NCBI RefSeq assembly: GCF_023612255.1
Contig: NZ_CP063231.1
Location: 1,222,001 to 1,286,000 of the forward strand
Length of the DNA: 64,000 bases
From: Luteibacter flocculans
GTDB taxonomy: Bacteria; Pseudomonadota; Gammaproteobacteria; Xanthomonadales; Rhodanobacteraceae
Direction of reading: 5' to 3'
Shown here in pieces: positions 1 to 64,000 of this stretch. How positions within the stretch are numbered: position 1 is the first letter of the stretch; each line of letters begins with the position of its first letter. The notes beneath the pieces are model-generated. The model was not told the DNA's origin. It made no database searches and worked only from the letters and a program-made list of their open reading frames with translations. The translations under genes and the position numbers were made by a program.

Positions 1-797
1 CCACACCGCGCGGCATGGCGGTCAAGATCATTGGTGTGGAAGGCGAGCGTCTGCCCGGCAGCGAAGGTGACGTGACCCAGGACTTCGTACTGGTGAACGG
101 CCCGGTATTCGCTGCCCCAAATGCGAAACGATTTGCGGCGTCGCTCAAGCTGGTGGCGGCGACGACGGACCGCGCCGAGGGCGCGAAGAAGGCTTTGTCC
201 GCTGTATTGCGTGGTACGGAGCGGGTGATCGAGGCACTCGGTGGAAAGAGCACCACGTTGTTGAGCCTCGGTGGTCAGCCCGAGACGCATCCGCTCGGCG
301 ACACGTATTACTCGCAGGTGCCGCTGCGCTTCGGCGATTACGTGGTGAAGTTTTCCATTGCGCCGCATTCGCCGAACCTCACCGCGTTGACGGATGCCGA
401 ACTCAACGTCAACGGCAAGCCGAACGGTCTGCGCGAGGCGATGGTCGAGCACTTCGCGATGCAGGGCGGTGAATGGGACGTACGCGTGCAGTTCTGTACC
501 GATCCCGAGAGCATGCCCATCGAGGATGCCTCAGTGGCATGGCCCGAAGAGAAAAGCCCGTACATCGACGTGGCACGCATCGTGGTGCCGCCGCAACCGG
601 CATGGAATGCGACGCGGCGTGAAGCGATCGAGGATGGCCTCGCCTTCAGTCCGTGGCACGGCGTCGCCGCGCATCGCCCGCTAGGTTCGGTGATGCGCGC
701 ACGTCGGGTTGTGTACAAGGTGATGGCGAAGTTTCGCGCGCACCACAATGGTGTGGACATCCGCGAGCCGCGGTCGATGTTGGAGCTTGGCCTGTAG
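1..797 (+). CDS. Catalase-family protein, C-terminal part (5' truncated by window edge)
   Basis: The reading frame is open from the first base (codons start at position 3) and ends at a stop at 795-797, so only about the last 264 residues are present. The visible N-terminal stretch HTARGMAVKIIGVEG resembles the heme-binding catalase-related family, in which a RGMA-type motif precedes the core. Length and sequence suit the smaller catalase-related proteins rather than a full-length KatA/KatE, but the distal His and Asn lie upstream of the window and cannot be checked. It converges with the acetoacetyl-CoA reductase gene, 28 bp away. A role in peroxide handling is inferred from family only; some members of this family are not true catalases. 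Confidence 0.7.
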   Translation, partial: TPRGMAVKIIGVEGERLPGSEGDVTQDFVLVNGPVFAAPNAKRFAASLKLVAATTDRAEGAKKALSAVLRGTERVIEALGGKSTTLLSLGGQPETHPLGDTYYSQVPLRFGDYVVKFSIAPHSPNLTALTDAELNVNGKPNGLREAMVEHFAMQGGEWDVRVQFCTDPESMPIEDASVAWPEEKSPYIDVARIVVPPQPAWNATRREAIEDGLAFSPWHGVAAHRPLGSVMRARRVVYKVMAKFRAHHNGVDIREPRSMLELGL

Positions 798-825
798 CCG
801 GTATCGCTCAGGCGGAGCCGGCTGA

Positions 826-1566
826 TTACCAGCCCATGTAGTGGCCGCCATTGATCGCCAGGTTGGAGCCTGTGATCCAGCTGGATTCCTCGGCGGTGAG
901 GAAGGCGACGGCATGGGCGATTTCCTCGGGGCGACCGAGGCGACCGACCGGAATCTGCGCGACGATCTTCGCGCGGACATCTTCGGGCACGGCCATCACC
1001 AGATCGGTGCCGACATAGCCGGGCGACACCGTGTTCACGGTGATGCCGAAGCGCGCGTTTTCCTGCGCGAGCGAAATCGTGAAGCCATGGACGCCGGCCT
1101 TGCTTGCCGCGTAGTTGGCCTGACCGTACTGGCCCTTCTGCCCGTTGATCGAGCTGATCTGCACGATGCGGCCCCACTGCCGCGAGCGCATGCCTTCGAT
1201 CACCGGGCGGGTGACATTGAAGCAGGCATTGAGGTTGGTGTTCACCACCTCGATCCACTGCTGGTAGTCCATCTTGTGGAACGTGGTATCGCGGGTGATG
1301 CCGGCGTTGTTGATGAGGATCTCGATCGGGCCGGCCAGTTCCTCGACGCTGCGGATCATGGCTTCGGCCGAGACCGGGTCCGCGACGTCGCCGGGGACCA
1401 TCACGACGTCGATGCCGTCACGGATCATGTCCTCGCGCCAGGCGGCTGCCCGCGCATCGTCGCGGTAATTGGTCGCCACACGGTGACCCTGGCGGGCGAG
1501 GTAGCGGACGATCGCCGTACCGATGCCGCCGGTGCCACCGGTCACCAGTGCCGTGCGTTGCGTCAT
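826..1566 (-). CDS. phbB: Acetoacetyl-CoA reductase (SDR family)
   Basis: A short-chain dehydrogenase of 246 residues. It should reduce acetoacetyl-CoA to 3-hydroxybutyryl-CoA with NADPH in polyhydroxybutyrate synthesis. The start is taken at MTQRTALVTGG because the glycine-rich nucleotide motif TGGTGGIG then sits at the usual position; an in-frame start 18 bp upstream would only add MRMKQG. Other landmarks are NNAG, the catalytic Ser in QISSINGQKGQYGQ, and the YAASK catalytic Tyr/Lys. The segment NGQKGQYGQANYAASKAG is typical of PhbB/PhaB. No phaA or phaC is next to it, so the PHB pathway link rests on sequence type alone. Confidence 0.88.
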   Translation of the reverse strand: MTQRTALVTGGTGGIGTAIVRYLARQGHRVATNYRDDARAAAWREDMIRDGIDVVMVPGDVADPVSAEAMIRSVEELAGPIEILINNAGITRDTTFHKMDYQQWIEVVNTNLNACFNVTRPVIEGMRSRQWGRIVQISSINGQKGQYGQANYAASKAGVHGFTISLAQENARFGITVNTVSPGYVGTDLVMAVPEDVRAKIVAQIPVGRLGRPEEIAHAVAFLTAEESSWITGSNLAINGGHYMGW

Positions 1567-1623
1567 GCCTTGCTTCATCCTCACCAGCTTCCGATAGGGG
1601 CCCGGGCGCCGGGCAAACGATTC

Positions 1624-2508
1624 TTATAACGTCGGGCTGGCGCCAAGACTACTGCGGCGAAGCGCCGCAGGGGCGAATCCCCGCAGCGCCTCATCCAGCA
1701 AGGCGGCGGGCGTGCCTCCGCGGGACGGCACAGCGAGCCCCAAGCGGTCGAGTGCAAGGCGCAAGGCGGGCATCGGATCGGCAGCGTCCACGGGCAGGGC
1801 GGCGGCGGACTTGGAGAGCTTTCGCCCCTCGGCGTCCAGGACCAGCGGTAGATGCAGATAGCCGGGCGTGGGAAGCCCGAGTAGGTGCTGGAGATGGATT
1901 TGCCGGGCCGTGGAATCGAGCAGGTCCGCGCCGCGAACGACGTGGCTGATGCCTTGCTCGGCGTCGTCCACCACGCAGGCCAACTGATACGCCCAGAGGC
2001 CTTCGACCCGGCGGATTACGAAATCCCCCGCTACGTCTCGGAGATTCTCGGACTGGGGGCCTTGGAGGTCGTCCTCCCAGCGCACCGTGAGGTCGGGTGT
2101 ACGCAGGCGCCAGGCGGGCGGACGCGTCGGGTCGGGCGGCGCCACGCAGTGGCCGTCGCGGTGCAGCCCTCCGTGCGCCGCCAGTTCGGTGCGGCTGCAC
2201 CAGCAGGGGAAGACCTGGTCGGCGTCGCGCAGCTGCGCGAAGGCGGTTTCATACAGGGGCTGACGTGTCGACTGGTAGACCGGCGGTCGATCCGGCGACA
2301 GGCCGAAGGCATCGAGCGTGGCGAGGATCGATGCCGCCGAACCGGGAACCTCGCGCGGAGGATCGATGTCTTCGATGCGCACCAGCCACTCCCCACCAGC
2401 GTGGCGCGCCGCCAGCCAGCTACCCAGCGCGGCGACCAGCGAGCCGAAGTGCAGGGCACCGGTTGGGGAGGGCGCGAATCGTCCTCGGTAGCGTGGCGTA
2501 GAGACCAT
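1624..2508 (-). CDS. gluQ: Glutamyl-Q tRNA(Asp) synthetase
   Basis: A truncated glutamyl-tRNA synthetase paralogue of 294 residues, the length expected for GluQRS. It activates glutamate and attaches it to queuosine-34 of tRNA(Asp) without an anticodon-binding domain. The N-terminus RGRFAPSPTGALHFGSLVAA carries the class I HIGH-like signature, CWCSR provides part of the zinc site, and the KLSKS motif is visible near the C-terminal third. The ATG at 2508 is chosen because it puts the FAPSPTG motif close to the N-terminus; an upstream in-frame start would add 30 residues that look non-coding. It is divergent from htpX. Confidence 0.92.
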   Translation of the reverse strand: MVSTPRYRGRFAPSPTGALHFGSLVAALGSWLAARHAGGEWLVRIEDIDPPREVPGSAASILATLDAFGLSPDRPPVYQSTRQPLYETAFAQLRDADQVFPCWCSRTELAAHGGLHRDGHCVAPPDPTRPPAWRLRTPDLTVRWEDDLQGPQSENLRDVAGDFVIRRVEGLWAYQLACVVDDAEQGISHVVRGADLLDSTARQIHLQHLLGLPTPGYLHLPLVLDAEGRKLSKSAAALPVDAADPMPALRLALDRLGLAVPSRGGTPAALLDEALRGFAPAALRRSSLGASPTL

Positions 2509-2709
2509 GAGGCGTGGTTTGAGAGGTTTCTCAATCAGTCTGACGTGTGAGCTTGTCAGTGTAGGCGAAGGCCATGCCAGCAGAGCCGCGCGCGCCAAGC
2601 GTTCCGCCCCGGGTGTCGGCGGTTGCCATTGAATCGTTCAGCCTTCGCCCCGAAAACTTGCAGCACGGCGGCACTCCGATGCCGGCCGGTATGACAGAGA
2701 GAATCGACC

Positions 2710-3600
2710 ATGTTCAAACGCATTGCCTTGTTCGTTGCCACCAACCTTGCGGTCATCGTCCTGTTGACCTGCGTGTGCCGCGTGCTGGGTATCGACCAGT
2801 GGGCAGCGCAACGCGGCATGGGCCTCGGTGGCCTGATCGTCTTCGCCTCCGTGTTCGGCATGGGCGGTGCCTTCATTTCGCTGGCCATTTCCAAGTGGAC
2901 CGCGAAGATGTCCACCGGTGCCAAGGTCATCACCGAGCCGCGTAACGAGTCCGAGCGCTGGCTGCTCGACACCGTGCGCCGCCATGCGGAAAAGGCCGGT
3001 ATCGGCATGCCCGAGGTGGCGGTCTACGACGCGCCGGAAATGAATGCCTTCGCCACGGGTATGTCGCGCAACAACGCGCTCGTGGCGGTCAGTACCGGTC
3101 TGCTCCAGCAGATGGACCGGGAGCAGGTTTCGGCGGTTCTGGGACATGAAATCGGTCACGTCGCCAATGGCGACATGGTGACCCTCACCCTCATCCAGGG
3201 CGTGCTCAATACGCTGGTGATCGTGCTGGCCCGCATCGTGGGTCGGGTGGTGGATAGCTGGATGAGCGGCGGCCGCGAGCGCGACGGGGAAGGCGGCATC
3301 GGCTACTTCGTGGTCGTGATGATCCTGCAGGTCGTATTCGGCCTGTTCGCCTCGCTGATCGTGATGTGGTTCTCCCGCTGGCGCGAATTCCGTGCGGACG
3401 CGGCGGGCGCCCAGCTTGCCGGCCGGGCCTCGATGATTTCCGCCCTGCAGCGCCTGTCGGCCAACCACGGCGACAACACGCTCCCGCAGACTATCCAGGC
3501 GTTCGGTATCTCCGGCCATCTGGCGACCGGCGTGAAGCGCCTGTTCATGAGCCATCCGCCGATCGAAGAGCGCATTGCCGCCCTCCAGGGGGCCCGCTGA
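2710..3600 (+). CDS. htpX: Membrane zinc metalloprotease HtpX
   Basis: A 296-residue M48 family protease of the inner membrane, involved in quality control of membrane proteins together with FtsH. Two hydrophobic segments (about residues 4-23 and 34-54) precede the HEIGH zinc motif in VLGHEIGHVANGD near residue 143. Two further hydrophobic stretches follow, then the third zinc ligand region FRADAAGAQLAG. An AGAGAG-like purine-rich ribosome binding site precedes the ATG. The downstream neighbour on the same strand is htpG, another heat-shock gene, separated by a strong hairpin. Length matches E. coli HtpX closely. Confidence 0.95.
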   Translation: MFKRIALFVATNLAVIVLLTCVCRVLGIDQWAAQRGMGLGGLIVFASVFGMGGAFISLAISKWTAKMSTGAKVITEPRNESERWLLDTVRRHAEKAGIGMPEVAVYDAPEMNAFATGMSRNNALVAVSTGLLQQMDREQVSAVLGHEIGHVANGDMVTLTLIQGVLNTLVIVLARIVGRVVDSWMSGGRERDGEGGIGYFVVVMILQVVFGLFASLIVMWFSRWREFRADAAGAQLAGRASMISALQRLSANHGDNTLPQTIQAFGISGHLATGVKRLFMSHPPIEERIAALQGAR

Positions 3601-3604
3601 AACC

Positions 3605-3640
3605 GGGGGCGGCGCCTTTTTTCCCCTTGACGCCGCCCCC
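3605..3640 (+). other. GC-rich hairpin between htpX and htpG
   Basis: A perfect 10-bp inverted repeat, GGGGGCGGCG and CGCCGCCCCC, encloses a 16-nt loop that contains a run of six T. It starts 4 bp after the htpX stop and ends 38 bp before the htpG start. It could attenuate read-through from htpX, or fold in the htpG leader if transcription starts upstream. The T run lies in the loop rather than after the stem, so it is not a classical intrinsic terminator. Confidence 0.6.
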
Positions 3641-3678
3641 ATAATCCGGTGCCTGTCCCAACCTGAAGGAACGGCACC

Positions 3679-5544
3679 GTGAGCCAGGAAACCCGAAAGT
3701 TCGAAGCCGAGGTCGCCCAGGTCCTGCACCTGGTGACCCATTCCCTCTACTCGCACAAGGAAATCTTCCTCCGCGAGCTCATTTCCAACGCCTCCGACGC
3801 CTGCGACAAGCTGCGTTTCGAAGCGCTGGCCGACCCCAGCCTCACCGACGGCGATGCCGATCTGCGCATCCAAGTGAGCTGGGATCCGGAGGCGCGTACG
3901 ATCAGCGTTCGCGACAACGGCATCGGCATGAGCCGCGACGAGGTCGTGGCCAACATCGGTACCATCGCCAGCTCCGGCACTCGCCGCTATCTGGAAGCGC
4001 TTTCGGGCGAACAGAAGGCGGATGCACGCCTGATCGGCCAGTTCGGCGTGGGCTTCTATTCCGCCTTCGTCGTGGCAGACAAGGTCACGGTCATCACCCG
4101 CCGCGCCGGCCAGCCCGCCACTGCGGGCGTGCGCTGGGAAAGCGACGGCAAGGGTGAGTACTCCCTCGAAGACACCAACGTCACCGAGCGCGGCACGACC
4201 GTGGTGTTGCACCTCAAGGCGGACGAGGACGAGTTCCTCAAGGCGTGGGCGCTGCGCAGCGCCATCACGAAGTACTCCGACCACGTGGCGTTCCCCATCC
4301 GCATGCCGGCCGAGAAGGACGGCAAGCCCGATCCGACCGAATGGACCACGATCAACTCCGCTTCGGCGCTGTGGTCGCGGCCGAAGAGCGAGATCACCGA
4401 CGAGGAATACCAGAACTTCTACAAGGCGCTGGGCCACGACTTCAACGATGCGCTCGCCTGGACGCACAACCGCGTCGAAGGCAGCCAAAGCTTCACGACG
4501 CTGCTCTACGTGCCGTCGCAACCGCCGTTCGATCTGATGATGGGCGGCCGCGACGAGCGGAAGGGACTGAAGCTCTACATCAAGCGCGTCTTCATCATGG
4601 ACGCCGCGGAAGAACTGCTGCCTAACTACCTGCGCTTCGTGCGCGGCGTGGTCGACGCCGACGACCTGCCGCTCAACGTCAGCCGCGAAATTCTGCAGCA
4701 GAATCGCCAGCTCGAGCAGATCAAGGCGCGCTGCGTGAAGGGCGTGCTGGATCTGCTGGAACGCGTTGCGCGCGACGAGCCCGAAAAGTTCGCCACCTTC
4801 CTGGCGGGTTTCGGCAATACGTTGAAGGAAGGCATCGTCGAAGACACCGCCAACCGCGAGCGCATCGCCAAGCTGCTGCGCTTTGCCTCCACCAAGGGCG
4901 ATGGCGCCAACAAGACCGTGTCCTTCGACGACTACATCGGCCGTATGGCCGTGGGTCAGGACACGATCTGGTACGTCACCGCGGACAGCTACGCTGCGGC
5001 CGCGGGCAGCCCGCAGCTCGAAGCGTTGAAGGCGAAGGACATCGAGGTGCTGCTGATGTCCGACCGCGTCGACGAATGGATGCTCGGCTATCTCACCGAG
5101 TACGGTGGCAAGCGCCTGCGTAACGTCGCCAAGGGTGAGTTCCCGCTCGACGAGGCGGACAAGGCGAAGCAGGAAGCCGCGACGGCCGCCGCGGCGCCGC
5201 TGCTGGAACGGACCAAGAGCCTGCTCGGCGACCGCGTGAGCGACGTGCGGGTATCGGCGCGACTGACCGATTCCCCGTCGTGCCTTGCGCTGGCGGACTT
5301 CGACCTTGCACCGCATCTCGCCCGCCTGCTGCGCGAGGCGGGACAGGACGTGCCGGACAGCAAGCCGGTGCTTGAGTTGAATCCTGAGCACGCGTTGGTC
5401 AAGCGGCTGGCCGCCGAGACCGATGACGCGAAGGCGAGCGATCTTGCTGGCCTGCTGCTGGAACAGGCGGAGATCACGGCGGGTGCGCAGTTGCCCGACC
5501 CGGCCGCCTTCGTGCAGCGCATGAACCGCGTGCTGCTGGGCTGA
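3679..5544 (+). CDS. htpG: Molecular chaperone HtpG (Hsp90)
   Basis: A 621-residue bacterial Hsp90, which binds and remodels client proteins with ATP in the cytoplasm. The start is GTG at 3679, 8 bp after a GAAGGA ribosome binding site. The GHKL ATPase motifs are clear: LISNASDACDKLRFEAL, DNGIGMSRDEV, and the lid GQFGVGFYSAFVVAD. The middle-domain segment LPLNVSREILQQNR, which supplies the arginine contacting ATP, is also present. Length is normal. A strong stem-loop follows the stop codon, so this gene is probably the last of its transcript. Confidence 0.97.
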   Translation: MSQETRKFEAEVAQVLHLVTHSLYSHKEIFLRELISNASDACDKLRFEALADPSLTDGDADLRIQVSWDPEARTISVRDNGIGMSRDEVVANIGTIASSGTRRYLEALSGEQKADARLIGQFGVGFYSAFVVADKVTVITRRAGQPATAGVRWESDGKGEYSLEDTNVTERGTTVVLHLKADEDEFLKAWALRSAITKYSDHVAFPIRMPAEKDGKPDPTEWTTINSASALWSRPKSEITDEEYQNFYKALGHDFNDALAWTHNRVEGSQSFTTLLYVPSQPPFDLMMGGRDERKGLKLYIKRVFIMDAAEELLPNYLRFVRGVVDADDLPLNVSREILQQNRQLEQIKARCVKGVLDLLERVARDEPEKFATFLAGFGNTLKEGIVEDTANRERIAKLLRFASTKGDGANKTVSFDDYIGRMAVGQDTIWYVTADSYAAAAGSPQLEALKAKDIEVLLMSDRVDEWMLGYLTEYGGKRLRNVAKGEFPLDEADKAKQEAATAAAAPLLERTKSLLGDRVSDVRVSARLTDSPSCLALADFDLAPHLARLLREAGQDVPDSKPVLELNPEHALVKRLAAETDDAKASDLAGLLLEQAEITAGAQLPDPAAFVQRMNRVLLG

Positions 5545-5556
5545 TCCTCCCGCGCC

Positions 5557-5596
5557 AAGCCGCGCGCGATGAGTCGGTCATCGCGCGCGGGCTTCT
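5557..5596 (+). terminator. Intrinsic terminator-like hairpin after htpG
   Basis: A 13-bp perfect stem, CCGCGCGCGATGA (5560-5572) with TCATCGCGCGCGG (5578-5590), has a 5-nt loop and begins 15 bp after the htpG stop. AAGC and GCTT flank it and can extend the stem. The following CTTCTTC is only weakly T-rich. Confidence 0.7.
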
Positions 5597-5669
5597 TCGA
5601 GGCCTCATGGCGAGGTCATGAGCGCCAGCCACGCTGACGCGGGTACGGGCTCTGCTATCGTTCCGCGTC

Positions 5670-6575
5670 ATGTCCGCACTGCTCATTCTTTTCGTCTGTC
5701 TCGCCCTCGGCATCCTTTCCCGTCGCTACGCGTCGCTGCCCGAGGGCATCGTTCCCGGCATCAACTGGTGGGTGCTGAACATCGCGCTTCCCGCGCTGGT
5801 GCTGGCACTCGTGCCACACGTGACGGTGGATGCGCGGCTATGGTTTCCCGTCGCGGCGATGCATCTGACGTTCTTCGGCGCCTGGGCTCTGTTCGCCACG
5901 CTCGGGCAATGGCTGGGCTGGTCGCGTCATCGAGTGGGCTGCCTCACCCTGGTCTGCGGGCTGGGTAATACCTCGTTCATCGGTTACCCCATGATGGAGG
6001 CCTTGCACGGTAAGCCGGGCTTGTCGCTCGCCGTCATCGCCGATCAGTTGGGTTGCTTCCCGCTGCTCGCCGCGGCCGGGATCGTGGTGGCGTCGATGTA
6101 CTCGGGCAGGAGCGCCAACGCCGCCACCATTGCGCGTCGCGTGCTCACGTTCCCGGCTTTTCTCGCGCTGCTTGCTGGCGCGATGGTCGGACTGTTTGGC
6201 GGATGGCCAGAGTCGGTGGAGAAAGTGCTGATGCAGATCGGCCAGACGCTGACGCCACTCGCGTTGTTTTCGGTGGGCCTGCAGTTCCGCCTGCATCTGC
6301 GGCGGGAGCAAGTCGGTGCGCTCGCCGCGGGCCTGGGTTGGAAGCTGCTGCTCGCGCCGCTGGCGGTGCTCGGTCTGGGACTGGCGGCGGGCGTGGGCGG
6401 TCTGCCGTTGACGGTCGGCGTGCTGCAGGCGGCGATGGCGCCGATGATCTCGGCGGCGATCCTTGCCGATCAGTACGGCCTTGAACCACGCCTGGCAAAC
6501 ACCGTGCTCGGCGCCGGCATCCTGGTCTCGCTCGTGACGATTCCCGTGGGCAACCTGTTCCTGCCGGCGGGCTGA
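5670..6575 (+). CDS. AEC family permease (auxin efflux carrier type)
   Basis: A 301-residue polytopic inner membrane protein made of two repeats of hydrophobic segments, characteristic of the AEC/membrane transport family PF03547. Visible signatures are the N-terminal LLILFVCLALGILSRR and the central GNTSFIGYPMMEALHG, which matches the conserved G-N-x-x-F-x-G-x-P region of the family. The C-terminal half repeats the pattern in LQAAMAPMISAAILADQY. Family members export or import small organic acids such as malate or malonate; the substrate here cannot be read from sequence. It stands alone between htpG and hslR with no partner gene. Confidence 0.82.
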   Translation: MSALLILFVCLALGILSRRYASLPEGIVPGINWWVLNIALPALVLALVPHVTVDARLWFPVAAMHLTFFGAWALFATLGQWLGWSRHRVGCLTLVCGLGNTSFIGYPMMEALHGKPGLSLAVIADQLGCFPLLAAAGIVVASMYSGRSANAATIARRVLTFPAFLALLAGAMVGLFGGWPESVEKVLMQIGQTLTPLALFSVGLQFRLHLRREQVGALAAGLGWKLLLAPLAVLGLGLAAGVGGLPLTVGVLQAAMAPMISAAILADQYGLEPRLANTVLGAGILVSLVTIPVGNLFLPAG

Positions 6576-6613
6576 CGCTTGGATTCCCGCGACACGGCCA
6601 CATCCTCCTTCCC

Positions 6614-7009
6614 ATGACCGATCTCACGACTCAGGGCGTGCGCGCCGACGTGTGGCTATGGGCCGCCCGCTTCTTCAAGACCCGCAGCCTGGCGAAGCAG
6701 GCGATCGACGGTGGCAAGATCGAACTCAACGATGCCGCGTGCAAACCGGCCAAGGTCGTGCACGTCGGTGACACCTTCAAGGTGACCCGCGGAGAGGAGC
6801 GGCTGACGTGCGTGGTGGTGGCCCTTTCCGAGAAACGTGGCCCCGCCTCGGAGGCGCAGAAGCTCTACGCGGAAACGGAGGCGAGTGCCGCTGAGCGCCA
6901 ACGCCGGATCGAAGATCGTCGCCTTACCGGCGGTGCCTTGCTGCGTCCCGATGCCCGACCCGGCAAGCGCGATCGGCGCCTGATCCAGGACCTCAAGAAG
7001 ACCCTCTGA
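6614..7009 (+). CDS. hslR: Ribosome-associated heat shock protein Hsp15 (S4 RNA-binding)
   Basis: A 131-residue protein with an N-terminal S4 domain (about residues 9-60). The stretch DVWLWAARFFKTRSLAKQAIDGGKIELN is the S4/Hsp15 hallmark, and the tail is rich in Arg and Lys. Hsp15 binds stalled 50S subunits that carry nascent peptidyl-tRNA after heat shock and helps return them to translation. Its length matches E. coli HslR (133 residues). It converges on mutS across a 210-bp gap that contains a hairpin. Confidence 0.92.
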   Translation: MTDLTTQGVRADVWLWAARFFKTRSLAKQAIDGGKIELNDAACKPAKVVHVGDTFKVTRGEERLTCVVVALSEKRGPASEAQKLYAETEASAAERQRRIEDRRLTGGALLRPDARPGKRDRRLIQDLKKTL

Positions 7010-7070
7010 ACGCGCAAAACCGCCCCCCGAATCCCTGCCCGGGCTGCTGACTCGGGAGGGGTGGGGGACG

Positions 7071-7109
7071 CCACGGTGCCGGAAGATGGAGAGTCGTAAG
7101 ACACCGTGG
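7071..7109. other. Inverted repeat in the hslR-mutS intergenic region
   Basis: CCACGGTG (7071-7078) and CACCGTGG (7102-7109) form an 8-bp perfect stem around a 23-nt loop. On the plus strand the loop contains GGAAG and ATGGAG. It lies between convergent genes, so it may be a shared terminator region or part of a small RNA; nothing identifies it. The upstream part of the gap (7020-7070) is C-rich then G-rich and can also fold. Confidence 0.4.
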
Positions 7110-7219
7110 AAAGCATGAGCGGTGTCGGTGTTCACCGCCCATGCGGATGCACTATAGGCAGGCGACTCGCCGCGGTGAATTCGTTTGTTCCAATCGGTCC
7201 GATAGCGGCACCCAATCGT

Positions 7220-9811
<2,592 letters not shown>

Positions 9812-10062
9812 CAGTGCCTTACGCAAAATTAGCGAATGTCCGGCGCAGACGCCGGGCGGAAAGGTGCGCTCCGAGTCGAATCCGGATCTCAAGCCCTATA
9901 TCGTATTCGATGAGCACCAGCACGCGCCTCCCGGATTGGGGGGCGCTTCATCCGCCCGGGAAGAAGGTCGGCGTCGTGCACCGCCTAATTGGGTTCCGGG
10001 TGGAAGGTCCGGGGCGTCAAGGTCGGGGGGCAATCCGGGCTTGAACCGAACCGCTCACAGGC

Positions 10063-11226
10063 TCACTTGGGCCATTCAACGATCATGTCGTTCAGCGGCA
10101 GCGAACCGTTCGCCGCGTGGCACGGCGATGGGGTCCAACGGTCGCCTTGCCCGAACAACTGCGCCTCGTGTTCCGTCCCGCACACGTTGAGCCGGTCGAA
10201 GACGTACGGCAGTCCTTGGGACCCTTCGAATGTCGCTGCGTTGCTTACCTGGAAATGGAGATGCGGCGCAGCCGAACTTCCCGACTCGCCCAGCTCTCCG
10301 ATAACCTGGCCGAGCGTCACCTGCTGCCCCTGTGTCACACGAACCGTGCCTTTCCGTAGATGGGCGTAGGCGGCGAAGGAGCCACCGCCCAGGTCGATGA
10401 CCACATAGTTTCCAAACAATCCAATGAGCGACAACTCGTTCGACGCCGGCGGCGGGGTCAATGGCTCATGGTCCGACTGGCCATCGCGCACCGCGACGAC
10501 CTTTCCGTTACCGACGGCAAGGACGGGTGTTCCGAAGCCAAACCAGTCGGCGAGCTTGGTCGCATTTGTCGGTTTACTTGGATTGAACGCGCGCCCTTGG
10601 GCATCGATGCCAACGAAGTCGATCGCGTAGCGCTGAGGAATGGTCAGACGACCGTTGACCGCAACCAGACTGCCCCAGTGATGCGACCGTGCATTTCCGG
10701 GGCCTTCATGCGCAAGCCAGCGTCCGCCTCGTAGCGGCGAACCCAAGCGAAGCGAGGACGGCGGCGAAACGGTCACTGCCAGCCCATCAACGCTGCTCAA
10801 CCCATGTCGTTCATTGGCAAAGACGATTTTATGGGTGAGCGTCTTCGGTAAAACGTTGGGTGGGAGCGTCACCCAGACAAAAACGGTGCCGGTTTTTCCT
10901 GGGGCTATCGTTGCGGAGCCATCATCGGTCGGCGCCGGACGAAATGCATGAGCCAGGTCGCTATGGTCCAGGTGGAGGAGCGGGTGATGGTTCTCATCCA
11001 TGACCTCCAATTCGGAAACCTTCAGCGCTCCGGAGTCTTCGTAAACATTCGTCATCTGAAGCTCGTACGCCAGATGAGTGGAACCATCGCTACCCAGAAA
11101 CGGCGCAGGCGGGAAGGGAACGCGCGCTTCGACCGGCGCCGCGGGCTGGGCCATGGCCTCGACGCTCGATGCCAGCCATAGGGCGGCAACGAAATAGGCC
11201 CAAAAGTCCTTGGATATTCTCGGCAT
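10063..11226 (-). CDS. Secreted M23-like metallopeptidase with atypical first zinc motif
   Basis: About 387 residues beginning MPRISKDFWAYFVAALW, a signal peptide with likely cleavage after EAMAQ. The N-terminal half (residues about 30-165) is a beta-rich region with no recognised motif. The C-terminal half is an M23/LytM fold: GFGTPVLAVGNGKVVAV, then NYVVIDLGGGSFAAYAHL, then the zinc motif AAPHLHFQV. The usual first motif HxxxD is replaced by RYAID, so one zinc ligand is Arg. The protein may therefore be inactive, or belong to a subgroup that uses other ligands. It is next to a delta-60 repeat gene on the same strand, with 167 bp between them. It has no XVIPCD tail, so it is not an obvious T4SS effector. 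Confidence 0.7.
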   Translation of the reverse strand: MPRISKDFWAYFVAALWLASSVEAMAQPAAPVEARVPFPPAPFLGSDGSTHLAYELQMTNVYEDSGALKVSELEVMDENHHPLLHLDHSDLAHAFRPAPTDDGSATIAPGKTGTVFVWVTLPPNVLPKTLTHKIVFANERHGLSSVDGLAVTVSPPSSLRLGSPLRGGRWLAHEGPGNARSHHWGSLVAVNGRLTIPQRYAIDFVGIDAQGRAFNPSKPTNATKLADWFGFGTPVLAVGNGKVVAVRDGQSDHEPLTPPPASNELSLIGLFGNYVVIDLGGGSFAAYAHLRKGTVRVTQGQQVTLGQVIGELGESGSSAAPHLHFQVSNAATFEGSQGLPYVFDRLNVCGTEHEAQLFGQGDRWTPSPCHAANGSLPLNDMIVEWPK

Positions 11227-11393
11227 TCGCGTGCTCCCCCGAGCGTGGTCGCCGACATAACGACACTGCGCATGAAAGGAGTATGGCCTGCGGGTTCCCA
11301 CATGTCTCCTGCCAGAGTCATGATTTTCCGAGGTTCCATGCAAATCGAGCGGTGGCATGCCCGGTCTGACGAAGTCGGCGTCGTGTTCTTACT

Positions 11394-12623
11394 CTAGGGC
11401 AGGAAGCGGTAGATCCCTATCGACCATCCGCTTGACCTGAGCACCGCTCCCGATGCCAGGTATTTTCCATCGGGTTGGATTTCCAGTCCTCTGACCATGT
11501 GGAAGACACCGGGGCCCGAGTCGACTTCGACGATGCCTTTCCGTCCAAAGTCGATGTCGGGAATGCCGTTGGGGTTGAAACGGCGCAAGGTCGCAATGGA
11601 TGACTCGCCGAAGGTCATGCCAAGCGACAGAATTTTGCCGCTCGCATCGATGGCAACGGCCTCCTCGATGTTTCCCGCACCGCGCCACGGAAGAAGAAAA
11701 GGTCGCCCGTCGTTGAAGAAGGAGTCGAACCCTCCACCGTTCAGCTCCACGCCTGCGATGAACGACGTTTGGGGAGCAAAGCCGTAGGAGCCCGCTATGA
11801 CGATTCTTCCGTCGGATTGAATAGCTGCGGCAGTTATTTGAGCTTGGTCATCCTTGCCCGACATCGAGGTATAGAAATGCCCGTATTTGCCAAATGTCGT
11901 ATCTGGCCTGCCATTGGCATCGTAACGGGAAAGCAACCCACCGAAGCGGCCGTGCCCGCTTATCAAGAGCATGCCATCCGGTGTGGTTTGCAACCTCCAC
12001 AGGTAGGCGTCGTAGGGAAACTCATAGGAAAAGCCGTTGCTGCCGAACGTGGTGTCCACCTTGCCGTTGGCATTCAGGCGAAAGATCACGTCATCAATGG
12101 CGCCAGGCCCCCAGACCGACTTTGCGAGAGCGACCACCTTGCCATCCGGAAGGGCCGTCACCTGATTGGCTTCATCGGTGGGCGTGTTGGGGAGATTTAT
12201 CTGCACGAGTCCGGCCAATCCAAAAGAGCCGTCAAGTTGGCCTTCGCGGGTCAGGCGTACATAGCAGAGATAGCTGGCGTCCTGACTGTCCGGCACGTCT
12301 CTCATGTCGACATGACCCGCCATCAGTATTTTTCCGTCCGCGGTGATGGTGCTGGACGAAAGAATGAAGTCGCCCGCGATACGCAGCGGCGTCGATACGA
12401 CGCCTCCTTCTCCGAAATCCTGATCGATGGTCCCATCTGGAAGATGACGGACCAGAACAACGCTTTTCCAGCCACGTATCCTGACGGACACGATCTTCCC
12501 GTCAGGCAGTAGATGCGATCGACCCGTGCCGACACCGTCGATCGGAAGATCCACCGGTTGACCGTTATTGAAGTCGGGATCGACATCCCCAGCGTTCCGT
12601 TGGCGTCTCATATTGTTCCCCAT
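11394..12623 (-). CDS. Delta-60 repeat protein
   Basis: 409 residues built from repeated units of about 55-60 residues with the pattern PDGKI(L/V)..G followed by R(Y/F/L)..NG..D..FG. Examples are LPDGKIVSVRIRGWK, TADGKILMAGHVDMR, TPDGMLLISGHGRFG, QSDGRIVIAGSYGFA and IQPDGKYLASGAVLR. This is the delta-60 repeat family (TIGR02608), predicted to form a beta-propeller-like fold. No signal peptide is visible at the ATG used here, although most relatives are exported. By eye its base composition is less GC-rich than the neighbours. Function is unknown. Confidence 0.75.
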   Translation of the reverse strand: MGNNMRRQRNAGDVDPDFNNGQPVDLPIDGVGTGRSHLLPDGKIVSVRIRGWKSVVLVRHLPDGTIDQDFGEGGVVSTPLRIAGDFILSSSTITADGKILMAGHVDMRDVPDSQDASYLCYVRLTREGQLDGSFGLAGLVQINLPNTPTDEANQVTALPDGKVVALAKSVWGPGAIDDVIFRLNANGKVDTTFGSNGFSYEFPYDAYLWRLQTTPDGMLLISGHGRFGGLLSRYDANGRPDTTFGKYGHFYTSMSGKDDQAQITAAAIQSDGRIVIAGSYGFAPQTSFIAGVELNGGGFDSFFNDGRPFLLPWRGAGNIEEAVAIDASGKILSLGMTFGESSIATLRRFNPNGIPDIDFGRKGIVEVDSGPGVFHMVRGLEIQPDGKYLASGAVLRSSGWSIGIYRFLP

Positions 12624-12870
12624 CCATGAGGCAAAGCAGCCTGACTGCGCTGTGTACCCAGAGGTTTAGCATTCGTGGGGTCCGGTTTATATACCCCTGT
12701 CGGCGTAGGGGCTCGTGGATAAGCCGGATCCATTGGGCCGCGGGTTGAAACCGCAGCGTCGCCGCCTCTCCTATTACACCCATGCAGCGCGAACCGTGCA
12801 CGGATTTCTTCACGTTTGGCCTGTTAAAGTTGCGCAACAGGGGTGCGCACAGTAACCATCAGGAGTTCCA

Positions 12871-13623
12871 ATGCTCGGTGGCAGAAAGGAAATAGTGCGG
12901 GCGAATGCCCATTTCCGGTGGCTGGTCATGGCTGCCTTCGTGTTCAGCGGTGCGGCTTTTGCGGCGCCGCAAGACAGCACGTCCAGTAACTACGACACGC
13001 AGGACGCCCGCTTGAACGCGGCCTATCGGAAGCTCTCCCAATCGCTGGACGATGCCGGCCGCAAGTCGCTTCGCGACGAAGAACGGCAGTGGATCGCCAG
13101 CCGTGACAAGGCCTGCGGTGTCGCCTCAGGCAGCGTCGCCAAGAACGACTGCACCACGGACCAGACCCGTGCCCGTGCCGACGAACTGGAAAAGCGTCTC
13201 GCCTCCGCACCGTCGAAGACGTCCGGCGCGAGCAAGGGCGCCGTCGCTGGCGACTGGGGTTACCGCAGCGACTGCAACCTCGGCCACTACGCCGAGCTGG
13301 GTGTCGCCAACGCGGGTGCCGCTCCCGAGGGCACCTGGTCCGACGGCACGCGAACCAGCGGCGAGCAGGGCCAGTTCAAGGGCGAGTGGCGCGACGGCAA
13401 GCTCTACCTGCGCTTCTGCGCCGAGACGGAGGAGCGCGGCGGCTATCCCGTGTGCCCGGCGTTTGGCGACGTGGACGCTTACGTCGTGCCCGAAGGCAAG
13501 CGCCTCGCCTGGTACCGCGTGGATGGGCCGGCCTCGGAAAACCATTTCAAGCATTACGTCACGCTGGATCGCGTGCCGAAAGGCGGCAAGGCGCCGCTGG
13601 ATACCCAGTGCAAGGACGACTAA
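12871..13623 (+). CDS. LprI-like lysozyme inhibitor domain protein; candidate immunity protein (X-Tfi)
   Basis: 250 residues with an AGGAG ribosome binding site. A signal peptide (hydrophobic LVMAAFVFSGAAFAA, cleavage near residue 32) is followed by an LprI N-terminal type domain at about residues 40-110: LNAAYRKLSQSLDD, LRDEERQWIASRDKAC, and a second Cys in KNDC. The family is named after mycobacterial LprI, a lysozyme inhibitor. The C-terminal half carries several Cys and Gly-rich beta-like strands. It sits 29 bp upstream of a lysozyme-like XVIPCD effector on the same strand. That context and the inhibitor-type domain suggest that it protects the periplasm against the effector; this is inferred. 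Confidence 0.72.
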   Translation: MLGGRKEIVRANAHFRWLVMAAFVFSGAAFAAPQDSTSSNYDTQDARLNAAYRKLSQSLDDAGRKSLRDEERQWIASRDKACGVASGSVAKNDCTTDQTRARADELEKRLASAPSKTSGASKGAVAGDWGYRSDCNLGHYAELGVANAGAAPEGTWSDGTRTSGEQGQFKGEWRDGKLYLRFCAETEERGGYPVCPAFGDVDAYVVPEGKRLAWYRVDGPASENHFKHYVTLDRVPKGGKAPLDTQCKDD

Positions 13624-13652
13624 TACGACGATCATGAGCCAGGAGTTGCAAC

Positions 13653-15467
13653 ATGCCAGGATTGACAGATAACGAAGCCCGGGCGTTGTCCTATTTCGCC
13701 ATCGGCGTCAGCTCGGAGGGTAGCGACGTCGCCTACCGTCTGAGCTTCGCCGGCAATTACCGCACCGATGCCCACGGCAATACCGTGATGGATCCCATCG
13801 GCAACAGCGGTTTCTCCATCGGTACCTTGCAGACCGATCTGGGCCAGCACCCCGAAGTAGCCACGCAGCTCACCGACGCCTACCAGACGTGGGCGCGCAC
13901 GGCGCATCCCGATTGGGTGCTCAACGCCAACCAGCAGGCACAGACGGTTGCCGACCTCGGTCGCACCGGCCGCCAGATTGAGGCGCAGCATGGGCGCCCG
14001 CTCGATAGCACGGTCAAGTCGCATCTCGACGCCTTCATGGCCAGCGATGCCGGCGTGGATTTCGTGCATCGCCACGATTCGGCGCAGGTCGAACGCCTTA
14101 TGACCAATGCCATTGCGCCGCTGCAACAGACGCCGCTGTACCAGCACGCGTCCGAGCAGGACCAGGCGCGTCTGATCACCATGACCGCCAAGCTCTACAA
14201 CCAGAGCGAGACCTACGGTGGCCGCCTCGTCCAGCAGATCCAGAACGGCCAGCATCACAGCGTGGACGACGTAAAGCACTCCATCGATCGTTACCCCGGT
14301 TACGTCACGGAAGGGCGCGATCATGCGCTGGCTGGCGCGGCTCTGTTCAACGATCTTCGCGCGACCGACGCCAACCACCCACTGCGACCGGCATGGAACA
14401 CGGTGGTGGCGGACCCGCTGGTCAATCCCACCCGCCTTGGCAACGACCCGACGCGGCCGAACCTGCCGCACGAGTACGCCGCCATCCGCGACGCGTTCAC
14501 CGATCCGGCGCACTCGCGCCCGATGGTACAGGCCCTGGGTGAGGGTGGTTCGTATGCCAAGGGCAGCAATCATCGCGGCTTCTATGCGGAAGGCCGCGAC
14601 CTGGTGACCTGGGATCGCTCCGGCAACGGCCACGCGCTGGTCAATGGCCAGTGGAGTTCGGTCAACAGCCGCGACGTGTCCACGCACGTCAATGCCGATC
14701 GCACGCTCGACGTGAACGTGCATCGCAACGGTACCGACGAGCGCCTGCTCCACATCACCCATCCGGGCAACGTGCGCAGCCAGCCCGCGGGGCGGGCGCC
14801 CGCGCATGCGCCGGCTCACGCCAGCGGCGATCACGTGCAGCACGCCGGCACCTTGCGCGAACACGATCATTCGCCGCAGGTCGGCGCCTTGCAGACCCAG
14901 CTTGCTCAGCTCGGCTACAAGGGGGCTGACGGCCGTCCGCTGCACCCGGACAACGACTTCGGCGCCAATACGAAGAGCGCCTTGCAGGCCTTCCAGCGCG
15001 ACCACCGCTTGAATCCGGATGGCATCGCGGGAGCGAAGACGATGGAAGCGATGACCAAGGCGACGCAGCCGGCGCAGTCGACGCTTGCCGACGCCAACCA
15101 TCCCGGCCACGCGATCTTTCAGCAGGCGCTCAATGGCGTGCATGCCGTGGATGCTCAGCAGGGGCGTACCCCGGACCAAATGAGCACCAACCTGGCCGCG
15201 TCCATCGCGGTGGCTGCGCACGCGCAAGGGCTATCGCGCGTCGATCACGTGGTGCTGAGCGATGACGCCAAACGCGCTTATGCCGTGCAGGGCGAACTGA
15301 ACTCGCCGTTCAAGCAGATCGCGGAAGTGGATGTGAACCAGTCCGTAGGCAAGACGATGGCGCAGAGCAGTGCGGAGTGGCAGCAAGCCCCGACCCAGAC
15401 CCAGCAGCCCGTGCATACGCAGACGCAACAACAACAACAGCAGCAACAACCTGAGATGCATCGCTGA
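13653..15467 (+). CDS. X-T4SS effector: lysozyme-like domain, peptidoglycan-binding domain, XVIPCD
   Basis: 604 residues with an AGGAG ribosome binding site 8 bp upstream. Residues 1 to about 180 look lysozyme-like, with a Glu at position 22 in SSEGSD and the glycine-rich GNSGFSIGTLQTDLG at 50-64. Residues about 400-470 form a peptidoglycan-binding repeat (LQTQLAQLGYKGADG, then FGANTKSALQAFQRDH and DGIAGAKT). Residues about 478-604 are an XVIPCD: HPGHAIFQQA, the hallmark LSRVDHVVLSDDAKRAYAVQG, SPFKQIAEVDV, and a Gln-rich tail. XVIPCDs are docked by VirD4 in X-T4SS. The predicted target is the cell wall of a competing cell. The candidate inhibitor gene lies immediately upstream. Confidence 0.85.
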   Translation: MPGLTDNEARALSYFAIGVSSEGSDVAYRLSFAGNYRTDAHGNTVMDPIGNSGFSIGTLQTDLGQHPEVATQLTDAYQTWARTAHPDWVLNANQQAQTVADLGRTGRQIEAQHGRPLDSTVKSHLDAFMASDAGVDFVHRHDSAQVERLMTNAIAPLQQTPLYQHASEQDQARLITMTAKLYNQSETYGGRLVQQIQNGQHHSVDDVKHSIDRYPGYVTEGRDHALAGAALFNDLRATDANHPLRPAWNTVVADPLVNPTRLGNDPTRPNLPHEYAAIRDAFTDPAHSRPMVQALGEGGSYAKGSNHRGFYAEGRDLVTWDRSGNGHALVNGQWSSVNSRDVSTHVNADRTLDVNVHRNGTDERLLHITHPGNVRSQPAGRAPAHAPAHASGDHVQHAGTLREHDHSPQVGALQTQLAQLGYKGADGRPLHPDNDFGANTKSALQAFQRDHRLNPDGIAGAKTMEAMTKATQPAQSTLADANHPGHAIFQQALNGVHAVDAQQGRTPDQMSTNLAASIAVAAHAQGLSRVDHVVLSDDAKRAYAVQGELNSPFKQIAEVDVNQSVGKTMAQSSAEWQQAPTQTQQPVHTQTQQQQQQQQPEMHR

Positions 15468-15482
15468 CTGGAATCGTTATCG

Positions 15483-15522
15483 TCGGCGGGGCCGCGTCCG
15501 ATGACGCGGCCCCGCCGATTTT
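15483..15522 (+). terminator. Strong intrinsic terminator between convergent effector genes
   Basis: A 16-bp perfect GC-rich stem (15483-15498 with 15503-15518) has a 4-nt loop CGAT and is followed by TTTT at 15519-15522. It begins 15 bp after the plus-strand effector stop and abuts the stop of the converging GH19 effector. Confidence 0.88.
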
Positions 15523-16764
15523 CTACATGGTCATAGACGCTTGTTGTTGGCTTTGCTTCTGCGCCTCGGCGTGCTGCTGAACCTGCGCCTGGGATTGGTT
15601 TTGAGGCATGGCTTCCGCGCTGCTCTGTGCCAATGGCGTCTGCGTGGCTTGGAGTACATCGACTTCAGCCACCTGCTTGAACGGTGACTTTGTGTCGCCC
15701 TGCACGGCGTAGGCTCGGCAGGCATCGCCGCTGAGCGTCACATGGTCGATCCCTTGCATGCCGTTTGTCACGGCGGCCGCGGTGAGTGAGCCTGCGATCA
15801 TGCTCGTATGCGGTCCGGATTGCCGCCCGTGCTCGGTATCGAGGCGCTGCACGCCGTCCAACGCCTGACGATATATGTCGTGGGACGGGTGGCGAGTGTC
15901 TTCAAGCGAGGGTGCGCCGACGTGCTGGCGCTGGGTTTCCAGTGCTTTCAACGTTGCCGGGCCCACTACGCCGTCCGGCTTCAAATGGTGATCTGCCTGG
16001 AAACGCTCGATTGCCAGACGCGTTTCCTTGCCGGGATGTCCGTCGACCTTCAACGGCTGGCCTGCCGAGTCGGTGTAGCCATGGGCGTTGAGTAGCGCCT
16101 GCACGTGTTTTGCTTTTTCCGTGCTCATGCCATGCGATGCTTTCCCGCCGGGTATCGCCTCAGGGCCTCCGGGCTTGTAGCCCTTCTCAATGGCGCCCTG
16201 CCATGCCTCGGCAGCATTCCTTCGTGCATCAAGGCCATTGTGCCCGCCGTTGATGTCCTTGCATGCGGCGTCCACGTTGGTCTGATGCCCATTGGCCTGG
16301 ACGCGATCCTTCCAATACTGGATGGCGATTTTTGCTGCTACATCCTTGTCTTCGGCAAGCTCGGGGTGATGGACCAGATCCAACCCCAATTCCTTGCCCA
16401 TCTTCTCGTAGCCGGCGCGGCCGGTGAGCTGGACGTAACCGCGGCCATGGAAGGTCCAGCCGTCGCCCGGCTCGGTATTGCCGAGGTTTTTCTTGCCCCA
16501 GGCACCACCATAGATTTCATTGGCGATTGCCTCAGGGCCGCCGGCGGCGATCTTGTTGGCCTCGGCAAGCGTATTCATGCCGTTGCGACCGGGGAACACT
16601 TCGAGCAGACGGCTGCCCGAGTAGCCGAGTCCTTCGCTCATGCGAGCAAAGCCACCCGACTCAACCTGCATCTGGCCCATGAAATTGGCCAGCTCCTTGG
16701 GATCTGTAATGCCTGCCTTCATGGCGGCTTCCATTAGATAGTCGGCGTTTTCTTTCGCGGACAT
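15523..16764 (-). CDS. X-T4SS effector: GH19 lysozyme/chitinase-like domain, peptidoglycan-binding domain, XVIPCD
   Basis: 413 residues with an AGGAG site before the ATG. Residues 1 to about 190 are a glycoside hydrolase family 19 domain, with a likely catalytic Glu35 in QVESGGF, a second acid near Glu44, and the family signature GDGWTFHGRGYVQLTGRAGY. A PG_binding_1 repeat follows at about 215-275 (VQALLNAHGYTDSAG, RLAIERFQADH, DGVVGPAT). The C-terminal XVIPCD (about 285-413) has HPSHDIYRQALDGVQRLD, MQGIDHVTLSGD and a Gln-rich tail. The architecture is that of the Xanthomonas citri effector XAC2609. An exported candidate immunity gene lies 41 bp upstream in the same direction. Confidence 0.9.
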   Translation of the reverse strand: MSAKENADYLMEAAMKAGITDPKELANFMGQMQVESGGFARMSEGLGYSGSRLLEVFPGRNGMNTLAEANKIAAGGPEAIANEIYGGAWGKKNLGNTEPGDGWTFHGRGYVQLTGRAGYEKMGKELGLDLVHHPELAEDKDVAAKIAIQYWKDRVQANGHQTNVDAACKDINGGHNGLDARRNAAEAWQGAIEKGYKPGGPEAIPGGKASHGMSTEKAKHVQALLNAHGYTDSAGQPLKVDGHPGKETRLAIERFQADHHLKPDGVVGPATLKALETQRQHVGAPSLEDTRHPSHDIYRQALDGVQRLDTEHGRQSGPHTSMIAGSLTAAAVTNGMQGIDHVTLSGDACRAYAVQGDTKSPFKQVAEVDVLQATQTPLAQSSAEAMPQNQSQAQVQQHAEAQKQSQQQASMTM

Positions 16765-16805
16765 GGTGTAACTCCTGGCTAATTAAAGAAGGGATCAACG
16801 AGCGA

Positions 16806-17345
16806 TCAGCGCGTGGGGATCCCGTTTTTGTCGATCGCAGGGTCGCTCTTCCACTTGAGCGTTGCGTCGATCAGCGCATCGTCATCCGTGTCGGTAACTT
16901 TGCCTGACTGGCAGGTACTTTGTTTCACAGGCTTTGCCTGGCCGTCCTTCAAGACCACCAGTCCGCCGTCCTGCAAATTGTTGGAGCCGGAGACGGAATA
17001 GATGACGTACTTGAAGCCGGCATTCGTGAAGGCATAAGCGTAGCCTCCGGTATTGCCGGCAAAGGTGAGGTGCGTGCGCGTGAACTCGCCTTCGCTGCCT
17101 GCCGCCGGGTAAGTCAATTCGGGTTTCCCTTCTCGGCCATAGGCGTAGTAGAAACGGCCGGCACCGTGGGCAACGTCACCTGCGACGCACATGGAAACGG
17201 TCTTCTGGCTTCCTGCGAGCGGGCAGGAGAACACGACCTGGTCGCTCTTTGCGCACATGCTTGCAGGCGTGGTGCTGGCCAAGGCGATTGCCGGCATCAG
17301 GGCCGTCGATGCGACGAGTAACAGCGCTTTTGCTGAATGATTCAT
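16806..17345 (-). CDS. Exported protein, candidate immunity protein for the adjacent GH19 effector
   Basis: 179 residues from MNHSAKALLLV. A clear signal peptide (ALLLVASTALMPAIALAS) predicts a periplasmic protein. The mature part has paired cysteines (SMCAKSD, VFSCPLAGSQKTVSMC, QSTCQSG) and beta-strand-like runs. It lies between virD4 and the GH19 XVIPCD effector, in the position where X. citri encodes the XAC2610 inhibitor of XAC2609, so immunity against that lysozyme is the natural inference. An in-frame ATG 126 bp upstream would overlap virD4 and destroy the signal peptide, so it was rejected. Confidence 0.75.
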   Translation of the reverse strand: MNHSAKALLLVASTALMPAIALASTTPASMCAKSDQVVFSCPLAGSQKTVSMCVAGDVAHGAGRFYYAYGREGKPELTYPAAGSEGEFTRTHLTFAGNTGGYAYAFTNAGFKYVIYSVSGSNNLQDGGLVVLKDGQAKPVKQSTCQSGKVTDTDDDALIDATLKWKSDPAIDKNGIPTR

Positions 17346-17386
17346 GGGGCGACTCTGTTCGGGCAAAGGAAAGCTGAAGGGGCTTA

Positions 17387-19069
17387 TCAGATGGAGAGCG
17401 GCTCGATCTTCACCTTCTCCATCAATCGCGACGTGAAGTATTTGTCTTGGTAGTAGCGGATCTTTTCGCACATGACCGGGTGAGGAATGCCCTCGTAGAG
17501 GAAGACTTCCTTTTCGGTGCCCATGGCCTTCAACTCCTGCGGCAACATGAGTGCGCGCTTTTCTTCCGTGTGGCTCTTCGAGACGTCACCCTTCTTGCTC
17601 TTGGTGATGTTCTCGCGGCGCACCGTGGTGTAGCCGAGCATGTCGGAGTAATCGTTCGCGTCCTGCTGTTCGCGAGGGGCGTAGACGATTTGCAGAGCGT
17701 GGTTCGTGATGACGGTGCGCGAGACGTCCTTGCCGTAGGTGGCGTCGAGCTGAGCCATGCTCTGGATGATGGGTAAAAGGCGGATGTTGTAACCGGCCAT
17801 GTACGACACCGCCGAGGCGATGATCTCCACCTTGCCGATCGAGGTGAACTCGTCCATCAGCAGCAGGCACTGGTGCTTGAGCGACGGGTCGTTCTGCGGC
17901 AACACCTTGGTGTTGAGGTTGATCAGCTGACTGAAGAACAGATTCACGATCAGCCGGCTCTCCGCCAGCTTGTTCGGCTGGATGCCGATGTAGATCGTCA
18001 TCTTCTTCTTGCGTACATCCGTGAGCTGGAAGTCGTCATCGCTGGTGGCTGCATCGAGAACGGGATTGATCCAGGCGTTCAAGGGTTCCTTGAACGTACC
18101 GAGGATGGATGCGAAGGTTTCGTTCGCCTGCGAAAGCAGGTTGGCAAAAGCCGACTGAGCGTTCGCACTCAGGAAAGATTCCTTCGACAGTCGCGTATAC
18201 AGTTCGCGCAGATCCGTGCCGTCACCCGACGAAAGGCGATAGATCATGCCGAGCGTCGGCTTGCTTCGGATGATTTCCGGACGCCCCTTCTTTTCGTCGT
18301 CCTCCCATTTCTCGCAGAGGTATAGCGAGAAAGCCATGAACGCATTGCGTGCCTGGCTGACCCAGAACTTCTGATCGTCGGAGCCATCGGGATAGAGCAT
18401 CGAGGCAATGCTCATCAGATCCGACACGCGGAACGCCGGGTCCTTCGACACATAGCTCAGCGGATTCCAGCGATGTGTACGGCGATCCTCCGCGAACGGA
18501 TTGAACAGGTAGATTTCCTGACCCTGCGACTTGCGCCAGCCGCTGGTCAGATCGAAGTTCTCCTGCTTGATGTCCAGCACCACCACCGATTCCTGGTAGT
18601 CGAGCAGGTTCGGGATCACTACGCCCACGCCCTTACCCGAGCGGGTGGGCGCGGCGAGGATCACGAACTGTTGGCCGGGCAGCCGAACGAGATCGCCTTT
18701 GAACTTGCCCACCAGGATGCCGTTGGGCGCAGGCGAAAGCATCTTCTGCTTGCGCAGGTCAGCCGCCGTGGCGAAGCGGGCGTCGCCGTGCATCGCCTGC
18801 TTCTTGGGTTTCAGGAGGAAGTACAGGGCAATCAGCACGGCAATGAGCGGCAGAACGAAACCGATCAGTCCCGCCGTCTCGATCTTCCAAACATACGGCT
18901 GCACCTCGGGGCGTCCTAGCGCCCGTATATAGGTCCAGTAGGTGTTCCAGCGAACGTGCTCATCCTTCAGGCCGAGGAAGAGTAGCGTCAGGTAACCCGA
19001 CAGAAAGTTTCCGCAGCAAACCGCCGCCGCCATGAGTGCGGCGGCGGCATATCCCCTGTTCTTGCTCAT
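17387..19069 (-). CDS. virD4: Type IV coupling protein VirD4
   Basis: 560 residues, close to the 557 of X. citri VirD4. Two N-terminal transmembrane segments (about residues 8-35 and 64-86) anchor a cytoplasmic AAA+ domain. Walker A APTRSGKGVGVV is at about 140-150, and Walker B CLLLMDEFTSIGKVEII near residue 350. VirD4 recognises the XVIPCD of effectors and feeds them to the VirB channel. The gene is not with the virB cluster but sits among effector genes, downstream of the lipase effector and a small exported protein, and upstream of an immunity/GH19 pair. The upstream AAAGG gives a plausible ribosome binding site. Confidence 0.95.
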   Translation of the reverse strand: MSKNRGYAAAALMAAAVCCGNFLSGYLTLLFLGLKDEHVRWNTYWTYIRALGRPEVQPYVWKIETAGLIGFVLPLIAVLIALYFLLKPKKQAMHGDARFATAADLRKQKMLSPAPNGILVGKFKGDLVRLPGQQFVILAAPTRSGKGVGVVIPNLLDYQESVVVLDIKQENFDLTSGWRKSQGQEIYLFNPFAEDRRTHRWNPLSYVSKDPAFRVSDLMSIASMLYPDGSDDQKFWVSQARNAFMAFSLYLCEKWEDDEKKGRPEIIRSKPTLGMIYRLSSGDGTDLRELYTRLSKESFLSANAQSAFANLLSQANETFASILGTFKEPLNAWINPVLDAATSDDDFQLTDVRKKKMTIYIGIQPNKLAESRLIVNLFFSQLINLNTKVLPQNDPSLKHQCLLLMDEFTSIGKVEIIASAVSYMAGYNIRLLPIIQSMAQLDATYGKDVSRTVITNHALQIVYAPREQQDANDYSDMLGYTTVRRENITKSKKGDVSKSHTEEKRALMLPQELKAMGTEKEVFLYEGIPHPVMCEKIRYYQDKYFTSRLMEKVKIEPLSI

Positions 19070-19096
19070 GCAAAAAAACCTTTCAACGCTTAGGTA

Positions 19097-19420
19097 TTAG
19101 TGGTAGCTGGGAACGAACTCAGGCTGGCCAGCTGCCGAGTCCCAACCGCCGGGCCTCTGACCCGCCGGACATACGGTCGCGTATTGCTCAAACGATGCGA
19201 CGTCGTCGGCCGACCATGGCTTGCCGTAGGGGTTCGGTTCGCAGGCAGGATTTACCATGTAGGTGGTACCAAGATACGGCGGCATTGGCCACCAGCACCG
19301 ACTGGGGTCGTCCCGCCCCTTGGTACAGAACAGGAAGGGGTCGCCTTGACGATAAGTCAGTACCTGCGCCTGCGAGGCGAAGCCGAAAAGCATGAGTGCG
19401 ATGAATAATCCGATTTTCAT
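19097..19420 (-). CDS. Small exported Cys-containing protein of unknown function
   Basis: 107 residues with a strong AGGAAGG ribosome binding site, which supports it as a real gene. A signal peptide (MKIGLFIALMLFGFASQAQ) leaves a mature protein of about 88 residues with four Cys and many Trp, Pro and Tyr (RCWWPMPPYLG, NPYGKPWSADD, VCPAGQRPGGW). No family was recognised. It lies between the lipase effector and virD4, on the same strand as both, so it could be a lipase immunity protein or a T4SS accessory factor. It is not the lipoprotein VirB7, which is found elsewhere. Function is not assigned. Confidence 0.65.
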   Translation of the reverse strand: MKIGLFIALMLFGFASQAQVLTYRQGDPFLFCTKGRDDPSRCWWPMPPYLGTTYMVNPACEPNPYGKPWSADDVASFEQYATVCPAGQRPGGWDSAAGQPEFVPSYH

Positions 19421-19480
19421 AAGCCTTCCTGTCGTGTCCTGTATGTATCCACCGTAGTGAGTCTCTGGGGGCGCGGCCGA

Positions 19481-21100
19481 TTAGGGCGGTGCCAGCGTCG
19501 GAGGCTGTGGCGTCTGCTGAGCCTCCTTAGCCTGCATCGCTGCGCGCGTCTGCTGCTCGTTGGCCTGCTGCCAGGCTTGGGTGCTTTGCTCCACAGGCGT
19601 GTTGATCGCACGTTGAGTGTTCACCTCGGCGATCTGCTTGAACGGCGATCCGGCGTCGCCCTGGACGGCGTACGTGCGGCTCGCGTCACCATTGAGCGTC
19701 ACGTGGTCGATCCGTTGCATGCCTTCCTGGCGTGCCGCTGCCGTCAGCGACGCAGCCAGGCGCTTACTGCTCTCGTCGGAACCTCGCTGATGCTCAGCGT
19801 CCAGACGCTCGACGCCTGCGCGTGCCTGCTGGAAGAGCGCGTGACCCGGGTGATCCGGGTGATCGACGCGTGCCGGCGGCTCCTTGTCCTGGAACCACGA
19901 GCCGGGATGCGTGATGGTGTTCCATGCCCCTGAGGCCTTGTTGCCGATCGCGTGGCCCACCTCGCTTACGTCGTTCGCGATCTCGTGGCCGGCGCGTTTT
20001 GCGGCGTCGGCGACCTCATGGGCGGCGTGGCCTACTGCACGTCCTGCCGTTGTAACGCCGTCCACGACCTCGTGGCCGGCACGCTTCGCAGCATCGGCAA
20101 CCTCATGCGCGGCGTGTCCGACCGCACGCCCGGCGGTAGCGACATCGTCCGCAACCTCGCGGCCGGTACGCTTCGCGGCGTCGGCGACCTCGTGAGCGGC
20201 GCGTCCGACGGCGCGTCCTGCGGTAGCGAGGTCGTCCGCCACTTCGTGGCCAAGCGCGGCCGCGCCTTCGACGACTTCCTTTGGCACTTCCCACCTGGCC
20301 GACAGAACCTTGCGGACATCCATCACGTCATCGCGATAGCGATCGATCATGCCTTCGTGGGCGCGGTAGCGGGCCTGACTCTCGGGGCTGATGATCGACT
20401 GCCCGAGCAGCTTGCTGTCCGGCACGAAGTTGTCGATCGCGTGCGCGTCGAAGTCCGTCGCCTTGATCGGATTTCGCGGCGAGAGGATGCCGCTGTCGTC
20501 GCGGTAACCGGCCTTCGACAGGGTATCGATGTCCTGTTGCGCGGCGTAGATCCGTACTTCGCCGAAGTGTGTGCTCGCGGCGCTGACAATGTCACCGGCA
20601 CGCACGTGGTCGATGACTTGATTGCCGCCAGCGGGTACGCCTTGCAGCAATCCCGCTGCGCCGTAGGCGTTGAAGGTTTCGCCCTTCAACCCGAATTTCG
20701 CCGCATTGATTTCGGCAAGCGTACCGCCCAGTGAGTGTCCCGTGACCGTAACCTGCAATGGTCTGTGATGCAGGTTTGCGTCGATTTTGGCGCGCTCTAG
20801 CACTCGTTCGGTGAACGCGACCGAATCCGGGGTTTGGGCATTCAACCCAGTCAGCACCATGCCCGCGTCGACCCCACCATCGTGGATGGGCTCGCGATCG
20901 AACTCCGTGCCACGGTAGGCGATCACGATCTCGCCGGTGTCCACTCGGCGGTAAGCAGTCGCTTGAAATCCCGTACGCGGATTGTCCGCGACGTCGATGG
21001 CTTCATAGGTTGCGCCGCCGAGGATCTTCGGCTTGTTTAGCACAGGATCCTGATAGGAATCCTGTGCGAGTAACGCATAGTCGGTAGAGGAGAGAGTCAT
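19481..21100 (-). CDS. X-T4SS effector: class 3 lipase domain, helical repeat linker, XVIPCD
   Basis: 539 residues with a GAGGAG site. Residues 1 to about 260 are an alpha/beta-hydrolase of the lipase class 3 type: VIAYRGTEFD, and the nucleophile elbow VTVTGHSLGGTLAEINAAKF with Ser123. Residues 284-399 are three near-identical 29-residue units plus a decayed fourth, with period HEVADDVATAGRAVGHAA. The XVIPCD occupies about 413-539 (HPGHALFQQARAGVERLD, MQRIDHVTLNGDASRTYAVQG, Gln-rich tail). The predicted job is phospholipid hydrolysis in the target cell envelope. The ATG overlaps the stop of the upstream candidate immunity gene by 4 bp. Confidence 0.9.
   Translation of the reverse strand: MTLSSTDYALLAQDSYQDPVLNKPKILGGATYEAIDVADNPRTGFQATAYRRVDTGEIVIAYRGTEFDREPIHDGGVDAGMVLTGLNAQTPDSVAFTERVLERAKIDANLHHRPLQVTVTGHSLGGTLAEINAAKFGLKGETFNAYGAAGLLQGVPAGGNQVIDHVRAGDIVSAASTHFGEVRIYAAQQDIDTLSKAGYRDDSGILSPRNPIKATDFDAHAIDNFVPDSKLLGQSIISPESQARYRAHEGMIDRYRDDVMDVRKVLSARWEVPKEVVEGAAALGHEVADDLATAGRAVGRAAHEVADAAKRTGREVADDVATAGRAVGHAAHEVADAAKRAGHEVVDGVTTAGRAVGHAAHEVADAAKRAGHEIANDVSEVGHAIGNKASGAWNTITHPGSWFQDKEPPARVDHPDHPGHALFQQARAGVERLDAEHQRGSDESSKRLAASLTAAARQEGMQRIDHVTLNGDASRTYAVQGDAGSPFKQIAEVNTQRAINTPVEQSTQAWQQANEQQTRAAMQAKEAQQTPQPPTLAPP
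19991..20251 (-). repeat. Three 87-bp tandem repeats coding 29-residue helical units in the lipase effector
   Basis: The repeats cover residues 284-312, 313-341 and 342-370 of the lipase effector, each 29 residues, with a degenerate fourth copy at 371-399. The units are rich in Ala, Val, His and charged residues with heptad-like spacing, predicting amphipathic helices similar to LEA-type proteins. Copies differ at few residues (T/A, R/H, D/G changes). Confidence 0.9.
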
Positions 21101-21696
21101 TGATGCTTCTCCTCGGAACGGACGGTGATCGAAAAGGTCGCGTTCGCTTCGTCCTGATACTTGGCCCGATCGTCTTCGCCCAAGTCGACGCGATCAAGAT
21201 GCGTGGTGGCGTAAGAACGGTTCGAGTAATAGCGCGTGGTGGACTTGCCTTTCAACAGGTCGTCATGAAAAAGCGGTGCGCTGAAGTCCACGCTCTTGAC
21301 GAACAGGTTTGCGCTGGCAGCAACGACGGACCAATGACAGACACCCTTGCCGAAGTAATCTTCGTCCTGAAGAAGATCGGCGAAGACTTCGCCCTTATAG
21401 GTGCCATTGCCGGAGGGGGTCAGCGAGATGGGTACTCGCTTTTCGGGCGGTACCGTTGCGCCGGTCACGGGCGTTAGCGGTACACAGGCTTCATTCGCAA
21501 CGCGATAATCGACCACGCCCTCGATACGATCGAATGGGCCGGGTGCCCCTTTCACCTCGATCGTGATCTCGTAGCGCATGCGCGGATTCGGGTTGAGCTT
21601 GACGTCAGGCTGTTTCATGGAGGCACCGTAGGCATGTGTGGACAGGAGCAGGAGGAGGGCGGTGAATACGCCGCGTTGCAGCGCTGTCGTCCTCAT
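21097..21696 (-). CDS. Exported protein, candidate lipase immunity protein (X-Tfi)
   Basis: 199 residues with a signal peptide (VFTALLLLLSTHAYGAS). The mature chain is beta-rich, with stretches such as RYEITIEVKGAPGPFDRIEGVVDY, GTYKGEVFADLLQDEDYFGKGVCHW and FSITVRSEEKHQ. The start overlaps the M23 effector stop by 4 bp and its stop overlaps the lipase effector start by 4 bp, so all three are translationally coupled. The family seems to recur in Xanthomonadales beside lipase-type effectors (from memory, unverified), which would pair it with the lipase rather than the M23 protein. The role is inferred. Confidence 0.7.
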   Translation of the reverse strand: MRTTALQRGVFTALLLLLSTHAYGASMKQPDVKLNPNPRMRYEITIEVKGAPGPFDRIEGVVDYRVANEACVPLTPVTGATVPPEKRVPISLTPSGNGTYKGEVFADLLQDEDYFGKGVCHWSVVAASANLFVKSVDFSAPLFHDDLLKGKSTTRYYSNRSYATTHLDRVDLGEDDRAKYQDEANATFSITVRSEEKHQ

Positions 21697-22817
21697 GGGC
21701 CTGCGCCCGGCAGGGTCGGCGCCGCCTGTTGCTGCTGTTGCGCCTGCTGTTGTTGATGGGCCGTGTTGGGGGCCTGCTGTGCCACCTGTTGCCAGGCGCG
21801 GCTGCTTTCCTCGACGGACGTCGCCATGGCCTGCTGGGTGTTCACCTCAGCGACTTGTTTGAAGGGCGATTGCGGGTCGCCTTGCACGGCGTACGTGCGG
21901 GTGGCGTCCTCGTTGAGTGCCACGTGGTCGATGCGGTGCAGGCCTTCCTGCTTCGCGGCGACGGTCAGCGATGCGGCAAGCCGTTCGCTGTTATGGTCCG
22001 GCGTGCGCTGGTGCTGGGCGTCCAATCGATGGACGCCTTCGCGTGCCTGGCGGTAGATCTCGTGGCCTGGATGCGACGCGTCGTCTAGCCGCGGCGCGCC
22101 GTGCGTTTGGGCCTTCTGCAACGCTTCCGTGGTGCGCGGTCCGACGATACCGTCAGCAAAAAGTCCATGCGCGCGCTGGAAGTTTTCCACCGCTTCTTTC
22201 GTATGCGCACCGAAACGGCCGTCCGGCGAAAGCGGGCGACCACGCTCGTCGCGAACGCCGAGTGCATTGAGGTTCTCCTGCAACGTCCGCACGCTGGCGC
22301 CGTGATCGCCTTCGCGAACGACATGCGGAGCTTCGGCGTGCGTGCGTGCGGTCGTTGGCGGGGCATGGTTGACGTGCCCGACCTCGCGATCGCGCCAGAA
22401 CGTCTCCGGATTGATCGGACGCCCGTGCGCGTCCTTCATTTGATAGTGGACGTGTTGGGCGTACTGCGTGGCGCCATCGGGGCCACGACCGCCCATGTGG
22501 CCGATCGCATCTCCCACCTGCACGTGCTGGCCCACTTTGACCGACTGCGATTGCGTGTGCAGGATCTCGTGACTGTTGCCTTCGGCATCGCGGATCTTGA
22601 TCGTGCCGTACTGGCCGCCCACGAAGGTGACTTCACCGGCGATCGGCGAATGCAACTCGGGATGGGTCAGGTTGACGCCGGCTTGGCCGCCTTCGTAGTT
22701 GAAATCCGAGCCGCCGTGAGGCCCCTTGGCGCGATGTTCGCCGTAGTGACCGGTGATATGTGCCGAGTGGTTACCCTGCTTGGGCAGGATGACATTCATG
22801 ACGTCTTGATATGGCAT
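21693..22817 (-). CDS. X-T4SS effector: M23 endopeptidase, peptidoglycan-binding domain, XVIPCD
   Basis: 374 residues with a GGAGG site before the ATG. The N-terminal M23/LytM domain has intact zinc motifs, H34-GGS-D38 (PHGGSDF) and HVHYQ with H122 and H124, so it should cut peptide cross-bridges of peptidoglycan. A PG_binding_1 unit follows at about 168-235 (VRTLQENLNALGV, EAVENFQRAH, DGIVGPRT). The XVIPCD at about 245-374 includes HPGHEIYRQAREGVHRLD and LHRIDHVALNEDATRTYAVQG, with a Gln-rich tail. A lipoprotein candidate immunity gene lies 16 bp upstream. Confidence 0.92.
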   Translation of the reverse strand: MPYQDVMNVILPKQGNHSAHITGHYGEHRAKGPHGGSDFNYEGGQAGVNLTHPELHSPIAGEVTFVGGQYGTIKIRDAEGNSHEILHTQSQSVKVGQHVQVGDAIGHMGGRGPDGATQYAQHVHYQMKDAHGRPINPETFWRDREVGHVNHAPPTTARTHAEAPHVVREGDHGASVRTLQENLNALGVRDERGRPLSPDGRFGAHTKEAVENFQRAHGLFADGIVGPRTTEALQKAQTHGAPRLDDASHPGHEIYRQAREGVHRLDAQHQRTPDHNSERLAASLTVAAKQEGLHRIDHVALNEDATRTYAVQGDPQSPFKQVAEVNTQQAMATSVEESSRAWQQVAQQAPNTAHQQQQAQQQQQAAPTLPGAGP

Positions 22818-22833
22818 GGGTGCATCCTCCGGG

Positions 22834-23412
22834 TCAGAGCGAATCGTCTTTCACGCGATACAGGTGCCAGCAATCGTCCTTCCGGAAGAAGAACGTCATC
22901 TGGTAATCGGTATCCGGTTTGACCAGCTTCACGGCGATATCGGTAGCGCTGGTGTCGGTGCGCTTGGCCGTCAGGCCATCCTTTGCCTGATCGGCCTGGC
23001 TCGGCATGATCGGGAAGGTGACCTGGTCCTTGGGCAGCGACTTCGAAACAGGCTTCGGTTCCGGATCGGCGTTGGGATCGACCGAATCGCTCTGCAGGGG
23101 ATCGGTCACATAGGTCTTCTGCACGCTGACGTCGTTTTCGAAGAGCGGCAGGAACTGGTCGAAGCTCGCCGCCGGGCAGGTCGTCGCGCTCGCTGCTGCG
23201 GTGGATGGCGCAGCAGCGGTGCTTACATCGGCGGCGGTGGCTGTCGTTGCCGGGGACGGAGCCTGCGGAGGCGGCGGAGACGACGGGCCGCAAGCCGCCA
23301 GAAGCGCGGCAGCCAGGATGCATATTGCGCTTCGCGCAGCAGTACGCAGCGCGCGAGCAGGCGGGAGTCCGTGAAACTCGTGGATGGCGTGAATCATGCG
23401 GTTCTCCATCAT
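22834..23412 (-). CDS. Lipoprotein, candidate immunity protein of the T4SS cassette
   Basis: 192 residues. The N-terminus contains a lipobox LLAAC with Cys41, followed by a Pro/Ser/Ala/Thr-rich linker of about 35 residues. The folded part begins ATTCPAASFDQFLPLFEND and ends MTFFFRKDDCWHLYRVKDDSL, containing two Cys likely to form a disulfide. A membrane-anchored periplasmic inhibitor would suit a cassette of wall hydrolases. The ATG overlaps the GH19 effector stop by 4 bp, and the M23 effector starts 16 bp after its stop, so it could protect against either. An ATG 3 bp downstream is an equally possible start. Confidence 0.72.
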   Translation of the reverse strand: MMENRMIHAIHEFHGLPPARALRTAARSAICILAAALLAACGPSSPPPPQAPSPATTATAADVSTAAAPSTAAASATTCPAASFDQFLPLFENDVSVQKTYVTDPLQSDSVDPNADPEPKPVSKSLPKDQVTFPIMPSQADQAKDGLTAKRTDTSATDIAVKLVKPDTDYQMTFFFRKDDCWHLYRVKDDSL

Positions 23413-24677
23413 GGCGCTCCCATTCCCGGATGCGTGGGAGCGTTGGTCTGCTGCTGAGGCGCTGGCGCGGTCGCTTGTTCCGGCCGAGCCTGGGGCAGGG
23501 CGGATGCGCTCTGGTCCACGGGCGTGTTGACCGCCTGCGCTGTCTGTACGTCGGCAACGCGCTTGTGCGGCGACTGCGTATCGCCGGCCACGGCGTACAC
23601 ACGGCTGGCGTCGTCGCTCAACACCACGCGGTCGATGGACGTCATGCCTTCCTTCTTGGCCGCCACGGTAAGCGCCGCGGCGAGGTTCTCGCTCTGCTGG
23701 TCCGGCGTGCGATGGTGCTCCGCGTCGAGCTTGTGCACGGCGGCCCGTGCCTGCTCGAACAAGGCATGGTCCGGATGCGACGGGTCGTCGAGGCGAACGA
23801 CAGGCTGCCGGGTCGCCGCGTCGAGTGCGGCACGTGTCTTCGGTCCGGCCACGCCGTCAGCCGCCAGATGATGATCGCGCTGGAATGCTTCGAGCGCAGC
23901 CTGAGTGCCGGGACCGAACTTGCCGTCCACCTGCAAAGGCTGGCGATGCGCGTCGGTGTAACCAAGCCCCGCGAGGCTGGCCTGGAGTGTACGTACCTCG
24001 TCGCCGTGGGCGCCGGTGCGCAGGGTCGAGCCGTGGTCGGCGTGGTGCGCAGGCGCGGAGTGCGCGGGCAGCGAAGCGGCGCCGTGCTCGAGACGCTGCA
24101 TCACCTCGGGCGTGAGCCGTCTCTCCCAGTCGTGGAAACGCGTTTGCCGATCTTCCAGGCCGTTGTACTTGCCGTTGACGGCGTGCGTCGCCGCCCGCAC
24201 GTCTTCGCGCGCCTGCTCCGGCACGCGGTTCTCCCAGTACCACACCGCAATGCGCGAAGCATTCTGCGGGTCCGCTGCGAGTTCCGGGTGCTTGACCAGA
24301 TCGAGGTCCAGTGCCTCGCCAGCGGCGCGGTAGTTGTCCTTGCCGGTGAGCTGGATGTAGCCACGACCATGGTATCGCCAGCCGTCACCGGGGGCGTCGT
24401 TGCCGTTGCGGCCGCCATACATCAGTTCGGCAAGGCGTTCGGGGCGCCCGTGCAAGGCCTGCAGACGGGCGGATTCCAGGGCTTCGGGGCCTTCGCGCCA
24501 AGCCGACTGGACGGGAATCTGCGAAATATTCCGCGTGTAGCGGAAGCTTTCCTCCAGCCGGTTCAGGCCGTTGGATTCATGAGTGACCTGGGCCATGAAA
24601 TTGGCCAGCTCCCTCGGGGACCGGATCCCAGCCGCATAGGCTTCGGTCAGGACCTGCGTTTCACGATCAATCGCCAT
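23409..24677 (-). CDS. X-T4SS effector: GH19 lysozyme/chitinase-like domain, peptidoglycan-binding domain, XVIPCD
   Basis: 422 residues with an AGGAG site 7 bp upstream. The GH19 domain covers about residues 1-195: Glu34 in QVTHESNGLNR, acidic LEESFRY, and GDGWRYHGRGYIQLTGKDNY. A PG_binding_1 unit is at about 225-290 (VRTLQASLAGLGYTD, AALEAFQRDHH, DGVAGPKT). The XVIPCD at about 298-422 has HPDHALFEQARAAVHKLD and MTSIDRVVLSDDASRVYAVAGD, followed by a Pro/Gln-rich tail. It is a paralogue of the GH19 effector at 15523-16764 but differs substantially in the catalytic domain. It is first in the run of coupled effector and immunity genes. Confidence 0.9.
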   Translation of the reverse strand: MAIDRETQVLTEAYAAGIRSPRELANFMAQVTHESNGLNRLEESFRYTRNISQIPVQSAWREGPEALESARLQALHGRPERLAELMYGGRNGNDAPGDGWRYHGRGYIQLTGKDNYRAAGEALDLDLVKHPELAADPQNASRIAVWYWENRVPEQAREDVRAATHAVNGKYNGLEDRQTRFHDWERRLTPEVMQRLEHGAASLPAHSAPAHHADHGSTLRTGAHGDEVRTLQASLAGLGYTDAHRQPLQVDGKFGPGTQAALEAFQRDHHLAADGVAGPKTRAALDAATRQPVVRLDDPSHPDHALFEQARAAVHKLDAEHHRTPDQQSENLAAALTVAAKKEGMTSIDRVVLSDDASRVYAVAGDTQSPHKRVADVQTAQAVNTPVDQSASALPQARPEQATAPAPQQQTNAPTHPGMGAP

Positions 24678-24766
24678 GTGTAGCTCCTGGTTGACTCACG
24701 GAATTGCTCGCTTCCTGCGTGTTTCAAACCAGCCGGTCCTGGCGGTTTCACATCAATGCGTAACGC

Positions 24767-25414
24767 TCAGGGCAACGTCACCTCCGGCAGGGTGGAAGGA
24801 TCGAAATCGGAAAAGGTCACGGAGCCGAGTTCCTTCGGGGTCAGCTCGGACGACTTGTACTTCCCGGTGATCGTGTCGTCCACGCGGCGTACCACGCGGG
24901 TCACGAACCAGTTCTTCTTTTCCGGCGCATAGGTAAAGGTGTATTCGTCGGACCAGTGCTCCCGGCTGCCGCCACCGTTGACGATGGTGAAGTGCCCCGC
25001 GTCGATCTTCGTGAAGCCGTAGGGATCGCCGGCCACGCCGCCGCAGGTTGCGCACGGCACCACGTGCGAATTGGACGCTGCCTTCTGCAGCACGCCCGAG
25101 GCGTCGCGCACGAGCAACAGCACGTCGCGTCCTGGCGAATCATCCGTCTTTGCCGTCGCCGAAGAGGGCGGGTCGAGGATAAGAATGACATCGGCTCCAC
25201 CCTTGTCGGTCAGCGCGCCCTTCACCGAGTCGAGGACCTTCGCCCCACCTGTCGCGAATCGTGTCAGGTCATCCATCTTGCTTCCTTTGGTCGGTGCGGA
25301 TGCGGATACCGAGTGAGACGTGGGTGCGTACGGGTTGTTCTGCGCGTTGGCCCATGGGCTGAGAAGCAGCAGGGCGCAGGTACTCAGGGAAAGCAGGGTC
25401 GGATGTTTTGTCAT
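24767..25414 (-). CDS. Exported protein of unknown function, candidate immunity protein
   Basis: 215 residues with a signal peptide (LLSLSTCALLLLSPWANAQN). The mature protein has a CxxC pair (VPCATCGGVAGDPYGF) and beta-like segments (VILILDPPSS, DVLLLVRDASG, EYTFTYAPEKKNWFVTRVVRRVDD). The last stretch resembles many inhibitor-like periplasmic proteins that describe a dependence of wall or ion sensing, but no family was recognised. It is 89 bp upstream of the GH19 XVIPCD effector and on the same strand, so an immunity function is a reasonable guess from position only. A small terminator on the upstream side separates it from the DUF4189 genes. Confidence 0.68.
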   Translation of the reverse strand: MTKHPTLLSLSTCALLLLSPWANAQNNPYAPTSHSVSASAPTKGSKMDDLTRFATGGAKVLDSVKGALTDKGGADVILILDPPSSATAKTDDSPGRDVLLLVRDASGVLQKAASNSHVVPCATCGGVAGDPYGFTKIDAGHFTIVNGGGSREHWSDEYTFTYAPEKKNWFVTRVVRRVDDTITGKYKSSELTPKELGSVTFSDFDPSTLPEVTLP

Positions 25415-25541
25415 AGGTCACCATTACTGCGGTGGTTTGTGCTTCGTATCCAGTGTTCAAGCGATGAGCGATACATGCCCGTTCATATGTAGCCGACCGT
25501 CTGTTCTAAGATTTCGAGCGCGAAGTCAGATCTAGCGGTTC

Positions 25542-25565
25542 AAAAGCAAGGTGGCCTTGCCGGCC
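25542..25565 (-). terminator. Small intrinsic terminator after the DUF4189 genes
   Basis: On the minus strand GCAAGG-CCA-CCTTGC is followed directly by TTTT (25542-25560 on the plus strand reads AAAAGCAAGGTGGCCTTGC). The 6-bp stem with 3-nt loop and T run fits a terminator for the virB-DUF4189 transcript. The rest of the 249-bp gap (25415-25663) would then hold the promoter of the effector cassette. Confidence 0.5.
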
Positions 25566-25663
25566 AGCGCCTGACATGGAGAAACACCGAGCAAGAAGGG
25601 CACTGCACAACGTGTTTCGGCGTATCTTCGCCGCCACGTGTCGACGCGGATGATCATGACTGG

Positions 25664-26203
25664 TCAACGAACCCGCTCAGGCATGCTGCAAGCCGAGTAA
25701 ACAATCTTGCATCCGGTGCCATTCTTGCGACATGCGCCGAGTGCTCCGTCCTCGGCCATTTGCAGGTTCTTATCGGTGGATGCTCCATATGAATCATCAC
25801 TCCAAGCAATGGCCGCGCACTGGTTGTAGTAGGTGAGCACAACTTTGCATCCCTGAGCCCCCCGGGCCTTGCAATCAGACATCGCATCATGAACGGCAAT
25901 CGCCTTCGTGTCCCGGTCAGCAATCGTTCCAGCGTCTCCAGCATCCTTGTCGAGCGCAATCGCTCCCCATTTGTCCTTCCAAACCGGCGCGGGCGCGACT
26001 GGTGTCGAAGCATTTGGGGCGTTGTAACCTGGCATGCCTGCAGCGTCTGGCGGAACGCAGTTTCCTCCACCTGTATTGACGCTGGTCGCACACTGGCCCC
26101 ACGCAGGAGCTGAGATAGCCCCAAGCACAAATAGCCAGGCGAACGCGTGTGCTCTTCTAGGCCGCGTCGCTTGAGCCACATTGGCTTGGTCCTCATCAAG
26201 CAT
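25664..26203 (-). CDS. Exported DUF4189 protein (second of a tandem pair)
   Basis: About 179 residues from MLDEDQANVAQA, with a twin-Arg-rich n-region and a hydrophobic core (FAWLFVLGAISAPAWGQ). The mature part begins CATSVNTGGGNCVPPDA, then has KWGAIALDKDAG, CKARGAQGCKVVLTYYNQCAAIAWSDDSYG and GCKIVYSACSM. The W-G-A-I-A and Y-x-N-Q-C-A-A features and six to eight Cys define DUF4189. It starts 5 bp after the stop of its paralogue. An in-frame ATG at 26278 would overlap the paralogue by 70 bp and was rejected. By eye, GC content is lower than in the virB genes. Confidence 0.75.
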   Translation of the reverse strand: MLDEDQANVAQATRPRRAHAFAWLFVLGAISAPAWGQCATSVNTGGGNCVPPDAAGMPGYNAPNASTPVAPAPVWKDKWGAIALDKDAGDAGTIADRDTKAIAVHDAMSDCKARGAQGCKVVLTYYNQCAAIAWSDDSYGASTDKNLQMAEDGALGACRKNGTGCKIVYSACSMPERVR

Positions 26204-26208
26204 GCGTA

Positions 26209-26712
26209 TTATCGAACGCGTTGAGGCTGTACACATGCGGTGTAAACCGTTTTGCATCCCGTTCCGCCGGTCGAGCACGATTCGACGGCAGCCTGGGATG
26301 CGCCTTGCAGCGATGGGTCATGAGCGATGCCATATGATTCATCGCCCCACGCAACGGCCGCACATTGATTGTGGTACGTCAGCTTCACCTCACAGTTTCG
26401 CGCTCCAGTTGCGCGGCATTCGTCCATGGCGATTCGAATGGCTGCGGCCTTGCTTGTTTGGTCCGTGGCAGTGCCTTTCGCGCCACCCTTCGCGTCCAGC
26501 ACGATCGCACCCCACATGTCCTGCCACACGGGAGGGGGCGCGGCCGGTGCGTATCCGCCTGGTGGAACATTACCTGGCATACCCTGAGCGTCTGGCGGCA
26601 CGCAGTTGCCACCTCCCGTGTTCACGCCAGTGGCACACTGGGCGAATACGGCCGAAGTATGAAAGCAAAGCAAGGCTAGAGTGATTGAGGTTTTGCTGAA
26701 GATTCTCCTCAT
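26209..26712 (-). CDS. Exported DUF4189 protein coupled to virB6 (first of a tandem pair)
   Basis: 167 residues with a signal peptide (SITLALLCFHTSAVFAQ), an AGGAG site, and an ATG that overlaps the virB6 stop by 4 bp. Mature landmarks are CATGVNTGGGNCVPPDAQGMPG, MWGAIVLDAKGG, CRATGARNCEVKLTYHNQCAAVAWGDESYG and GCKTVYTAC. It shares most of these with the following gene, so the two are recent duplicates. DUF4189 has no established function. Being in the virB operon suggests a periplasmic role linked to secretion, such as an accessory or immunity protein. Confidence 0.8.
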   Translation of the reverse strand: MRRIFSKTSITLALLCFHTSAVFAQCATGVNTGGGNCVPPDAQGMPGNVPPGGYAPAAPPPVWQDMWGAIVLDAKGGAKGTATDQTSKAAAIRIAMDECRATGARNCEVKLTYHNQCAAVAWGDESYGIAHDPSLQGASQAAVESCSTGGTGCKTVYTACVQPQRVR

Positions 26713-27875
26713 GCTTGCTCACTCCTACGGATCTCATCGGGTGTTGCTTTATACCCGGAAGATGAAGTAGCCAACGCACCCGTATGCGCAAACGGGTTCG
26801 ACGATTGTCCCGTCGAGCCCACCTGTTGCCCTCTGCTCGGATCGCTGGATGGCGGCAGATAGGTCGGCGAACCCGGCGGACCATAGCCGCCACCGCGGCT
26901 ACCCGGCGGCTCAGGCTTGATATGTCCAAACGGCGAGTACGAGTTGAACTGGCCGAGCGTGCCCTGGAAGAAGGAGGCGGCCATGGGCGGGGCGCTGATG
27001 ATCATGGTGGTGAGCAGCAGGCCGAGACCACCCTGCTGAAGTGCCATGCTGTTGATACCGTCGGTGCTGCCCGCGCCACCCAATTCCGGCATGGATAGCA
27101 GGTACTTCACGGCAAAGGAGGCGGTGACGGCCGCCATCATCTTCATCGCGATGGTCACCATGACGCTCAGTACCGCCAGCGAAAACACCGTGCCGATGCC
27201 ATAGAGAAGCCACTTGCTGAATAGTTGCTTCGTGGGCTCGAACAGCAAACACATGATGAAGATCGGGCCGAAGCCCACGAAGAGGGCAAGGGCGATCTTA
27301 TTGAGCAAAAGCATGGAGCCGGCGATGACGCTCGGTCCCGCGATGCCTATACCGGTGAACCAGCGATCGCGGTCCTTCGCATCCTGAGCAGCCTGGTCGC
27401 CGCCCGTGTCGATGGCGTCGATGGTGCCCATCGCCACTTCCATGCCCGCGAGATTGTTGTCGATGTGCTGGAAGGGACTGCCGCTCTCTCCCGTGACGTA
27501 CTGAGCGATCGTCGTCGACATGCCGTCGCTCAACGTCCAGTACACGGAAGACGACGAATAAGCGGCCGTCGTGGCGATGAAGACCACGAGGGTTGCTTTC
27601 AGCGAATCGCCGACGAGAACCATCATCGGCTGTCGCGACTGCCCGGTGACGATGCGGAATCCCTGGAACATGATCCACACGGTCAGCACCGAGACGGCGA
27701 CGAAGCCGATGATCGTTGCCGAGCTCGACAGCAGCTTCCACTGCATGATGTCGATTTCAGTGCGCAGGAAGTCGTTGATCGTCTGAAAGAAGACGAAGTT
27801 CGTCGCCGTGTCGAGCGGCCCTGCAAGCATGGCAAGCGCCGAGTGACCAGCGAGCATACCGGTGATGTCAACCAT
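26709..27875 (-). CDS. virB6: T4SS inner membrane protein VirB6
   Basis: 388 residues with several hydrophobic segments (for example LLSSSATIIGFVAVSVLTVWIMFQGF, SVIAGSMLLLNKIALALFVGFGPIFIMCLLF and LLYGIGTVFSLAVLSVMVTIAMKMMAAV). This is the TrbL/VirB6 layout, including the conserved FVGFGPIFIMCLLFEPTKQLFSKWL region. The C-terminal 80 residues are Pro/Gly/Ser-rich (PGSRGGGYGPPGSPTYLPP). VirB6 forms the inner membrane base of the channel with VirB8. It lies 38 bp after virB5, and its stop overlaps the first DUF4189 gene. Confidence 0.9.
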   Translation of the reverse strand: MVDITGMLAGHSALAMLAGPLDTATNFVFFQTINDFLRTEIDIMQWKLLSSSATIIGFVAVSVLTVWIMFQGFRIVTGQSRQPMMVLVGDSLKATLVVFIATTAAYSSSSVYWTLSDGMSTTIAQYVTGESGSPFQHIDNNLAGMEVAMGTIDAIDTGGDQAAQDAKDRDRWFTGIGIAGPSVIAGSMLLLNKIALALFVGFGPIFIMCLLFEPTKQLFSKWLLYGIGTVFSLAVLSVMVTIAMKMMAAVTASFAVKYLLSMPELGGAGSTDGINSMALQQGGLGLLLTTMIISAPPMAASFFQGTLGQFNSYSPFGHIKPEPPGSRGGGYGPPGSPTYLPPSSDPSRGQQVGSTGQSSNPFAHTGALATSSSGYKATPDEIRRSEQA

Positions 27876-27913
27876 GACGCCGTGTTCCGTTCATGTGGAT
27901 GTGAAGAAGCGAA

Positions 27914-28792
27914 TCAGAAGCCATTGGAGTCACCGATGCTCAGGGTCTGCATGCCAGAGGGCTTGGCGCTTTGCACGCCATCCAGCGACGCCTTCAGCGC
28001 AGCGCCCGTAGCCAGGCCACTGATCGCGCTGCCGATGTTGACGTCTCCGATGCCGGGCAGGGAGATCGAACCCCAATCCGAAGGCTGCTTACCCGTGCTT
28101 GCCGCGTTTGCAGCGATGGTCTGCTTGGCGCGCAGGAAGCGCAGGTTGGCCTCGTAGGCGTAGTTCACGGTCTGCATCTGCTGCTGGTCGAGCGCGATCA
28201 GGTTGTAGAGCGCGGTGAGCTTGTTGGTGTTGTCTTCGAGCTTGCCGAACTGGTTGGCATCGCTTGCCTGGATGGCTGCCCGCTCCTTGAGCAGCTCGCG
28301 CAACATGGCGTCACGCGTTGCGGTGTTCTTGTACATCGTCAGCATGTACTGGTACTGAGCGTTCTCGATGTCGACGATCTGCTGGCACGTCGCCTGCTGC
28401 GGTTGAGCGACGGCCTTGCAGCGCGTGCCGTCGTCAAGCTTGGTCGTGTCCTCCGGCAGGGTCTGCGTGGGGTCCTTCACGCGAGCGCCCGGCTGCTTCT
28501 CGTCGTACGTTCCGATTTTCAGCTTCTCGTTGATGGCATTGATGTTGCCATTCACCGTGGAACCATCGCCCAGCGTCTTGCCGAGCACCGAGTTGATGTC
28601 CGTCGTCTGAGTGACGGTGTCGTTGGTGTGTGTCTCGATCTGCTTAAGCGTGGCGTTGGCGTTGGCGTCATTCACCGCCCACTGCGCATGGGCAGCGGGG
28701 GCGGCCAGCGACAGCGCCAAGGCGAAGGCGGCTGCGCCGAGCAGGCGGTGAAGGAGGGCGTTTTGCCGACGGAGGGTCGAGGGAAGGGTCAT
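27914..28792 (-). CDS. virB5: T4SS minor pilin VirB5
   Basis: About 292 residues from MTLPSTLRRQNALLHR, with a GGAG site 8 bp upstream. A TTG 21 bp earlier is in frame but less likely. The signal peptide (LLGAAAFALALSLAAPAAHAQ) is followed by a mature, strongly helical protein with the VirB5 pattern of a glutamine- and alanine-rich coil (QIVDIENAQYQYMLTMYKN, ALYNLIALDQQQMQTVNYAYEANLRFLRA). VirB5 is expected at the pilus tip. It is located between virB4 and virB6, as in X. citri, although sequence conservation in this family is low. Confidence 0.85.
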   Translation of the reverse strand: MTLPSTLRRQNALLHRLLGAAAFALALSLAAPAAHAQWAVNDANANATLKQIETHTNDTVTQTTDINSVLGKTLGDGSTVNGNINAINEKLKIGTYDEKQPGARVKDPTQTLPEDTTKLDDGTRCKAVAQPQQATCQQIVDIENAQYQYMLTMYKNTATRDAMLRELLKERAAIQASDANQFGKLEDNTNKLTALYNLIALDQQQMQTVNYAYEANLRFLRAKQTIAANAASTGKQPSDWGSISLPGIGDVNIGSAISGLATGAALKASLDGVQSAKPSGMQTLSIGDSNGF

Positions 28793-28825
28793 GGTTGGGT
28801 TCTCCAAGGTCAATGCGTGCCTGGG

Positions 28826-31294
28826 TCAGCGGGCCGCCGAGCGGGCAGGACGCGTCGAGGGGGAGGCGGGCGACGGCTTCTTGCCGCTGCCCTTTCGGTG
28901 TTCGTAGAAGGAGGGAAGCCACTGGTCCGGCGTGAGTTCGTCTGCCGGAACGCCCAGGTCCTCCGCTTGTCGCGCAAGGACCTCGTGCATGATCTCGATG
29001 TTGTCCGTGGACGCGGAGATCACCGCCAATGCGTCATCCATGCCACGCAGATTCAACTGGCACACTGCAGAGGCGTGCCCCTGTTTGACCAGGAAGCGGC
29101 GAGAGCGCTCGTCGAGACTCACCACCACCTGGTACTCCGCGTCGGTCAGCTTGAGGCCGTTGACGTAGTCCTCGCGGCTGGCGTTCGGATTGGGTAGCAG
29201 GATCATCGTGGCGGTCTGCTCGATGAGTGCCGCGGAGATGTCGCTGGCCAGCGCATCCTCGGGGCTTTGCGTGGCAAAGATGCCCATGCCGTTCTGCTTA
29301 CGAATGGTCTTCTGCTTGTTCTTGGCAAATTCCTTGAGACCGCCCTTGCCGTCCAGGATCTTCCAGAACTCGTCCATGACGTAGATGAGGCGGCGGCCAT
29401 CGATCAGGGCTTCGAGGCGGTGCAGCAGATAGTTGATGACCGGCGCGCGGACTTCAGGGTTGTCGATGATCTCGGTGTAATCGAAGCCGATGATATTGGC
29501 GCGGGAGAGGTCGACCGTATCCTTCGGATTGTCGAAGACCCAGCCAAGCGAGTTGCCCGCAGTCCACTTGCGCATGCGAATGAAGAGGCCGTCGTCGCCG
29601 AGATTCGGCAAGCTCTTCTGGAAGTTCGTCATGTTCCGAAGATGCATGGGGGTGTCGAGGATCGCCTCGACGGCCCGGTAGATGTCTTCTTCCTCACGGG
29701 AGCTGTAGACGCTCTTGCCGGCCAGCACCTTGATGAGATCAGCCAGGAACTGGACGTTCTCCTCCGTGCGCTCGCACTGGAACGGATTGAAGCCGGTGGG
29801 CTTGCCGTTTTCCAGGGCGAGATAGTTGCCACCGCAGGCGCGAACGAAGATCTCGGCGCCGCGATCCTTGTCGAAGAAGAAGATCGTGGGCGCCGGGTCG
29901 AGCTTCTGCACCTGGCTCAACAGGAAGTTGATGAGTGCCGTCTTACCGGTACCGGATTTGCCGATGACCATGGTATTGGCGATGGCCTTTTCACCGAACG
30001 AGTTCTCGGCCGGATGCGTGGCGTGGAAGTTGAAGTAGTACGGCTGGCCGTTGGTCGTCTGCAGTGTCGTGACGCAGTCGCCCCAGGGGTTGTTCTGCTT
30101 CTTGCCCGTGGCGAAGTTGTGCAGTGGCGACAGGCCGAGGAAGTTGAGCGAGCTGACATTTGCCAGACGAGTGCGGTATTTCCAGTTGCCTGGGAACTGC
30201 GCATAGAAGGCCGAAGTCACCGCCAGGTCTTCCTTCACCGACACGAACCCTGCATTGGACAGCTCGGCACGCGTGGCGGCGATCTGCTGCGACAGAGCTT
30301 CCTGTGCGGTCGAGTAAACGGCCATGGTGAAATGGTACTCGCCAAGCACGAAGTTGCCCGACGCGAGCTGGTCCATCGCCTGGTCCATTTCGATGATCTG
30401 GCTGACGGCCTTGTCGCCGGAGGAGATCATCATGCCCTTGGTGCGCTCCAGGGCCTTGAGCGCATCCTGGCGGCCCATGGGGCTGAAGGAGTGGGTGATG
30501 ACGTATTCGAAATCGAGGTACTTGAGCCCGTTGAGGATGCCCGGATAGGTCCCCTCGACGTACTCCTTGATATTCAGGATGGCGCCGAAATGGTTGACGC
30601 CGTTAGGGGTCGTCAGCACGAAGTCGCCCGTCTTCGACGAAAACCGTTGCCGGCTGACCGGCAGGTAGTCCTTCACTGGGGCGGAAAGCACCGGCACTGG
30701 CTCATCGAGGCGATTCAGGATGTACCCGTAAAGTTCGAGCACTTCGGAGAAAACGACCCCGTTGGGTGCTTCATACATGCCCATGCGCGTGGGCGCATAG
30801 TCCTTGAGTACGGCCTCCACGTTGCCGGCCAGTTCCAGGATCGTGGCGATCGCTTGCGCTTGCTCGGCCTGAAGCCGTTCGACGTTCGACGATTTCTCGA
30901 CGAAACGTTTTCCCGAGACGACAGGGCGATAGATCATCGTCAGGTAAAGCTCGTTCTGCATGAGCTTCTGACTCGAAAGCGAGTCGTAATAACCGTCCGA
31001 GAGCGCCTGATTGAAGCTATGTTCGAACTTGCTCTTGTCCTTGATGCTGCGGCGGCGACGGATATCGTGCACCCAGAACGCCACGTTTACGAAGTCGGGC
31101 GCTCGCAGCGTCTGCAGCATGCGATTGAACGTGTTATGGCGGTGCTCGATTTCCCACTCCTCCCTGCCTACGAACGGCAGGCCACCGAGGCGCCACACCA
31201 GCAGGAAATCGCCCCCCGTCGTCTTGAGGACGGTCGGCGAGACGTGGGTCGAGAATGGAATGAATTCGCCGATCGCTGCATCAGGAATGAACAT
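28826..31294 (-). CDS. virB4: T4SS ATPase VirB4
   Basis: 822 residues from MFIPDAAIGEFIPFSTHVS. Upstream in-frame codons exist back to 31411, but they overlap virB3 and look non-coding. The C-terminal ATPase has Walker A MVIGKSGTGKTALINFL at about residues 445-452 and Walker B RLIYVMDEFWKIL. The QNGMGIFATQSPEDALAS segment is typical of VirB4/TrwK. VirB4 powers pilus biogenesis and substrate transfer at the inner membrane. The last 25 residues are Ser/Pro/Lys-rich. It is followed by virB5 after 33 bp. Confidence 0.95.
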   Translation of the reverse strand: MFIPDAAIGEFIPFSTHVSPTVLKTTGGDFLLVWRLGGLPFVGREEWEIEHRHNTFNRMLQTLRAPDFVNVAFWVHDIRRRRSIKDKSKFEHSFNQALSDGYYDSLSSQKLMQNELYLTMIYRPVVSGKRFVEKSSNVERLQAEQAQAIATILELAGNVEAVLKDYAPTRMGMYEAPNGVVFSEVLELYGYILNRLDEPVPVLSAPVKDYLPVSRQRFSSKTGDFVLTTPNGVNHFGAILNIKEYVEGTYPGILNGLKYLDFEYVITHSFSPMGRQDALKALERTKGMMISSGDKAVSQIIEMDQAMDQLASGNFVLGEYHFTMAVYSTAQEALSQQIAATRAELSNAGFVSVKEDLAVTSAFYAQFPGNWKYRTRLANVSSLNFLGLSPLHNFATGKKQNNPWGDCVTTLQTTNGQPYYFNFHATHPAENSFGEKAIANTMVIGKSGTGKTALINFLLSQVQKLDPAPTIFFFDKDRGAEIFVRACGGNYLALENGKPTGFNPFQCERTEENVQFLADLIKVLAGKSVYSSREEEDIYRAVEAILDTPMHLRNMTNFQKSLPNLGDDGLFIRMRKWTAGNSLGWVFDNPKDTVDLSRANIIGFDYTEIIDNPEVRAPVINYLLHRLEALIDGRRLIYVMDEFWKILDGKGGLKEFAKNKQKTIRKQNGMGIFATQSPEDALASDISAALIEQTATMILLPNPNASREDYVNGLKLTDAEYQVVVSLDERSRRFLVKQGHASAVCQLNLRGMDDALAVISASTDNIEIMHEVLARQAEDLGVPADELTPDQWLPSFYEHRKGSGKKPSPASPSTRPARSAAR

Positions 31295-31359
31295 GGCTCT
31301 GCCTACCGTCAAACGCACTGGAAAGGCCCTGGCAGAAATCTGCCAGGGCGGGAGTCGCC

Positions 31360-31668
31360 TTATCGCTTCGCCTTGCCTGGCTCGCGATAAGTGTTGGGCG
31401 TGAAGACCCACATGCCGTCGTGCTCGGCCAGATTCTTCACTCGGGTCCTGAACTGAAGCCGCAAGCCAAGCAGGCGGAAGATCAGCTCATCGCGGCGTGC
31501 CATCTGGCGCATCACGAAGATCGAGCAAGGAATCCAGAGGAGCCACCACATGTTGAAGTACATCGCCATCAGCAAACCGCTGCCCGCCCCAAGAAAGAAG
31601 GGCACATAGGGCACGCCCATGAACATGGGTGGGCGCGTGCAGCCGCGGAAGAGCGCGTTCTTATGCAT
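31360..31668 (-). CDS. virB3: T4SS membrane protein VirB3
   Basis: 102 residues from MHKNALFRGCTRPPMFMGVP. This N-terminus, with TRPPMF.GVP followed by a double hydrophobic stretch (FFLGAGSGLLMAMYFNMWWLLWIPCSIFVM), is characteristic of VirB3. The start overlaps the end of virB2 by 8 bp, which supports it over longer in-frame openings. VirB3 works with VirB4 and VirB6 in the inner membrane. Confidence 0.9.
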   Translation of the reverse strand: MHKNALFRGCTRPPMFMGVPYVPFFLGAGSGLLMAMYFNMWWLLWIPCSIFVMRQMARRDELIFRLLGLRLQFRTRVKNLAEHDGMWVFTPNTYREPGKAKR

Positions 31669-32086
31669 GGAAGTGAAGCAGGTGCATAGCCATCTGCACC
31701 GAGTCCATGAGGAACGTAGCGGCGCCACCGCTGCTCGACACGCAGGCGGTCGAGTCACCGCTGCCGCCCACAACCATCTTCGCTACCTGCGCGGCTGCAC
31801 CGATCAGCACGCCGCCTACGAGAGCCGGCGCCACGTCGGCGATACGCTTGTGGGCGAACGCGATCTGGTAGCCGGAGAAGATCACTGCGATGGTAACGAC
31901 AACGATCGAAGCGGCGTTCAGCAGGGAGTTGATGTTCTGGAAGAATCCACAAACCTTCTTCGAGGTCTCGGCCACGTCCTGGGCAAGGCCGATCGACGGC
32001 AGGAGCAGGACGGCGGCGATCATCAGGAAGACGGCCATCTTGTTGAGCGACGTGCGGTCAGCCGGGGTGCTGGGAAGTTTGGACAT
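31661..32086 (-). CDS. virB2: T4SS major pilin VirB2
   Basis: 141 residues with an AAGGAA site. A long hydrophobic signal (MAVFLMIAAVLLLPSIGLAQ) is followed by two hydrophobic helices (INSLLNAASIVVVTIAVIFSGYQIAFAHKR and VAPALVGGVLIGAAAQVAKMVVG), the VirB2/TrbC arrangement. After the second helix there is a short Ser/Gly stretch with one Cys and a C-terminal tail (FLMDSVQMAMHLLHFHA), longer than in classic conjugative pilins. Mature size cannot be fixed by eye. Confidence 0.9.
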   Translation of the reverse strand: MSKLPSTPADRTSLNKMAVFLMIAAVLLLPSIGLAQDVAETSKKVCGFFQNINSLLNAASIVVVTIAVIFSGYQIAFAHKRIADVAPALVGGVLIGAAAQVAKMVVGGSGDSTACVSSSGGAATFLMDSVQMAMHLLHFHA

Positions 32087-32206
32087 CTCGTAGTTCCTTC
32101 GTGTTACTGGGCTGGGTACGGTTGCGCGAGCACAACCGGGTTGATGACGGCTACGGCTTCCGTAGCCGGTTTCGCAATGACCTGCTTCGTGCAGGGCGAG
32201 AGCAGG

Positions 32207-33244
32207 TCAGAAAACAAAGGCGCCATCGCCTCCTCCCTGGCGCAGATCCGCCGGATCGCCGGCGGGTGTCGAGGGTGGCGTCGGGGCAGCGGCGGCGGCT
32301 GGCGCAGGGTCGTTCGGGCCTTGGACCTGCGGCACGAAAACGCCGTTGTCGTTGGCCGGCCCCGTGCCTGTCGCATTGGCCGATATGCCGATCTGCGACA
32401 TCACGGCGGCGGTTGCCGGATCCGTCGGGATCCTGCCCGATGTCACCGACGGGCCTGTGCCAGGCACCGCACCGGGAAGAGGGAGTGCCGCGTTGCCTTG
32501 CAGTATCGGCGCGATCTGATTCTGTGCCGCTTGGGCTGCCTGTAGCGCCTGGGCGATCGATGCGGCGTCCGGCTCCATTCCGGTCATGTTGGTACTGGGA
32601 GTAGGCGTCTGCGCTCGGCTTGGTGGCGGGAGCCCTGCGGCCCGAGCAACGGCGGGAGCAACGGCGGCCGCGACGGCGGCATCGGCGACGCTGCGCATGG
32701 CCACGCGGTAGGCGGACCCGTCCACAGGAACCACCGGCGTTCCTTTGTTCGCGGCGTTCGTGGAGGTGCTCACCAGCGGGATCGCCAAGGCATTCGCAGC
32801 GAGCGCGCTCTGGCGTGCCATCGAATCGAATATTTTCTGGACGTAACCGTCCTGGTAGCCCGTCGTGAAGTTGCCGGAGTAGTAACAGCTGAACGCCTTG
32901 CCCCAGTCGCCGCCAGCACTGGTGTAGCACTGGGCGAGGATCTGCGATCCGGCGACGAGATTCGGGCAGACCTCGAACGCCTTCTCGTAGGTATCGAGGC
33001 CGTACTTGCCGAGGTTGGCGCGGTTTACCTGCGCCACACCCAACGAATAGTTGTAGCCGTTGGCTTCGAGCATGCGCACGGTCGCCACCGCTTCGCCAAG
33101 GTTTGCGGGCTGGCGCACGAGCTGGCCGCCGACGACGCCGATCGCAAACGGGTTGCGAGACGATTCGACGTTGACGACGTGCTGCATCACCTCAGCCGGT
33201 ACGGCAAGGTTGGGGCAAGCCATCATTTCCATTCCTGGTACCAC
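32207..33244 (-). CDS. virB1: T4SS lytic transglycosylase VirB1 with long disordered tail
   Basis: 345 residues. The start is likely GTG at 33244, with AGGAG 8 bp upstream; an ATG at 33232 is possible but poorly spaced. Residues 1 to about 155 are a lytic transglycosylase with catalytic Glu27 in VVNVESSRNPFAIGVV and the motif YNYSLGVAQVNRANLG. Residues about 160-345 are rich in Ala, Pro and Thr and appear disordered. There is no obvious signal peptide, as is common for VirB1 homologues. It opens the cell wall for T4SS assembly. It sits between virB11 and virB2, the X-T4SS order. Confidence 0.9.
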   Translation of the reverse strand: MVPGMEMMACPNLAVPAEVMQHVVNVESSRNPFAIGVVGGQLVRQPANLGEAVATVRMLEANGYNYSLGVAQVNRANLGKYGLDTYEKAFEVCPNLVAGSQILAQCYTSAGGDWGKAFSCYYSGNFTTGYQDGYVQKIFDSMARQSALAANALAIPLVSTSTNAANKGTPVVPVDGSAYRVAMRSVADAAVAAAVAPAVARAAGLPPPSRAQTPTPSTNMTGMEPDAASIAQALQAAQAAQNQIAPILQGNAALPLPGAVPGTGPSVTSGRIPTDPATAAVMSQIGISANATGTGPANDNGVFVPQVQGPNDPAPAAAAAPTPPSTPAGDPADLRQGGGDGAFVF

Positions 33245-33283
33245 CGTTACAACTCCTGTCTAATGACCGATGTGTTTCGTGTG

Positions 33284-34324
33284 TTACCCCCCGTCCGGGG
33301 CCAGGCCCCGAGCGGGGTTGAAGTCGATGCCGGTAATGTGGCGGCGCCCGGCATGCGCCTTGATGTGGACAATGATGTCGATGGTGAGCATCAATAGTCG
33401 CTTGATCGTCGAGAACTCGAGTCCTGCACCTTCGTTGGATGCCTTCACCATCAGGCCCAACTGGTCCCACGTCTGCTCTACGCTGCCGGCGTGGCAACTG
33501 GTGATGGAGCCGGGGTGACCGGACGCGCAGTTTCGAATGAAGTAGAAGGACTCGTCGCCGCGAAGCTCGGCCAGGATGATCCTGTCGGGCTTCATGCGCA
33601 GACACGCCTCCATGCAACTCTTTGCGGTGACGTTGGCTGCGCTCTGACCGCCCTTCGAATACAGCAGATGGACGACGTTAGGCTGGTCGATGAACAGCTC
33701 TCGCGCATCCTCGATGGTCACCAGCCGTTCGTCTTCCGGAATGTGCCCTACGAGCGACTTCATGAAGGTGGTCTTGCCGCTGCCGGTGGCGCCCGCCACC
33801 ACGATGTTCTTCTTGTTCAACACCGCGTGACGGAAGAAGTCCGCGTAGCGCCGCTCGGCGCGTAGTTCGAGCAGTTCGCGATCCGCTTCACTGATGGTGT
33901 TGGCGCCTTCGAGGACCTGATCGAAGAAACCGTCTTCCTGGTATTGCGCCAGCGTCTTGCTCTGGCGCGAGGGGAGGCGGATGGTGATCGATACACGGCC
34001 CGCCTCGCATGCGGGCGGGATAACGAACTGCGCACGCTGCCCGGTGGGGAAGGTCAACGAAACGACCGGATCCACGTCGGTGATGCGCTGCCCCGTATTG
34101 CTCTCGTTGACCACGGCGGTGCAGAACTGCCGAGCCCGCTCGTAGGTGAGCGACGGAACGTCCACCCGCTCCCATTTGCCGCGGCGCTCCAGATAGAGCT
34201 CGCCGGGCTTGTTGATGCAAATCTCGGTGACGTCGGACGACGACAGGTAATCCCGGATACCCAGTACCTCGTACTGGTAATCCAGAAAGTCGTTACCGAC
34301 GGCGGCGAGAGCGGGTTCGTTCAT
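33284..34324 (-). CDS. virB11: T4SS hexameric ATPase VirB11
   Basis: 346 residues of the secretion ATPase superfamily. Walker A GATGSGKTTFMKSL is at about 178-190; then come the Asp box TIEDARELF, Walker B region RPDRIILAELRGDESFYF and the His box SCHAGS. VirB11 is cytoplasmic and switches the system between pilus assembly and substrate translocation. The gene starts 3 bp after the virB10 stop. Length and motif spacing are normal. Confidence 0.95.
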   Translation of the reverse strand: MNEPALAAVGNDFLDYQYEVLGIRDYLSSSDVTEICINKPGELYLERRGKWERVDVPSLTYERARQFCTAVVNESNTGQRITDVDPVVSLTFPTGQRAQFVIPPACEAGRVSITIRLPSRQSKTLAQYQEDGFFDQVLEGANTISEADRELLELRAERRYADFFRHAVLNKKNIVVAGATGSGKTTFMKSLVGHIPEDERLVTIEDARELFIDQPNVVHLLYSKGGQSAANVTAKSCMEACLRMKPDRIILAELRGDESFYFIRNCASGHPGSITSCHAGSVEQTWDQLGLMVKASNEGAGLEFSTIKRLLMLTIDIIVHIKAHAGRRHITGIDFNPARGLAPDGG

Positions 34325-34327
34325 CGA

Positions 34328-35584
34328 TCAGTACCGTGCTACCACGCCGCTGAAGTCCACGTCCTTGGCGACGTAGATGGCCAGCACCGTGCCCTGGTTG
34401 ATCGTGACCGTGGCAGGACGATTGGCGGCGCGCTGCACAGCCTGGTTCGCGAGCTGCTGAACGGTCGCCGCGGTGTTGCTCTCGAACGGGCTCTGCGTCA
34501 CCACGCCGTTGCTGATCGTGGTCTGGCGCGGGCCATGCTCTGCCGCCTCGTACTTGAAGGCGTCACTGAGCATCGAGATCAGCAGAGCAGCACCGATACG
34601 GCTACCCCAGTGGGCGTTGTAATAGCCGGGATGGCCGGCGCCGCCGAGCGTATCGATACCCGGGCTGGCCATGTTTACGTCGATACCGGTAGGCGTGACG
34701 ATGCGATCCCAGATGACAGCCACACGGGGTCCATTGGGCTCCATCTCGTACTTCCCGAGGACCTTCGAGCCCTTGGGAAGCAACAGCCGCTTGCCGGTGA
34801 ACGAGTACACCGGTTCGGTGACGATGCAGGACGTGAAGCCGGGGATGTCGGTGATGATCCGTGTCTCAAGCACGCAACGAATGAACGTGCCGCGCAGCAT
34901 GAGCGTGTCGGGGTGGGTGAGTGGCGAGGCATTTGAAACGTCCGGCAGCGGCTTGGCGCCGTAGGCCGAATTCACGGGGACACCGCCCTGGGGCGAGGGA
35001 CCGAGCATGCCCGGCATCATGCCGAACGCACCACCGGGACCACCCTGGCCGCCCATACCCATAGGCTCGCCGGCTGCGGCAGCCGCCTGCGCCGCCTGGG
35101 CGTCCATCATGCGACGTTCCAGAAGCGTCGGACCGGTGCGCACCGGCGCAGCGGTCGTCGTCCGCTGCGGTAGCGTCGACGGCAGCGGTGGCGGCGGTGC
35201 CAGCGCGATCGGTTCGGGCAGCTTGGGAGCCGCTTCCGGTACGGGCGCGACCTTTGGCGCCTCGGGAATGGTCACTGTTTCCTCGGCCTTTGGCTTCTTC
35301 GGCGGCGGCGCGGAGTTGCCGGAGCTGAGGAAGAACCAGGCCGCAAACAACAGGAGCGCCACGATGCCGGCCAGGAAGGCCAGCGCGCGACGATTCATCC
35401 GACGGACGTCGGCGGCGGCAAGCTGTGGCGCACCAGCATCGAGGTCGGGTGGCGGCGCCTGGCGGCGCTGATTGGCGTACGGATTTCCCGCGAGAGGATC
35501 GGCATGCTCGCTGCCCGCTTCCGTGTGCGGCACGCCGTTGTCGCGGTTCTCGTCGTCCGGATGATAGGGATTATTCGGGCTCAC
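34328..35584 (-). CDS. virB10: T4SS core complex protein VirB10
   Basis: 418 residues starting with GTG, whose first bases overlap the virB9 stop (GTGA). A cytoplasmic N-terminal region is followed by one transmembrane helix (about residues 68-88, ALAFLAGIVALLLFAAWFFL), a long Pro-rich periplasmic linker, and the VirB10/TrbI beta-barrel domain (LMLRGTFIRCVLETRIITDIPGFTSCIVTEPVYS). The linker also contains Gly/Met-rich repeats (MGMGGQGGPGGAFGMMPGMLGP). VirB10 spans both membranes with VirB7 and VirB9. It is slightly longer than X. citri VirB10. Confidence 0.95.
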   Translation of the reverse strand: MSPNNPYHPDDENRDNGVPHTEAGSEHADPLAGNPYANQRRQAPPPDLDAGAPQLAAADVRRMNRRALAFLAGIVALLLFAAWFFLSSGNSAPPPKKPKAEETVTIPEAPKVAPVPEAAPKLPEPIALAPPPPLPSTLPQRTTTAAPVRTGPTLLERRMMDAQAAQAAAAAGEPMGMGGQGGPGGAFGMMPGMLGPSPQGGVPVNSAYGAKPLPDVSNASPLTHPDTLMLRGTFIRCVLETRIITDIPGFTSCIVTEPVYSFTGKRLLLPKGSKVLGKYEMEPNGPRVAVIWDRIVTPTGIDVNMASPGIDTLGGAGHPGYYNAHWGSRIGAALLISMLSDAFKYEAAEHGPRQTTISNGVVTQSPFESNTAATVQQLANQAVQRAANRPATVTINQGTVLAIYVAKDVDFSGVVARY

Positions 35585-36348
35585 TTCTTCGTGTTCCTTC
35601 GCAGACCAACGACGTTGTTGTCGTGCCGGATGACCAGGTAGTTATAGGTGCCGTGGACCACGATGGTGTTGCCCTCCACCGTGGTGTTCACCACCGAATC
35701 CTCGCCATGTTCCTTTTCGCGCATGTAAACGGTCGGGAAGTTTCCGGTGGGAAACTGCTTAAGGTCAGGCATCTTGATGTACGTGAAACGGCCGTCGTCG
35801 TAGACGTTGACCGGCACGAGCCACGGCGCCGTCTTGCGCTTCACGGCATAGTCGTAGTCGAAGTTGTAGTCACGCCCCTTGACCAGCGAGGTGTCGAGTT
35901 CCGGCGTTTCCGCGACCTTCTTGGTTTCCGCAAGGAAACTCGTGTCGGACGGGTAGGTGAACGTGATCTTGTACTGGACGCCGGCACGACGAGCCTGGTC
36001 GAGCGTCTTCCAGTCGGTCGCCACGACCTTCAGCTCGAAGATGTACGAATGCGTGGCGGTACGAATCATCATGTTCGTATCGACGTCGACGTTCTTCGGC
36101 TTTACATAGAACACGTTGTCGCGGCGGGTCAGTTCCCAGCCGCTGCTGAAACCGGTGCTGTAGTCGAGGATCTTTTCATTCGGGCTCAGCTCGATCTGGG
36201 TGGTGATACCCAGTCCCGTGCGCACGGTATAGATCTTGTCGGGTTCGTACTGGTATGGGGTGACGACCTGTGCATGCACGACGCTGGTCGCGCAGGTGGT
36301 GAGCAGCAAGGCTGTCAAGCTCAGTCGGAGCATATTCTGACGCATCAT
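35581..36348 (-). CDS. virB9: T4SS core complex protein VirB9
   Basis: 255 residues with a signal peptide (LRLSLTALLLTTCATSVVHAQ). The mature protein has the VirB9/CagX pattern: YQYEPDKIYTVRTGLGITTQIELSPNEKI near the N-terminus, the NYDYAVKR-like region, and the C-terminal domain DGRFTYIKMPDLKQFPTGNFPTVY. It pairs with VirB7 in the outer layer of the core complex. Its ATG overlaps the virB8 stop by 4 bp. Confidence 0.95.
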   Translation of the reverse strand: MMRQNMLRLSLTALLLTTCATSVVHAQVVTPYQYEPDKIYTVRTGLGITTQIELSPNEKILDYSTGFSSGWELTRRDNVFYVKPKNVDVDTNMMIRTATHSYIFELKVVATDWKTLDQARRAGVQYKITFTYPSDTSFLAETKKVAETPELDTSLVKGRDYNFDYDYAVKRKTAPWLVPVNVYDDGRFTYIKMPDLKQFPTGNFPTVYMREKEHGEDSVVNTTVEGNTIVVHGTYNYLVIRHDNNVVGLRRNTKK

Positions 36349-37277
36349 CGACGACGCCCTCCATTGGCGGCGTTCGGTTGGGTGGGGGCGGCTGCCTGAG
36401 GTGCGGCCGTCTGCGGAGACGTGTTATTCATCGTTGCGTTGTCGACGGGAATGGGCGACTGAGGCATGGCCTCCATGGACGCCGGCTGCTGAGCGGGCGC
36501 GGCGGCTGCGGCAGGTGCCTGTGCTGCGGCAGGCGCCTCGCTTTCCGTCGGCGGCGGATCCGCATAGTCGTTGTCCACGCGATAGTCGGTGACCTGGAAG
36601 CCCAACGGGTTCTCGACGCGGTACTGGTCGTCCATCTTGAGATTCGGGTTGTACGTGAACGCGAGCGTCGCGATCTTGCTGTCGAGCGGCACGGTCTGGC
36701 CGGTCAGCTTGTTGTAGACGCTACGCTGGAAACGTACGGTGGCACCCTTTGGCGTGGTGCCGTTTTCGCCCCCAATGAAGATGATGCTGGAGATTTTCAC
36801 GCGGACGGCGCGATCACGTCCGTACGTCTTGTAAGGCGCGTCAGGATTGGTCTGAGCGTGCAGATCCGTATAGGCCTTTGCGATCTTCGGTGTCGACATC
36901 GTCAATACCGTGGCCCAGTCACGCAGGTTGATCATGGTCACGTCGAACGATTCGCGAGCCAGGATGAAATGTGTGACGTTGCTGCGATTGATCGCCTCAC
37001 TGGCCGTGATGCGCCGATTGACGACATCATCGGTAAGGCGCGTCACCGAACTCATGCCGGTATACGCATCGGCAAGCACGATGTACGGCACCTTTTCCTT
37101 CAATGGCAGCATGTAGAAATAGCCGGCTGCGAGGATCAGCGAGAGCGAAATCGAGCAAAACGCCACCATCCACGCGCGGCGTTCGCTGCGCTGGGCCAGG
37201 TCCGAAACCGTGGTTTCGAAATCGACCGATCGCGCTACCGCGGCATCGATCTTGGGAGATTGTTTCTTGTTGAACAT
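36345..37277 (-). CDS. virB8: T4SS inner membrane assembly factor VirB8
   Basis: 310 residues from MFNKKQSPKIDAAVARSVDF; a TTG one codon earlier is not needed. One transmembrane helix (about residues 34-54, AFCSISLSLILAAGYFYML) is followed by the NTF2-like periplasmic domain with NLRDWATVLTMSTPKIAKAY and KITGQTVPLDSK-like segments. The C-terminal 70 residues are Ala/Pro/Gln-rich. VirB8 scaffolds the inner membrane complex. It overlaps virB9 by 4 bp. Confidence 0.93.
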   Translation of the reverse strand: MFNKKQSPKIDAAVARSVDFETTVSDLAQRSERRAWMVAFCSISLSLILAAGYFYMLPLKEKVPYIVLADAYTGMSSVTRLTDDVVNRRITASEAINRSNVTHFILARESFDVTMINLRDWATVLTMSTPKIAKAYTDLHAQTNPDAPYKTYGRDRAVRVKISSIIFIGGENGTTPKGATVRFQRSVYNKLTGQTVPLDSKIATLAFTYNPNLKMDDQYRVENPLGFQVTDYRVDNDYADPPPTESEAPAAAQAPAAAAAPAQQPASMEAMPQSPIPVDNATMNNTSPQTAAPQAAAPTQPNAANGGRRR

Positions 37278-37307
37278 CAAGTAGGCCTGGCGTGACTGTC
37301 GCGGGAA

Positions 37308-37862
37308 TTACTGAGCACGAGACACGGGGGCCGCACCGGCGGAAGCCGCGTCGGTCGGTGCCTGTGCGAGAGGAGCTTTCGCTGCGACGGTCGGCTGCGA
37401 GCCGTGCGTATCAGCCGACGCGGTGGGCGCCGGGGAGGCAGGTGTCGGGGGCACGATGGCAGCCGTTTCCTCTACGACAAGCTCCGGCCCGTTCGCTACG
37501 ACCGTCACGCCTTGCGGCGCGAAGATCGCGCTGAGCTGTGATGCCGCGTCGCGTAGCTCGGACGTATGGATCTGCGCGGCCGACTTGGGCAGCGTGAAAT
37601 CCGAACGCAGGCGATAGGAGAGCTTGGTTCCCGTATCGCTGGTCCAGCGCGTGAGCATGGTCTTCAGCGTGCCGTCCATCGGCGCGGCGTAATACGTGTA
37701 CGGCACCGCCAGCGGAATTTCGACCGGCTTGTCGTCATAACGGTTGACCGGCTTCCAGCGGCCGCCGAAATCCTTCGGGGCAGGCGTGCCGCATGCCGAA
37801 AGCGTGGCGGCCAGAACGGCCACCAGGAGTGTGGTGAGTTTGGGAGGCAGGGCAGTTTTCAC
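37308..37862 (-). CDS. virB7: T4SS outer membrane lipoprotein VirB7 with N0 domain
   Basis: 184 residues from a GTG. The signal peptide ends in lipobox LSAC with Cys24. After the short VirB9-binding segment (GTPAPKDFGGRWKPVNRYDDKPVEIPL) comes a folded domain (about residues 55-130, LKTMLTRWTSDTGTKLSYRLRSDFTLPKSAAQIHTSELRDAASQLSAIFA). That domain matches the extra N0-type domain known for X. citri VirB7 and is absent from small VirB7 of conjugation systems. The last 50 residues are Pro/Ala/Thr-rich. It is the first gene of the virB operon. The ribosome binding site is weak. Confidence 0.88.
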   Translation of the reverse strand: MKTALPPKLTTLLVAVLAATLSACGTPAPKDFGGRWKPVNRYDDKPVEIPLAVPYTYYAAPMDGTLKTMLTRWTSDTGTKLSYRLRSDFTLPKSAAQIHTSELRDAASQLSAIFAPQGVTVVANGPELVVEETAAIVPPTPASPAPTASADTHGSQPTVAAKAPLAQAPTDAASAGAAPVSRAQ

Positions 37863-38253
37863 GCTTGGCTCTTATTTTTGAAGGATGTGATTCGAGGACG
37901 ACGGGCACGGCGCCACGTGCCTTGGCGAGGGCTGGCCGAATGCAATCGTTGTTTTTCTGGGGTCATTTGCCCGGGCGCATTCGTGCAACCCGGCGCGACG
38001 GCCAAGCGAGGCGTCGCACACAGGGACTTGCCACCGGGACTGCTACCTCGGCCCAACCGGCCGCGAGCGACATGCAATTCATCCATACAACATCCTGTAG
38101 GAGCGCTTCCGCACCCTTGCACTACGTTCCAGCGAAGAATGGCCTAGCGGCGCCGGGTTGCGATCGTCGATCGCCTACCCGAAGTTGCGGCTAGCTGGCC
38201 TTGGATTCCCCACCCCTTTCACGGACCCTGTCCGCGGCGTAAAGGTAACGCAA

Positions 38254-38327
38254 CAACGTTTTCTTGACCAGACGTTGAAGTACCTGTTTCTGCGATGCTT
38301 GTCACACATTGTCGGCATGCAATGTGT
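38254..38327. promoter_or_regulatory. Inverted repeats upstream of virB7, candidate regulator sites
   Basis: ACACATTG (38304-38311) and CAATGTGT (38320-38327) form a perfect 8-bp inverted repeat with an 8-bp spacer, the geometry of a dimeric regulator site. A second pair, CAACGT (38254-38259) and ACGTTG (38272-38277), lies 27 bp away. They are about 400-460 bp upstream of the virB7 start. No regulator is identified; the distance makes a direct role in virB7 transcription uncertain. Confidence 0.4.
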
Positions 38328-38762
38328 ATGAAACGTAACAGCTGCTTGACACACGTCGCTTGGCAAGTGTGGCGTGGCGCACGGTCCTGCGGCGTATGTC
38401 TACGTCTCGTGAAGGTTGCGCTTGTAACCATCGACTCGCCCTTTTACGTCGTCCTGAAGCTGCCATCGCGTGATGTCATCCTTGCTACGCCGCTTTAATT
38501 GCGTGCTTCTCAAAGAACGCGGCGGGTTAGTGAGTCGGGAAATGGTGGCGTACCCTTGCACCGACGTCACGGCCTGCTGATCGAAGAGCGAAGTGCGTTA
38601 GCGCCAACGGACTTACCCGAACTCGCCCGCTCCGCAGCGTGGCGTTCGGTGCCGATGATCGTGGCTGTTCGCGACAACGCGTGCGCACAGCCCACTCACG
38701 GACTGAGCCGTTGGGTCATGTCTGTTCCTTGAAGAGTGCGGGGCCGTGGGGAGCGGCGCAAG

Positions 38763-38800
38763 GCAACTATAGGGGTCGCTTCGCAGCAATCTATAGTTGC
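38763..38800. other. 10-bp inverted repeat 130 bp upstream of cinA
   Basis: GCAACTATAG (38763-38772) and CTATAGTTGC (38791-38800) are perfect inverse copies with an 18-nt loop. A short GCCCGC-GAG-GCGGGC hairpin follows at about 38815-38829. Either could act in the cinA-recA leader or as a terminator. Confidence 0.45.
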
Positions 38801-38929
38801 GATATTAGCGTGACGCCCGCGAGGCGGGCAAGCGCCTTGCCGCAGTGATTCGTAGCGCCCGTCATGCGGCCCAGCGTCGACAGCCGCGATCGCCGGGAGT
38901 AGAAATGCTCTCTTTGACCGGGAGCCCCG

Positions 38930-39439
38930 ATGGATGCCGCAGTGATTCCTTCCGATGCCGAACTGATGGCGCTGGCAGGGGAGGTTGCCGCCGCAGCGAT
39001 TGAGCGGCGGGTGATGGTGGCGACGGCCGAGTCATGCACGGGTGGCTGGATCGCGAAGACGCTCACCGACCTGGCGGGAAGCTCCGTATGGTTCGAGGCT
39101 GGCGTCGTGACCTACAGCTACAGCGCGAAAGAGGCGCTGCTCGGCGTCAACCCGCGCACCCTGGAGAGGACAGGCGCCGTCAGCGAGGAGACGGTGCTGG
39201 AGATGGTTTCCGGCGCGCTCGCGCGGTACGGCGCCGGTGTGGCGGTGGCGGTCACGGGCATTGCCGGCCCCTCTGGCGGCACGCCGGACAAGCCCGTGGG
39301 CACCGTGTGGATCGGCTGGAAGCGTCGTGGGGGCTATGCCCACGCGCAGGTCCACCATTTCGACGGCGATCGCGAAGCCGTGCGGCGGCAGACGGTTGCC
39401 GCAGCGCTTGCTGGAATGACCGCCGAGCTCAAGGCTTGA
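38930..39439 (+). CDS. pncC: CinA C-terminal domain family protein (nicotinamide-nucleotide amidohydrolase)
   Basis: 169 residues consisting of the CinA C-terminal domain only. It contains ATAESCTGGWIAKTLTDLAGSS (family signature with the catalytic Ser), VVTYSYSAKEALLGV and VTGIAGPSGGTPDKPVGTVWIGW. The family hydrolyses nicotinamide mononucleotide to nicotinate mononucleotide (PncC activity), salvaging NAD breakdown products. It is encoded just upstream of recA, the same order as in Pseudomonas and other gammaproteobacteria. The start follows GGGAG. Confidence 0.92.
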   Translation: MDAAVIPSDAELMALAGEVAAAAIERRVMVATAESCTGGWIAKTLTDLAGSSVWFEAGVVTYSYSAKEALLGVNPRTLERTGAVSEETVLEMVSGALARYGAGVAVAVTGIAGPSGGTPDKPVGTVWIGWKRRGGYAHAQVHHFDGDREAVRRQTVAAALAGMTAELKA

Positions 39440-39535
39440 ACCGGCCGGCTATGGCAAACTTGGCGATTGCGGATCGCAGTCCCTGAGACCACGGTCGGGC
39501 AAGATACATCCCTACACACGAGACCGGAATTCACG

Positions 39536-40582
39536 ATGGACGACAACAAGCGCAAGGCGCTGGCGAGTGCCCTAGGCCAGATCGAAAAGCAGTTCGGCAA
39601 GGGTGCGGTGATGCGTCTGGGCGATCGCGTCGACGACCAGATCGACACCGTGTCGACCGGTTCGCTCGGCCTCGACATTGCCCTGGGCATTGGCGGCCTG
39701 CCGCGCGGCCGTATCGTCGAGATCTACGGCCCGGAATCGTCGGGCAAGACCACGCTCACGCTGCAGGCCATTGCGTCCTGCCAGCGCGCTGGCGGCACCG
39801 CGGCCTTCGTCGACGCCGAGCACGCGCTCGACCCGAGCTACGCCGAGAAGCTGGGCGTCAACGTCGCCGACCTCCTGGTCAGCCAGCCGGACACCGGTGA
39901 ACAGGCCCTCGAAATCGCCGACATGCTGGTGCGCTCGGGCGCCGTCGACATGGTGGTGGTCGACTCGGTGGCGGCGCTTACGCCGAAGGCCGAAATCGAA
40001 GGTGAGATGGGCGATTCTCACGTGGGCCTGCATGCCCGCCTGATGAGCCAGGCCCTGCGCAAGCTCACGGCCAACATCAAGAAATCCAACTGCCTGGTCA
40101 TCTTCATCAACCAGATCCGCATGAAGATCGGCGTGATGTTCGGCAGCCCGGAGACGACCACCGGCGGCAACGCGTTGAAGTTCTACGCGTCCGTCCGCCT
40201 CGACATTCGTCGCATCGGTGCGGTGAAGAAGGGTGAGGAAGTCATCGGCTCCGAGACCCGCGTCAAGGTGGTGAAGAACAAGGTGGCGCCGCCGTTCCGT
40301 CAGACCGAGTTCGAGATCCTCTACGGCGAGGGCACTTCGCGCGAAGGCGAGATCATCGAGCTGGGCGTGCGGGAGAACCTGATCGACAAGTCCGGCGCCT
40401 GGTACAGCTACAAGGGCGACCGCATCGGCCAGGGCAAGGAAAACGTCCGCCAGTTCCTCCGCGACAACCCGGCCATTACCAACGAGATCGACGCCCAGCT
40501 GCGCGATCGCCTGCTGGTGAAGCCCGGTAGCGGCACGTCCAAGGCCAGCGACACCGAGCAGGATGCGCTCGAGGAAGTCTGA
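39536..40582 (+). CDS. recA: Recombinase RecA
   Basis: 348 residues from [20 protein letters not shown]. Walker [13 protein letters not shown], the MAW-like region in [42 protein letters not shown], and the L2 segment [21 protein letters not shown] are intact. It catalyses strand exchange and triggers LexA cleavage. An in-frame start 69 bp upstream was rejected because the RecA N-terminus is well conserved. Its end overlaps recX by 20 bp. No clear LexA box was seen in the 96 bp after cinA. Confidence 0.98.
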
Positions 40583-41075
40583 GCCCGGCACGGGTGGGCG
40601 CGGCACCAAGGCCGAACGTCCCACCCGCACCGCGTACGACAAGGCGCTCGGGCTTCTCGCCCGGCGCGAACACTCCCGCCGCGAACTCAAGCAGAAGCTT
40701 GATCGCGGCGGTTTTGCGCGTGACGAAGCCTCGGCCGCGATCGAGCGCCTAGGTGATCAGGGCTACCAGGACGACGATCGCTTCGCCGAGGCGCTGATTC
40801 GCAGCCGCGTGGGTCAGGGCTACGGCCCGGCCCGCATCCGGGCCGAACTACGCAGCCAGGGCATCAGCGACGCCGTGTTGCGCCGATTGCTCGATGCGGT
40901 CGACGTGGATTGGGACGATCTTGCCGCCAGCCAGCTGCGGCGGCGCTATGGCGGACCCACGGCCGACCCCGCGGAACGGCAGCGTCGGGCGCAATTCCTC
41001 TTGCGTCGCGGCTTCGCCGCCGCCACAGTACGTGTTCTTACCCACGCCGATGCGGAAGACGCCGACGACGACTGA
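40563..41075 (+). CDS. recX: Regulatory protein RecX
   Basis: 170 residues composed of three-helix tandem repeats: [71 protein letters not shown] and [18 protein letters not shown]. RecX binds within the RecA filament and limits its extension. The ATG overlaps the last 20 bp of recA, implying coupled translation. The first 20 residues are basic and not part of the repeats. Confidence 0.93.
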
Positions 41076-41146
41076 AGGCAACGAGCCTTGATTCTGGACG
41101 GAGCGTCCCCGCGATACGCCTCGCAGCTCCGAAGCCACGATCGCTC

Positions 41147-43780
<2,634 letters not shown>

Positions 43781-44082
43781 ACGGCAGGTGGCCGGATAGA
43801 CGTCGGTATGTTGTAAACGCGTCCCTGTGCACGCATTCACAGCCTCGTGCGTTGCGTACCCCGGTTTGGCTCGGCTAGTATCAGCCGAATGTCGAACCGC
43901 ATCCTTCGACATCGATCCTTCGGGTCGAGATGGCAGGACAGCTAGTCAGCGACACACACAACTAGAGCCGGGGAAGGCAATCGGCCTTCGATGGTCGAAA
44001 CGTCGATCCATTGACGGCAAGCACTCGGGGTGAGGTTGTCGTTGGTGGGGAAGCCAATACCTGATTTTATGGAGTATCAATC
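43781..44082 (+). other. alaS-csrA intergenic region
   Basis: 302 bp without a gene. It contains a possible sigma-70 promoter around 43852-43881 and small inverted repeats, including CGGCT-AGTATC-AGCCG at 43872-43887. The final 30 bp carry the csrA ribosome binding site TGGAG. A leader of up to 200 nt would be expected if the promoter assignment is right. Confidence 0.5.
43852..43881 (+). promoter_or_regulatory. Candidate csrA promoter
   Basis: TTGCGT at 43852-43857 and TAGTAT at 43876-43881 are separated by 18 bp, a sigma-70-like arrangement about 200 bp upstream of csrA. The match is partial and no other evidence supports it. Confidence 0.3.
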
Positions 44083-44280
44083 ATGCTGATTCTGACCCGC
44101 CGGGTCGGTGAAACCCTGATGATCGGCGACGAGGTGACCGTCACCGTTCTGGGTGTGAAGGGTAACCAGGTGCGCATCGGCATCAATGCACCGAAAAACG
44201 TTGCGGTCCACCGCGAAGAGATTTACCAGCGCATCAAGAACGAGAATGACCCGGCCGGCCATTCCGGGGACGACCAGTAA
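44083..44280 (+). CDS. csrA: Carbon storage regulator CsrA
   Basis: 65 residues, the normal CsrA/RsmA length. [51 protein letters not shown] is nearly canonical, including Leu4, Arg6, and VAVHREE with the RNA-binding Arg44. CsrA binds GGA motifs in mRNA leaders and controls translation of virulence, motility and storage genes. The site TATGGAGTATCAATC precedes the ATG. The tail GHSGDDQ is acidic. It is followed by a tRNA-Ser gene. Confidence 0.97.
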
Positions 44281-44352
44281 AGTCTTTACGGCCGCGGCAA
44301 GGGCAAGTATCCTTGCTGGCTCGTTAGGGCACGGTCCTCGACGAACGATCAC

Positions 44353-44445
44353 GGAGAGTTGCCCGAGAGGCCGAAGGGGCTCCCCTGCTAAGGGAGTATA
44401 GGGTCAAAAGCCTTATCGAGGGTTCGAATCCCTCACTCTCCGCCA
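44353..44445 (+). tRNA. tRNA-Ser (anticodon GCT)
   Basis: A class II tRNA of 93 nt including an encoded CCA. Acceptor GGAGAGT pairs with ACTCTCC. The anticodon stem CTCCC/GGGAG surrounds loop CTGCTAA, with anticodon GCT at 44387-44389, reading AGC and AGU. A long variable arm follows, then T arm GAGGGTTCGAATCCCTC. Discriminator G is as expected for serine. Confidence 0.96.
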
Positions 44446-44490
44446 GACACAGAAAAGCCCTGACTCGTCGGGGTTTTTTTGTGTCTGGCG
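44441..44490 (+). terminator. Long terminator hairpin overlapping the tRNA-Ser 3' end
   Basis: CGCCAGACAC (44441-44450) and GTGTCTGGCG (44481-44490) are exact inverse copies. The interior also pairs: AGAAAAGCCCTGAC with GTCGGGGTTTTTTT, with a few G-T pairs and a tiny loop. The T7 run at 44474-44480 lies after the inner GC stem, forming a good terminator. The left arm includes the tRNA CGCCA end. Confidence 0.88.
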
Positions 44491-44643
44491 ACGGGGCGTA
44501 TTGGCGCTGCGTGAGACGTCTAGACCGCGGTCGTACCTCGTAGCCGTAACGGTTCGGTCGGGTAAGTGGGCCAGAGGCCATCAGGCGTTGGCATCGGCAA
44601 CCGATTAGTGGTTTCCTCAGCCGACCCGCCACGGAGCCGCCCC

Positions 44644-45114
44644 ATGAAGCTTGCCTTGCTCTTCGCCGCGCTCGTCCTTGCCGCCACGCCTTCCTTTGCG
44701 GAAGACACGCCGAAGGCGCAGATCCAACAGGTCGTCAACCGGTTCCAGGCGGCCATCAAGGCCCACGACGGTCAGGCCCTCGGCACCCTGTTCCTGCCCG
44801 ATAGCAAGGCGTGGATCATGGCGATGGGGGACTCGACCTATCAAAAGATGCGTCAGAAGCATCCCGACGCGGCTTCCTTTAAGAGCGGTACCTGGCAGGA
44901 ATTCGTCGCCTATGTCGGCGGTACCAAAGACCCCATCGAAGAGCGCTTCCACAACGTGCGTATCGATACGGACGGTACCATTGCGTCCGTCTACTTCGAC
45001 TTCGAGTTTCTTACAGACGGAAAGGTCGACAATCGCGGTGCAGAAACGTGGCAAATGCTGCGCACGCCTGACGGATGGAAGATCGTCGCGATGCTGTATT
45101 CATCCAACTTCTGA
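44644..45114 (+). CDS. Exported NTF2-like (SnoaL/DUF4440-type) protein
   Basis: 156 residues with a signal peptide (MKLALLFAALVLAATPSFAED). The mature part has the cone-shaped NTF2-like pattern: IQQVVNRFQAAIKAHDGQALGTLFLPDSKAWIMAMG, ERFHNVRIDTDGTIASVYFDFEFLTDGKVDNRGAETWQMLRTPDGWKIVAMLYSSNF. Such proteins bind small ligands or act as small enzymes. The specific function is unknown. It is monocistronic between tRNA-Ser and a globin gene. The ATG at 44644 is chosen for the signal peptide. Confidence 0.78.
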   Translation: MKLALLFAALVLAATPSFAEDTPKAQIQQVVNRFQAAIKAHDGQALGTLFLPDSKAWIMAMGDSTYQKMRQKHPDAASFKSGTWQEFVAYVGGTKDPIEERFHNVRIDTDGTIASVYFDFEFLTDGKVDNRGAETWQMLRTPDGWKIVAMLYSSNF

Positions 45115-45284
45115 ATCCCTGTGACTACCGCCTAGGCACCGGCACGCAGTCACCTTCCGGCAAGCGGGCAGGCGTTCCCCTGCCCAGCCCGCTGACGTGC
45201 GATATCCGCTCAGAAATTGACCGAGCGCAAATGCTGGCGGAACCCTCGGCGTTACTTTGCTCGCTTTCAGCGACTGGGGCCGCC

Positions 45285-45689
45285 ATGTCCATCGGTTATG
45301 ACGATCTGCACACGAGCTACGGGCGTTGCCTGCGTTCGCGCGGTTTCATCGAGCGCTTCTACGAAATTCTCCTCGCCCGCGATCCACGCATTCCGCCGCT
45401 CTTCGAGAAAACCGACTTTCAGAAGCAGCACATGGCCCTCCGTCGCGGCATCAGCCTGGCGATCTCATGGGCCGCGGGAGACGGCATGGCGCAGCGTCCC
45501 GTCGATGAAATGATTCGCGTCCATGCACGCCTGGGCAGGGCGCCGGTACTTCCGGAGTTCCACGACCACTGGCTTGAAAGCCTTTTGCAGGCCGTGCGCG
45601 AGCGCGACGATCAGCTCACGCCCGAACTGGAAGCTCGCTGGCGCGAAGCCATGGGCAAGGTCACACACGCATTTGCCGTCGCCTTCTGA
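45285..45689 (+). CDS. Globin (bacterial hemoglobin-like)
   Basis: 134 residues from MSIGYDDLHTSYGRCLRSRGFIERFYEILLARDPRIPPLF, which matches the N-terminal helices of single-domain globins. The likely proximal heme ligand is His80 in DEMIRVHARLGR. A helical C-terminal half (LPEFHDHWLESLLQAVRERDDQLTPELEARWREAMGKVTHAF) completes the fold. No reductase domain is attached, so it is not a flavohemoglobin. The heme-bound function (NO or oxygen chemistry) cannot be told from sequence. Confidence 0.8.
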   Translation: MSIGYDDLHTSYGRCLRSRGFIERFYEILLARDPRIPPLFEKTDFQKQHMALRRGISLAISWAAGDGMAQRPVDEMIRVHARLGRAPVLPEFHDHWLESLLQAVRERDDQLTPELEARWREAMGKVTHAFAVAF

Positions 45690-45712
45690 GCAAGGCTAGA
45701 TACCCGGACAAC

Positions 45713-45743
45713 GAAAAGGCCCGCTTTTGAGGGCGGGCCTTTC
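45713..45743. terminator. Bidirectional terminator between the globin gene and tRNA-Pro
   Basis: GAAAAGGCCCGC pairs with GCGGGCCTTTC: a 10-bp perfect stem AAAGGCCCGC (45715-45724) and GCGGGCCTTT (45733-45742) with loop TTTTGAGG. A-rich and T-rich flanks on both sides allow action in both directions. Confidence 0.8.
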
Positions 45744-45774
45744 ATCGTCGAATGACGAAACTACTCGAATTTAT

Positions 45775-45851
<77 letters not shown>

Positions 45852-46001
45852 ACGGGAGCCGCGTATATTAGCCGTGGGTCGGTGCCTTGGCAACAGGTCT
45901 TCGCATCTTTTTTACGTGGACGGCGGGGTGGCCCTGGCCATCTGCTAATCTATGCGGCTGCCGCGTGGCGGCGTCCGTAAGCCTGTCCGAAGAGGAATTG
46001 C

Positions 46002-47384
46002 ATGGCACTCACCCCGGCCCGCACCATGCCCGGTGTCCTCGAGCTCCTGCCGCTCGATCAGATCGCCTTCCAGCGTATGTTGGATACGATTCGTCGCAAT
46101 TACGAGCGCTTCGGCTTCCTGCCGATCGAGACCCCGGTCATCGAGTACAGCGACGTGTTGCTGACCAAGACCGGTGGCGAGACGGAGCGGCAGGTGTACT
46201 TCGTCCAGTCGACCGGCTCGCTGGGTGCGGCCGAGAAGGGCGAGGTGCCCGAACTGGCGCTGCGCTTCGACCTCACGGTGCCGCTGGCGCGCTATGTCGC
46301 GGAGCACGAGCACGACCTCAGCTTCCCCTTCCGTCGCTACCAGATGCAGCGCGTCTATCGTGGCGAGCGGGCGCAGCGCGGTCGCTTCCGCGAGTTCTAT
46401 CAGTGCGACATCGACGTCATCGGCAAGGATTCGCTTTCGGTGCGCTATGACGCCGAGATTCCGGCGGTGATCTACAGCGTCTTCCGCGAGCTCAACATCG
46501 GCGCGTTCACCATCCATCTCAACAACCGCAAGTTGATGCGCGGTTACTTCGAGAACCTGGGCATTGCCGACGCCACGCAGCAGATGCTCGTGCTGCGCGA
46601 GGTCGACAAGCTCGACAAGCGTGGCCCGGACTACGTACGCGATACCCTGACCGGCGACGCGTTCGGTCTCGCAGCTGACGTAGCCGACAAGATCCTTGCC
46701 TTCGTGCAGGTGCGTTCGACGTCGGTGGACGATGCATTCGCGAAGCTCGATGCGCTGGGCGCCGGTTCGGAAGCGTTCGAGCAGGGCAGGGCGGAACTGA
46801 AGGAAGTGCTCGCGATGATCCGTGACTTCGGCGTGCCGGAGACGCACTTCGCGCTCAACCTGTCCATCGCACGCGGGCTCGACTACTACACCGGCACCGT
46901 CTACGAAACCACGTTGAACGAACATCCAGGGATCGGTTCGATCTGTTCGGGTGGTCGCTACGAGAATCTGGCCGGCCAGTACACCAAGTCGCATCTGCCG
47001 GGCGTGGGTATCTCCATCGGTCTGACTCGTCTTTATTGGCAGCTTCGCGATGCGGGCCTCGTGTCCACGGCGCAGAGCACGGTGGACGTGCTGGTCACGC
47101 AGATGGATGCCGCGCAGATGCCGACGTATCTTGCGGTGGCTTCGGAACTCCGCAGTGCGGGCATCGCCACGGAGGTGGTGCTCGACGGCGGCAAGCTGGG
47201 CAAGCAGTTCAAGTACGCCGATCGCGCCGGCATCCGTTTCGTCGTGGTGCTTGGCGAAGACGAAATTGCCAAGGGCGTGGTCACGGTGAAGGACCTGCGC
47301 CGCGAAGACCAGTTTGAGGTGCCACGCGCCGATCTGGTCAAGACACTTCGCGTCGAACTGGCCCAGGCCGAAATCGGTCGCTGA
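46002..47384 (+). CDS. hisS: Histidyl-tRNA synthetase
   Basis: 460 residues with a GAGGAA site. Class II features are present: [13 protein letters not shown], motif 2 [32 protein letters not shown], the histidine motifs [13 protein letters not shown] and GGRYENL, and motif 3 [11 protein letters not shown]. The C-terminal anticodon domain follows ([28 protein letters not shown]). It belongs to the longer eukaryote-like HisRS subtype, as the RTMPGV start suggests. The lyase gene follows after 30 bp on the same strand. Confidence 0.94.
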
Positions 47385-47414
47385 ATCCTCCCACCGCATC
47401 CCACGGCGCTTCCC

Positions 47415-49310
47415 ATGACCAGCAGCATTCTTCTCGACGGGCGTAGCCTCACGCGCGCCCAGGTCGCCGCCATCGCCCGCCAGGGCGCCTCGATTCGACT
47501 CGACGAGGCGCAGTTGGTGAAAGTGAAGCGCGCTGCCGACTTTCTCGCGGAAAAGGTAGGCGGTGGGGAGCCGATCTATGGCGTCACGACCGGCTTCGGC
47601 AGCAACGCCGACAAGCTGCTCGGTGCGCACCGCGTGCGCGACGAACTGCCCGGCGGCAATCCGGAGCCGCGCGACGGAAGCCTGCTCGAAGAACTGCAGC
47701 ACAACCTGATCATCACCCACGCGGTCTGCGTCGGTAAGCCGTTCTCTATTGACGTCGTACGCGCCATGCTGGCCATTCGCGTGAACACGCTGATGCGCGG
47801 GCATTCGGGCATTCGCGTGGAAACCCTGCGCGCGCTGGCCGAACTGCTCAACCGTGACGTGATCCCGGTCATTCCGGAGAAAGGCTCGGTAGGCGCCAGC
47901 GGCGATCTCGCGCCCTTGTCGCATCTCGCCATTGTGTTGCTTGGTGGCGGCGAAGCCTTCTACAAGGGCGAGCGCATGCCGGGCGGTAAGGCACTCGCGG
48001 CAGCGGGTCTCCAGCCGGTGCGGCTCTCCTTCAAGGAGGGTCTGGCATTGAACAACGGTACGACGCAGATGCTCGCCACCGGCGTGCTCGCGCTCGACAC
48101 GATGGACATGCTGATCCGCACGGCCGACCTGGCTGCGGCGATGACCCTCGACGCCTTCGCCGGTCGCACCGGCGCCTATGCAGAAGAGGTGCATGCGTTG
48201 CGTCCGCACCCCGGGCAGGTCGCCGCTGCGCAGAACATCCGTGGTTTGCTGGAAGGCTCCACCCTCGCCGACATCGCGTACCACATGGTGCCGCGCTTCC
48301 GCCCGTGGTTGGCCGATGCATGGGCCGAGCCGAGCGAACAGGCCTACCGTTTCGACATCGGCTGGGACTGGGTGCCCGCCACGCAGCGCCACGGCAAGGA
48401 AGCGTTCTACTCGCGGTTCCTCCCGTTCAAGGGTGGCAAGAAGCACCAGCCGCAGGACGCCTACTGTCTGCGCTGCGCTCCGCAGGTCCACGGCGCGGTG
48501 CGCGATGCCTGGGAGCAGGCCTGCCGCGTGTTCGACGTTGAACTCAACGCCGTGACCGACAATCCGCTCGTGTTCCCCGATGCCGAGAACGCCGAGGTCA
48601 TCGAGGATCAGGTGATTTCCGCCGGGCATTTCCACGGCATGCCGTTGGCCCTGGCGATGAGTTACGTCAAGGCATCGATTCCGGTGCTCGCCTCGATCTC
48701 CGAGCGGCGCACCGCGAAGCTGGTCGATCCCGCCAACAACGATGGCCTGCCTGCGTTCCTGATCGGCAACGAGGACGCTACGGACTCGGGCTTCATGATC
48801 GTGCAGTACACGGCGGCAGCGCTCGTGAACGATCTCGCCACGCGTGCGCATCCTGCATCGGTGTACTCGGTACCGACGAGCGCCAATGCGGAAGACCACG
48901 TATCCATGGGTGCGAACGAGGCGCGTCACGTGCTGGAAATGACGGAAGACCTCGGCCACGTGCTTGCCATGGAGTTGTACACCGCAGCCCAGGCCCTGGA
49001 ATACCGGCAGGACATGCTCAACGCCGCGCGTGCGCTTGCACACCGGGGTGACTGGCAGGCGCTGGCCGCGAAGGTTTCCGGTGCACCACGCACCGACTCG
49101 CCGCATTACCCGCTATTCGAGCGCGAGGTGCGTGCACTCATGGACGCGCTGGCATCCGCGGACGATTTCCATGGCGGTGTGGCCGTGCGCCAAGCCTTGG
49201 CGACGCTGCGCGACCATGTGGCTTTCATGCAGCGCGATCGTGCGATGGACGGCGACGTACGCGCGGTGTGCGATCTCGTTGCATCGGGCCGTCTCGTCGC
49301 CGAGGGCTGA
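47415..49310 (+). CDS. Long-form histidine/aromatic amino acid ammonia-lyase
   Basis: 631 residues, about 120 longer than HutH. The MIO-forming triad is A161-S162-G163 in SVGASGDLAPLSHLA. Other conserved features are Tyr55 in PIYGVTTGFG, the HAL-like THA in NLIITHAVCVG, and QDAYCLRCAPQVHGA. Extra sequence is inserted before QPQDAYCLRC (about residues 283-344, Trp/Phe/Arg-rich: RFRPWLADAWAEPSEQAYRFDIGWDWVP). The enzyme removes ammonia from histidine (giving urocanate) or an aromatic amino acid. The His in THA favours histidine, but no hutU, hutI or hutG is nearby. Position next to hisS may be fortuitous. Confidence 0.8.
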   Translation: MTSSILLDGRSLTRAQVAAIARQGASIRLDEAQLVKVKRAADFLAEKVGGGEPIYGVTTGFGSNADKLLGAHRVRDELPGGNPEPRDGSLLEELQHNLIITHAVCVGKPFSIDVVRAMLAIRVNTLMRGHSGIRVETLRALAELLNRDVIPVIPEKGSVGASGDLAPLSHLAIVLLGGGEAFYKGERMPGGKALAAAGLQPVRLSFKEGLALNNGTTQMLATGVLALDTMDMLIRTADLAAAMTLDAFAGRTGAYAEEVHALRPHPGQVAAAQNIRGLLEGSTLADIAYHMVPRFRPWLADAWAEPSEQAYRFDIGWDWVPATQRHGKEAFYSRFLPFKGGKKHQPQDAYCLRCAPQVHGAVRDAWEQACRVFDVELNAVTDNPLVFPDAENAEVIEDQVISAGHFHGMPLALAMSYVKASIPVLASISERRTAKLVDPANNDGLPAFLIGNEDATDSGFMIVQYTAAALVNDLATRAHPASVYSVPTSANAEDHVSMGANEARHVLEMTEDLGHVLAMELYTAAQALEYRQDMLNAARALAHRGDWQALAAKVSGAPRTDSPHYPLFEREVRALMDALASADDFHGGVAVRQALATLRDHVAFMQRDRAMDGDVRAVCDLVASGRLVAEG

Positions 49311-49318
49311 AGCTGCGA

Positions 49319-50044
49319 CTACGGCGCTCTCGATTCGCCGCGGAAGAAGCGGATGCCGCCGGTCGTGTCATTGGCGGGCGTCCAGTCGTCGCCCGTGCCG
49401 GCGTTCACGTCGGCCAGGTACTGGTAGAGCTGGGCATCGTTCACGAGACCCAGCTTCGCCATGGCCGAGCGCTTCTGCCTGCTGATGGTCTTGAAGCTGC
49501 GCCCCATGAGCGCGGCAATGTCCGATAACGAGTGCCCCTTCGCATAGGCTCGCAAGACCTCGATCTCCCGCGGGGATAGCCGCGTGGCGAGTTCTTCCGG
49601 GCCCGTGGCGCAATCCACTTCCTGGAACAGCCGGCGAATGCCCGGACTGAGATAGGAGCGCCCGACATCGGCGGCATGCACGGCGACCGGGATGTCCCGA
49701 AGATTGGTGCGCTTGTCGAAAATGGCGGCCACGCCCATGTCGAGCAGGCCGCGCAGGATCGCCGGATTGGAGAGCATCGTCAGCACCACGATGCCGATGT
49801 CCGGCCGCACCGCACGAATGCGCCGGATCATCGGCATGCCGTCGGGCTGGTCGCCCTCCGGCATGGAGTAATCGGTGATGACGACGTCGCAGGGATGGTC
49901 GGCGAGGGCGTCGAACAGGGCATCGGTATCGTGGGCGCGGGCGACCACGTCGTAGCGATGCGCCTTGAGGATGGTTTCGACCCCCGCAACGACGACCGGG
50001 TGATCGTCGGCGATGATCACGGTGCTCGGCATGGTAGAGCTCAT
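49319..50044 (-). CDS. RcsB-like response regulator (NarL/LuxR family)
   Basis: About 241 residues from MSSTMPSTVIIADDHPVVVAGVETIL. The receiver domain has the acidic pair DDH, phosphoacceptor Asp in CDVVITDYSMP, conserved Thr in VVLTMLSNPAILRGLL and Lys in IFDKRTN. The C-terminal LuxR helix-turn-helix is RLSPREIEVLRAYAKGHSLSDIAALMGRSFKTISRQKRSAMAKLGL. The sequence reads much like E. coli RcsB, including DYSMP, NPAIL and KTIS.QKRSAM.KLG. No cognate kinase or phosphotransfer gene is adjacent. A second ATG 12 bp downstream is also possible. It is divergent from the histidine operon. Confidence 0.88.
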   Translation of the reverse strand: MSSTMPSTVIIADDHPVVVAGVETILKAHRYDVVARAHDTDALFDALADHPCDVVITDYSMPEGDQPDGMPMIRRIRAVRPDIGIVVLTMLSNPAILRGLLDMGVAAIFDKRTNLRDIPVAVHAADVGRSYLSPGIRRLFQEVDCATGPEELATRLSPREIEVLRAYAKGHSLSDIAALMGRSFKTISRQKRSAMAKLGLVNDAQLYQYLADVNAGTGDDWTPANDTTGGIRFFRGESRAP

Positions 50045-50158
50045 GGGCGGTGGAATGGCGCCATGGTGGCGAGGGCCAGGGCCGAAATATATGGAAGAAA
50101 GGCGCAATCACGTGTCAGCGCTTGCCTTCATGCAGTCAGCGGGCTACGATGCCTTATC

Positions 50159-50176
50159 GTATTAACGCGTTAGTAC
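50159..50176 (+). promoter_or_regulatory. Candidate operator of the histidine operon
   Basis: GTATTAACGCGTTAGTAC is an 18-bp palindrome with 8 of 9 paired positions and a perfect TAACGCGTTA core (50163-50172). It ends 7 bp before the start codon of the TrpR-family gene. Shape and outer bases resemble the E. coli trp operator half-sites (GTACT...AGTAC). A TrpR-family product is encoded immediately downstream, so self-repression is a reasonable inference. Confidence 0.6.
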
Positions 50177-50182
50177 ATTATC

Positions 50183-50500
50183 ATGAAGCGACGCTCGATC
50201 GACCCCGAAACGCCAGCGGATTCCGCCGAGACCAGCCTCTGCGAGGCCTTGGCGGCGCTCTCCACCGTGGAAGAAATGCGCGCATTTCTTCATGACCTGT
50301 GCACCCCCGCCGAGATCGAGGTGATGGTGGATCGCTGGCGCGTGGTGCCGCACTTGCTGGAAGGGCGCTCGTATCGGGAGATTCACGAGCGCACGTCGGT
50401 CAGCATCACCACCATCGGTCGAGTGGCCCGGTACCTCAATCAGGGCAACGGCGGGTACATGGCCGCCGCGGCGCGCCGCAACCTGGGAGGTAACGTATGA
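50183..50500 (+). CDS. TrpR-family regulator (YerC/YecD type) heading the histidine operon
   Basis: 105 residues. The helical core [75 protein letters not shown] matches the Trp repressor superfamily, with a helix-turn-helix at about residues 61-85. No ribosome binding site is visible, and the operator-like palindrome lies only 7 bp upstream, so the mRNA may be leaderless or have a very short leader. Its stop overlaps hisG by 4 bp. It is likely the repressor of the his operon, responding to histidine or a pathway intermediate; this is inferred from position. Confidence 0.85.
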
Positions 50501-51390
50501 AGCCGCGTGATCGACTCCGTATCGCCATGCAGAAATCCGGCCGCCTCACCGAGCCGGCCCAGGAACTGCTCGCTCGCTGCGGCCTGAAGTTCCGGCAGAG
50601 CCGCGACAAGCTGTTCTGCTTCGGCGAAGGCGAGCCTGTGGACTTGTTGCTGGTGCGCGACGACGACATCCCGGGTCTCATCGCCGAAGGCGTCTGCGAT
50701 CTGGGCATCGTGGGTCGCAATGTGCTCCGGGAATTCCAGCTATCGAATCCCGAACTGGGCGAGGGCCTCGACGCATTGCGTTCGCTCGGCTTCGGCCACT
50801 GCCGCCTGTCCATTGCGGTGCCGCAGGAAGACGCCTACGACGGCCCGGCGCAATTGGCGGGGCAGCGCATCGCCACGTCGTATCCGGGCCTGCTGGGCGA
50901 ATGGCTGCGTACGCATGGTGTCGAGGCAAAGGTCGTCATGCTCGCGGGCTCCGTCGAGATCGCGCCGCGCCTCGGCACGGCAGATGCCATCTGCGACCTC
51001 GTCTCCAGCGGCGCCACGCTGGTTGCCAATCAGTTGCGTGAAGCGGCGGTGGTCATCGAGAGCGAAGCCGTGCTGGCGGGTCGCCGCGAGCTACCGGCCG
51101 ACGAGCGCGGTGAGATCGCCGAACTGCTGCTGCGTCGCCTTGACGGCGTGATTCAGGTGCGCGATTCGCGCCTGATCCTCATGCAGGCGCCGCGCGATGC
51201 GCTCGCGGCCATCACGCGCTTGTTGCCCGGCAGCCCGGTACCGACGCTCACCCCCGTGGACGGCGCGCCCGATCACGTCGTGCTGCAGGCGCTGTGCGCG
51301 GGCTCGGTGAGCTGGCGGCAGTTGGAAGACATGAAACGCGCCGGTGCCCGCGACATGCTGGTGCTGCCGGTGGAGAAGATGCTGGCATGA
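50497..51390 (+). CDS. hisG: ATP phosphoribosyltransferase (long form)
   Basis: 297 residues. It starts histidine synthesis by joining ATP and PRPP. Features are [47 protein letters not shown], the PRPP loop region [23 protein letters not shown], and a C-terminal regulatory domain of about 80 residues ([16 protein letters not shown]) as in feedback-inhibited long-form enzymes. The start overlaps the upstream regulator gene by 4 bp, and the stop overlaps hisD. Confidence 0.96.
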
Positions 51391-52694
51391 AACGGATCGA
51401 TTGGAAGACTCTCGACGAGGCAGGTCGCGAGGCAGCGCTTGCGCGCCCGGCTCAATCACGCGCGACAGAGCTTCGCAGCGGGGTGGAGGCCATCATCGCG
51501 GCGGTACGTCGCGGCGGCGATGCCACCTTGCGTGAACTCACCGCCCGCTACGATCGCATCGCGCTCGAAGACCTCGTCGTGAGCGAGGACGAATTCGCCG
51601 CCGCAGAGGCGCGCTTGCTCCCCGAACTCAAGGCGGCAATTCGCGAGGCCGCGGGACGTGTGGAAACGTTCCATCGCGCCGCCGCGCCGGGCCCCGTCGC
51701 CGTCGACACCGCACCGGGCGTGCGTGTCGAACGTGTGCTGCGTCCGATCGGTCGTGTCGGCCTCTATGTGCCTGCTGGCGGTGCGCCACTGCCATCCACC
51801 GCGATCATGCTGGGTGTGCCGGCCGCCATCGCCGGATGCCGCGAGGTCGTGCTGTGTACCCCCGTGCAGGCCAACGGACGCTGCGACGACGCCGTGCTGT
51901 TCGCCGCGAGAGCCACGGGTGTGCATCGGGTCTTCAAGCTCGGCGGCGCGCAGGCCATCGCCGCCATGGCCTATGGCACCGCGTCGGTACCCCGCTGCGA
52001 CAAGTTGTTCGGCCCTGGCAACGCCTGGGTCACGGAGGCGAAGCTGCAGGTAGCGGGTGATCCCGACGGCGCCGCCATCGATATGCCGGCTGGCCCGTCG
52101 GAGGTGCTGGTGATCGCCGATGCCGACGCCGATCCCGTCTTCGTCGCCGCCGATCTGCTTTCGCAAGCCGAGCATGGTCCGGATTCGCAGGTGCTGCTTG
52201 TGAGCCCCTCGGCGGACCTGCTCGATCGCGTCGAACATGAGTTAGAGCGTCAACGCGCCGCGCTGCCGCGTGCCGCCGTGGCCGCCGATGCGCTTGCCAA
52301 CAGCCGCCTCGTGCTCGTCGCCGACGTGCTGGAGGCGGTGGAGGTCAGCAACCGCTACGCGCCCGAGCATCTGATCGTGCAGACCGCGGAGCCTCGCGCT
52401 TTGTTGGATCAGGTGACCTCGGCAGGGTCCGTCTTCCTCGGCCCATGGACGCCCGAATCGCTCGGTGACTACTGCAGCGGCAGCAACCACGTGTTGCCGA
52501 CCTACGGCTACGCGCGAAGCTATAGCGGCGTATCGGTCGCCAGCTTCCAGAAGCAGGTGACCGTGCAGGAAGCCACGGCCGCTGGGCTGCGTGCGATCGG
52601 CCCCTGTGCCGCCATTCTCGCGGAAGCGGAGCAATTGGAAGCGCACCGGCGTGCGGTCACCTTGCGTCTCGCTGCCCTGGATAACGCCGCATGA
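51387..52694 (+). CDS. hisD: Histidinol dehydrogenase
   Basis: 435 residues from [18 protein letters not shown]. It oxidises histidinol to histidine in two NAD-dependent steps. Signatures are [56 protein letters not shown] and [11 protein letters not shown] with zinc ligands in the [15 protein letters not shown] region. The ATG overlaps the hisG stop by 4 bp; the longer in-frame opening at 51294 lies inside hisG. Confidence 0.97.
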
Positions 52695-53755
52695 GCGTCC
52701 TCGATCTTGCTCGTCCCGACATCCGCTCCCTGGCGCCGTATTCGAGCGCGCGCATGGAGGCACAAGGCGGCACCGTGCTGCTCAATGCCAACGAATCCTC
52801 GCGCTCGCCGAACGTTCCTGGCGGAGAAGGCCTGAATCGTTATCCCGATCCGCAGCCGCGGGTGCTGGTGGAAACGCTGGCCGAGTTGTATGGCAGCACG
52901 GCGGATCGGTTGCTGGTCACGCGTGGCAGCGACGAGGCCATCGACTTGCTCGTTCGGGCCTTCTGTCGTGCCGGCCAAGATGCCGTCGTCGTCTCGCCGC
53001 CGACGTTCGGCATGTACGCCGTCTGCGCTCGCATCCAGGGCGCATCGGTAATCGAGTCGCCGCTCCAACCCTCGGGCGCGCTGGACGCCGAGGCGCTGCT
53101 TGCGGCCGTGACGCCGACCACGAAACTGGTCTTCGTCTGCACGCCGAACAATCCCACCGGCAATCTGGTGCCGCGCGATGTGCTCGTACGCCTCGCCAGC
53201 GCGCTCACCGACCGCGCCATTCTGGTGGTCGATGAAGCCTATGCGGAGTTCAGCGGCGCCACGAGCGCGGTAACGCTGATCGACGAGTACGACAATGTTG
53301 CCGTGCTGCGCACGTTGTCGAAGGCGTGGTCACTGGCGGGTGCTCGCGTCGGTACGCTCGTCGCGCGTGCGGAGGTGATCGGCCTGCTACGGCGGATCAT
53401 TCCCCCCTATCCGTTGCCCTCGCCATGCGTGGATGCCGCGCTCGGCGCGCTTTCGTACGAAGGACGCCGCCTGCAACGTCATCACGTGCAGGAAGTGCTC
53501 GGCGAGCGCGCCCGCATGTTGGCGGAACTGTCGCGGGTTCCGGGCGTACGCGAGGTGCTTCCGTCGCACGCGAACTTCCTCGCCGTGCGTTTCGACGACG
53601 CAGCGGGCACCTATCGGCGCTTGCTGGCCGCAGGTGTGGTGGTTCGTGACATCACTCGCTATCCGGGCCTCGGTGACGCCTTGCGTATCACCGTCGGCAC
53701 GGGAAACGAGAACGATCGCGTGCTTGCGGTGCTGCGGGCAGGAGCCGCTGCATGA
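52691..53755 (+). CDS. hisC: Histidinol-phosphate aminotransferase
   Basis: 354 residues, PLP-dependent class I/II aminotransferase. Clear features are [11 protein letters not shown] near the N-terminus, [40 protein letters not shown] and the PLP Lys in [15 protein letters not shown]. It converts imidazole acetol phosphate to histidinol phosphate. It overlaps hisD and hisB by 4 bp each. Confidence 0.96.
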
Positions 53756-54816
53756 GCCGGAAAATCCTCTTCATCGATCGTGACGGCTGCCTCATCGAGG
53801 AGCCCGCCGACGAGCAGATCGACAGTTACGAGAAACTCGCGCTTGCCCCGGGCGTGATCGCCGCCTTGCAACGTTGTGTCGGTGCAGGCTACGAACTGGT
53901 CATGGTCACCAACCAGGACGGCTTGGGCACGCCGTCGTTCCCGCAGGAGGCATTCGACGGGCCGCACGCGCTGCTGCTGCGTATTCTTTCGTCGCAGGGC
54001 ATCGTATTTCGCGAGCAATTGATCGACCGCAGCTTTCCGCACGAGCAGCGCGATACCCGAAAGCCCGCTACGGGGCTGGCCCGTCACTGGCTGGCCGACG
54101 ATAGCTGGAGCCGCGCGCAATCCGCCATGATCGGCGATCGCGAATCGGACATGGTGTTTGCCGCCAACATGGGTGTCCGTGGGCTACGTGTGGGCCGCGA
54201 AGGCATGAGCTGGAGCGAGGTCGCCCACCAACTCCTCGATGCGCCGCGCACAGCAGAGGTAATGCGCAAGACGCGCGAGACGTCGATCCGCGTTGCCGTC
54301 GATCTGGATCGCGTTGCCGATCCTGTCGCCCAGACCGGACTGCGCTTCTTCGATCACATGCTCGAGCAGATCGGCAAGCACGGTGGCTTCGCGCTCGAAT
54401 TACGCTGTGACGGCGACACCGACGTCGACGAACATCACACCATCGAGGACTGCGCGCTGGCGCTGGGTCAGGCACTGCGCCAGGCGCTCGGTGACAAGCG
54501 CGGCATCGGTCGTTACGGTTTCGCCTTGCCCATGGACGAGAGCGCGGCACGCGCAGAACTGGACCTCTCGGGCCGTCCGTATTTCGTCTTCGACGGTCAC
54601 TTCCCGCGCGAGCGGGTCGGTGACGTGCCCACCGAACTCGTACCGCATTTCTTCCGTTCCCTGTGCGAGACGCTCGGCGCCAACCTGCATCTTTCGGTGC
54701 ATGGCGAGAACGCGCATCACATGGTGGAGGGCTGCTTCAAGGCGGTCGCACGTTGCCTGCGCCAGGCCATCCGGCGGGAAGGCGAGGAACTGCCGAGCAC
54801 GAAGGGGAGCCTCTGA
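53752..54816 (+). CDS. hisB: Bifunctional histidinol-phosphatase / imidazoleglycerol-phosphate dehydratase
   Basis: 354 residues with two domains. The N-terminal HAD phosphatase (about 1-165) has the DxD nucleophile in [21 protein letters not shown] and a C-terminal [16 protein letters not shown] motif. The dehydratase domain (about 166-354) has [34 protein letters not shown] and [19 protein letters not shown] with manganese-binding His and Glu. The fused form is typical of gammaproteobacteria. The stop overlaps the hisH start by 1 bp. Confidence 0.96.
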
Positions 54817-55406
54817 TGAGCGTGGTTCTCGTCGATGCCGGTGGTACCAATATCGGTTCGGTGCGTTATGCGTTGCAGCGCCTGGGTGCCGACGCCGAAC
54901 TCACGTCGGATGCCGATCGCATTCGTTCGGCGCGGCACGTCATCCTGCCGGGTGTCGGGGCCGCGGGTCCTGGCATGCGCATGCTGCGCGAGGCCGGCTT
55001 GGTCGACGTTCTGCGCGGACTGACCCAGCCCGTGCTCGGTGTGTGCCTCGGCATGCAATTGCTTTGCGAGCGCTCCGACGAGGGCGACACCGAGTGCCTC
55101 GGCGTGATTCCCGCGAGCGTGCGTCATATGGTCGGCGGACCCGGACTGCGCATTCCGCACATGGGCTGGAACGGCCTGCGCGTGACCCGGTCGCATCCAC
55201 TCGTGGATGGGCTTCGCCATGACGACAGTGCGTACTTCGTGCACAGCTATGCCGTTCCCGACGGCGACTATGCACTGGCGACCACCGACCACGGCCAGCC
55301 GTTCGCTGCGGTGATTGCCTCGGGCAACTTCATGGGCATGCAATTCCACCCCGAGCGTTCGGCGGGCGTGGGTGCACAACTCCTGCAGAATTTTCTCTCG
55401 CTATGA
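54816..55406 (+). CDS. hisH: Imidazole glycerol phosphate synthase glutaminase subunit
   Basis: 196 residues from [20 protein letters not shown]. It is a class I glutamine amidotransferase that supplies ammonia to HisF. The nucleophile Cys is in VLGVCLGMQLL, with the catalytic His and Glu in GMQFHPERSAGVG. Start TGATG overlaps the hisB stop; the longer in-frame opening at 54663 lies in hisB. It overlaps hisA by 4 bp. Confidence 0.96.
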   Translation: MSVVLVDAGGTNIGSVRYALQRLGADAELTSDADRIRSARHVILPGVGAAGPGMRMLREAGLVDVLRGLTQPVLGVCLGMQLLCERSDEGDTECLGVIPASVRHMVGGPGLRIPHMGWNGLRVTRSHPLVDGLRHDDSAYFVHSYAVPDGDYALATTDHGQPFAAVIASGNFMGMQFHPERSAGVGAQLLQNFLSL

Positions 55407-56155
55407 CACTTCCCATTCCCGCCATCGACCTGCGCGGCGGCCAGGTCGTCCGCCTCTACCAGGGCGACTACGCGCAGCAGACGACCTTCGCCTTCGCGCC
55501 CGATGTCCTGGCCGCGCGGTATGCCGACGAAGGTGCCACCTGGTTGCATGTGGTCGATCTCGACGGCGCGCGTTCCGGCCAGTTCGAGAACCTCGCCACG
55601 ATCGCCGCCATCGCTTCGGCAGGACGGTTGCGCGTACAGGCCGGCGGCGGCATTCGCGACGAGGCCAGCGTGCGTCGCCTGCTCGATGCCGGCGTCGAAC
55701 GCGTGGTGGTCGGCAGCATGGCGATACGCGAACCGAAGACGGTAGCGGAGTGGATCGCCCGGCTTGGTCCGGAGCGGATCGTGCTTGCCCTGGATACGCG
55801 TTTTCGCGACGGCGCCTGGGCGCTGCCCAGCGCCGGCTGGACGGCCGACGAGGCGAACACGCTCGATGATCTGTTGCCGTGGTACCAAGCGGCGGGCGCC
55901 AAGCATGTGCTTTGCACCGACATCGATCGCGACGGCACCATGACCGGCCCCAATCGTGCGTTGTATCGCCACCTTGCCGCACTTGCACCCGCCATGGCGA
56001 TACAGGCGTCGGGCGGCGTGCGCTCGCTCGACGATGTCGCTGCGCTGACGGTCCAGGGCGTGGCCGGGGTCATTCTCGGTCGGTCGCTGCTGGAGGGGGC
56101 CTTCACGCTGCCCGATGCGTTTCGCGTTGCTGCGAAGGCAGGTGCCACATGTTGA
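55403..56155 (+). CDS. hisA: ProFAR isomerase HisA
   Basis: 250 residues of a (beta/alpha)8 barrel. The substrate-binding half-barrel repeats are visible: [18 protein letters not shown] with the catalytic Asp, [54 protein letters not shown] with the second catalytic Asp, and [14 protein letters not shown]. It opens the ribose of ProFAR to PRFAR. It overlaps hisF by 7 bp. Confidence 0.96.
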
Positions 56156-56919
56156 GCCGTCGCATCGTGCCTTGCCTCGACGTGCGCGACGGTCAGGTGG
56201 TGAAGGGCGTACGTTTCCGCGATCACGTCGTGGTCGGTGAGATCGTGGAGCTCGCCCTGCGCTATCGCGACGAAGGCGCGGACGAGCTCGTGTTCTACGA
56301 CATCACGGCAAGCCCGGAAGGGCGTCGGGTCGATCGCGACTGGGTGGAACGCGTGGCGCGGGAGATCGACATTCCGTTCTGCGTTGCCGGCGGCATTCGT
56401 AGCGTCGGCGATGCGCGCGAGGTCCTGCATGCGGGCGCGGACAAGGTGTCGATCAATTCGCCTGCGCTGGAGCGTCCCGCACTGGTGCGAGAGATCGCCG
56501 ACGCGTTCGGTGTGCAATGCGTCGTCGTTGGTGTGGACAGTCTGCGTGACGACGACGGTGAGTGGCGTGTGCGGCAATACACGGGAGATCCTTCGCGTAC
56601 GCGCGCGCTCGGCAAACGCACGCTGGACTGGATCGAGGAAGTCCAGCAGTTGGGTGCCGGTGAGATCGTACTCAATTGCATGGGAACCGACGGTGTGCGC
56701 CGTGGCTACGACATCGCGCAGCTCAAGGCGGCGCGTGCGGTGGCGGATGTGCCACTGGTCGCGTCCGGTGGTGCCGGCAGCGCGCAGCACTTCGTCGATG
56801 TGTTTCGCCAGGCGGACGTGGATGCCGCGCTCGCGGCGAGCGTGTTCCACACCGGCGAGATCGGCATTCCCGAGTTGAAGCGCCAATTGAAGGCGGAAGG
56901 TATCGAGGTGAGGACATGA
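56149..56919 (+). CDS. hisF: Imidazole glycerol phosphate synthase cyclase subunit
   Basis: 256 residues from [23 protein letters not shown], the canonical HisF start. Further motifs are [67 protein letters not shown] with the second catalytic Asp, and [18 protein letters not shown]. It makes IGP and AICAR with ammonia from HisH. Its stop overlaps hisIE by 4 bp. Confidence 0.97.
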
Positions 56920-57539
56920 GCGACGGACAAGCCGATTTCGCGAAGGGTAGCGGCCTGCTGCCGGCCATCGTGCAACATGCGCGCACCGGCGAAGTGTTGA
57001 TGCTGGGCTATATGGACGAGGCTGCACTGGCGGCGACGCGCGAGGACGGGCGCGTCACATTCTTCAGTCGCAGCAAGGGGCGCTTGTGGACGAAAGGCGA
57101 GACCTCGGGCAACACGCTGATGACCGTTGACGTGCGCCTGGATTGCGATGCCGACACGATTCTCGTGCGTGCGCTGCCCGCCGGTCCCACCTGCCACAAC
57201 GGAACATCGAGCTGCTTTGGCGACGACGTGGCGCCAAAGCTCGGCTTCCTCGCCGAATTGGACGCACTCGTGGCCGAGCGTCACGCGCAGCGCCCGCAGG
57301 GAAGCTACACGACGACGTTGTTCGATGGCGGTATGCGGCGCATCGCCCAGAAAGTGGGCGAGGAGGGTGTGGAGACGGCGCTGGCCGTGGTCGCCGAGGA
57401 TGACGACGCGCTGGTCGGCGAAGCCGCCGACCTGGTGTTCCACCTCATGGTGGCCTTGCGTGCACGGGGCATCGGTTTCGATGCCGTCGCCGCGAAACTT
57501 GCGTCACGCCATGCAACGGCACGCATGACCTCGCCCTGA
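56916..57539 (+). CDS. hisI: Bifunctional PR-AMP cyclohydrolase / PR-ATP pyrophosphatase
   Basis: 207 residues with two fused activities (HisIE). The HisI part has [42 protein letters not shown], then zinc-binding [26 protein letters not shown]. The HisE part has [30 protein letters not shown] and [20 protein letters not shown]. These carry out steps two and three of the pathway. It ends the operon, with a terminator 6 bp after the stop. Confidence 0.96.
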
Positions 57540-57544
57540 GGCAT

Positions 57545-57573
57545 CGCCGGCACGCAGGACGTGCCGGCGTTTT
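57545..57573 (+). terminator. Terminator of the histidine operon
   Basis: CGCCGGCACG (57545-57554) and CGTGCCGGCG (57560-57569) form a 10-bp perfect stem with loop CAGGA, followed by TTTT. It lies just after hisIE and before the converging rluB gene. Confidence 0.9.
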
Positions 57574-57582
57574 ACCGATCGA

Positions 57583-59118
57583 TCAGCGGTTGCCGCTGCG
57601 GTTGCCGCCACTGCCACCGCCACCGTTGCCACCACGATTGCCGCCACCCGGGCGACCCCCGCGATTGCCACCGGGACGCGGACCGCCGCCGGCACGGTTG
57701 CCACCGCCGCCGGGACCGCCGCTGCGGTTGCCGCCCGCACTCGGACCGCCTGCGCGGTTGCCGCCGCCCGGACGACCGCCGCGATTGCCACCGCCGTCGA
57801 AGCGAGCGCCGGGAGCGCGATTGCCCTCGGCACGGCCCGGACCCTGGCCCATCGGACGATTACCGCCGCCCGCGCCGGGACGACCGCCCGGACGACCACC
57901 GCGATTGCCGGTGGCGTTGCCCGTGTTGCCCGCCGCGTTGCCTGCACCGGTGCGGGAATCGCCAGCGAACCACGTGCGGATGGACGGAAGCTCCTGACCC
58001 GGCGCGACGCGGCGCGACTTGCGCTGACCGCCACCGGCACCACCACCCCGTTCCGGACGGGCGACGTTGCCATTCACTTCCCGGCGCGGCGCGCCTGGCT
58101 GACCGCCGCCGCCGGCACGCCCGCCGCGACCGCCACGGCCACCACGCGGGTTGTCGTCGCGGATGCGATCGAAGGCGGTGAGTTCGCGAGCTTCGTCGTG
58201 CCGCGCTGAACTCCAGGCACCCGTGGTGCGCGTGTCCGGGCGGTATTCGGTCACGTGGCGCGGCGCGCGGCGCTGGTGCACCACGGCGCTGAGCGTGAGG
58301 ACGGGGGCGGGCGCACCGAGACCGGCACGCTCACGGAGGTCCTTGATGGCCGTTTCGTCGAGCGACTCGCAGTCGCCGCGGCGCAGCGCGCGCGGCAGTT
58401 CCACGGTGCCATAGCGGATGCGCTTCAGGCGGCTGACCAGGAAGCCCTGCGAATCCCACAGGCGGCGAACCTCTCGGTTGCGCCCCTCGCGGATCGTGAC
58501 GCGGAACCAGCTATGGCTGCCGCCGCGGCTGATGATGGCGATCTCGTCGAAGCGGGCCGGACCGTCTTCCAGCTCCACGCCGGCCTTGAGCCGTTCGATG
58601 ATTTCGTCCGGCACCTCGCCGTGCACGCGGCAGAGGTATTCACGCTCCAGGCCGCTCTTCGGGTGCATCAGCGCGTTGGCGAGCTCACCGTCGGTGGTCA
58701 GCAGGAGCAGGCCGGTGGTGTTGATGTCGAGGCGGCCCACGGCGACCCAGCGCGCGCCCTTGAGGCGCGGCAGCTGTTCGAACACGGTGGGACGGCCTTC
58801 GGTGTCCTCGCGGGTGGTCACCACGCCTTCCGGCTTGTGGTAGACGAGCACTTCGGCGTCGTTCCGGTTGTCGGTGGCGACGACGAACTGCTTGCCGTCG
58901 ATGGTCACGCGGTCGCCGGCATGGACACTGGCGCCGATCGCGACGACGGTGCCGTTGACTTCGACCTCACCGGCCTGGATGCGCTGTTCGAGCATCCGGC
59001 GCGAGCCGAGTCCGGCATTGGCGAGCACCTTGTGCAGGCGCTCTTCGAGTTGGGGGGCGCTGTCGGTGTTGTCGCCGCCGCGCTTAAGGGTGAGCAGGGA
59101 TCGCTGGGGCGCATTCAT
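57583..59118 (-). CDS. rluB: 23S rRNA pseudouridine synthase RluB with long Gly/Asn/Arg-rich tail
   Basis: 511 residues. An S4 domain (about 25-72, ERLHKVLANAGLGSRRMLEQRIQAGEVEVNG) and the RsuA/RluB catalytic domain with Asp131 in GRLDINTTGLLLLTTDG form the core. This enzyme type makes pseudouridine 2605 (E. coli numbering) of 23S rRNA. From about residue 325 to the end the protein is Gly, Arg, Asn and Pro repeats such as GGNRGGRPGGGNR, an RGG-like tail. The start overlaps the scpB stop by 4 bp. The core matches E. coli RluB; the tail is lineage-specific. Confidence 0.93.
   Translation of the reverse strand: MNAPQRSLLTLKRGGDNTDSAPQLEERLHKVLANAGLGSRRMLEQRIQAGEVEVNGTVVAIGASVHAGDRVTIDGKQFVVATDNRNDAEVLVYHKPEGVVTTREDTEGRPTVFEQLPRLKGARWVAVGRLDINTTGLLLLTTDGELANALMHPKSGLEREYLCRVHGEVPDEIIERLKAGVELEDGPARFDEIAIISRGGSHSWFRVTIREGRNREVRRLWDSQGFLVSRLKRIRYGTVELPRALRRGDCESLDETAIKDLRERAGLGAPAPVLTLSAVVHQRRAPRHVTEYRPDTRTTGAWSSARHDEARELTAFDRIRDDNPRGGRGGRGGRAGGGGQPGAPRREVNGNVARPERGGGAGGGQRKSRRVAPGQELPSIRTWFAGDSRTGAGNAAGNTGNATGNRGGRPGGRPGAGGGNRPMGQGPGRAEGNRAPGARFDGGGNRGGRPGGGNRAGGPSAGGNRSGGPGGGGNRAGGGPRPGGNRGGRPGGGNRGGNGGGGSGGNRSGNR
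57586..58146 (-). repeat. Low-complexity Gly/Asn/Arg repeat region in the rluB tail
   Basis: About 187 codons of irregular short repeats coding GGN-R and RPGG units. On the plus strand it reads as CCGCC/GTTGCC-type repeats such as GCGGTTGCCACC with variable spacing. It has no obvious long period. Confidence 0.85.
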
Positions 59119-59954
59119 GCGCGTGACTCCTCGGTGTCTTTCTCGGCGTCGTCTTGATCGTCGCCTACGGGATTCTCTGCCTCGTCGGCAGTGGGGGAAG
59201 CCGCGGCGACGTCGTCGCCGGCAGGCAGCTCGTTCGCCGCTTCGACCGTGTTGCCCTCGATGGGCGCGGTCTCGGTGGCGTTGTCTTCGACCGTCGTGGG
59301 CCTTGCCACGACATCATCGGTGTCTTCAGGGTTCACGGGGCTTTCGCCGCCGTCTTCATCGGGCATCGCCACGTGGGCGGTGACCGGTTCCGCGGCGCCA
59401 TCGAGACGCATCTGCGGGTTCAATTCGTCGAGGTCGCGGATCTCGGAAAGCGGGGGTAGGGCGTCCAGCGACTTCAGGTTGAAGTAATCGAGGAAGGTGC
59501 GCGTGGTGCCGAACAGTGCCGGTTTGCCGGGTACGTCGCGGTATCCCACGATACGAATCCACTCACGTTCTTCCAGCGTCTTGATGATGTTGGAGGAAAC
59601 GACCACGCCACGAATCTGTTCGATCTCGGGGCGGGTAATGGGTTGCCGGTAGGCGATCAGTGCCAGGGTTTCGAGCAGGGCGCGCGAGTATCGGCTCGGT
59701 TTCTCCGCCCACATCCGCGACACCCAGCCATGTACCTCGCGTCTCACCTGGTAGCGCCAGCCGGAGGCGACCTCCACCAGTTCGACCCCGCGCCCCTCGC
59801 AGTCCGCGGCCAGCGCCGTCAGGGCTGCCGTCATGTCGTCCGTGCCAACCTCGTCTTCCTCGCCGAAAATCGCCTTCAGTTGCGCGATCGTCATCGGCTG
59901 GGTGGAGGCGAGCAACGCCGCTTCCACGATGGGTTTGAGTTGTTCGAGATCCAT
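59115..59954 (-). CDS. scpB: Segregation and condensation protein B
   Basis: 279 residues from MDLEQLKPIVEAALLASTQPMTIAQLKAIF. It is a winged-helix kleisin-associated protein. It also shows GVELVEVASGWRYQVRREVHGWVSRMWAEKPSRYSRALLETLALIAYRQPITRPEIEQIRGVVVSSNIIKTL and FGTTRTFLDYFNLKSLDALPPL. ScpB works with ScpA and SMC in chromosome compaction. The last 90 residues are an acidic, probably disordered tail (Asp/Glu/Ala/Thr-rich). The ATG at 59954 is used in preference to TTG at 59963. Confidence 0.95.
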   Translation of the reverse strand: MDLEQLKPIVEAALLASTQPMTIAQLKAIFGEEDEVGTDDMTAALTALAADCEGRGVELVEVASGWRYQVRREVHGWVSRMWAEKPSRYSRALLETLALIAYRQPITRPEIEQIRGVVVSSNIIKTLEEREWIRIVGYRDVPGKPALFGTTRTFLDYFNLKSLDALPPLSEIRDLDELNPQMRLDGAAEPVTAHVAMPDEDGGESPVNPEDTDDVVARPTTVEDNATETAPIEGNTVEAANELPAGDDVAAASPTADEAENPVGDDQDDAEKDTEESRA

Positions 59955-60056
59955 AGGCCTCAAGGTGTGCCGCGCCTTTCACGCGCGGATCGGTTTCGTG
60001 CGCGGGAGCGGCCGCTGACGCGACGTCCCCCGTTCGTTGGCCCCTTGTAAGGGCCG

Positions 60057-60941
60057 TCAGGCGAGCGCTTCTTCCTGCGCTGCCTCCGTGTGTACCTTTG
60101 TCTTCAGGTAGATCGGCCCCAGGGTTTCTTCCTGGACGATCTCCACGAGCATTTCCTTCGCCAGTTCGAGCATCGCCAGAAAGGTGACCACCACGCCGAG
60201 CCGACCTTCGGTAACGTCGAACAGTGTCTCGAACCGACGGAACCCGCCACCTTCGCTCAGGATGCCGAGCAGATCACCCATGCGCTGGCGCACGCTGAGC
60301 GGTTCGCGCTGGATCGCATGGTGCGTGAACAGATCGGCCCGGTTCAGCACATCCTTGAGCGCGAGCAGCAGTTCCTTGAGGTCCAGCGGGGGCGGTACGC
60401 GTACCACGTTGTGCTCACCCACGAAGGCGTGGACCACGGTGGTGTCGCGTTCCAGGCGCGGCAGCTCGTCGATATCCGCCGCGGCCTTCTTGAAGCGTTC
60501 GTACTCCTGCAACCGACGGACCAGTTCGGCACGCGGATCCTCTTCCAGACCTTCTTCCGCTGGCGGCCTGGGGAGCAGCAGCCTGGACTTGATCTCCGCA
60601 AGGATCGCGGCCATCAGCAGGTATTCCGCCGCCAGCTCCAGGCGCATCACCTCGCGCATCATCTCGATGTAATCCATGTACTGCCGGGTGATCTCGGCGA
60701 CGGGGATATCGAGAATGTCGAGGTTCTGCCGACGAATCAGGTACAGCAGCAGATCCAGCGGTCCTTCGAACGATTCCAGAATGACTTCAAGCGCATCCGG
60801 CGGGATGTACAGGTCCTGCGGCATCTGCAGCACAGGTTGCCCGCGCACCAGCGCGAGAGGCATTTCCTGCTGCTGCGGAATGCCCGCGAAGGCATCCTGA
60901 GATTTTTCGACCGCCTGGACTTCGGTTGTCTCGTTAGTCAT
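60057..60941 (-). CDS. scpA: Segregation and condensation protein A
   Basis: About 294 residues from MTNETTEVQAVEKS; a GTG two codons upstream is an alternative. The kleisin N-terminal motif is FEGPLDLLLYLIRRQNLDILDIPVAEITRQYMDYI, then LAAEYLLMAAILAEIKSRLLLP. The C-terminal winged helix is FDVTEGRLGVVVTFLAMLELAKEMLVEIVQEE. It bridges the SMC heads with ScpB. It is 102 bp upstream of scpB and transcribed with scpB and rluB. Confidence 0.95.
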   Translation of the reverse strand: MTNETTEVQAVEKSQDAFAGIPQQQEMPLALVRGQPVLQMPQDLYIPPDALEVILESFEGPLDLLLYLIRRQNLDILDIPVAEITRQYMDYIEMMREVMRLELAAEYLLMAAILAEIKSRLLLPRPPAEEGLEEDPRAELVRRLQEYERFKKAAADIDELPRLERDTTVVHAFVGEHNVVRVPPPLDLKELLLALKDVLNRADLFTHHAIQREPLSVRQRMGDLLGILSEGGGFRRFETLFDVTEGRLGVVVTFLAMLELAKEMLVEIVQEETLGPIYLKTKVHTEAAQEEALA

Positions 60942-61257
60942 CGGCACACGTCAGAAGGGTCGCGGGTGCGACCGGGAACGCAACAATCGATGCCGTCCGG
61001 CGGCTACACCGCCACCTCGCTCGGCATGCCACGCATCGTCGCCGACGAGCGGAAGGCATGGCCGCTGGACACCCCAGGAGGGTCACCGTCTGTGAAGAGG
61101 ACCGTCGGGAGCAGTGCGCGGCCGGCTCCAAAATACGGAGCGGCGAGGGCGCGACGCCCGAATAAGTTCACCCGATGTGACACAGGGTATCGCCTGTGCC
61201 CGTGCAAGTCCAGCGGCTCCCCCGCCGCCGGTCATGACCTTGCGGCACAATAGCGGC
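60942..61257. other. scpA-dinB intergenic region
   Basis: 316 bp between divergent genes. No gene or RNA was recognised. It should hold the scpA promoter and the dinB promoter. A short GGCTCC-AAAATAC-GGAGC hairpin is near 61125. No LexA-like palindrome was found. Confidence 0.5.
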
Positions 61258-62445
61258 ATGCAGCCGGCCCAGCGCGCGATCATCCATGTGGACATGGACG
61301 CTTTCTACGCGTCCGTGGAGGAGCTGGACGACCCGTCCCTGGTCGGGAAGCCCGTGATTGTGGCCGGCCTGGGCCGCCGCGGCGTGGTCTCCACGGCCAA
61401 TTACGAGGCGCGCAAGTACGGCGTCCGTTCGGCGATGGCCACCGCGGAGGCGCGTCGGCGCTGCCCGGGAGGGGTCTATATCTTTCCCCGCCATGACCGC
61501 TACCAGGCCATATCGAACGTGGTCTTCGGCGTATTCGCCGAGGTCACGCCGATGATCGAAGGGTTGTCGCTGGACGAGGCGTTCCTCGACGTGACCGCGA
61601 GCCTGCGGCTGTTCGCCTCGATCGAGGCCATCGGGCGCCGGGTGAAGGACGCCATCCGCGAGCGCACCGGCCTTAACGCCTCGGTAGGCATGGCGCACAA
61701 CAAACTGCTCGCCAAGCTCGCCAGCGAATTGTCCAAGCCCGACGGTTTCTTGCGCATCGGCCCCGACGAAGCCCAGGGCTACCTCGATCCACTGCCGATC
61801 GGCCGGATGTGGACGGTCGGCAAGGTCGCGGAGGAGGCGCTGCACAAGGTCGGTATCCGCACGATCGGCGACCTGCTTCGCGCCGATGCGTGGCGCCTTA
61901 ACAAGGCCGTCGGCGAACGCCACGCCGCACAGCTACGCGAACTGTGCCGGGGAGAGGATCGGCGGCCGGTGGTCACCGAGGCCCCCGAAGTCTCCATTGG
62001 GTCGGAGTGGACCTTCGAATACGATCTGGAAGAACTGGGCATCGCCGAGGCCTGGCTGCTGCGCCAGTGCGAGAAGGTCGGTGCCCGTGCCCGGTCGCGT
62101 GGGGTCCAGGCGCGTACGGTGTCCGTCAAGCTGCGCGAACCGCCGTTCACCACGCACAGTCGGCAGGCTCAGCTGCCCGTTCCCGGCAATGCCACGCCCG
62201 AGATCTATGCCGTGGCACGACGCTTGCTTCAACTTTGGTGGAACCAGCATCCCCGGCCGAGGCTACGTTTGCTCGGTGTGGCCTTGTCGGGCTTCGACGC
62301 CCGGCATGGGGATGAGCAGCAGGACATGTTCGCCGCCCCCGTCTCGAAAAAGCGATCCGACGGCGTTCAGGATCTGATCAACGGGCGCTTCGGCGCCGGG
62401 GCGCTGGTTCGTGCGGGTGTACTGAAAACGCGCGACGGCGAATGA
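61258..62445 (+). CDS. dinB: DNA polymerase IV
   Basis: 395 residues from MQPAQRAIIHVDMDAFYASVEELDDPSLVGKPVIVAG, which gives the Y-family motif with the catalytic Asp in VDMDAFYASVE. Other features are YEARKYGVRSAM, GLSLDEAFLDVT with catalytic Asp-Glu, NASVGMAHNKLLAKLASELSKPDG and the little-finger domain. It performs error-prone translesion synthesis. No strong ribosome binding site is visible; an in-frame ATG at 61234 is a weaker alternative start. The C-terminus is slightly extended relative to the core. Confidence 0.94.
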   Translation: MQPAQRAIIHVDMDAFYASVEELDDPSLVGKPVIVAGLGRRGVVSTANYEARKYGVRSAMATAEARRRCPGGVYIFPRHDRYQAISNVVFGVFAEVTPMIEGLSLDEAFLDVTASLRLFASIEAIGRRVKDAIRERTGLNASVGMAHNKLLAKLASELSKPDGFLRIGPDEAQGYLDPLPIGRMWTVGKVAEEALHKVGIRTIGDLLRADAWRLNKAVGERHAAQLRELCRGEDRRPVVTEAPEVSIGSEWTFEYDLEELGIAEAWLLRQCEKVGARARSRGVQARTVSVKLREPPFTTHSRQAQLPVPGNATPEIYAVARRLLQLWWNQHPRPRLRLLGVALSGFDARHGDEQQDMFAAPVSKKRSDGVQDLINGRFGAGALVRAGVLKTRDGE

Positions 62446-62526
62446 ATGAGCCCATTGGGCGGGGAACCCGGACTGCGCTAATGTGTCCGTTTGTGACACG
62501 GAACGTAACCTGGACGAGGTGCGGTC

Positions 62527-62934
62527 ATGCCGGTCATGACAGGCAAGGACGGTATTTCAGGATGGGTGGAGAAGCTGATGTCGAACGACAAGGATGATCA
62601 GAACATGCGATACCGCCATGCCCGCATGCGCGTGAGGACGGCTGTCCTCATGAGCCGCGGCGGTGAGGCGCATCCCACAGACCTGGTGGACATCTCGGCC
62701 ACCGGCGCCCTGCTGCGTCGTCCTCTCGGCTGGCGCGGTGAGCCCGGGCAGACCTGGATTCTCGACATGATCTTCGGCCACGACCTGCACATCCATGTGG
62801 AGGCGTCGGTGGCCCGTGTGTCGGCGCGGCAGATCGGGATGGAATACACCCTCATCCCCGAAGACAAGCAGGCCTCGCTGTGGGAACTGCTCGGCGGCTA
62901 TGCCGACACGCTGGAGACCTGGAAGGACGAATAA
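62527..62934 (+). CDS. PilZ domain protein
   Basis: 135 residues with GAGG before the ATG. The PilZ c-di-GMP motifs appear as RYRHARMRVRT (RxxxR-like) and DISATGALLRRPL (D-x-S-x-x-G), followed by a beta-barrel pattern (TWILDMIFGHDLHIHVEASVARVSARQIGMEYTLI). It may sense cyclic di-GMP and affect motility or surface behaviour. No partner domain is present. Confidence 0.85.
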   Translation: MPVMTGKDGISGWVEKLMSNDKDDQNMRYRHARMRVRTAVLMSRGGEAHPTDLVDISATGALLRRPLGWRGEPGQTWILDMIFGHDLHIHVEASVARVSARQIGMEYTLIPEDKQASLWELLGGYADTLETWKDE

Positions 62935-62955
62935 GCACGGCGCCATGCCGGACTC

Positions 62956-63022
62956 GTGGGAGCCAGCAGGCTGGCGATGGGTGCTTGTCGCGTGCATCCA
63001 TCGCCAGCAGGCTGGCTCCCAC
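62956..63022. repeat. REP-like inverted repeat pair
   Basis: A 25-bp unit at 62956-62980 (GTGGGAGCCAGC...GCTGGCGATGG) is repeated in inverse orientation at 62998-63022, differing only at the central AG/CT. Each unit is itself a near-palindrome (CCAGC-AG-GCTGG). This is the layout of REP doublets found between convergent genes in pseudomonads and xanthomonads. It lies between the PilZ gene and the converging fadD. Confidence 0.8.
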
Positions 63023-63051
63023 CCGTTTCTATCAGGCTTGTTTCTTTTCTA

Positions 63052-64000
63052 TCAGGCCTGCTTCTTCTTGCGTTCTTCGTCGCGCAGCTCGCGACGCAGG
63101 ATCTTGCCGACATTGGTCTTCGGCAGGGCGTCGCGGAACTCGATGTGCTTCGGCCGCTTGTAGCCGGTGAGGTTCTCGCGGCAGAACTCCTTCAAGGCAT
63201 CGACGGTGAGCGACGGGTCCTTGCGCACCACGAACAGCTTCACCACTTCGCCGGAGTGTTCGTCGTCCACGCCGACGGCAGCGACTTCGGCCACGCCCGG
63301 GTGGTGCATGACGATGTCTTCGATCTCGTTCGGGTACACGTTGAAGCCCGACACCAGGATCATGTCCTTCTTGCGGTCGACGATGAAGGCCTGGCCTGTT
63401 TCGTCCATGCGGGCGATGTCGCCGGTGCGCAGCCAACCGTTGGCGTCGAGCACCTTGGCCGTCTCGTCCGGCTGGTTCCAGTAGCCCTTCATGACCTGCG
63501 GCCCGCGAATGCAGAGCTCGCCCACCTCGCCGATGGGAAGGACGCGATCATCTTCGCCACGGATCTGCGCATCGGTGCCGGGAATCGGGTAGCCGATGGC
63601 GCCGGTGTAGTCGGTGATGTCGACACGGTTGGCGAACGCCACCGGGGAGGTCTCGGTGAGACCGTAGCCCTCGATGATCGGATGACCGGTGACTTTCTTC
63701 CAACGCTCCGCCACGCTGCGCTGCAGCGCCATGCCGCCGGCCATCGAAAGATGCAGGTGCGAGAAATCCACCTGATCGAAGCCCGGGGTGTTGAGCAAAC
63801 CGTTGAACAGCGTGTTGACGCCGGTGATCGCCGTGAACTTGGTCTTGCGCAGCTCCTTGACGAAGCCACGCATGTCGCGCGGATTGGTGATGAGGTGATT
63901 CAGGCCGCCAAGGCTCGCGAAGATGAGGCAGTTAACGGTCAGCGAGAAGATGTGATACAGCGGAAGCGCCGTGATGATCGACTCTTCGCCCAGCGTGGCG
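63052..64000 (-). CDS. fadD: Long-chain acyl-CoA ligase FadD, C-terminal part (5' end beyond window)
   Basis: The open frame continues past the window's right edge, with the visible upstream residues reading [23 protein letters not shown], a FadD-typical segment. About 316 residues are visible. AMP-forming motifs are [18 protein letters not shown], the hinge and A8-like [40 protein letters not shown], and the catalytic Lys in [14 protein letters not shown]. It activates fatty acids to CoA thioesters for beta-oxidation. Only the C-terminal portion is present here, so the ATP-binding N-terminal motif cannot be checked. Confidence 0.93.

What the first reader, a model, noticed from the sequence alone, without database searches (positions are those of the whole stretch)
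25664..26712. Tandem DUF4189 secreted proteins translationally coupled to virB6
The first DUF4189 ATG overlaps the virB6 stop by 4 bp and has its own AGGAG, and the paralogue begins 5 bp after it. DUF4189 has no established function. Presence in the virB operon of exported, Cys-rich proteins suggests either a new T4SS periplasmic component or a broad envelope protector. Their apparent lower GC suggests later acquisition.
Basis: partly seen in the sequence, partly recalled or inferred. Interest (0 to 1): 0.7.

Follow-up and report, generated by a model that had tools for sequence, protein, structure and literature searches.

The report
Swappable shield genes behind virB6
Bacteria that inject toxins into rivals through an antibacterial type IV secretion system nearly always carry, right behind the machine gene virB6, one or many fast-changing genes for small secreted proteins that are swapped between species and then kept as old copies, which makes them good candidates for the unknown shield that stops sister cells from killing each other.

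Summary
Two secreted, Cys-rich DUF4189 proteins (26712-26209 and 26203-25664, minus strand) follow virB6, with a 4-bp overlap and then a 5-bp gap. The host is a Luteibacter, and these are its only two DUF4189 genes.

The linkage is general. In 197 genomes of the family DUF4189 co-occurs with the X-T4SS effector tag (51 of 54 genomes, p=6e-34). In a survey started from VirB6, 65 of 74 evaluable loci (Xanthomonas, Stenotrophomonas, Lysobacter, Dyella, Variovorax and others) have DUF4189 next. The downstream effector can be of any type or absent.

Three further results point to a polymorphic module. Arrays hold up to 11 copies. The virB6-proximal copy and the ~80-aa VirB6 tail are hypervariable, even where VirB4 is 97-99% identical. 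In 41 of 116 later copies a truncated virB6 tail precedes the DUF4189 gene, and several such pairs match the resident pair of another species. Later copies stay intact under purifying selection. This is the displaced toxin-tail/immunity pattern of Rhs loci, but on a machine subunit.

Best reading: DUF4189 is an exclusion-type self/kin protector against incoming X-T4SS. X. citri resists sister cells by an uncharacterised mechanism. Protection is inferred, not shown. Effector immunity is the main rival.

The parts
26709..27875 (-). virB6 (inner-membrane stalk subunit of the X-T4SS)
   Evidence: PF04610 E=8.5e-28; hydropathy suggests N-out, C-in
26709..26963 (-). VirB6 hypervariable C-terminal tail (residues ~305-388, Pro/Gly/Ser-rich, with D-x-[VIM]-[KR] near the end); the part found again as remnants before later DUF4189 copies in other genomes
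   Evidence: column identity 0.10-0.37 against 0.3-0.7 in the core; motif in 45 of 64 tails against 1.1 in shuffles; remnants
26722..26726 (-). AGGAG, ribosome-binding-type site of the first DUF4189 gene, inside the virB6 coding end
   Evidence: sequence read
26209..26712 (-). first (resident) DUF4189 gene, 167 aa, signal-like N-terminus, 9 Cys, overlaps virB6 by 4 bp
   Evidence: PF13827 E=8.3e-19; AF2 model, core pLDDT about 98, like Rv1813c
25664..26203 (-). second DUF4189 gene, 179 aa from the internal ATG, starts 5 bp after the first
   Evidence: PF13827 E=4.4e-21; start re-read
27914..28813 (-). virB5-position gene (pilus tip/stalk), co-varies with the VirB6 core
   Evidence: position; VirB5-VirB6 core distance correlation 0.85
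28826..31411 (-). virB4, conserved yardstick of the operon
   Evidence: 78-82% identical in Xanthomonas
24767..25414 (-). secreted immunity-like protein; [quoted passage not shown]
   Evidence: similarity search and reading of the sequences
23409..24677 (-). X-Tfe effector: GH19-type, PG-binding, XVIPCD
   Evidence: PF00182, PF01471, PF20410

Best explanation
The DUF4189 genes behind virB6 encode periplasmic self/kin-protection proteins of the bactericidal X-T4SS that work like the entry-exclusion proteins of conjugative plasmids. The resident copy is made together with VirB6 and exported. In a cell under attack by an X-T4SS of the same allele type it would block productive injection, most likely by engaging an incoming stalk/tip component (VirB6 or VirB5) or the pore it forms. 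When a strain acquires a new virB6-end/DUF4189 (or virB5-virB6-DUF4189) block by recombination in conserved virB4/virB6 sequence, the old block is pushed downstream. Its virB6 part decays, but the old DUF4189 is kept because it still protects against relatives that carry the old type. SHOWN here: position, near-universality in X-T4SS, export-type N-terminus, polymorphism, displacement as a linked tail+DUF4189 unit, and purifying selection on later copies. INFERRED: protection itself, exclusion as the mechanism, and the molecule it binds.
For: Genome co-occurrence: 51 of 54 DUF4189 genomes have XVIPCD, p=5.5e-34, and the first copy lies 429-894 bp after the TrbL domain on the same strand at all 60 VirB6. 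Outside that family all five XVIPCD genomes among 48 DUF4189 carriers have it directly after virB6. 65 of 74 evaluable named loci. 24 of 58 first copies overlap virB6 by 4 or 1 bp; signal-like start in 110 of 113 first and 106 of 116 later copies. Present whatever the first effector is: GH19-like 28, lipase 9, M23 4, none in the stretch 19, of which 15 have DUF4189. Hypervariable against VirB4: dN 0.15-0.72 against 0.006-0.056. Displaced pairs: L159 copy 2 has a tail 100% and DUF 96% like the resident pair of L161 (own resident 37% and 42%); L154 copy 2 matches L156/L158; L202 copy 4 matches L208 (95.5% and 97%); L035 copy 2 matches L039. Top tail match and top DUF match coincide in 14 of 36 against 3.3 expected, p<=2e-4. 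dN/dS mostly 0.04-0.2 for closely related copies. Wild-type X. citri does not kill sisters lacking nine effector/immunity pairs, pointing to a 'still-to-be-characterized mechanism' (PMC10933484); S. maltophilia and X. citri do kill each other (PMC6759196). Plasmid exclusion genes sit beside virB6/trbL/traG (PMC8923210).
Against: No functional data. The VirB6 tail is predicted cytoplasmic, so a periplasmic protein could not touch it in the donor unless the tail is threaded or the topology is wrong. Tail-DUF4189 linkage could be hitch-hiking, because they are adjacent and recombination needs the conserved virB6 core. Among 33 pairs with core identity >=90% the tail-DUF correlation is not significant (rho 0.19, p=0.29). 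Elsewhere DUF4189 is the C-terminal domain of proteins encoded next to PG-hydrolase-type effectors, which favours effector immunity. 9 of 74 named loci and 4 fetched X-T4SS loci lack it.
Confidence: 0.5

Rival explanations
1. DUF4189 proteins are conventional immunity proteins (X-Tfi) that bind and neutralise particular injected effectors, above all peptidoglycan hydrolases; virB6 linkage only gives early co-expression, and arrays hold orphan immunities to many effector types.
For: Other DUF4189 proteins in the same genomes are fused to an immunity-like N-domain and lie next to XVIPCD effectors; seven of the eight effectors tested have PG-binding domains, one (beside a stand-alone DUF4189) is a lipase. 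The window carries that N-domain as a separate gene between DUF4189 and a GH19 effector. Arrays and intact later copies are typical of orphan immunity.
Against: The resident copy is tied to virB6, not to any effector: present with GH19-like, lipase, M23 or no nearby effector. XAC2610 is described as the cognate immunity protein of XAC2609 (PMC7286519, PMC10933484). Remnants before later copies are virB6 ends.
Confidence: 0.25
2. DUF4189 is a structural or assembly accessory of the X-T4SS (for instance a periplasmic chaperone or cap of the VirB5-VirB6 stalk) that co-evolves with its partner.
For: Fixed position in the virB operon, translational coupling, deep co-variation with VirB5 and the VirB6 core (partial rank correlation about 0.57 given VirB4).
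Against: First copies are exchanged while VirB5 and the VirB6 core stay nearly identical (L059/L053: VirB5 and core 6% different, DUF4189 61%). Up to 11 diverged copies and intact copies without a partner are not needed for a structural part. Absent from some X-T4SS.
Confidence: 0.13
3. A sub-version of the best explanation: the hypervariable VirB6 tail itself is the recognised determinant (delivered into, or exposed in, the target) and DUF4189 is its specific binder; VirB5 plays no part.
For: Tail and DUF4189 move and are displaced together; the tail keeps a C-terminal motif in 45 of 64, so it is not junk.
Against: Predicted cytoplasmic; the motif is also there in a locus without DUF4189; linkage alone would give the same pattern.
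Confidence: 0.2
4. Coincidental operon hitch-hiking of a generic secreted protein duplicated by illegitimate recombination, with no role in T4SS biology.
For: DUF4189 occurs in many bacteria without X-T4SS (43 of 48 checked positive Pseudomonadota genomes lack XVIPCD).
Against: Position conserved in about ten named genera; same alleles are resident in one species and displaced in another.
Confidence: 0.05

Closest known systems
Plasmid and ICE entry-exclusion systems (TraS/TraG of F, Eex/TraG of IncC and SXT/R391, ExcA/TraY of IncI, TrbK of IncP beside trbL, Eex of IncN beside virB6)
   Same: Small envelope protein encoded next to the VirB6-family gene; in those systems specificity comes from pairing with that donor subunit (PMC8923210, PMC12624023).
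   Different: DUF4189 shows no Pfam or NCBIfam match to any exclusion family; signal-peptide periplasmic rather than lipoprotein or inner-membrane; would protect against toxin injection, not DNA entry; forms arrays with displaced copies; function untested.
Rhs/CDI polymorphic C-terminal toxin plus immunity modules with displaced CT-I pairs and orphan immunity genes
   Same: Variable 3' end of a gene and the next gene exchanged as a unit by recombination in the conserved part; old pairs left downstream; orphan second genes intact (PMC10539506).
   Different: The gene with the variable end is a machine subunit (VirB6), not a toxin, and the tail is short, Pro/Gly-rich and motif-bearing rather than an enzymatic domain.
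X-T4SS immunity proteins (X-Tfi, e.g. XAC2610, Smlt3025)
   Same: Periplasmic, encoded in or near the X-T4SS locus; DUF4189 occurs as a domain of effector-linked proteins of this kind.
   Different: The virB6-linked copies have no dedicated effector partner and are present whichever effector follows; X-Tfis are reported to act mainly against self-made toxin (PMC10933484).
Rv1813c / DUF4189 (PF13827)
   Same: Same domain; AF2 model matches 7NHZ at Z 12.2, 2.6 A over 94 residues.
   Different: Mycobacterial secreted protein studied as a host-mitochondrion effector (PMC10269737); no T4SS context.

Membership tests
DUF4189 (PF13827) | Profile match over the curated cut-off and the Rv1813c fold | tested here: met
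   75.7 and 68.4 bits against 25; 7nhz Z 12.2
X-T4SS locus | XVIPCD effectors together with VirB/VirD4 genes | tested here: met
   virB6 and the 23409-24677 effector by Pfam; eight XVIPCD matches in the genome, at least four of them inside this window; remaining vir genes by ORF and position
Plasmid entry-exclusion proteins | Gene adjacent to the VirB6-family gene | tested here: met
   comparison from PMC8923210
Plasmid entry-exclusion proteins | Sequence membership in a known exclusion family (TrbK, Eex, TraS, ExcA) | tested here: not met
   only PF13827 found; no NCBIfam match
Plasmid entry-exclusion proteins | Reduces transfer from a donor with the cognate VirB6-type protein | not testable with these tools
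   needs competition assays
Displaced polymorphic module (Rhs/CDI-like CT-I) | Exchangeable 3' end plus next gene, old pairs downstream | tested here: met
Displaced polymorphic module (Rhs/CDI-like CT-I) | Variable 3' end encodes a toxin domain | tested here: not met
   VirB6 tail is about 80 aa, Pro/Gly/Ser-rich; no domain outside TrbL found in VirB6
X-Tfi effector-immunity proteins | Encoded next to, and specific for, one effector | tested here: inconclusive
   virB6-linked copies are not tied to one effector type, but DUF4189 fusions are effector-adjacent

The most novel reading that the evidence does not exclude
A killing T4SS carries a polymorphic exclusion locus: the variable VirB5-VirB6 block and its DUF4189 partner define compatibility groups, strains collect past partners as an array, and this array, not effector immunity, decides which relatives can kill each other.
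Probability: 0.4. Interest if true: 0.9.

Novelty: new variant of a known kind. Interest (0 to 1): 0.77.

Why it matters
How X-T4SS bacteria avoid killing sister cells is stated as unsolved: X. citri lacking nine effector/immunity pairs still survives wild-type attackers (PMC10933484). A gene that sits in nearly every X-T4SS operon, is secreted, polymorphic and kept as displaced copies is a concrete candidate, and the arrays predict which strains should tolerate each other. It would also show exclusion, known from plasmid conjugation, working in a protein-injecting weapon, and would give DUF4189 a role.

Tried and rejected
(1) GC-based late acquisition: rejected, the operon genes have the same GC. 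(2) Immunity to one specific neighbouring effector: the first downstream effector varies or is absent. (3) Covariation confined to very close pairs (VirB6 core >=90%, n=33): not significant, so the argument rests on displaced pairs and on the five high-similarity pairs. (4) Broken VirB4 in Xanthomonas with kept DUF4189: a search flagged stops, but the ORFs are full length, so this was dropped. (5) DUF4189 on plasmids or phages: 7 plasmids, matches below 60% identity over about 60% of the protein, T4SS context there not examined; none in phages. (6) No PADLOC or NCBIfam model for these proteins. (7) A first attempt at the remnant search failed on a program option and was repeated. (9) Fold search gave no relative beyond Rv1813c that stands out.

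Full report
WHAT IS THERE. On the minus strand the virB operon of an X-type (bactericidal) T4SS ends virB4 (31411-28826), virB5-position gene (28813-27914), virB6 (27875-26709), DUF4189-A (26712-26209), DUF4189-B (26203-25664), then a secreted immunity-like protein (25414-24767) and a GH19-type XVIPCD effector (24677-23409). The ATG of DUF4189-A overlaps the virB6 stop by 4 bp with AGGAG upstream; DUF4189-B starts 5 bp after DUF4189-A and has no clear Shine-Dalgarno. Both are Pfam PF13827, with signal-like N-termini and 8-9 Cys. They are the only DUF4189 genes of the genome. By name of the closest records the genome is a Luteibacter. GC is 0.58-0.59, as in virD4, virB9 and virB4, so it is not a mark of later entry.

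HOW GENERAL IT IS. In 197 genomes drawn from the family, 54 have DUF4189, 60 have the XVIPCD effector tag and 51 have both (Fisher p=5.5e-34; genomes are related, so the p-value is nominal). 126 of 150 listed DUF4189 matches lie downstream of a TrbL/VirB6 hit on the same strand, the first always 429-894 bp after the end of the TrbL domain, at 60 VirB6 genes. In a phylum-wide draw of 397 genomes 50 have DUF4189. Among the 48 of these that were checked (all but the own genome and G005), only five have XVIPCD, and in all five DUF4189 directly follows virB6. In the others DUF4189 is, with one possible exception 4 kb from a TrbL hit (G215), a secreted protein away from virB6. A VirB6-first scan of named genomes gave 65 of 74 evaluable loci with DUF4189 next, in Luteibacter, Dyella, Frateuria, Rhodanobacter, Xanthomonas, Pseudoxanthomonas, Stenotrophomonas, Lysobacter, Variovorax and Rhodoferax. 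Exceptions exist: three related loci carry a small 108-112-aa secreted Cys protein instead, one Lysobacter has a different small secreted protein, and some have nothing.

IT IS NOT TIED TO ONE EFFECTOR. The first XVIPCD ORF downstream resembles the window GH19 effector (28 loci; some only through the shared PG-binding part), a lipase (9), an M23-type protein (4) or others. In 19 stretches there is none within the few kb fetched, and 15 of those still have DUF4189.

POLYMORPHISM. Within X-T4SS loci VirB4 differs by 14.5% at the median, first DUF4189 copies by 67% and VirB6 tails by 78%. In pairs with nearly the same VirB4, first DUF4189 and tail have dN 0.15-0.72 and 0.19-0.86 against 0.006-0.056 for VirB4 and 0.011-0.067 for the VirB6 core. 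Pairwise dN/dS where dS is not saturated is below 1, so the diversity looks like old alleles being exchanged rather than fast point change. The VirB6 tail is not junk: 45 of 64 tails keep [DEN]-x-[VIML]-[KR] near the end, against 1.1 in shuffled tails.

ARRAYS AND DISPLACED MODULES. Arrays reach 11 copies. Truncated virB6 3' ends lie between the copies. In the combined set 41 of 116 later copies have a VirB6-tail remnant immediately upstream. The clearest cases: L159 (X. arboricola pv. juglandis) copy 2, tail 100% over 77 aa and DUF4189 96% like the resident pair in L161 (X. prunicola), but 37% and 42% like its own resident pair; L154 copy 2 like the resident pair of L156/L158 (tail 90-91%, DUF 96-98%); L202 copy 4 like L208 (95.5%, 97%); L204 copy 3 like L210 (62%, 94%); L035 copy 2 like L039 (84%, 81%). 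Over 36 testable later copies (self excluded, candidates with VirB6 core >=70% identity) the best tail match and best DUF match are the same locus in 14, against 3.3 expected, p<=2e-4; with a stricter core threshold of 80% it is 10 of 26 against 4.8, p=0.01. The shuffle ignores relatedness among candidates, so these p-values are approximate. L038/L047 and L053/L059/L067 show the distal copies conserved (70-97%) while the virB6-proximal copies differ, so new alleles enter at the virB6 side. In some Xanthomonas the displaced block is larger: virB4 3' part, virB5, virB6, DUF4189 (L152, L157/L165). Later copies keep the Cys pattern and a signal-like start (106 of 116) and evolve with dN/dS mostly 0.04-0.2, while the virB6 parts are truncated. 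X. euvesicatoria 85-10 is reported to keep four virB6 genes although virB1-B5, virB10 and virB11 are gone (PMC10432156); whether DUF4189 follows them there was not checked.

STRUCTURE. AF2 with 96 aligned copies gives a confident core (pLDDT about 98) of two lobes of strands and a helix behind a low-confidence Pro-rich N-terminal stretch. It matches Rv1813c, 7NHZ, Z 12.2, 2.6 A over 94 residues; nothing else stands out.

MECHANISM. Conjugative exclusion genes characteristically sit beside the VirB6-family gene, and their products meet that donor subunit (PMC8923210, PMC12624023). Displaced 3'-end-plus-next-gene pairs and intact orphans are the signature of Rhs/CDI immunity (PMC10539506). X. 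citri resists sister cells without nine effector/immunity pairs by a mechanism its authors call still to be characterised (PMC10933484), while X. citri and S. maltophilia do kill each other (PMC6759196). In X. citri the gene after virB6, xac2611, is on the same polycistronic mRNA (PMC7286519); that it is a DUF4189 gene is my inference from position in other Xanthomonas. Together these make DUF4189 the best candidate for an exclusion-type protector. Shown: linkage, polymorphism, displacement, retention. Inferred: protection, and its target.

WEAK POINTS. The tail is predicted cytoplasmic, so direct tail binding in the donor is unlikely; VirB5 or VirB6 periplasmic loops, which also vary and co-vary with DUF4189 at depth, are alternatives. 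Adjacent genes travel together anyway. DUF4189 also forms the C-terminal domain of effector-linked proteins next to effectors with PG-binding domains, which keeps effector immunity alive as a rival. Signal peptides and topology were judged by hydropathy only. The literature search covers open-licence papers only, so a later paper on this gene could have been missed.

Noticed in passing
L098 3390-4292 and 5621-6595 (+); also L100, L101, L104, L107, L108, L109: DUF4189 as C-terminal domain of ~300-aa secreted proteins whose N-terminal part resembles window 24767-25414, encoded next to PG-binding XVIPCD effectors: probably a fused form of two genes that are separate neighbours in the window.
   Followed up: partly
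window 19097-19420 (-); L081 and L089 about 0.6 kb after virB6; L180 directly after virB6: A family of small secreted proteins with a 'DPF/NPFLFC' type motif recurs beside lipase-type X-Tfes and once takes the DUF4189 place after virB6. No Pfam match for the window member.
   Followed up: partly
L092, L093, L094 (just after virB6): Three related X-T4SS loci have a 108-112-aa secreted Cys-containing protein in the DUF4189 position, followed directly by virD4.
   Followed up: partly
window 26712-26963 (-) and VirB6 of 64 loci: VirB6 tails, although hypervariable, end with a conserved D-x-[VIM]-[KR] motif a few residues from the C-terminus (45 of 64; shuffles 1.1), also in a locus without DUF4189 (L095); no partner known.
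   Followed up: partly
L152, L157/L165, L161, L162, L166: Xanthomonas loci carry several tandem copies of virB6-DUF4189, in L152 and L157/L165 with virB4(3' part)-virB5 in front, so the exchange boundary can also lie in virB4.
   Followed up: partly
L096 (about 3681-6190, -): A genome without any detected TrbL/VirB6 keeps a stand-alone truncated DUF4189 beside a lipase XVIPCD effector.
   Followed up: no
L082: X-T4SS-like locus with DUF4189 but no PF20410 hit in its genome and a VirB6 that almost lacks the tail; the following effector-like ORF looks like a DUF2235-type phospholipase.
   Followed up: no

Follow-up and report, generated by a model that had tools for sequence, protein, structure and literature searches.

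How is histidine synthesis controlled in a bacterium whose his operon carries a palindrome immediately in front of its first gene? We examined this question in a 64-kb stretch of DNA (the window), in which the 18-mer GTATTAACGCGTTAGTAC occupies positions 50159-50176, letters and coordinates matching exactly. A first-pass annotation had called it a TrpR-type operator, and had suggested that repressor control of the operon takes the place of attenuation. Our analysis supports a closely related reading, to which we assign a probability of about 0.93: HisR, encoded directly downstream, uses the palindrome as its operator and represses the operon hisR-hisG-D-C-B-H-A-F-IE. The features on which this reading draws are as follows.

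50122..50127, + strand: predicted -35 element TTGCCT, 17 nt from the -10 element; TTGCC block in the profile of 80 relatives
50145..50150, + strand: predicted -10 element TACGAT; TATnAT-like block and an A conserved in relatives
50158..50177, no strand assigned: predicted HisR operator, the 20-bp palindrome CGTATTAACGCGTTAGTACA as the natural unit; called from uniqueness, conservation, matrix score and symmetry
50183..50500, + strand: hisR, TrpR-superfamily repressor of the YerC/YecD type, 105 aa (TIGR02531, PF01371, PDB relatives)
50497..51390, + strand: hisG (PF01634, PF08029); start overlaps the hisR stop, Shine-Dalgarno sequence GGAGGT
51387..52694, + strand: hisD (PF00815)
52691..53755, + strand: hisC, aminotransferase named by operon position (PF00155)
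53752..54816, + strand: hisB, HAD-like phosphatase part and IGPD (PF00475, PF13242)
54813..55406, + strand: hisH, named by operon position (PF00117)
55403..56155, + strand: hisA (PF00977)
56149..56919, + strand: hisF, open reading frame named from its position and a reading of its translation
56676..57539, + strand: hisIE reading frame, true start probably further in (PF01502, PF01503)

Domains of hisG, D, C, B, H, A and IE thus follow hisR in frames that overlap or abut. Just 5' of the operon, on the same strand (46002-49310), we also observed an open reading frame that reads as histidyl-tRNA-synthetase-like and an aromatic amino acid lyase (PF00221).

The palindrome and its promoter

The site is almost perfectly palindromic, as the first-pass annotation had noted, with 16 of 18 positions self-complementary. 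Palindromy by itself was nevertheless dropped as proof of an operator, since a self-complementarity of at least 16/18 is reached by 20 18-mers of the window, including the site. Other measures set the site apart. When up to three mismatches were allowed on both strands of the window, GTATTAACGCGTTAGTAC matched only itself, and 100 shuffles yielded no match. On a symmetrised motif matrix, built from 31 distinct sites of relatives, it scored 35.7 bits. No place in the 64 kb clear of the site scored above -3.0; two shifted registers overlapping it gave 1.3 and 0.2. The matrix scan found no further HisR-like site elsewhere in the window. Across the organism's own genome (4.3 Mb), the exact pattern GTANTAN6TANTAC occurs once, at this site. 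Two places carry one mismatch (137170 and 189154), and both were rejected, the best matrix scores per locus being 0.0 (elsewhere in L003) and -11.5.

Upstream of the operator is a conserved -35/-10 pair, and downstream of it the ATG at 50183. The promoter itself is a prediction drawn from comparison with relatives, in which an information profile of 80 loci shows the order TTGCC, 17 nt, TATnAT, 9 nt and the 20-bp operator; the gap from TTGCC to the operator is 2 nt wider in the relatives than in the window. A strict scan for the sigma-70 consensus returned no match for the window promoter, a result that counts against the call. Transcription would start at A50156, giving a predicted leader of about 27 nt. 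The operator fills most of this leader and therefore leaves no room for an attenuator. Upstream of hisR there is no clear Shine-Dalgarno sequence: the longest match was 3 nt in 77 of 80 loci, and the remaining three had none. For hisG, by comparison, the match was at least 4 nt in 76/80 loci. The absence of a recognisable Shine-Dalgarno sequence may hold the level of the repressor low.

Conservation and co-occurrence across the order

A protein search of named genomes returned 169 relatives; we kept the 80 best, among them the closest, Luteibacter. All 80 have the palindrome before hisR, every copy matching at least 9 of the 10 core bases. In 79 of them the 18-mer begins 21 nt ahead of the aligned start codon, leaving the palindrome 2 nt before that codon; in the window the gap from operator to ATG is three bases longer. 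The exception (L041) carries the 18-mer at -67, adjoining an in-frame TTG (frame read by eye). In the profile of these relatives, the operator forms a high-information block with many invariant columns between diverged flanks, and conservation beyond it is confined to the -35 and -10 elements and a handful of positions before the start. This conservation lifts GTATTAACGCGTTAGTAC above chance.

The motif search before his operons of the order that the first-pass annotation had proposed extends this beyond the closest relatives. A matrix score of at least 18 was found in 29 of the 30 best-scoring order loci (L085-L114; L113 reached 12.7) and in 18 of 19 hand-picked ones, the exception, L237, having almost no upstream sequence. 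Counting loci that had been retrieved with the pattern (L116-L120, L131-L145) would be circular, and they were left out; L233, with 10 bases, was dropped. The hisG gene lies downstream of hisR and in the same orientation in all 110 loci (80/80 relatives and 30/30 order loci), at a distance of at most 150 nt in 79/80 and 30/30, respectively.

PF01371 was detected in 348 of 398 order genomes, 347 of them above the cut-off. The 50 hisR-less genomes were obtained by subtraction, and the 30 that were re-tested were all negative. Among the 50, hisD was diverged in 27 (33-41% identity), not found in 21, many of which are incomplete assemblies, and of the close type in two (G382 and G196), where it begins at a contig edge and is cut off. 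A complete close-type hisD with upstream sequence was thus found in none of the 50. Of the 398 genomes, 277 contain the strict site pattern: 267 of the 348 with hisR and 10 of the 50 without (by subtraction). We took these 10 matches as chance occurrences: they have AT-rich middles and lie on another contig than hisD or some 55 kb away. Regulator, site and this type of his operon travel together.

In one family of the order (f9; for example, L150-L164), most genomes lack hisR, and their hisD shows 33-41% identity, as though other his genes had taken the place of the original ones; RF00514 was not found there. The family also includes three hisR-positive genomes, which have a close-type hisD (57-58%), with the site upstream on the same contig.

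The regulator and competing explanations

The first gene of the operon encodes, as the first-pass annotation had recognised, a TrpR-family protein of the YerC/YecD type. Its product passes TIGR02531 (YerC/YecD; 59.4 bits, cut-off 42.2) and PF01371 (82.4 bits, cut-off 27), and a PF01371 search of the genome detected no other TrpR-superfamily member. We propose that a HisR dimer, probably with histidine as co-repressor, binds the 20-bp site. Bound HisR would cover the transcription start and block RNA polymerase, and would so repress the his genes and, by autoregulation, itself. The role of histidine is proposed by analogy with the Ruminococcus gnavus HisR described in the consulted parts of Ashniev et al. 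(2022, PMC9413887).

Could the regulator instead be a true TrpR that controls the operon with tryptophan? The ends of the operator do resemble the trp operator, a likeness the first-pass annotation had pointed out, and 10 of the 16 specified positions of the TrpR motif agree with the site (motif as printed in the consulted part of PMC9413887). Arg65 of HisR, moreover, is invariant in 38/38 aligned relatives (38 of 81 available proteins were aligned) and aligns with TrpR Arg69. This TrpR residue contacts an operator guanine. Against these resemblances, the product fails the TrpR equivalog TIGR01321 (31.1 bits, cut-off 67.25) while passing TIGR02531. Its nearest solved sequences are the HisR-type chains 3frw, 3g1c and 3kor (E 8e-12 to 7e-10), whereas TrpR chains in the PDB match only at 0.03 or worse. 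The residues that we take to form the tryptophan pocket of TrpR, Leu41, Leu43 and Gly85, are Asp, Cys and Val in the HisR alignment, and the gene heads his genes, not trp genes. Control by TrpR is accordingly very improbable; in the label "TrpR-type operator", the superfamily part holds and the regulator is HisR instead. At the Arg69 position, three solved Gram-positive homologues have Leu, Leu and Ala. This difference fits, as far as the alignments go, a TrpR-like GTA outer half-site here and another motif in Firmicutes.

Attenuation by a leader peptide, or another RNA device with the palindrome incidental or acting as an RNA hairpin, is the rule-based expectation from enterics, where attenuation prevails, and a four-histidine run does occur in an alternative frame within hisR (near 50383-50430). 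That run arises because the stretch holds the codons of conserved HTH residues. In addition to the short predicted leader, the covariance model His_leader (RF00514) had no match in the window, and a large-scale search with stricter filters found it above the cut-off in 0 of 398 order genomes, with one sub-threshold match (G224). No terminator was found between 50030 and 50520. RNA folding at the leader start was no better than that of shuffles (z = 0.52), a result that favours an element acting as DNA over one acting as RNA. The attenuator and the hairpin reading were both rejected on these grounds, and we regard an RNA-based explanation as having next to no likelihood. The search for an attenuator, which the first-pass annotation had named as a route to refutation, thus came out in favour of its suggestion, and operator, first gene, operon and absent His_leader together suggest repressor control in place of attenuation.

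A third reading has HisR binding here yet controlling only itself, or acting as an activator. The ribosome-binding site of hisG (GGAGGT) is much better than that of hisR, so that separate control of hisG is possible. The start of hisG, however, overlaps the stop of hisR, and an operator placed over the predicted start point occupies the position of a repressor. We consider this reading very improbable, and favour repression of the whole operon by HisR.

Further sites and relation to known HisR regulons

In related genera, not that of the window, we observed the same palindrome in the region separating gyrB from a TPR-tonB-exbB cluster, where a sigma-28-like promoter is often found next to it. 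The palindrome lies just 3' of an apparent gyrB terminator and is kept in several related genera (L182-L200, L221, L226-L229). Matches to GYRNTARYGCRYTANYRC were found a few hundred bases upstream of the TPR-protein gene in at least 19 of 117 family genomes (paired by eye). Seven such regions from different genomes were inspected, the frames being named by reading translations: in 7/7 the site has a gyrB frame on one side and a TPR frame on the other, and an ExbB-like frame was seen in 6/7 and a TonB-like frame in 3/7. Of 50 gyrB-TPR loci, an uneven sample of the 30 best TPR matches and 20 chosen by hand, 49 were evaluable; 23 of these scored at least 17, while 100 mononucleotide shuffles per locus never exceeded 14.1. 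The palindrome was present in none of the nine gyrB-TPR loci of the window's own genus (L206, L212-L219). A sigma-28-like motif occurred in 14 of the 49 loci, against 1.2 expected, and 13 of the 14 share the region with the palindrome. Towards the TPR gene, some 100 nt separate the palindrome from a conserved block, so that the palindrome does not obviously sit where a simple repressor would bind.

These observations lead us to raise, tentatively and at less than even odds, that related Rhodanobacteraceae genera possess a second, unreported HisR operator between gyrB and the TPR-tonB-exbB cluster, which might couple histidine status to TonB-driven uptake through the nearby sigma-28-like promoter. 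Literature searches for HisR together with TonB and for the gyrB-tonB region showed nothing on such a site among the entries listed, and the gyrB-tonB site is absent from the consulted parts of PMC9413887. A third HisR-like site was seen in one genome (G295, L175:3001-3018), flanked on one side by a divergent gene that reads as an RND-type adaptor and on the other by unassigned frames, and inspection revealed no clear target.

As an operator of HisR, the palindrome is correctly identified but already known in kind. In the parts of PMC9413887 consulted, HisR control of hisR-his operons is predicted, with Xanthomonadales named, hisR first in the operon and the predicted site directly upstream of it; a Xanthomonas oryzae study (its reference 18) is credited there with linking a TrpR-like repressor to the his operon. 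The proteobacterial motif printed there, TGTAnTArnnnnyTnTTACA, agrees with our site at 12 of 14 positions, or 13 of 14 if the right half mirrors the left. That regulon and the present one share a TrpR-superfamily protein, its place as first his gene, an upstream site and a TrpR-like 20-bp palindrome, and show no essential difference as far as that text describes them. To it we add the promoter geometry, a hisR without a clear Shine-Dalgarno sequence, loss together with the operon, counts across the order and the gyrB-tonB site of relatives.

Two more distant systems help to place the regulator. The E. coli TrpR/trp operator pair is alike in superfamily, in the outer half-site bases GTA/TAC and in autoregulation (PMC5343134, in part), and unlike it in target pathway and inner operator bases, as well as in the equivalog score and presumed pocket residues given above. 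HisR/YerC of Firmicutes (R. gnavus) shares the family and the control of his genes, whereas its motif, cacTTTAnnnnnnTAAAgtg in the consulted part of PMC9413887, is unlike the operator here, and the Gram-positive Leu/Leu/Ala stands where the present HisR has Arg. The same source reports histidine-dependent DNA binding for the R. gnavus protein, the only HisR for which, within its consulted text, the literature shows such binding.

Our larger sample confirms that the order controls histidine synthesis by an autoregulated DNA-binding repressor and not by an attenuator, repressor and operator being absent where this type of his operon is absent. With its compact promoter, the locus provides a clean test case for a proteobacterial HisR in vitro.
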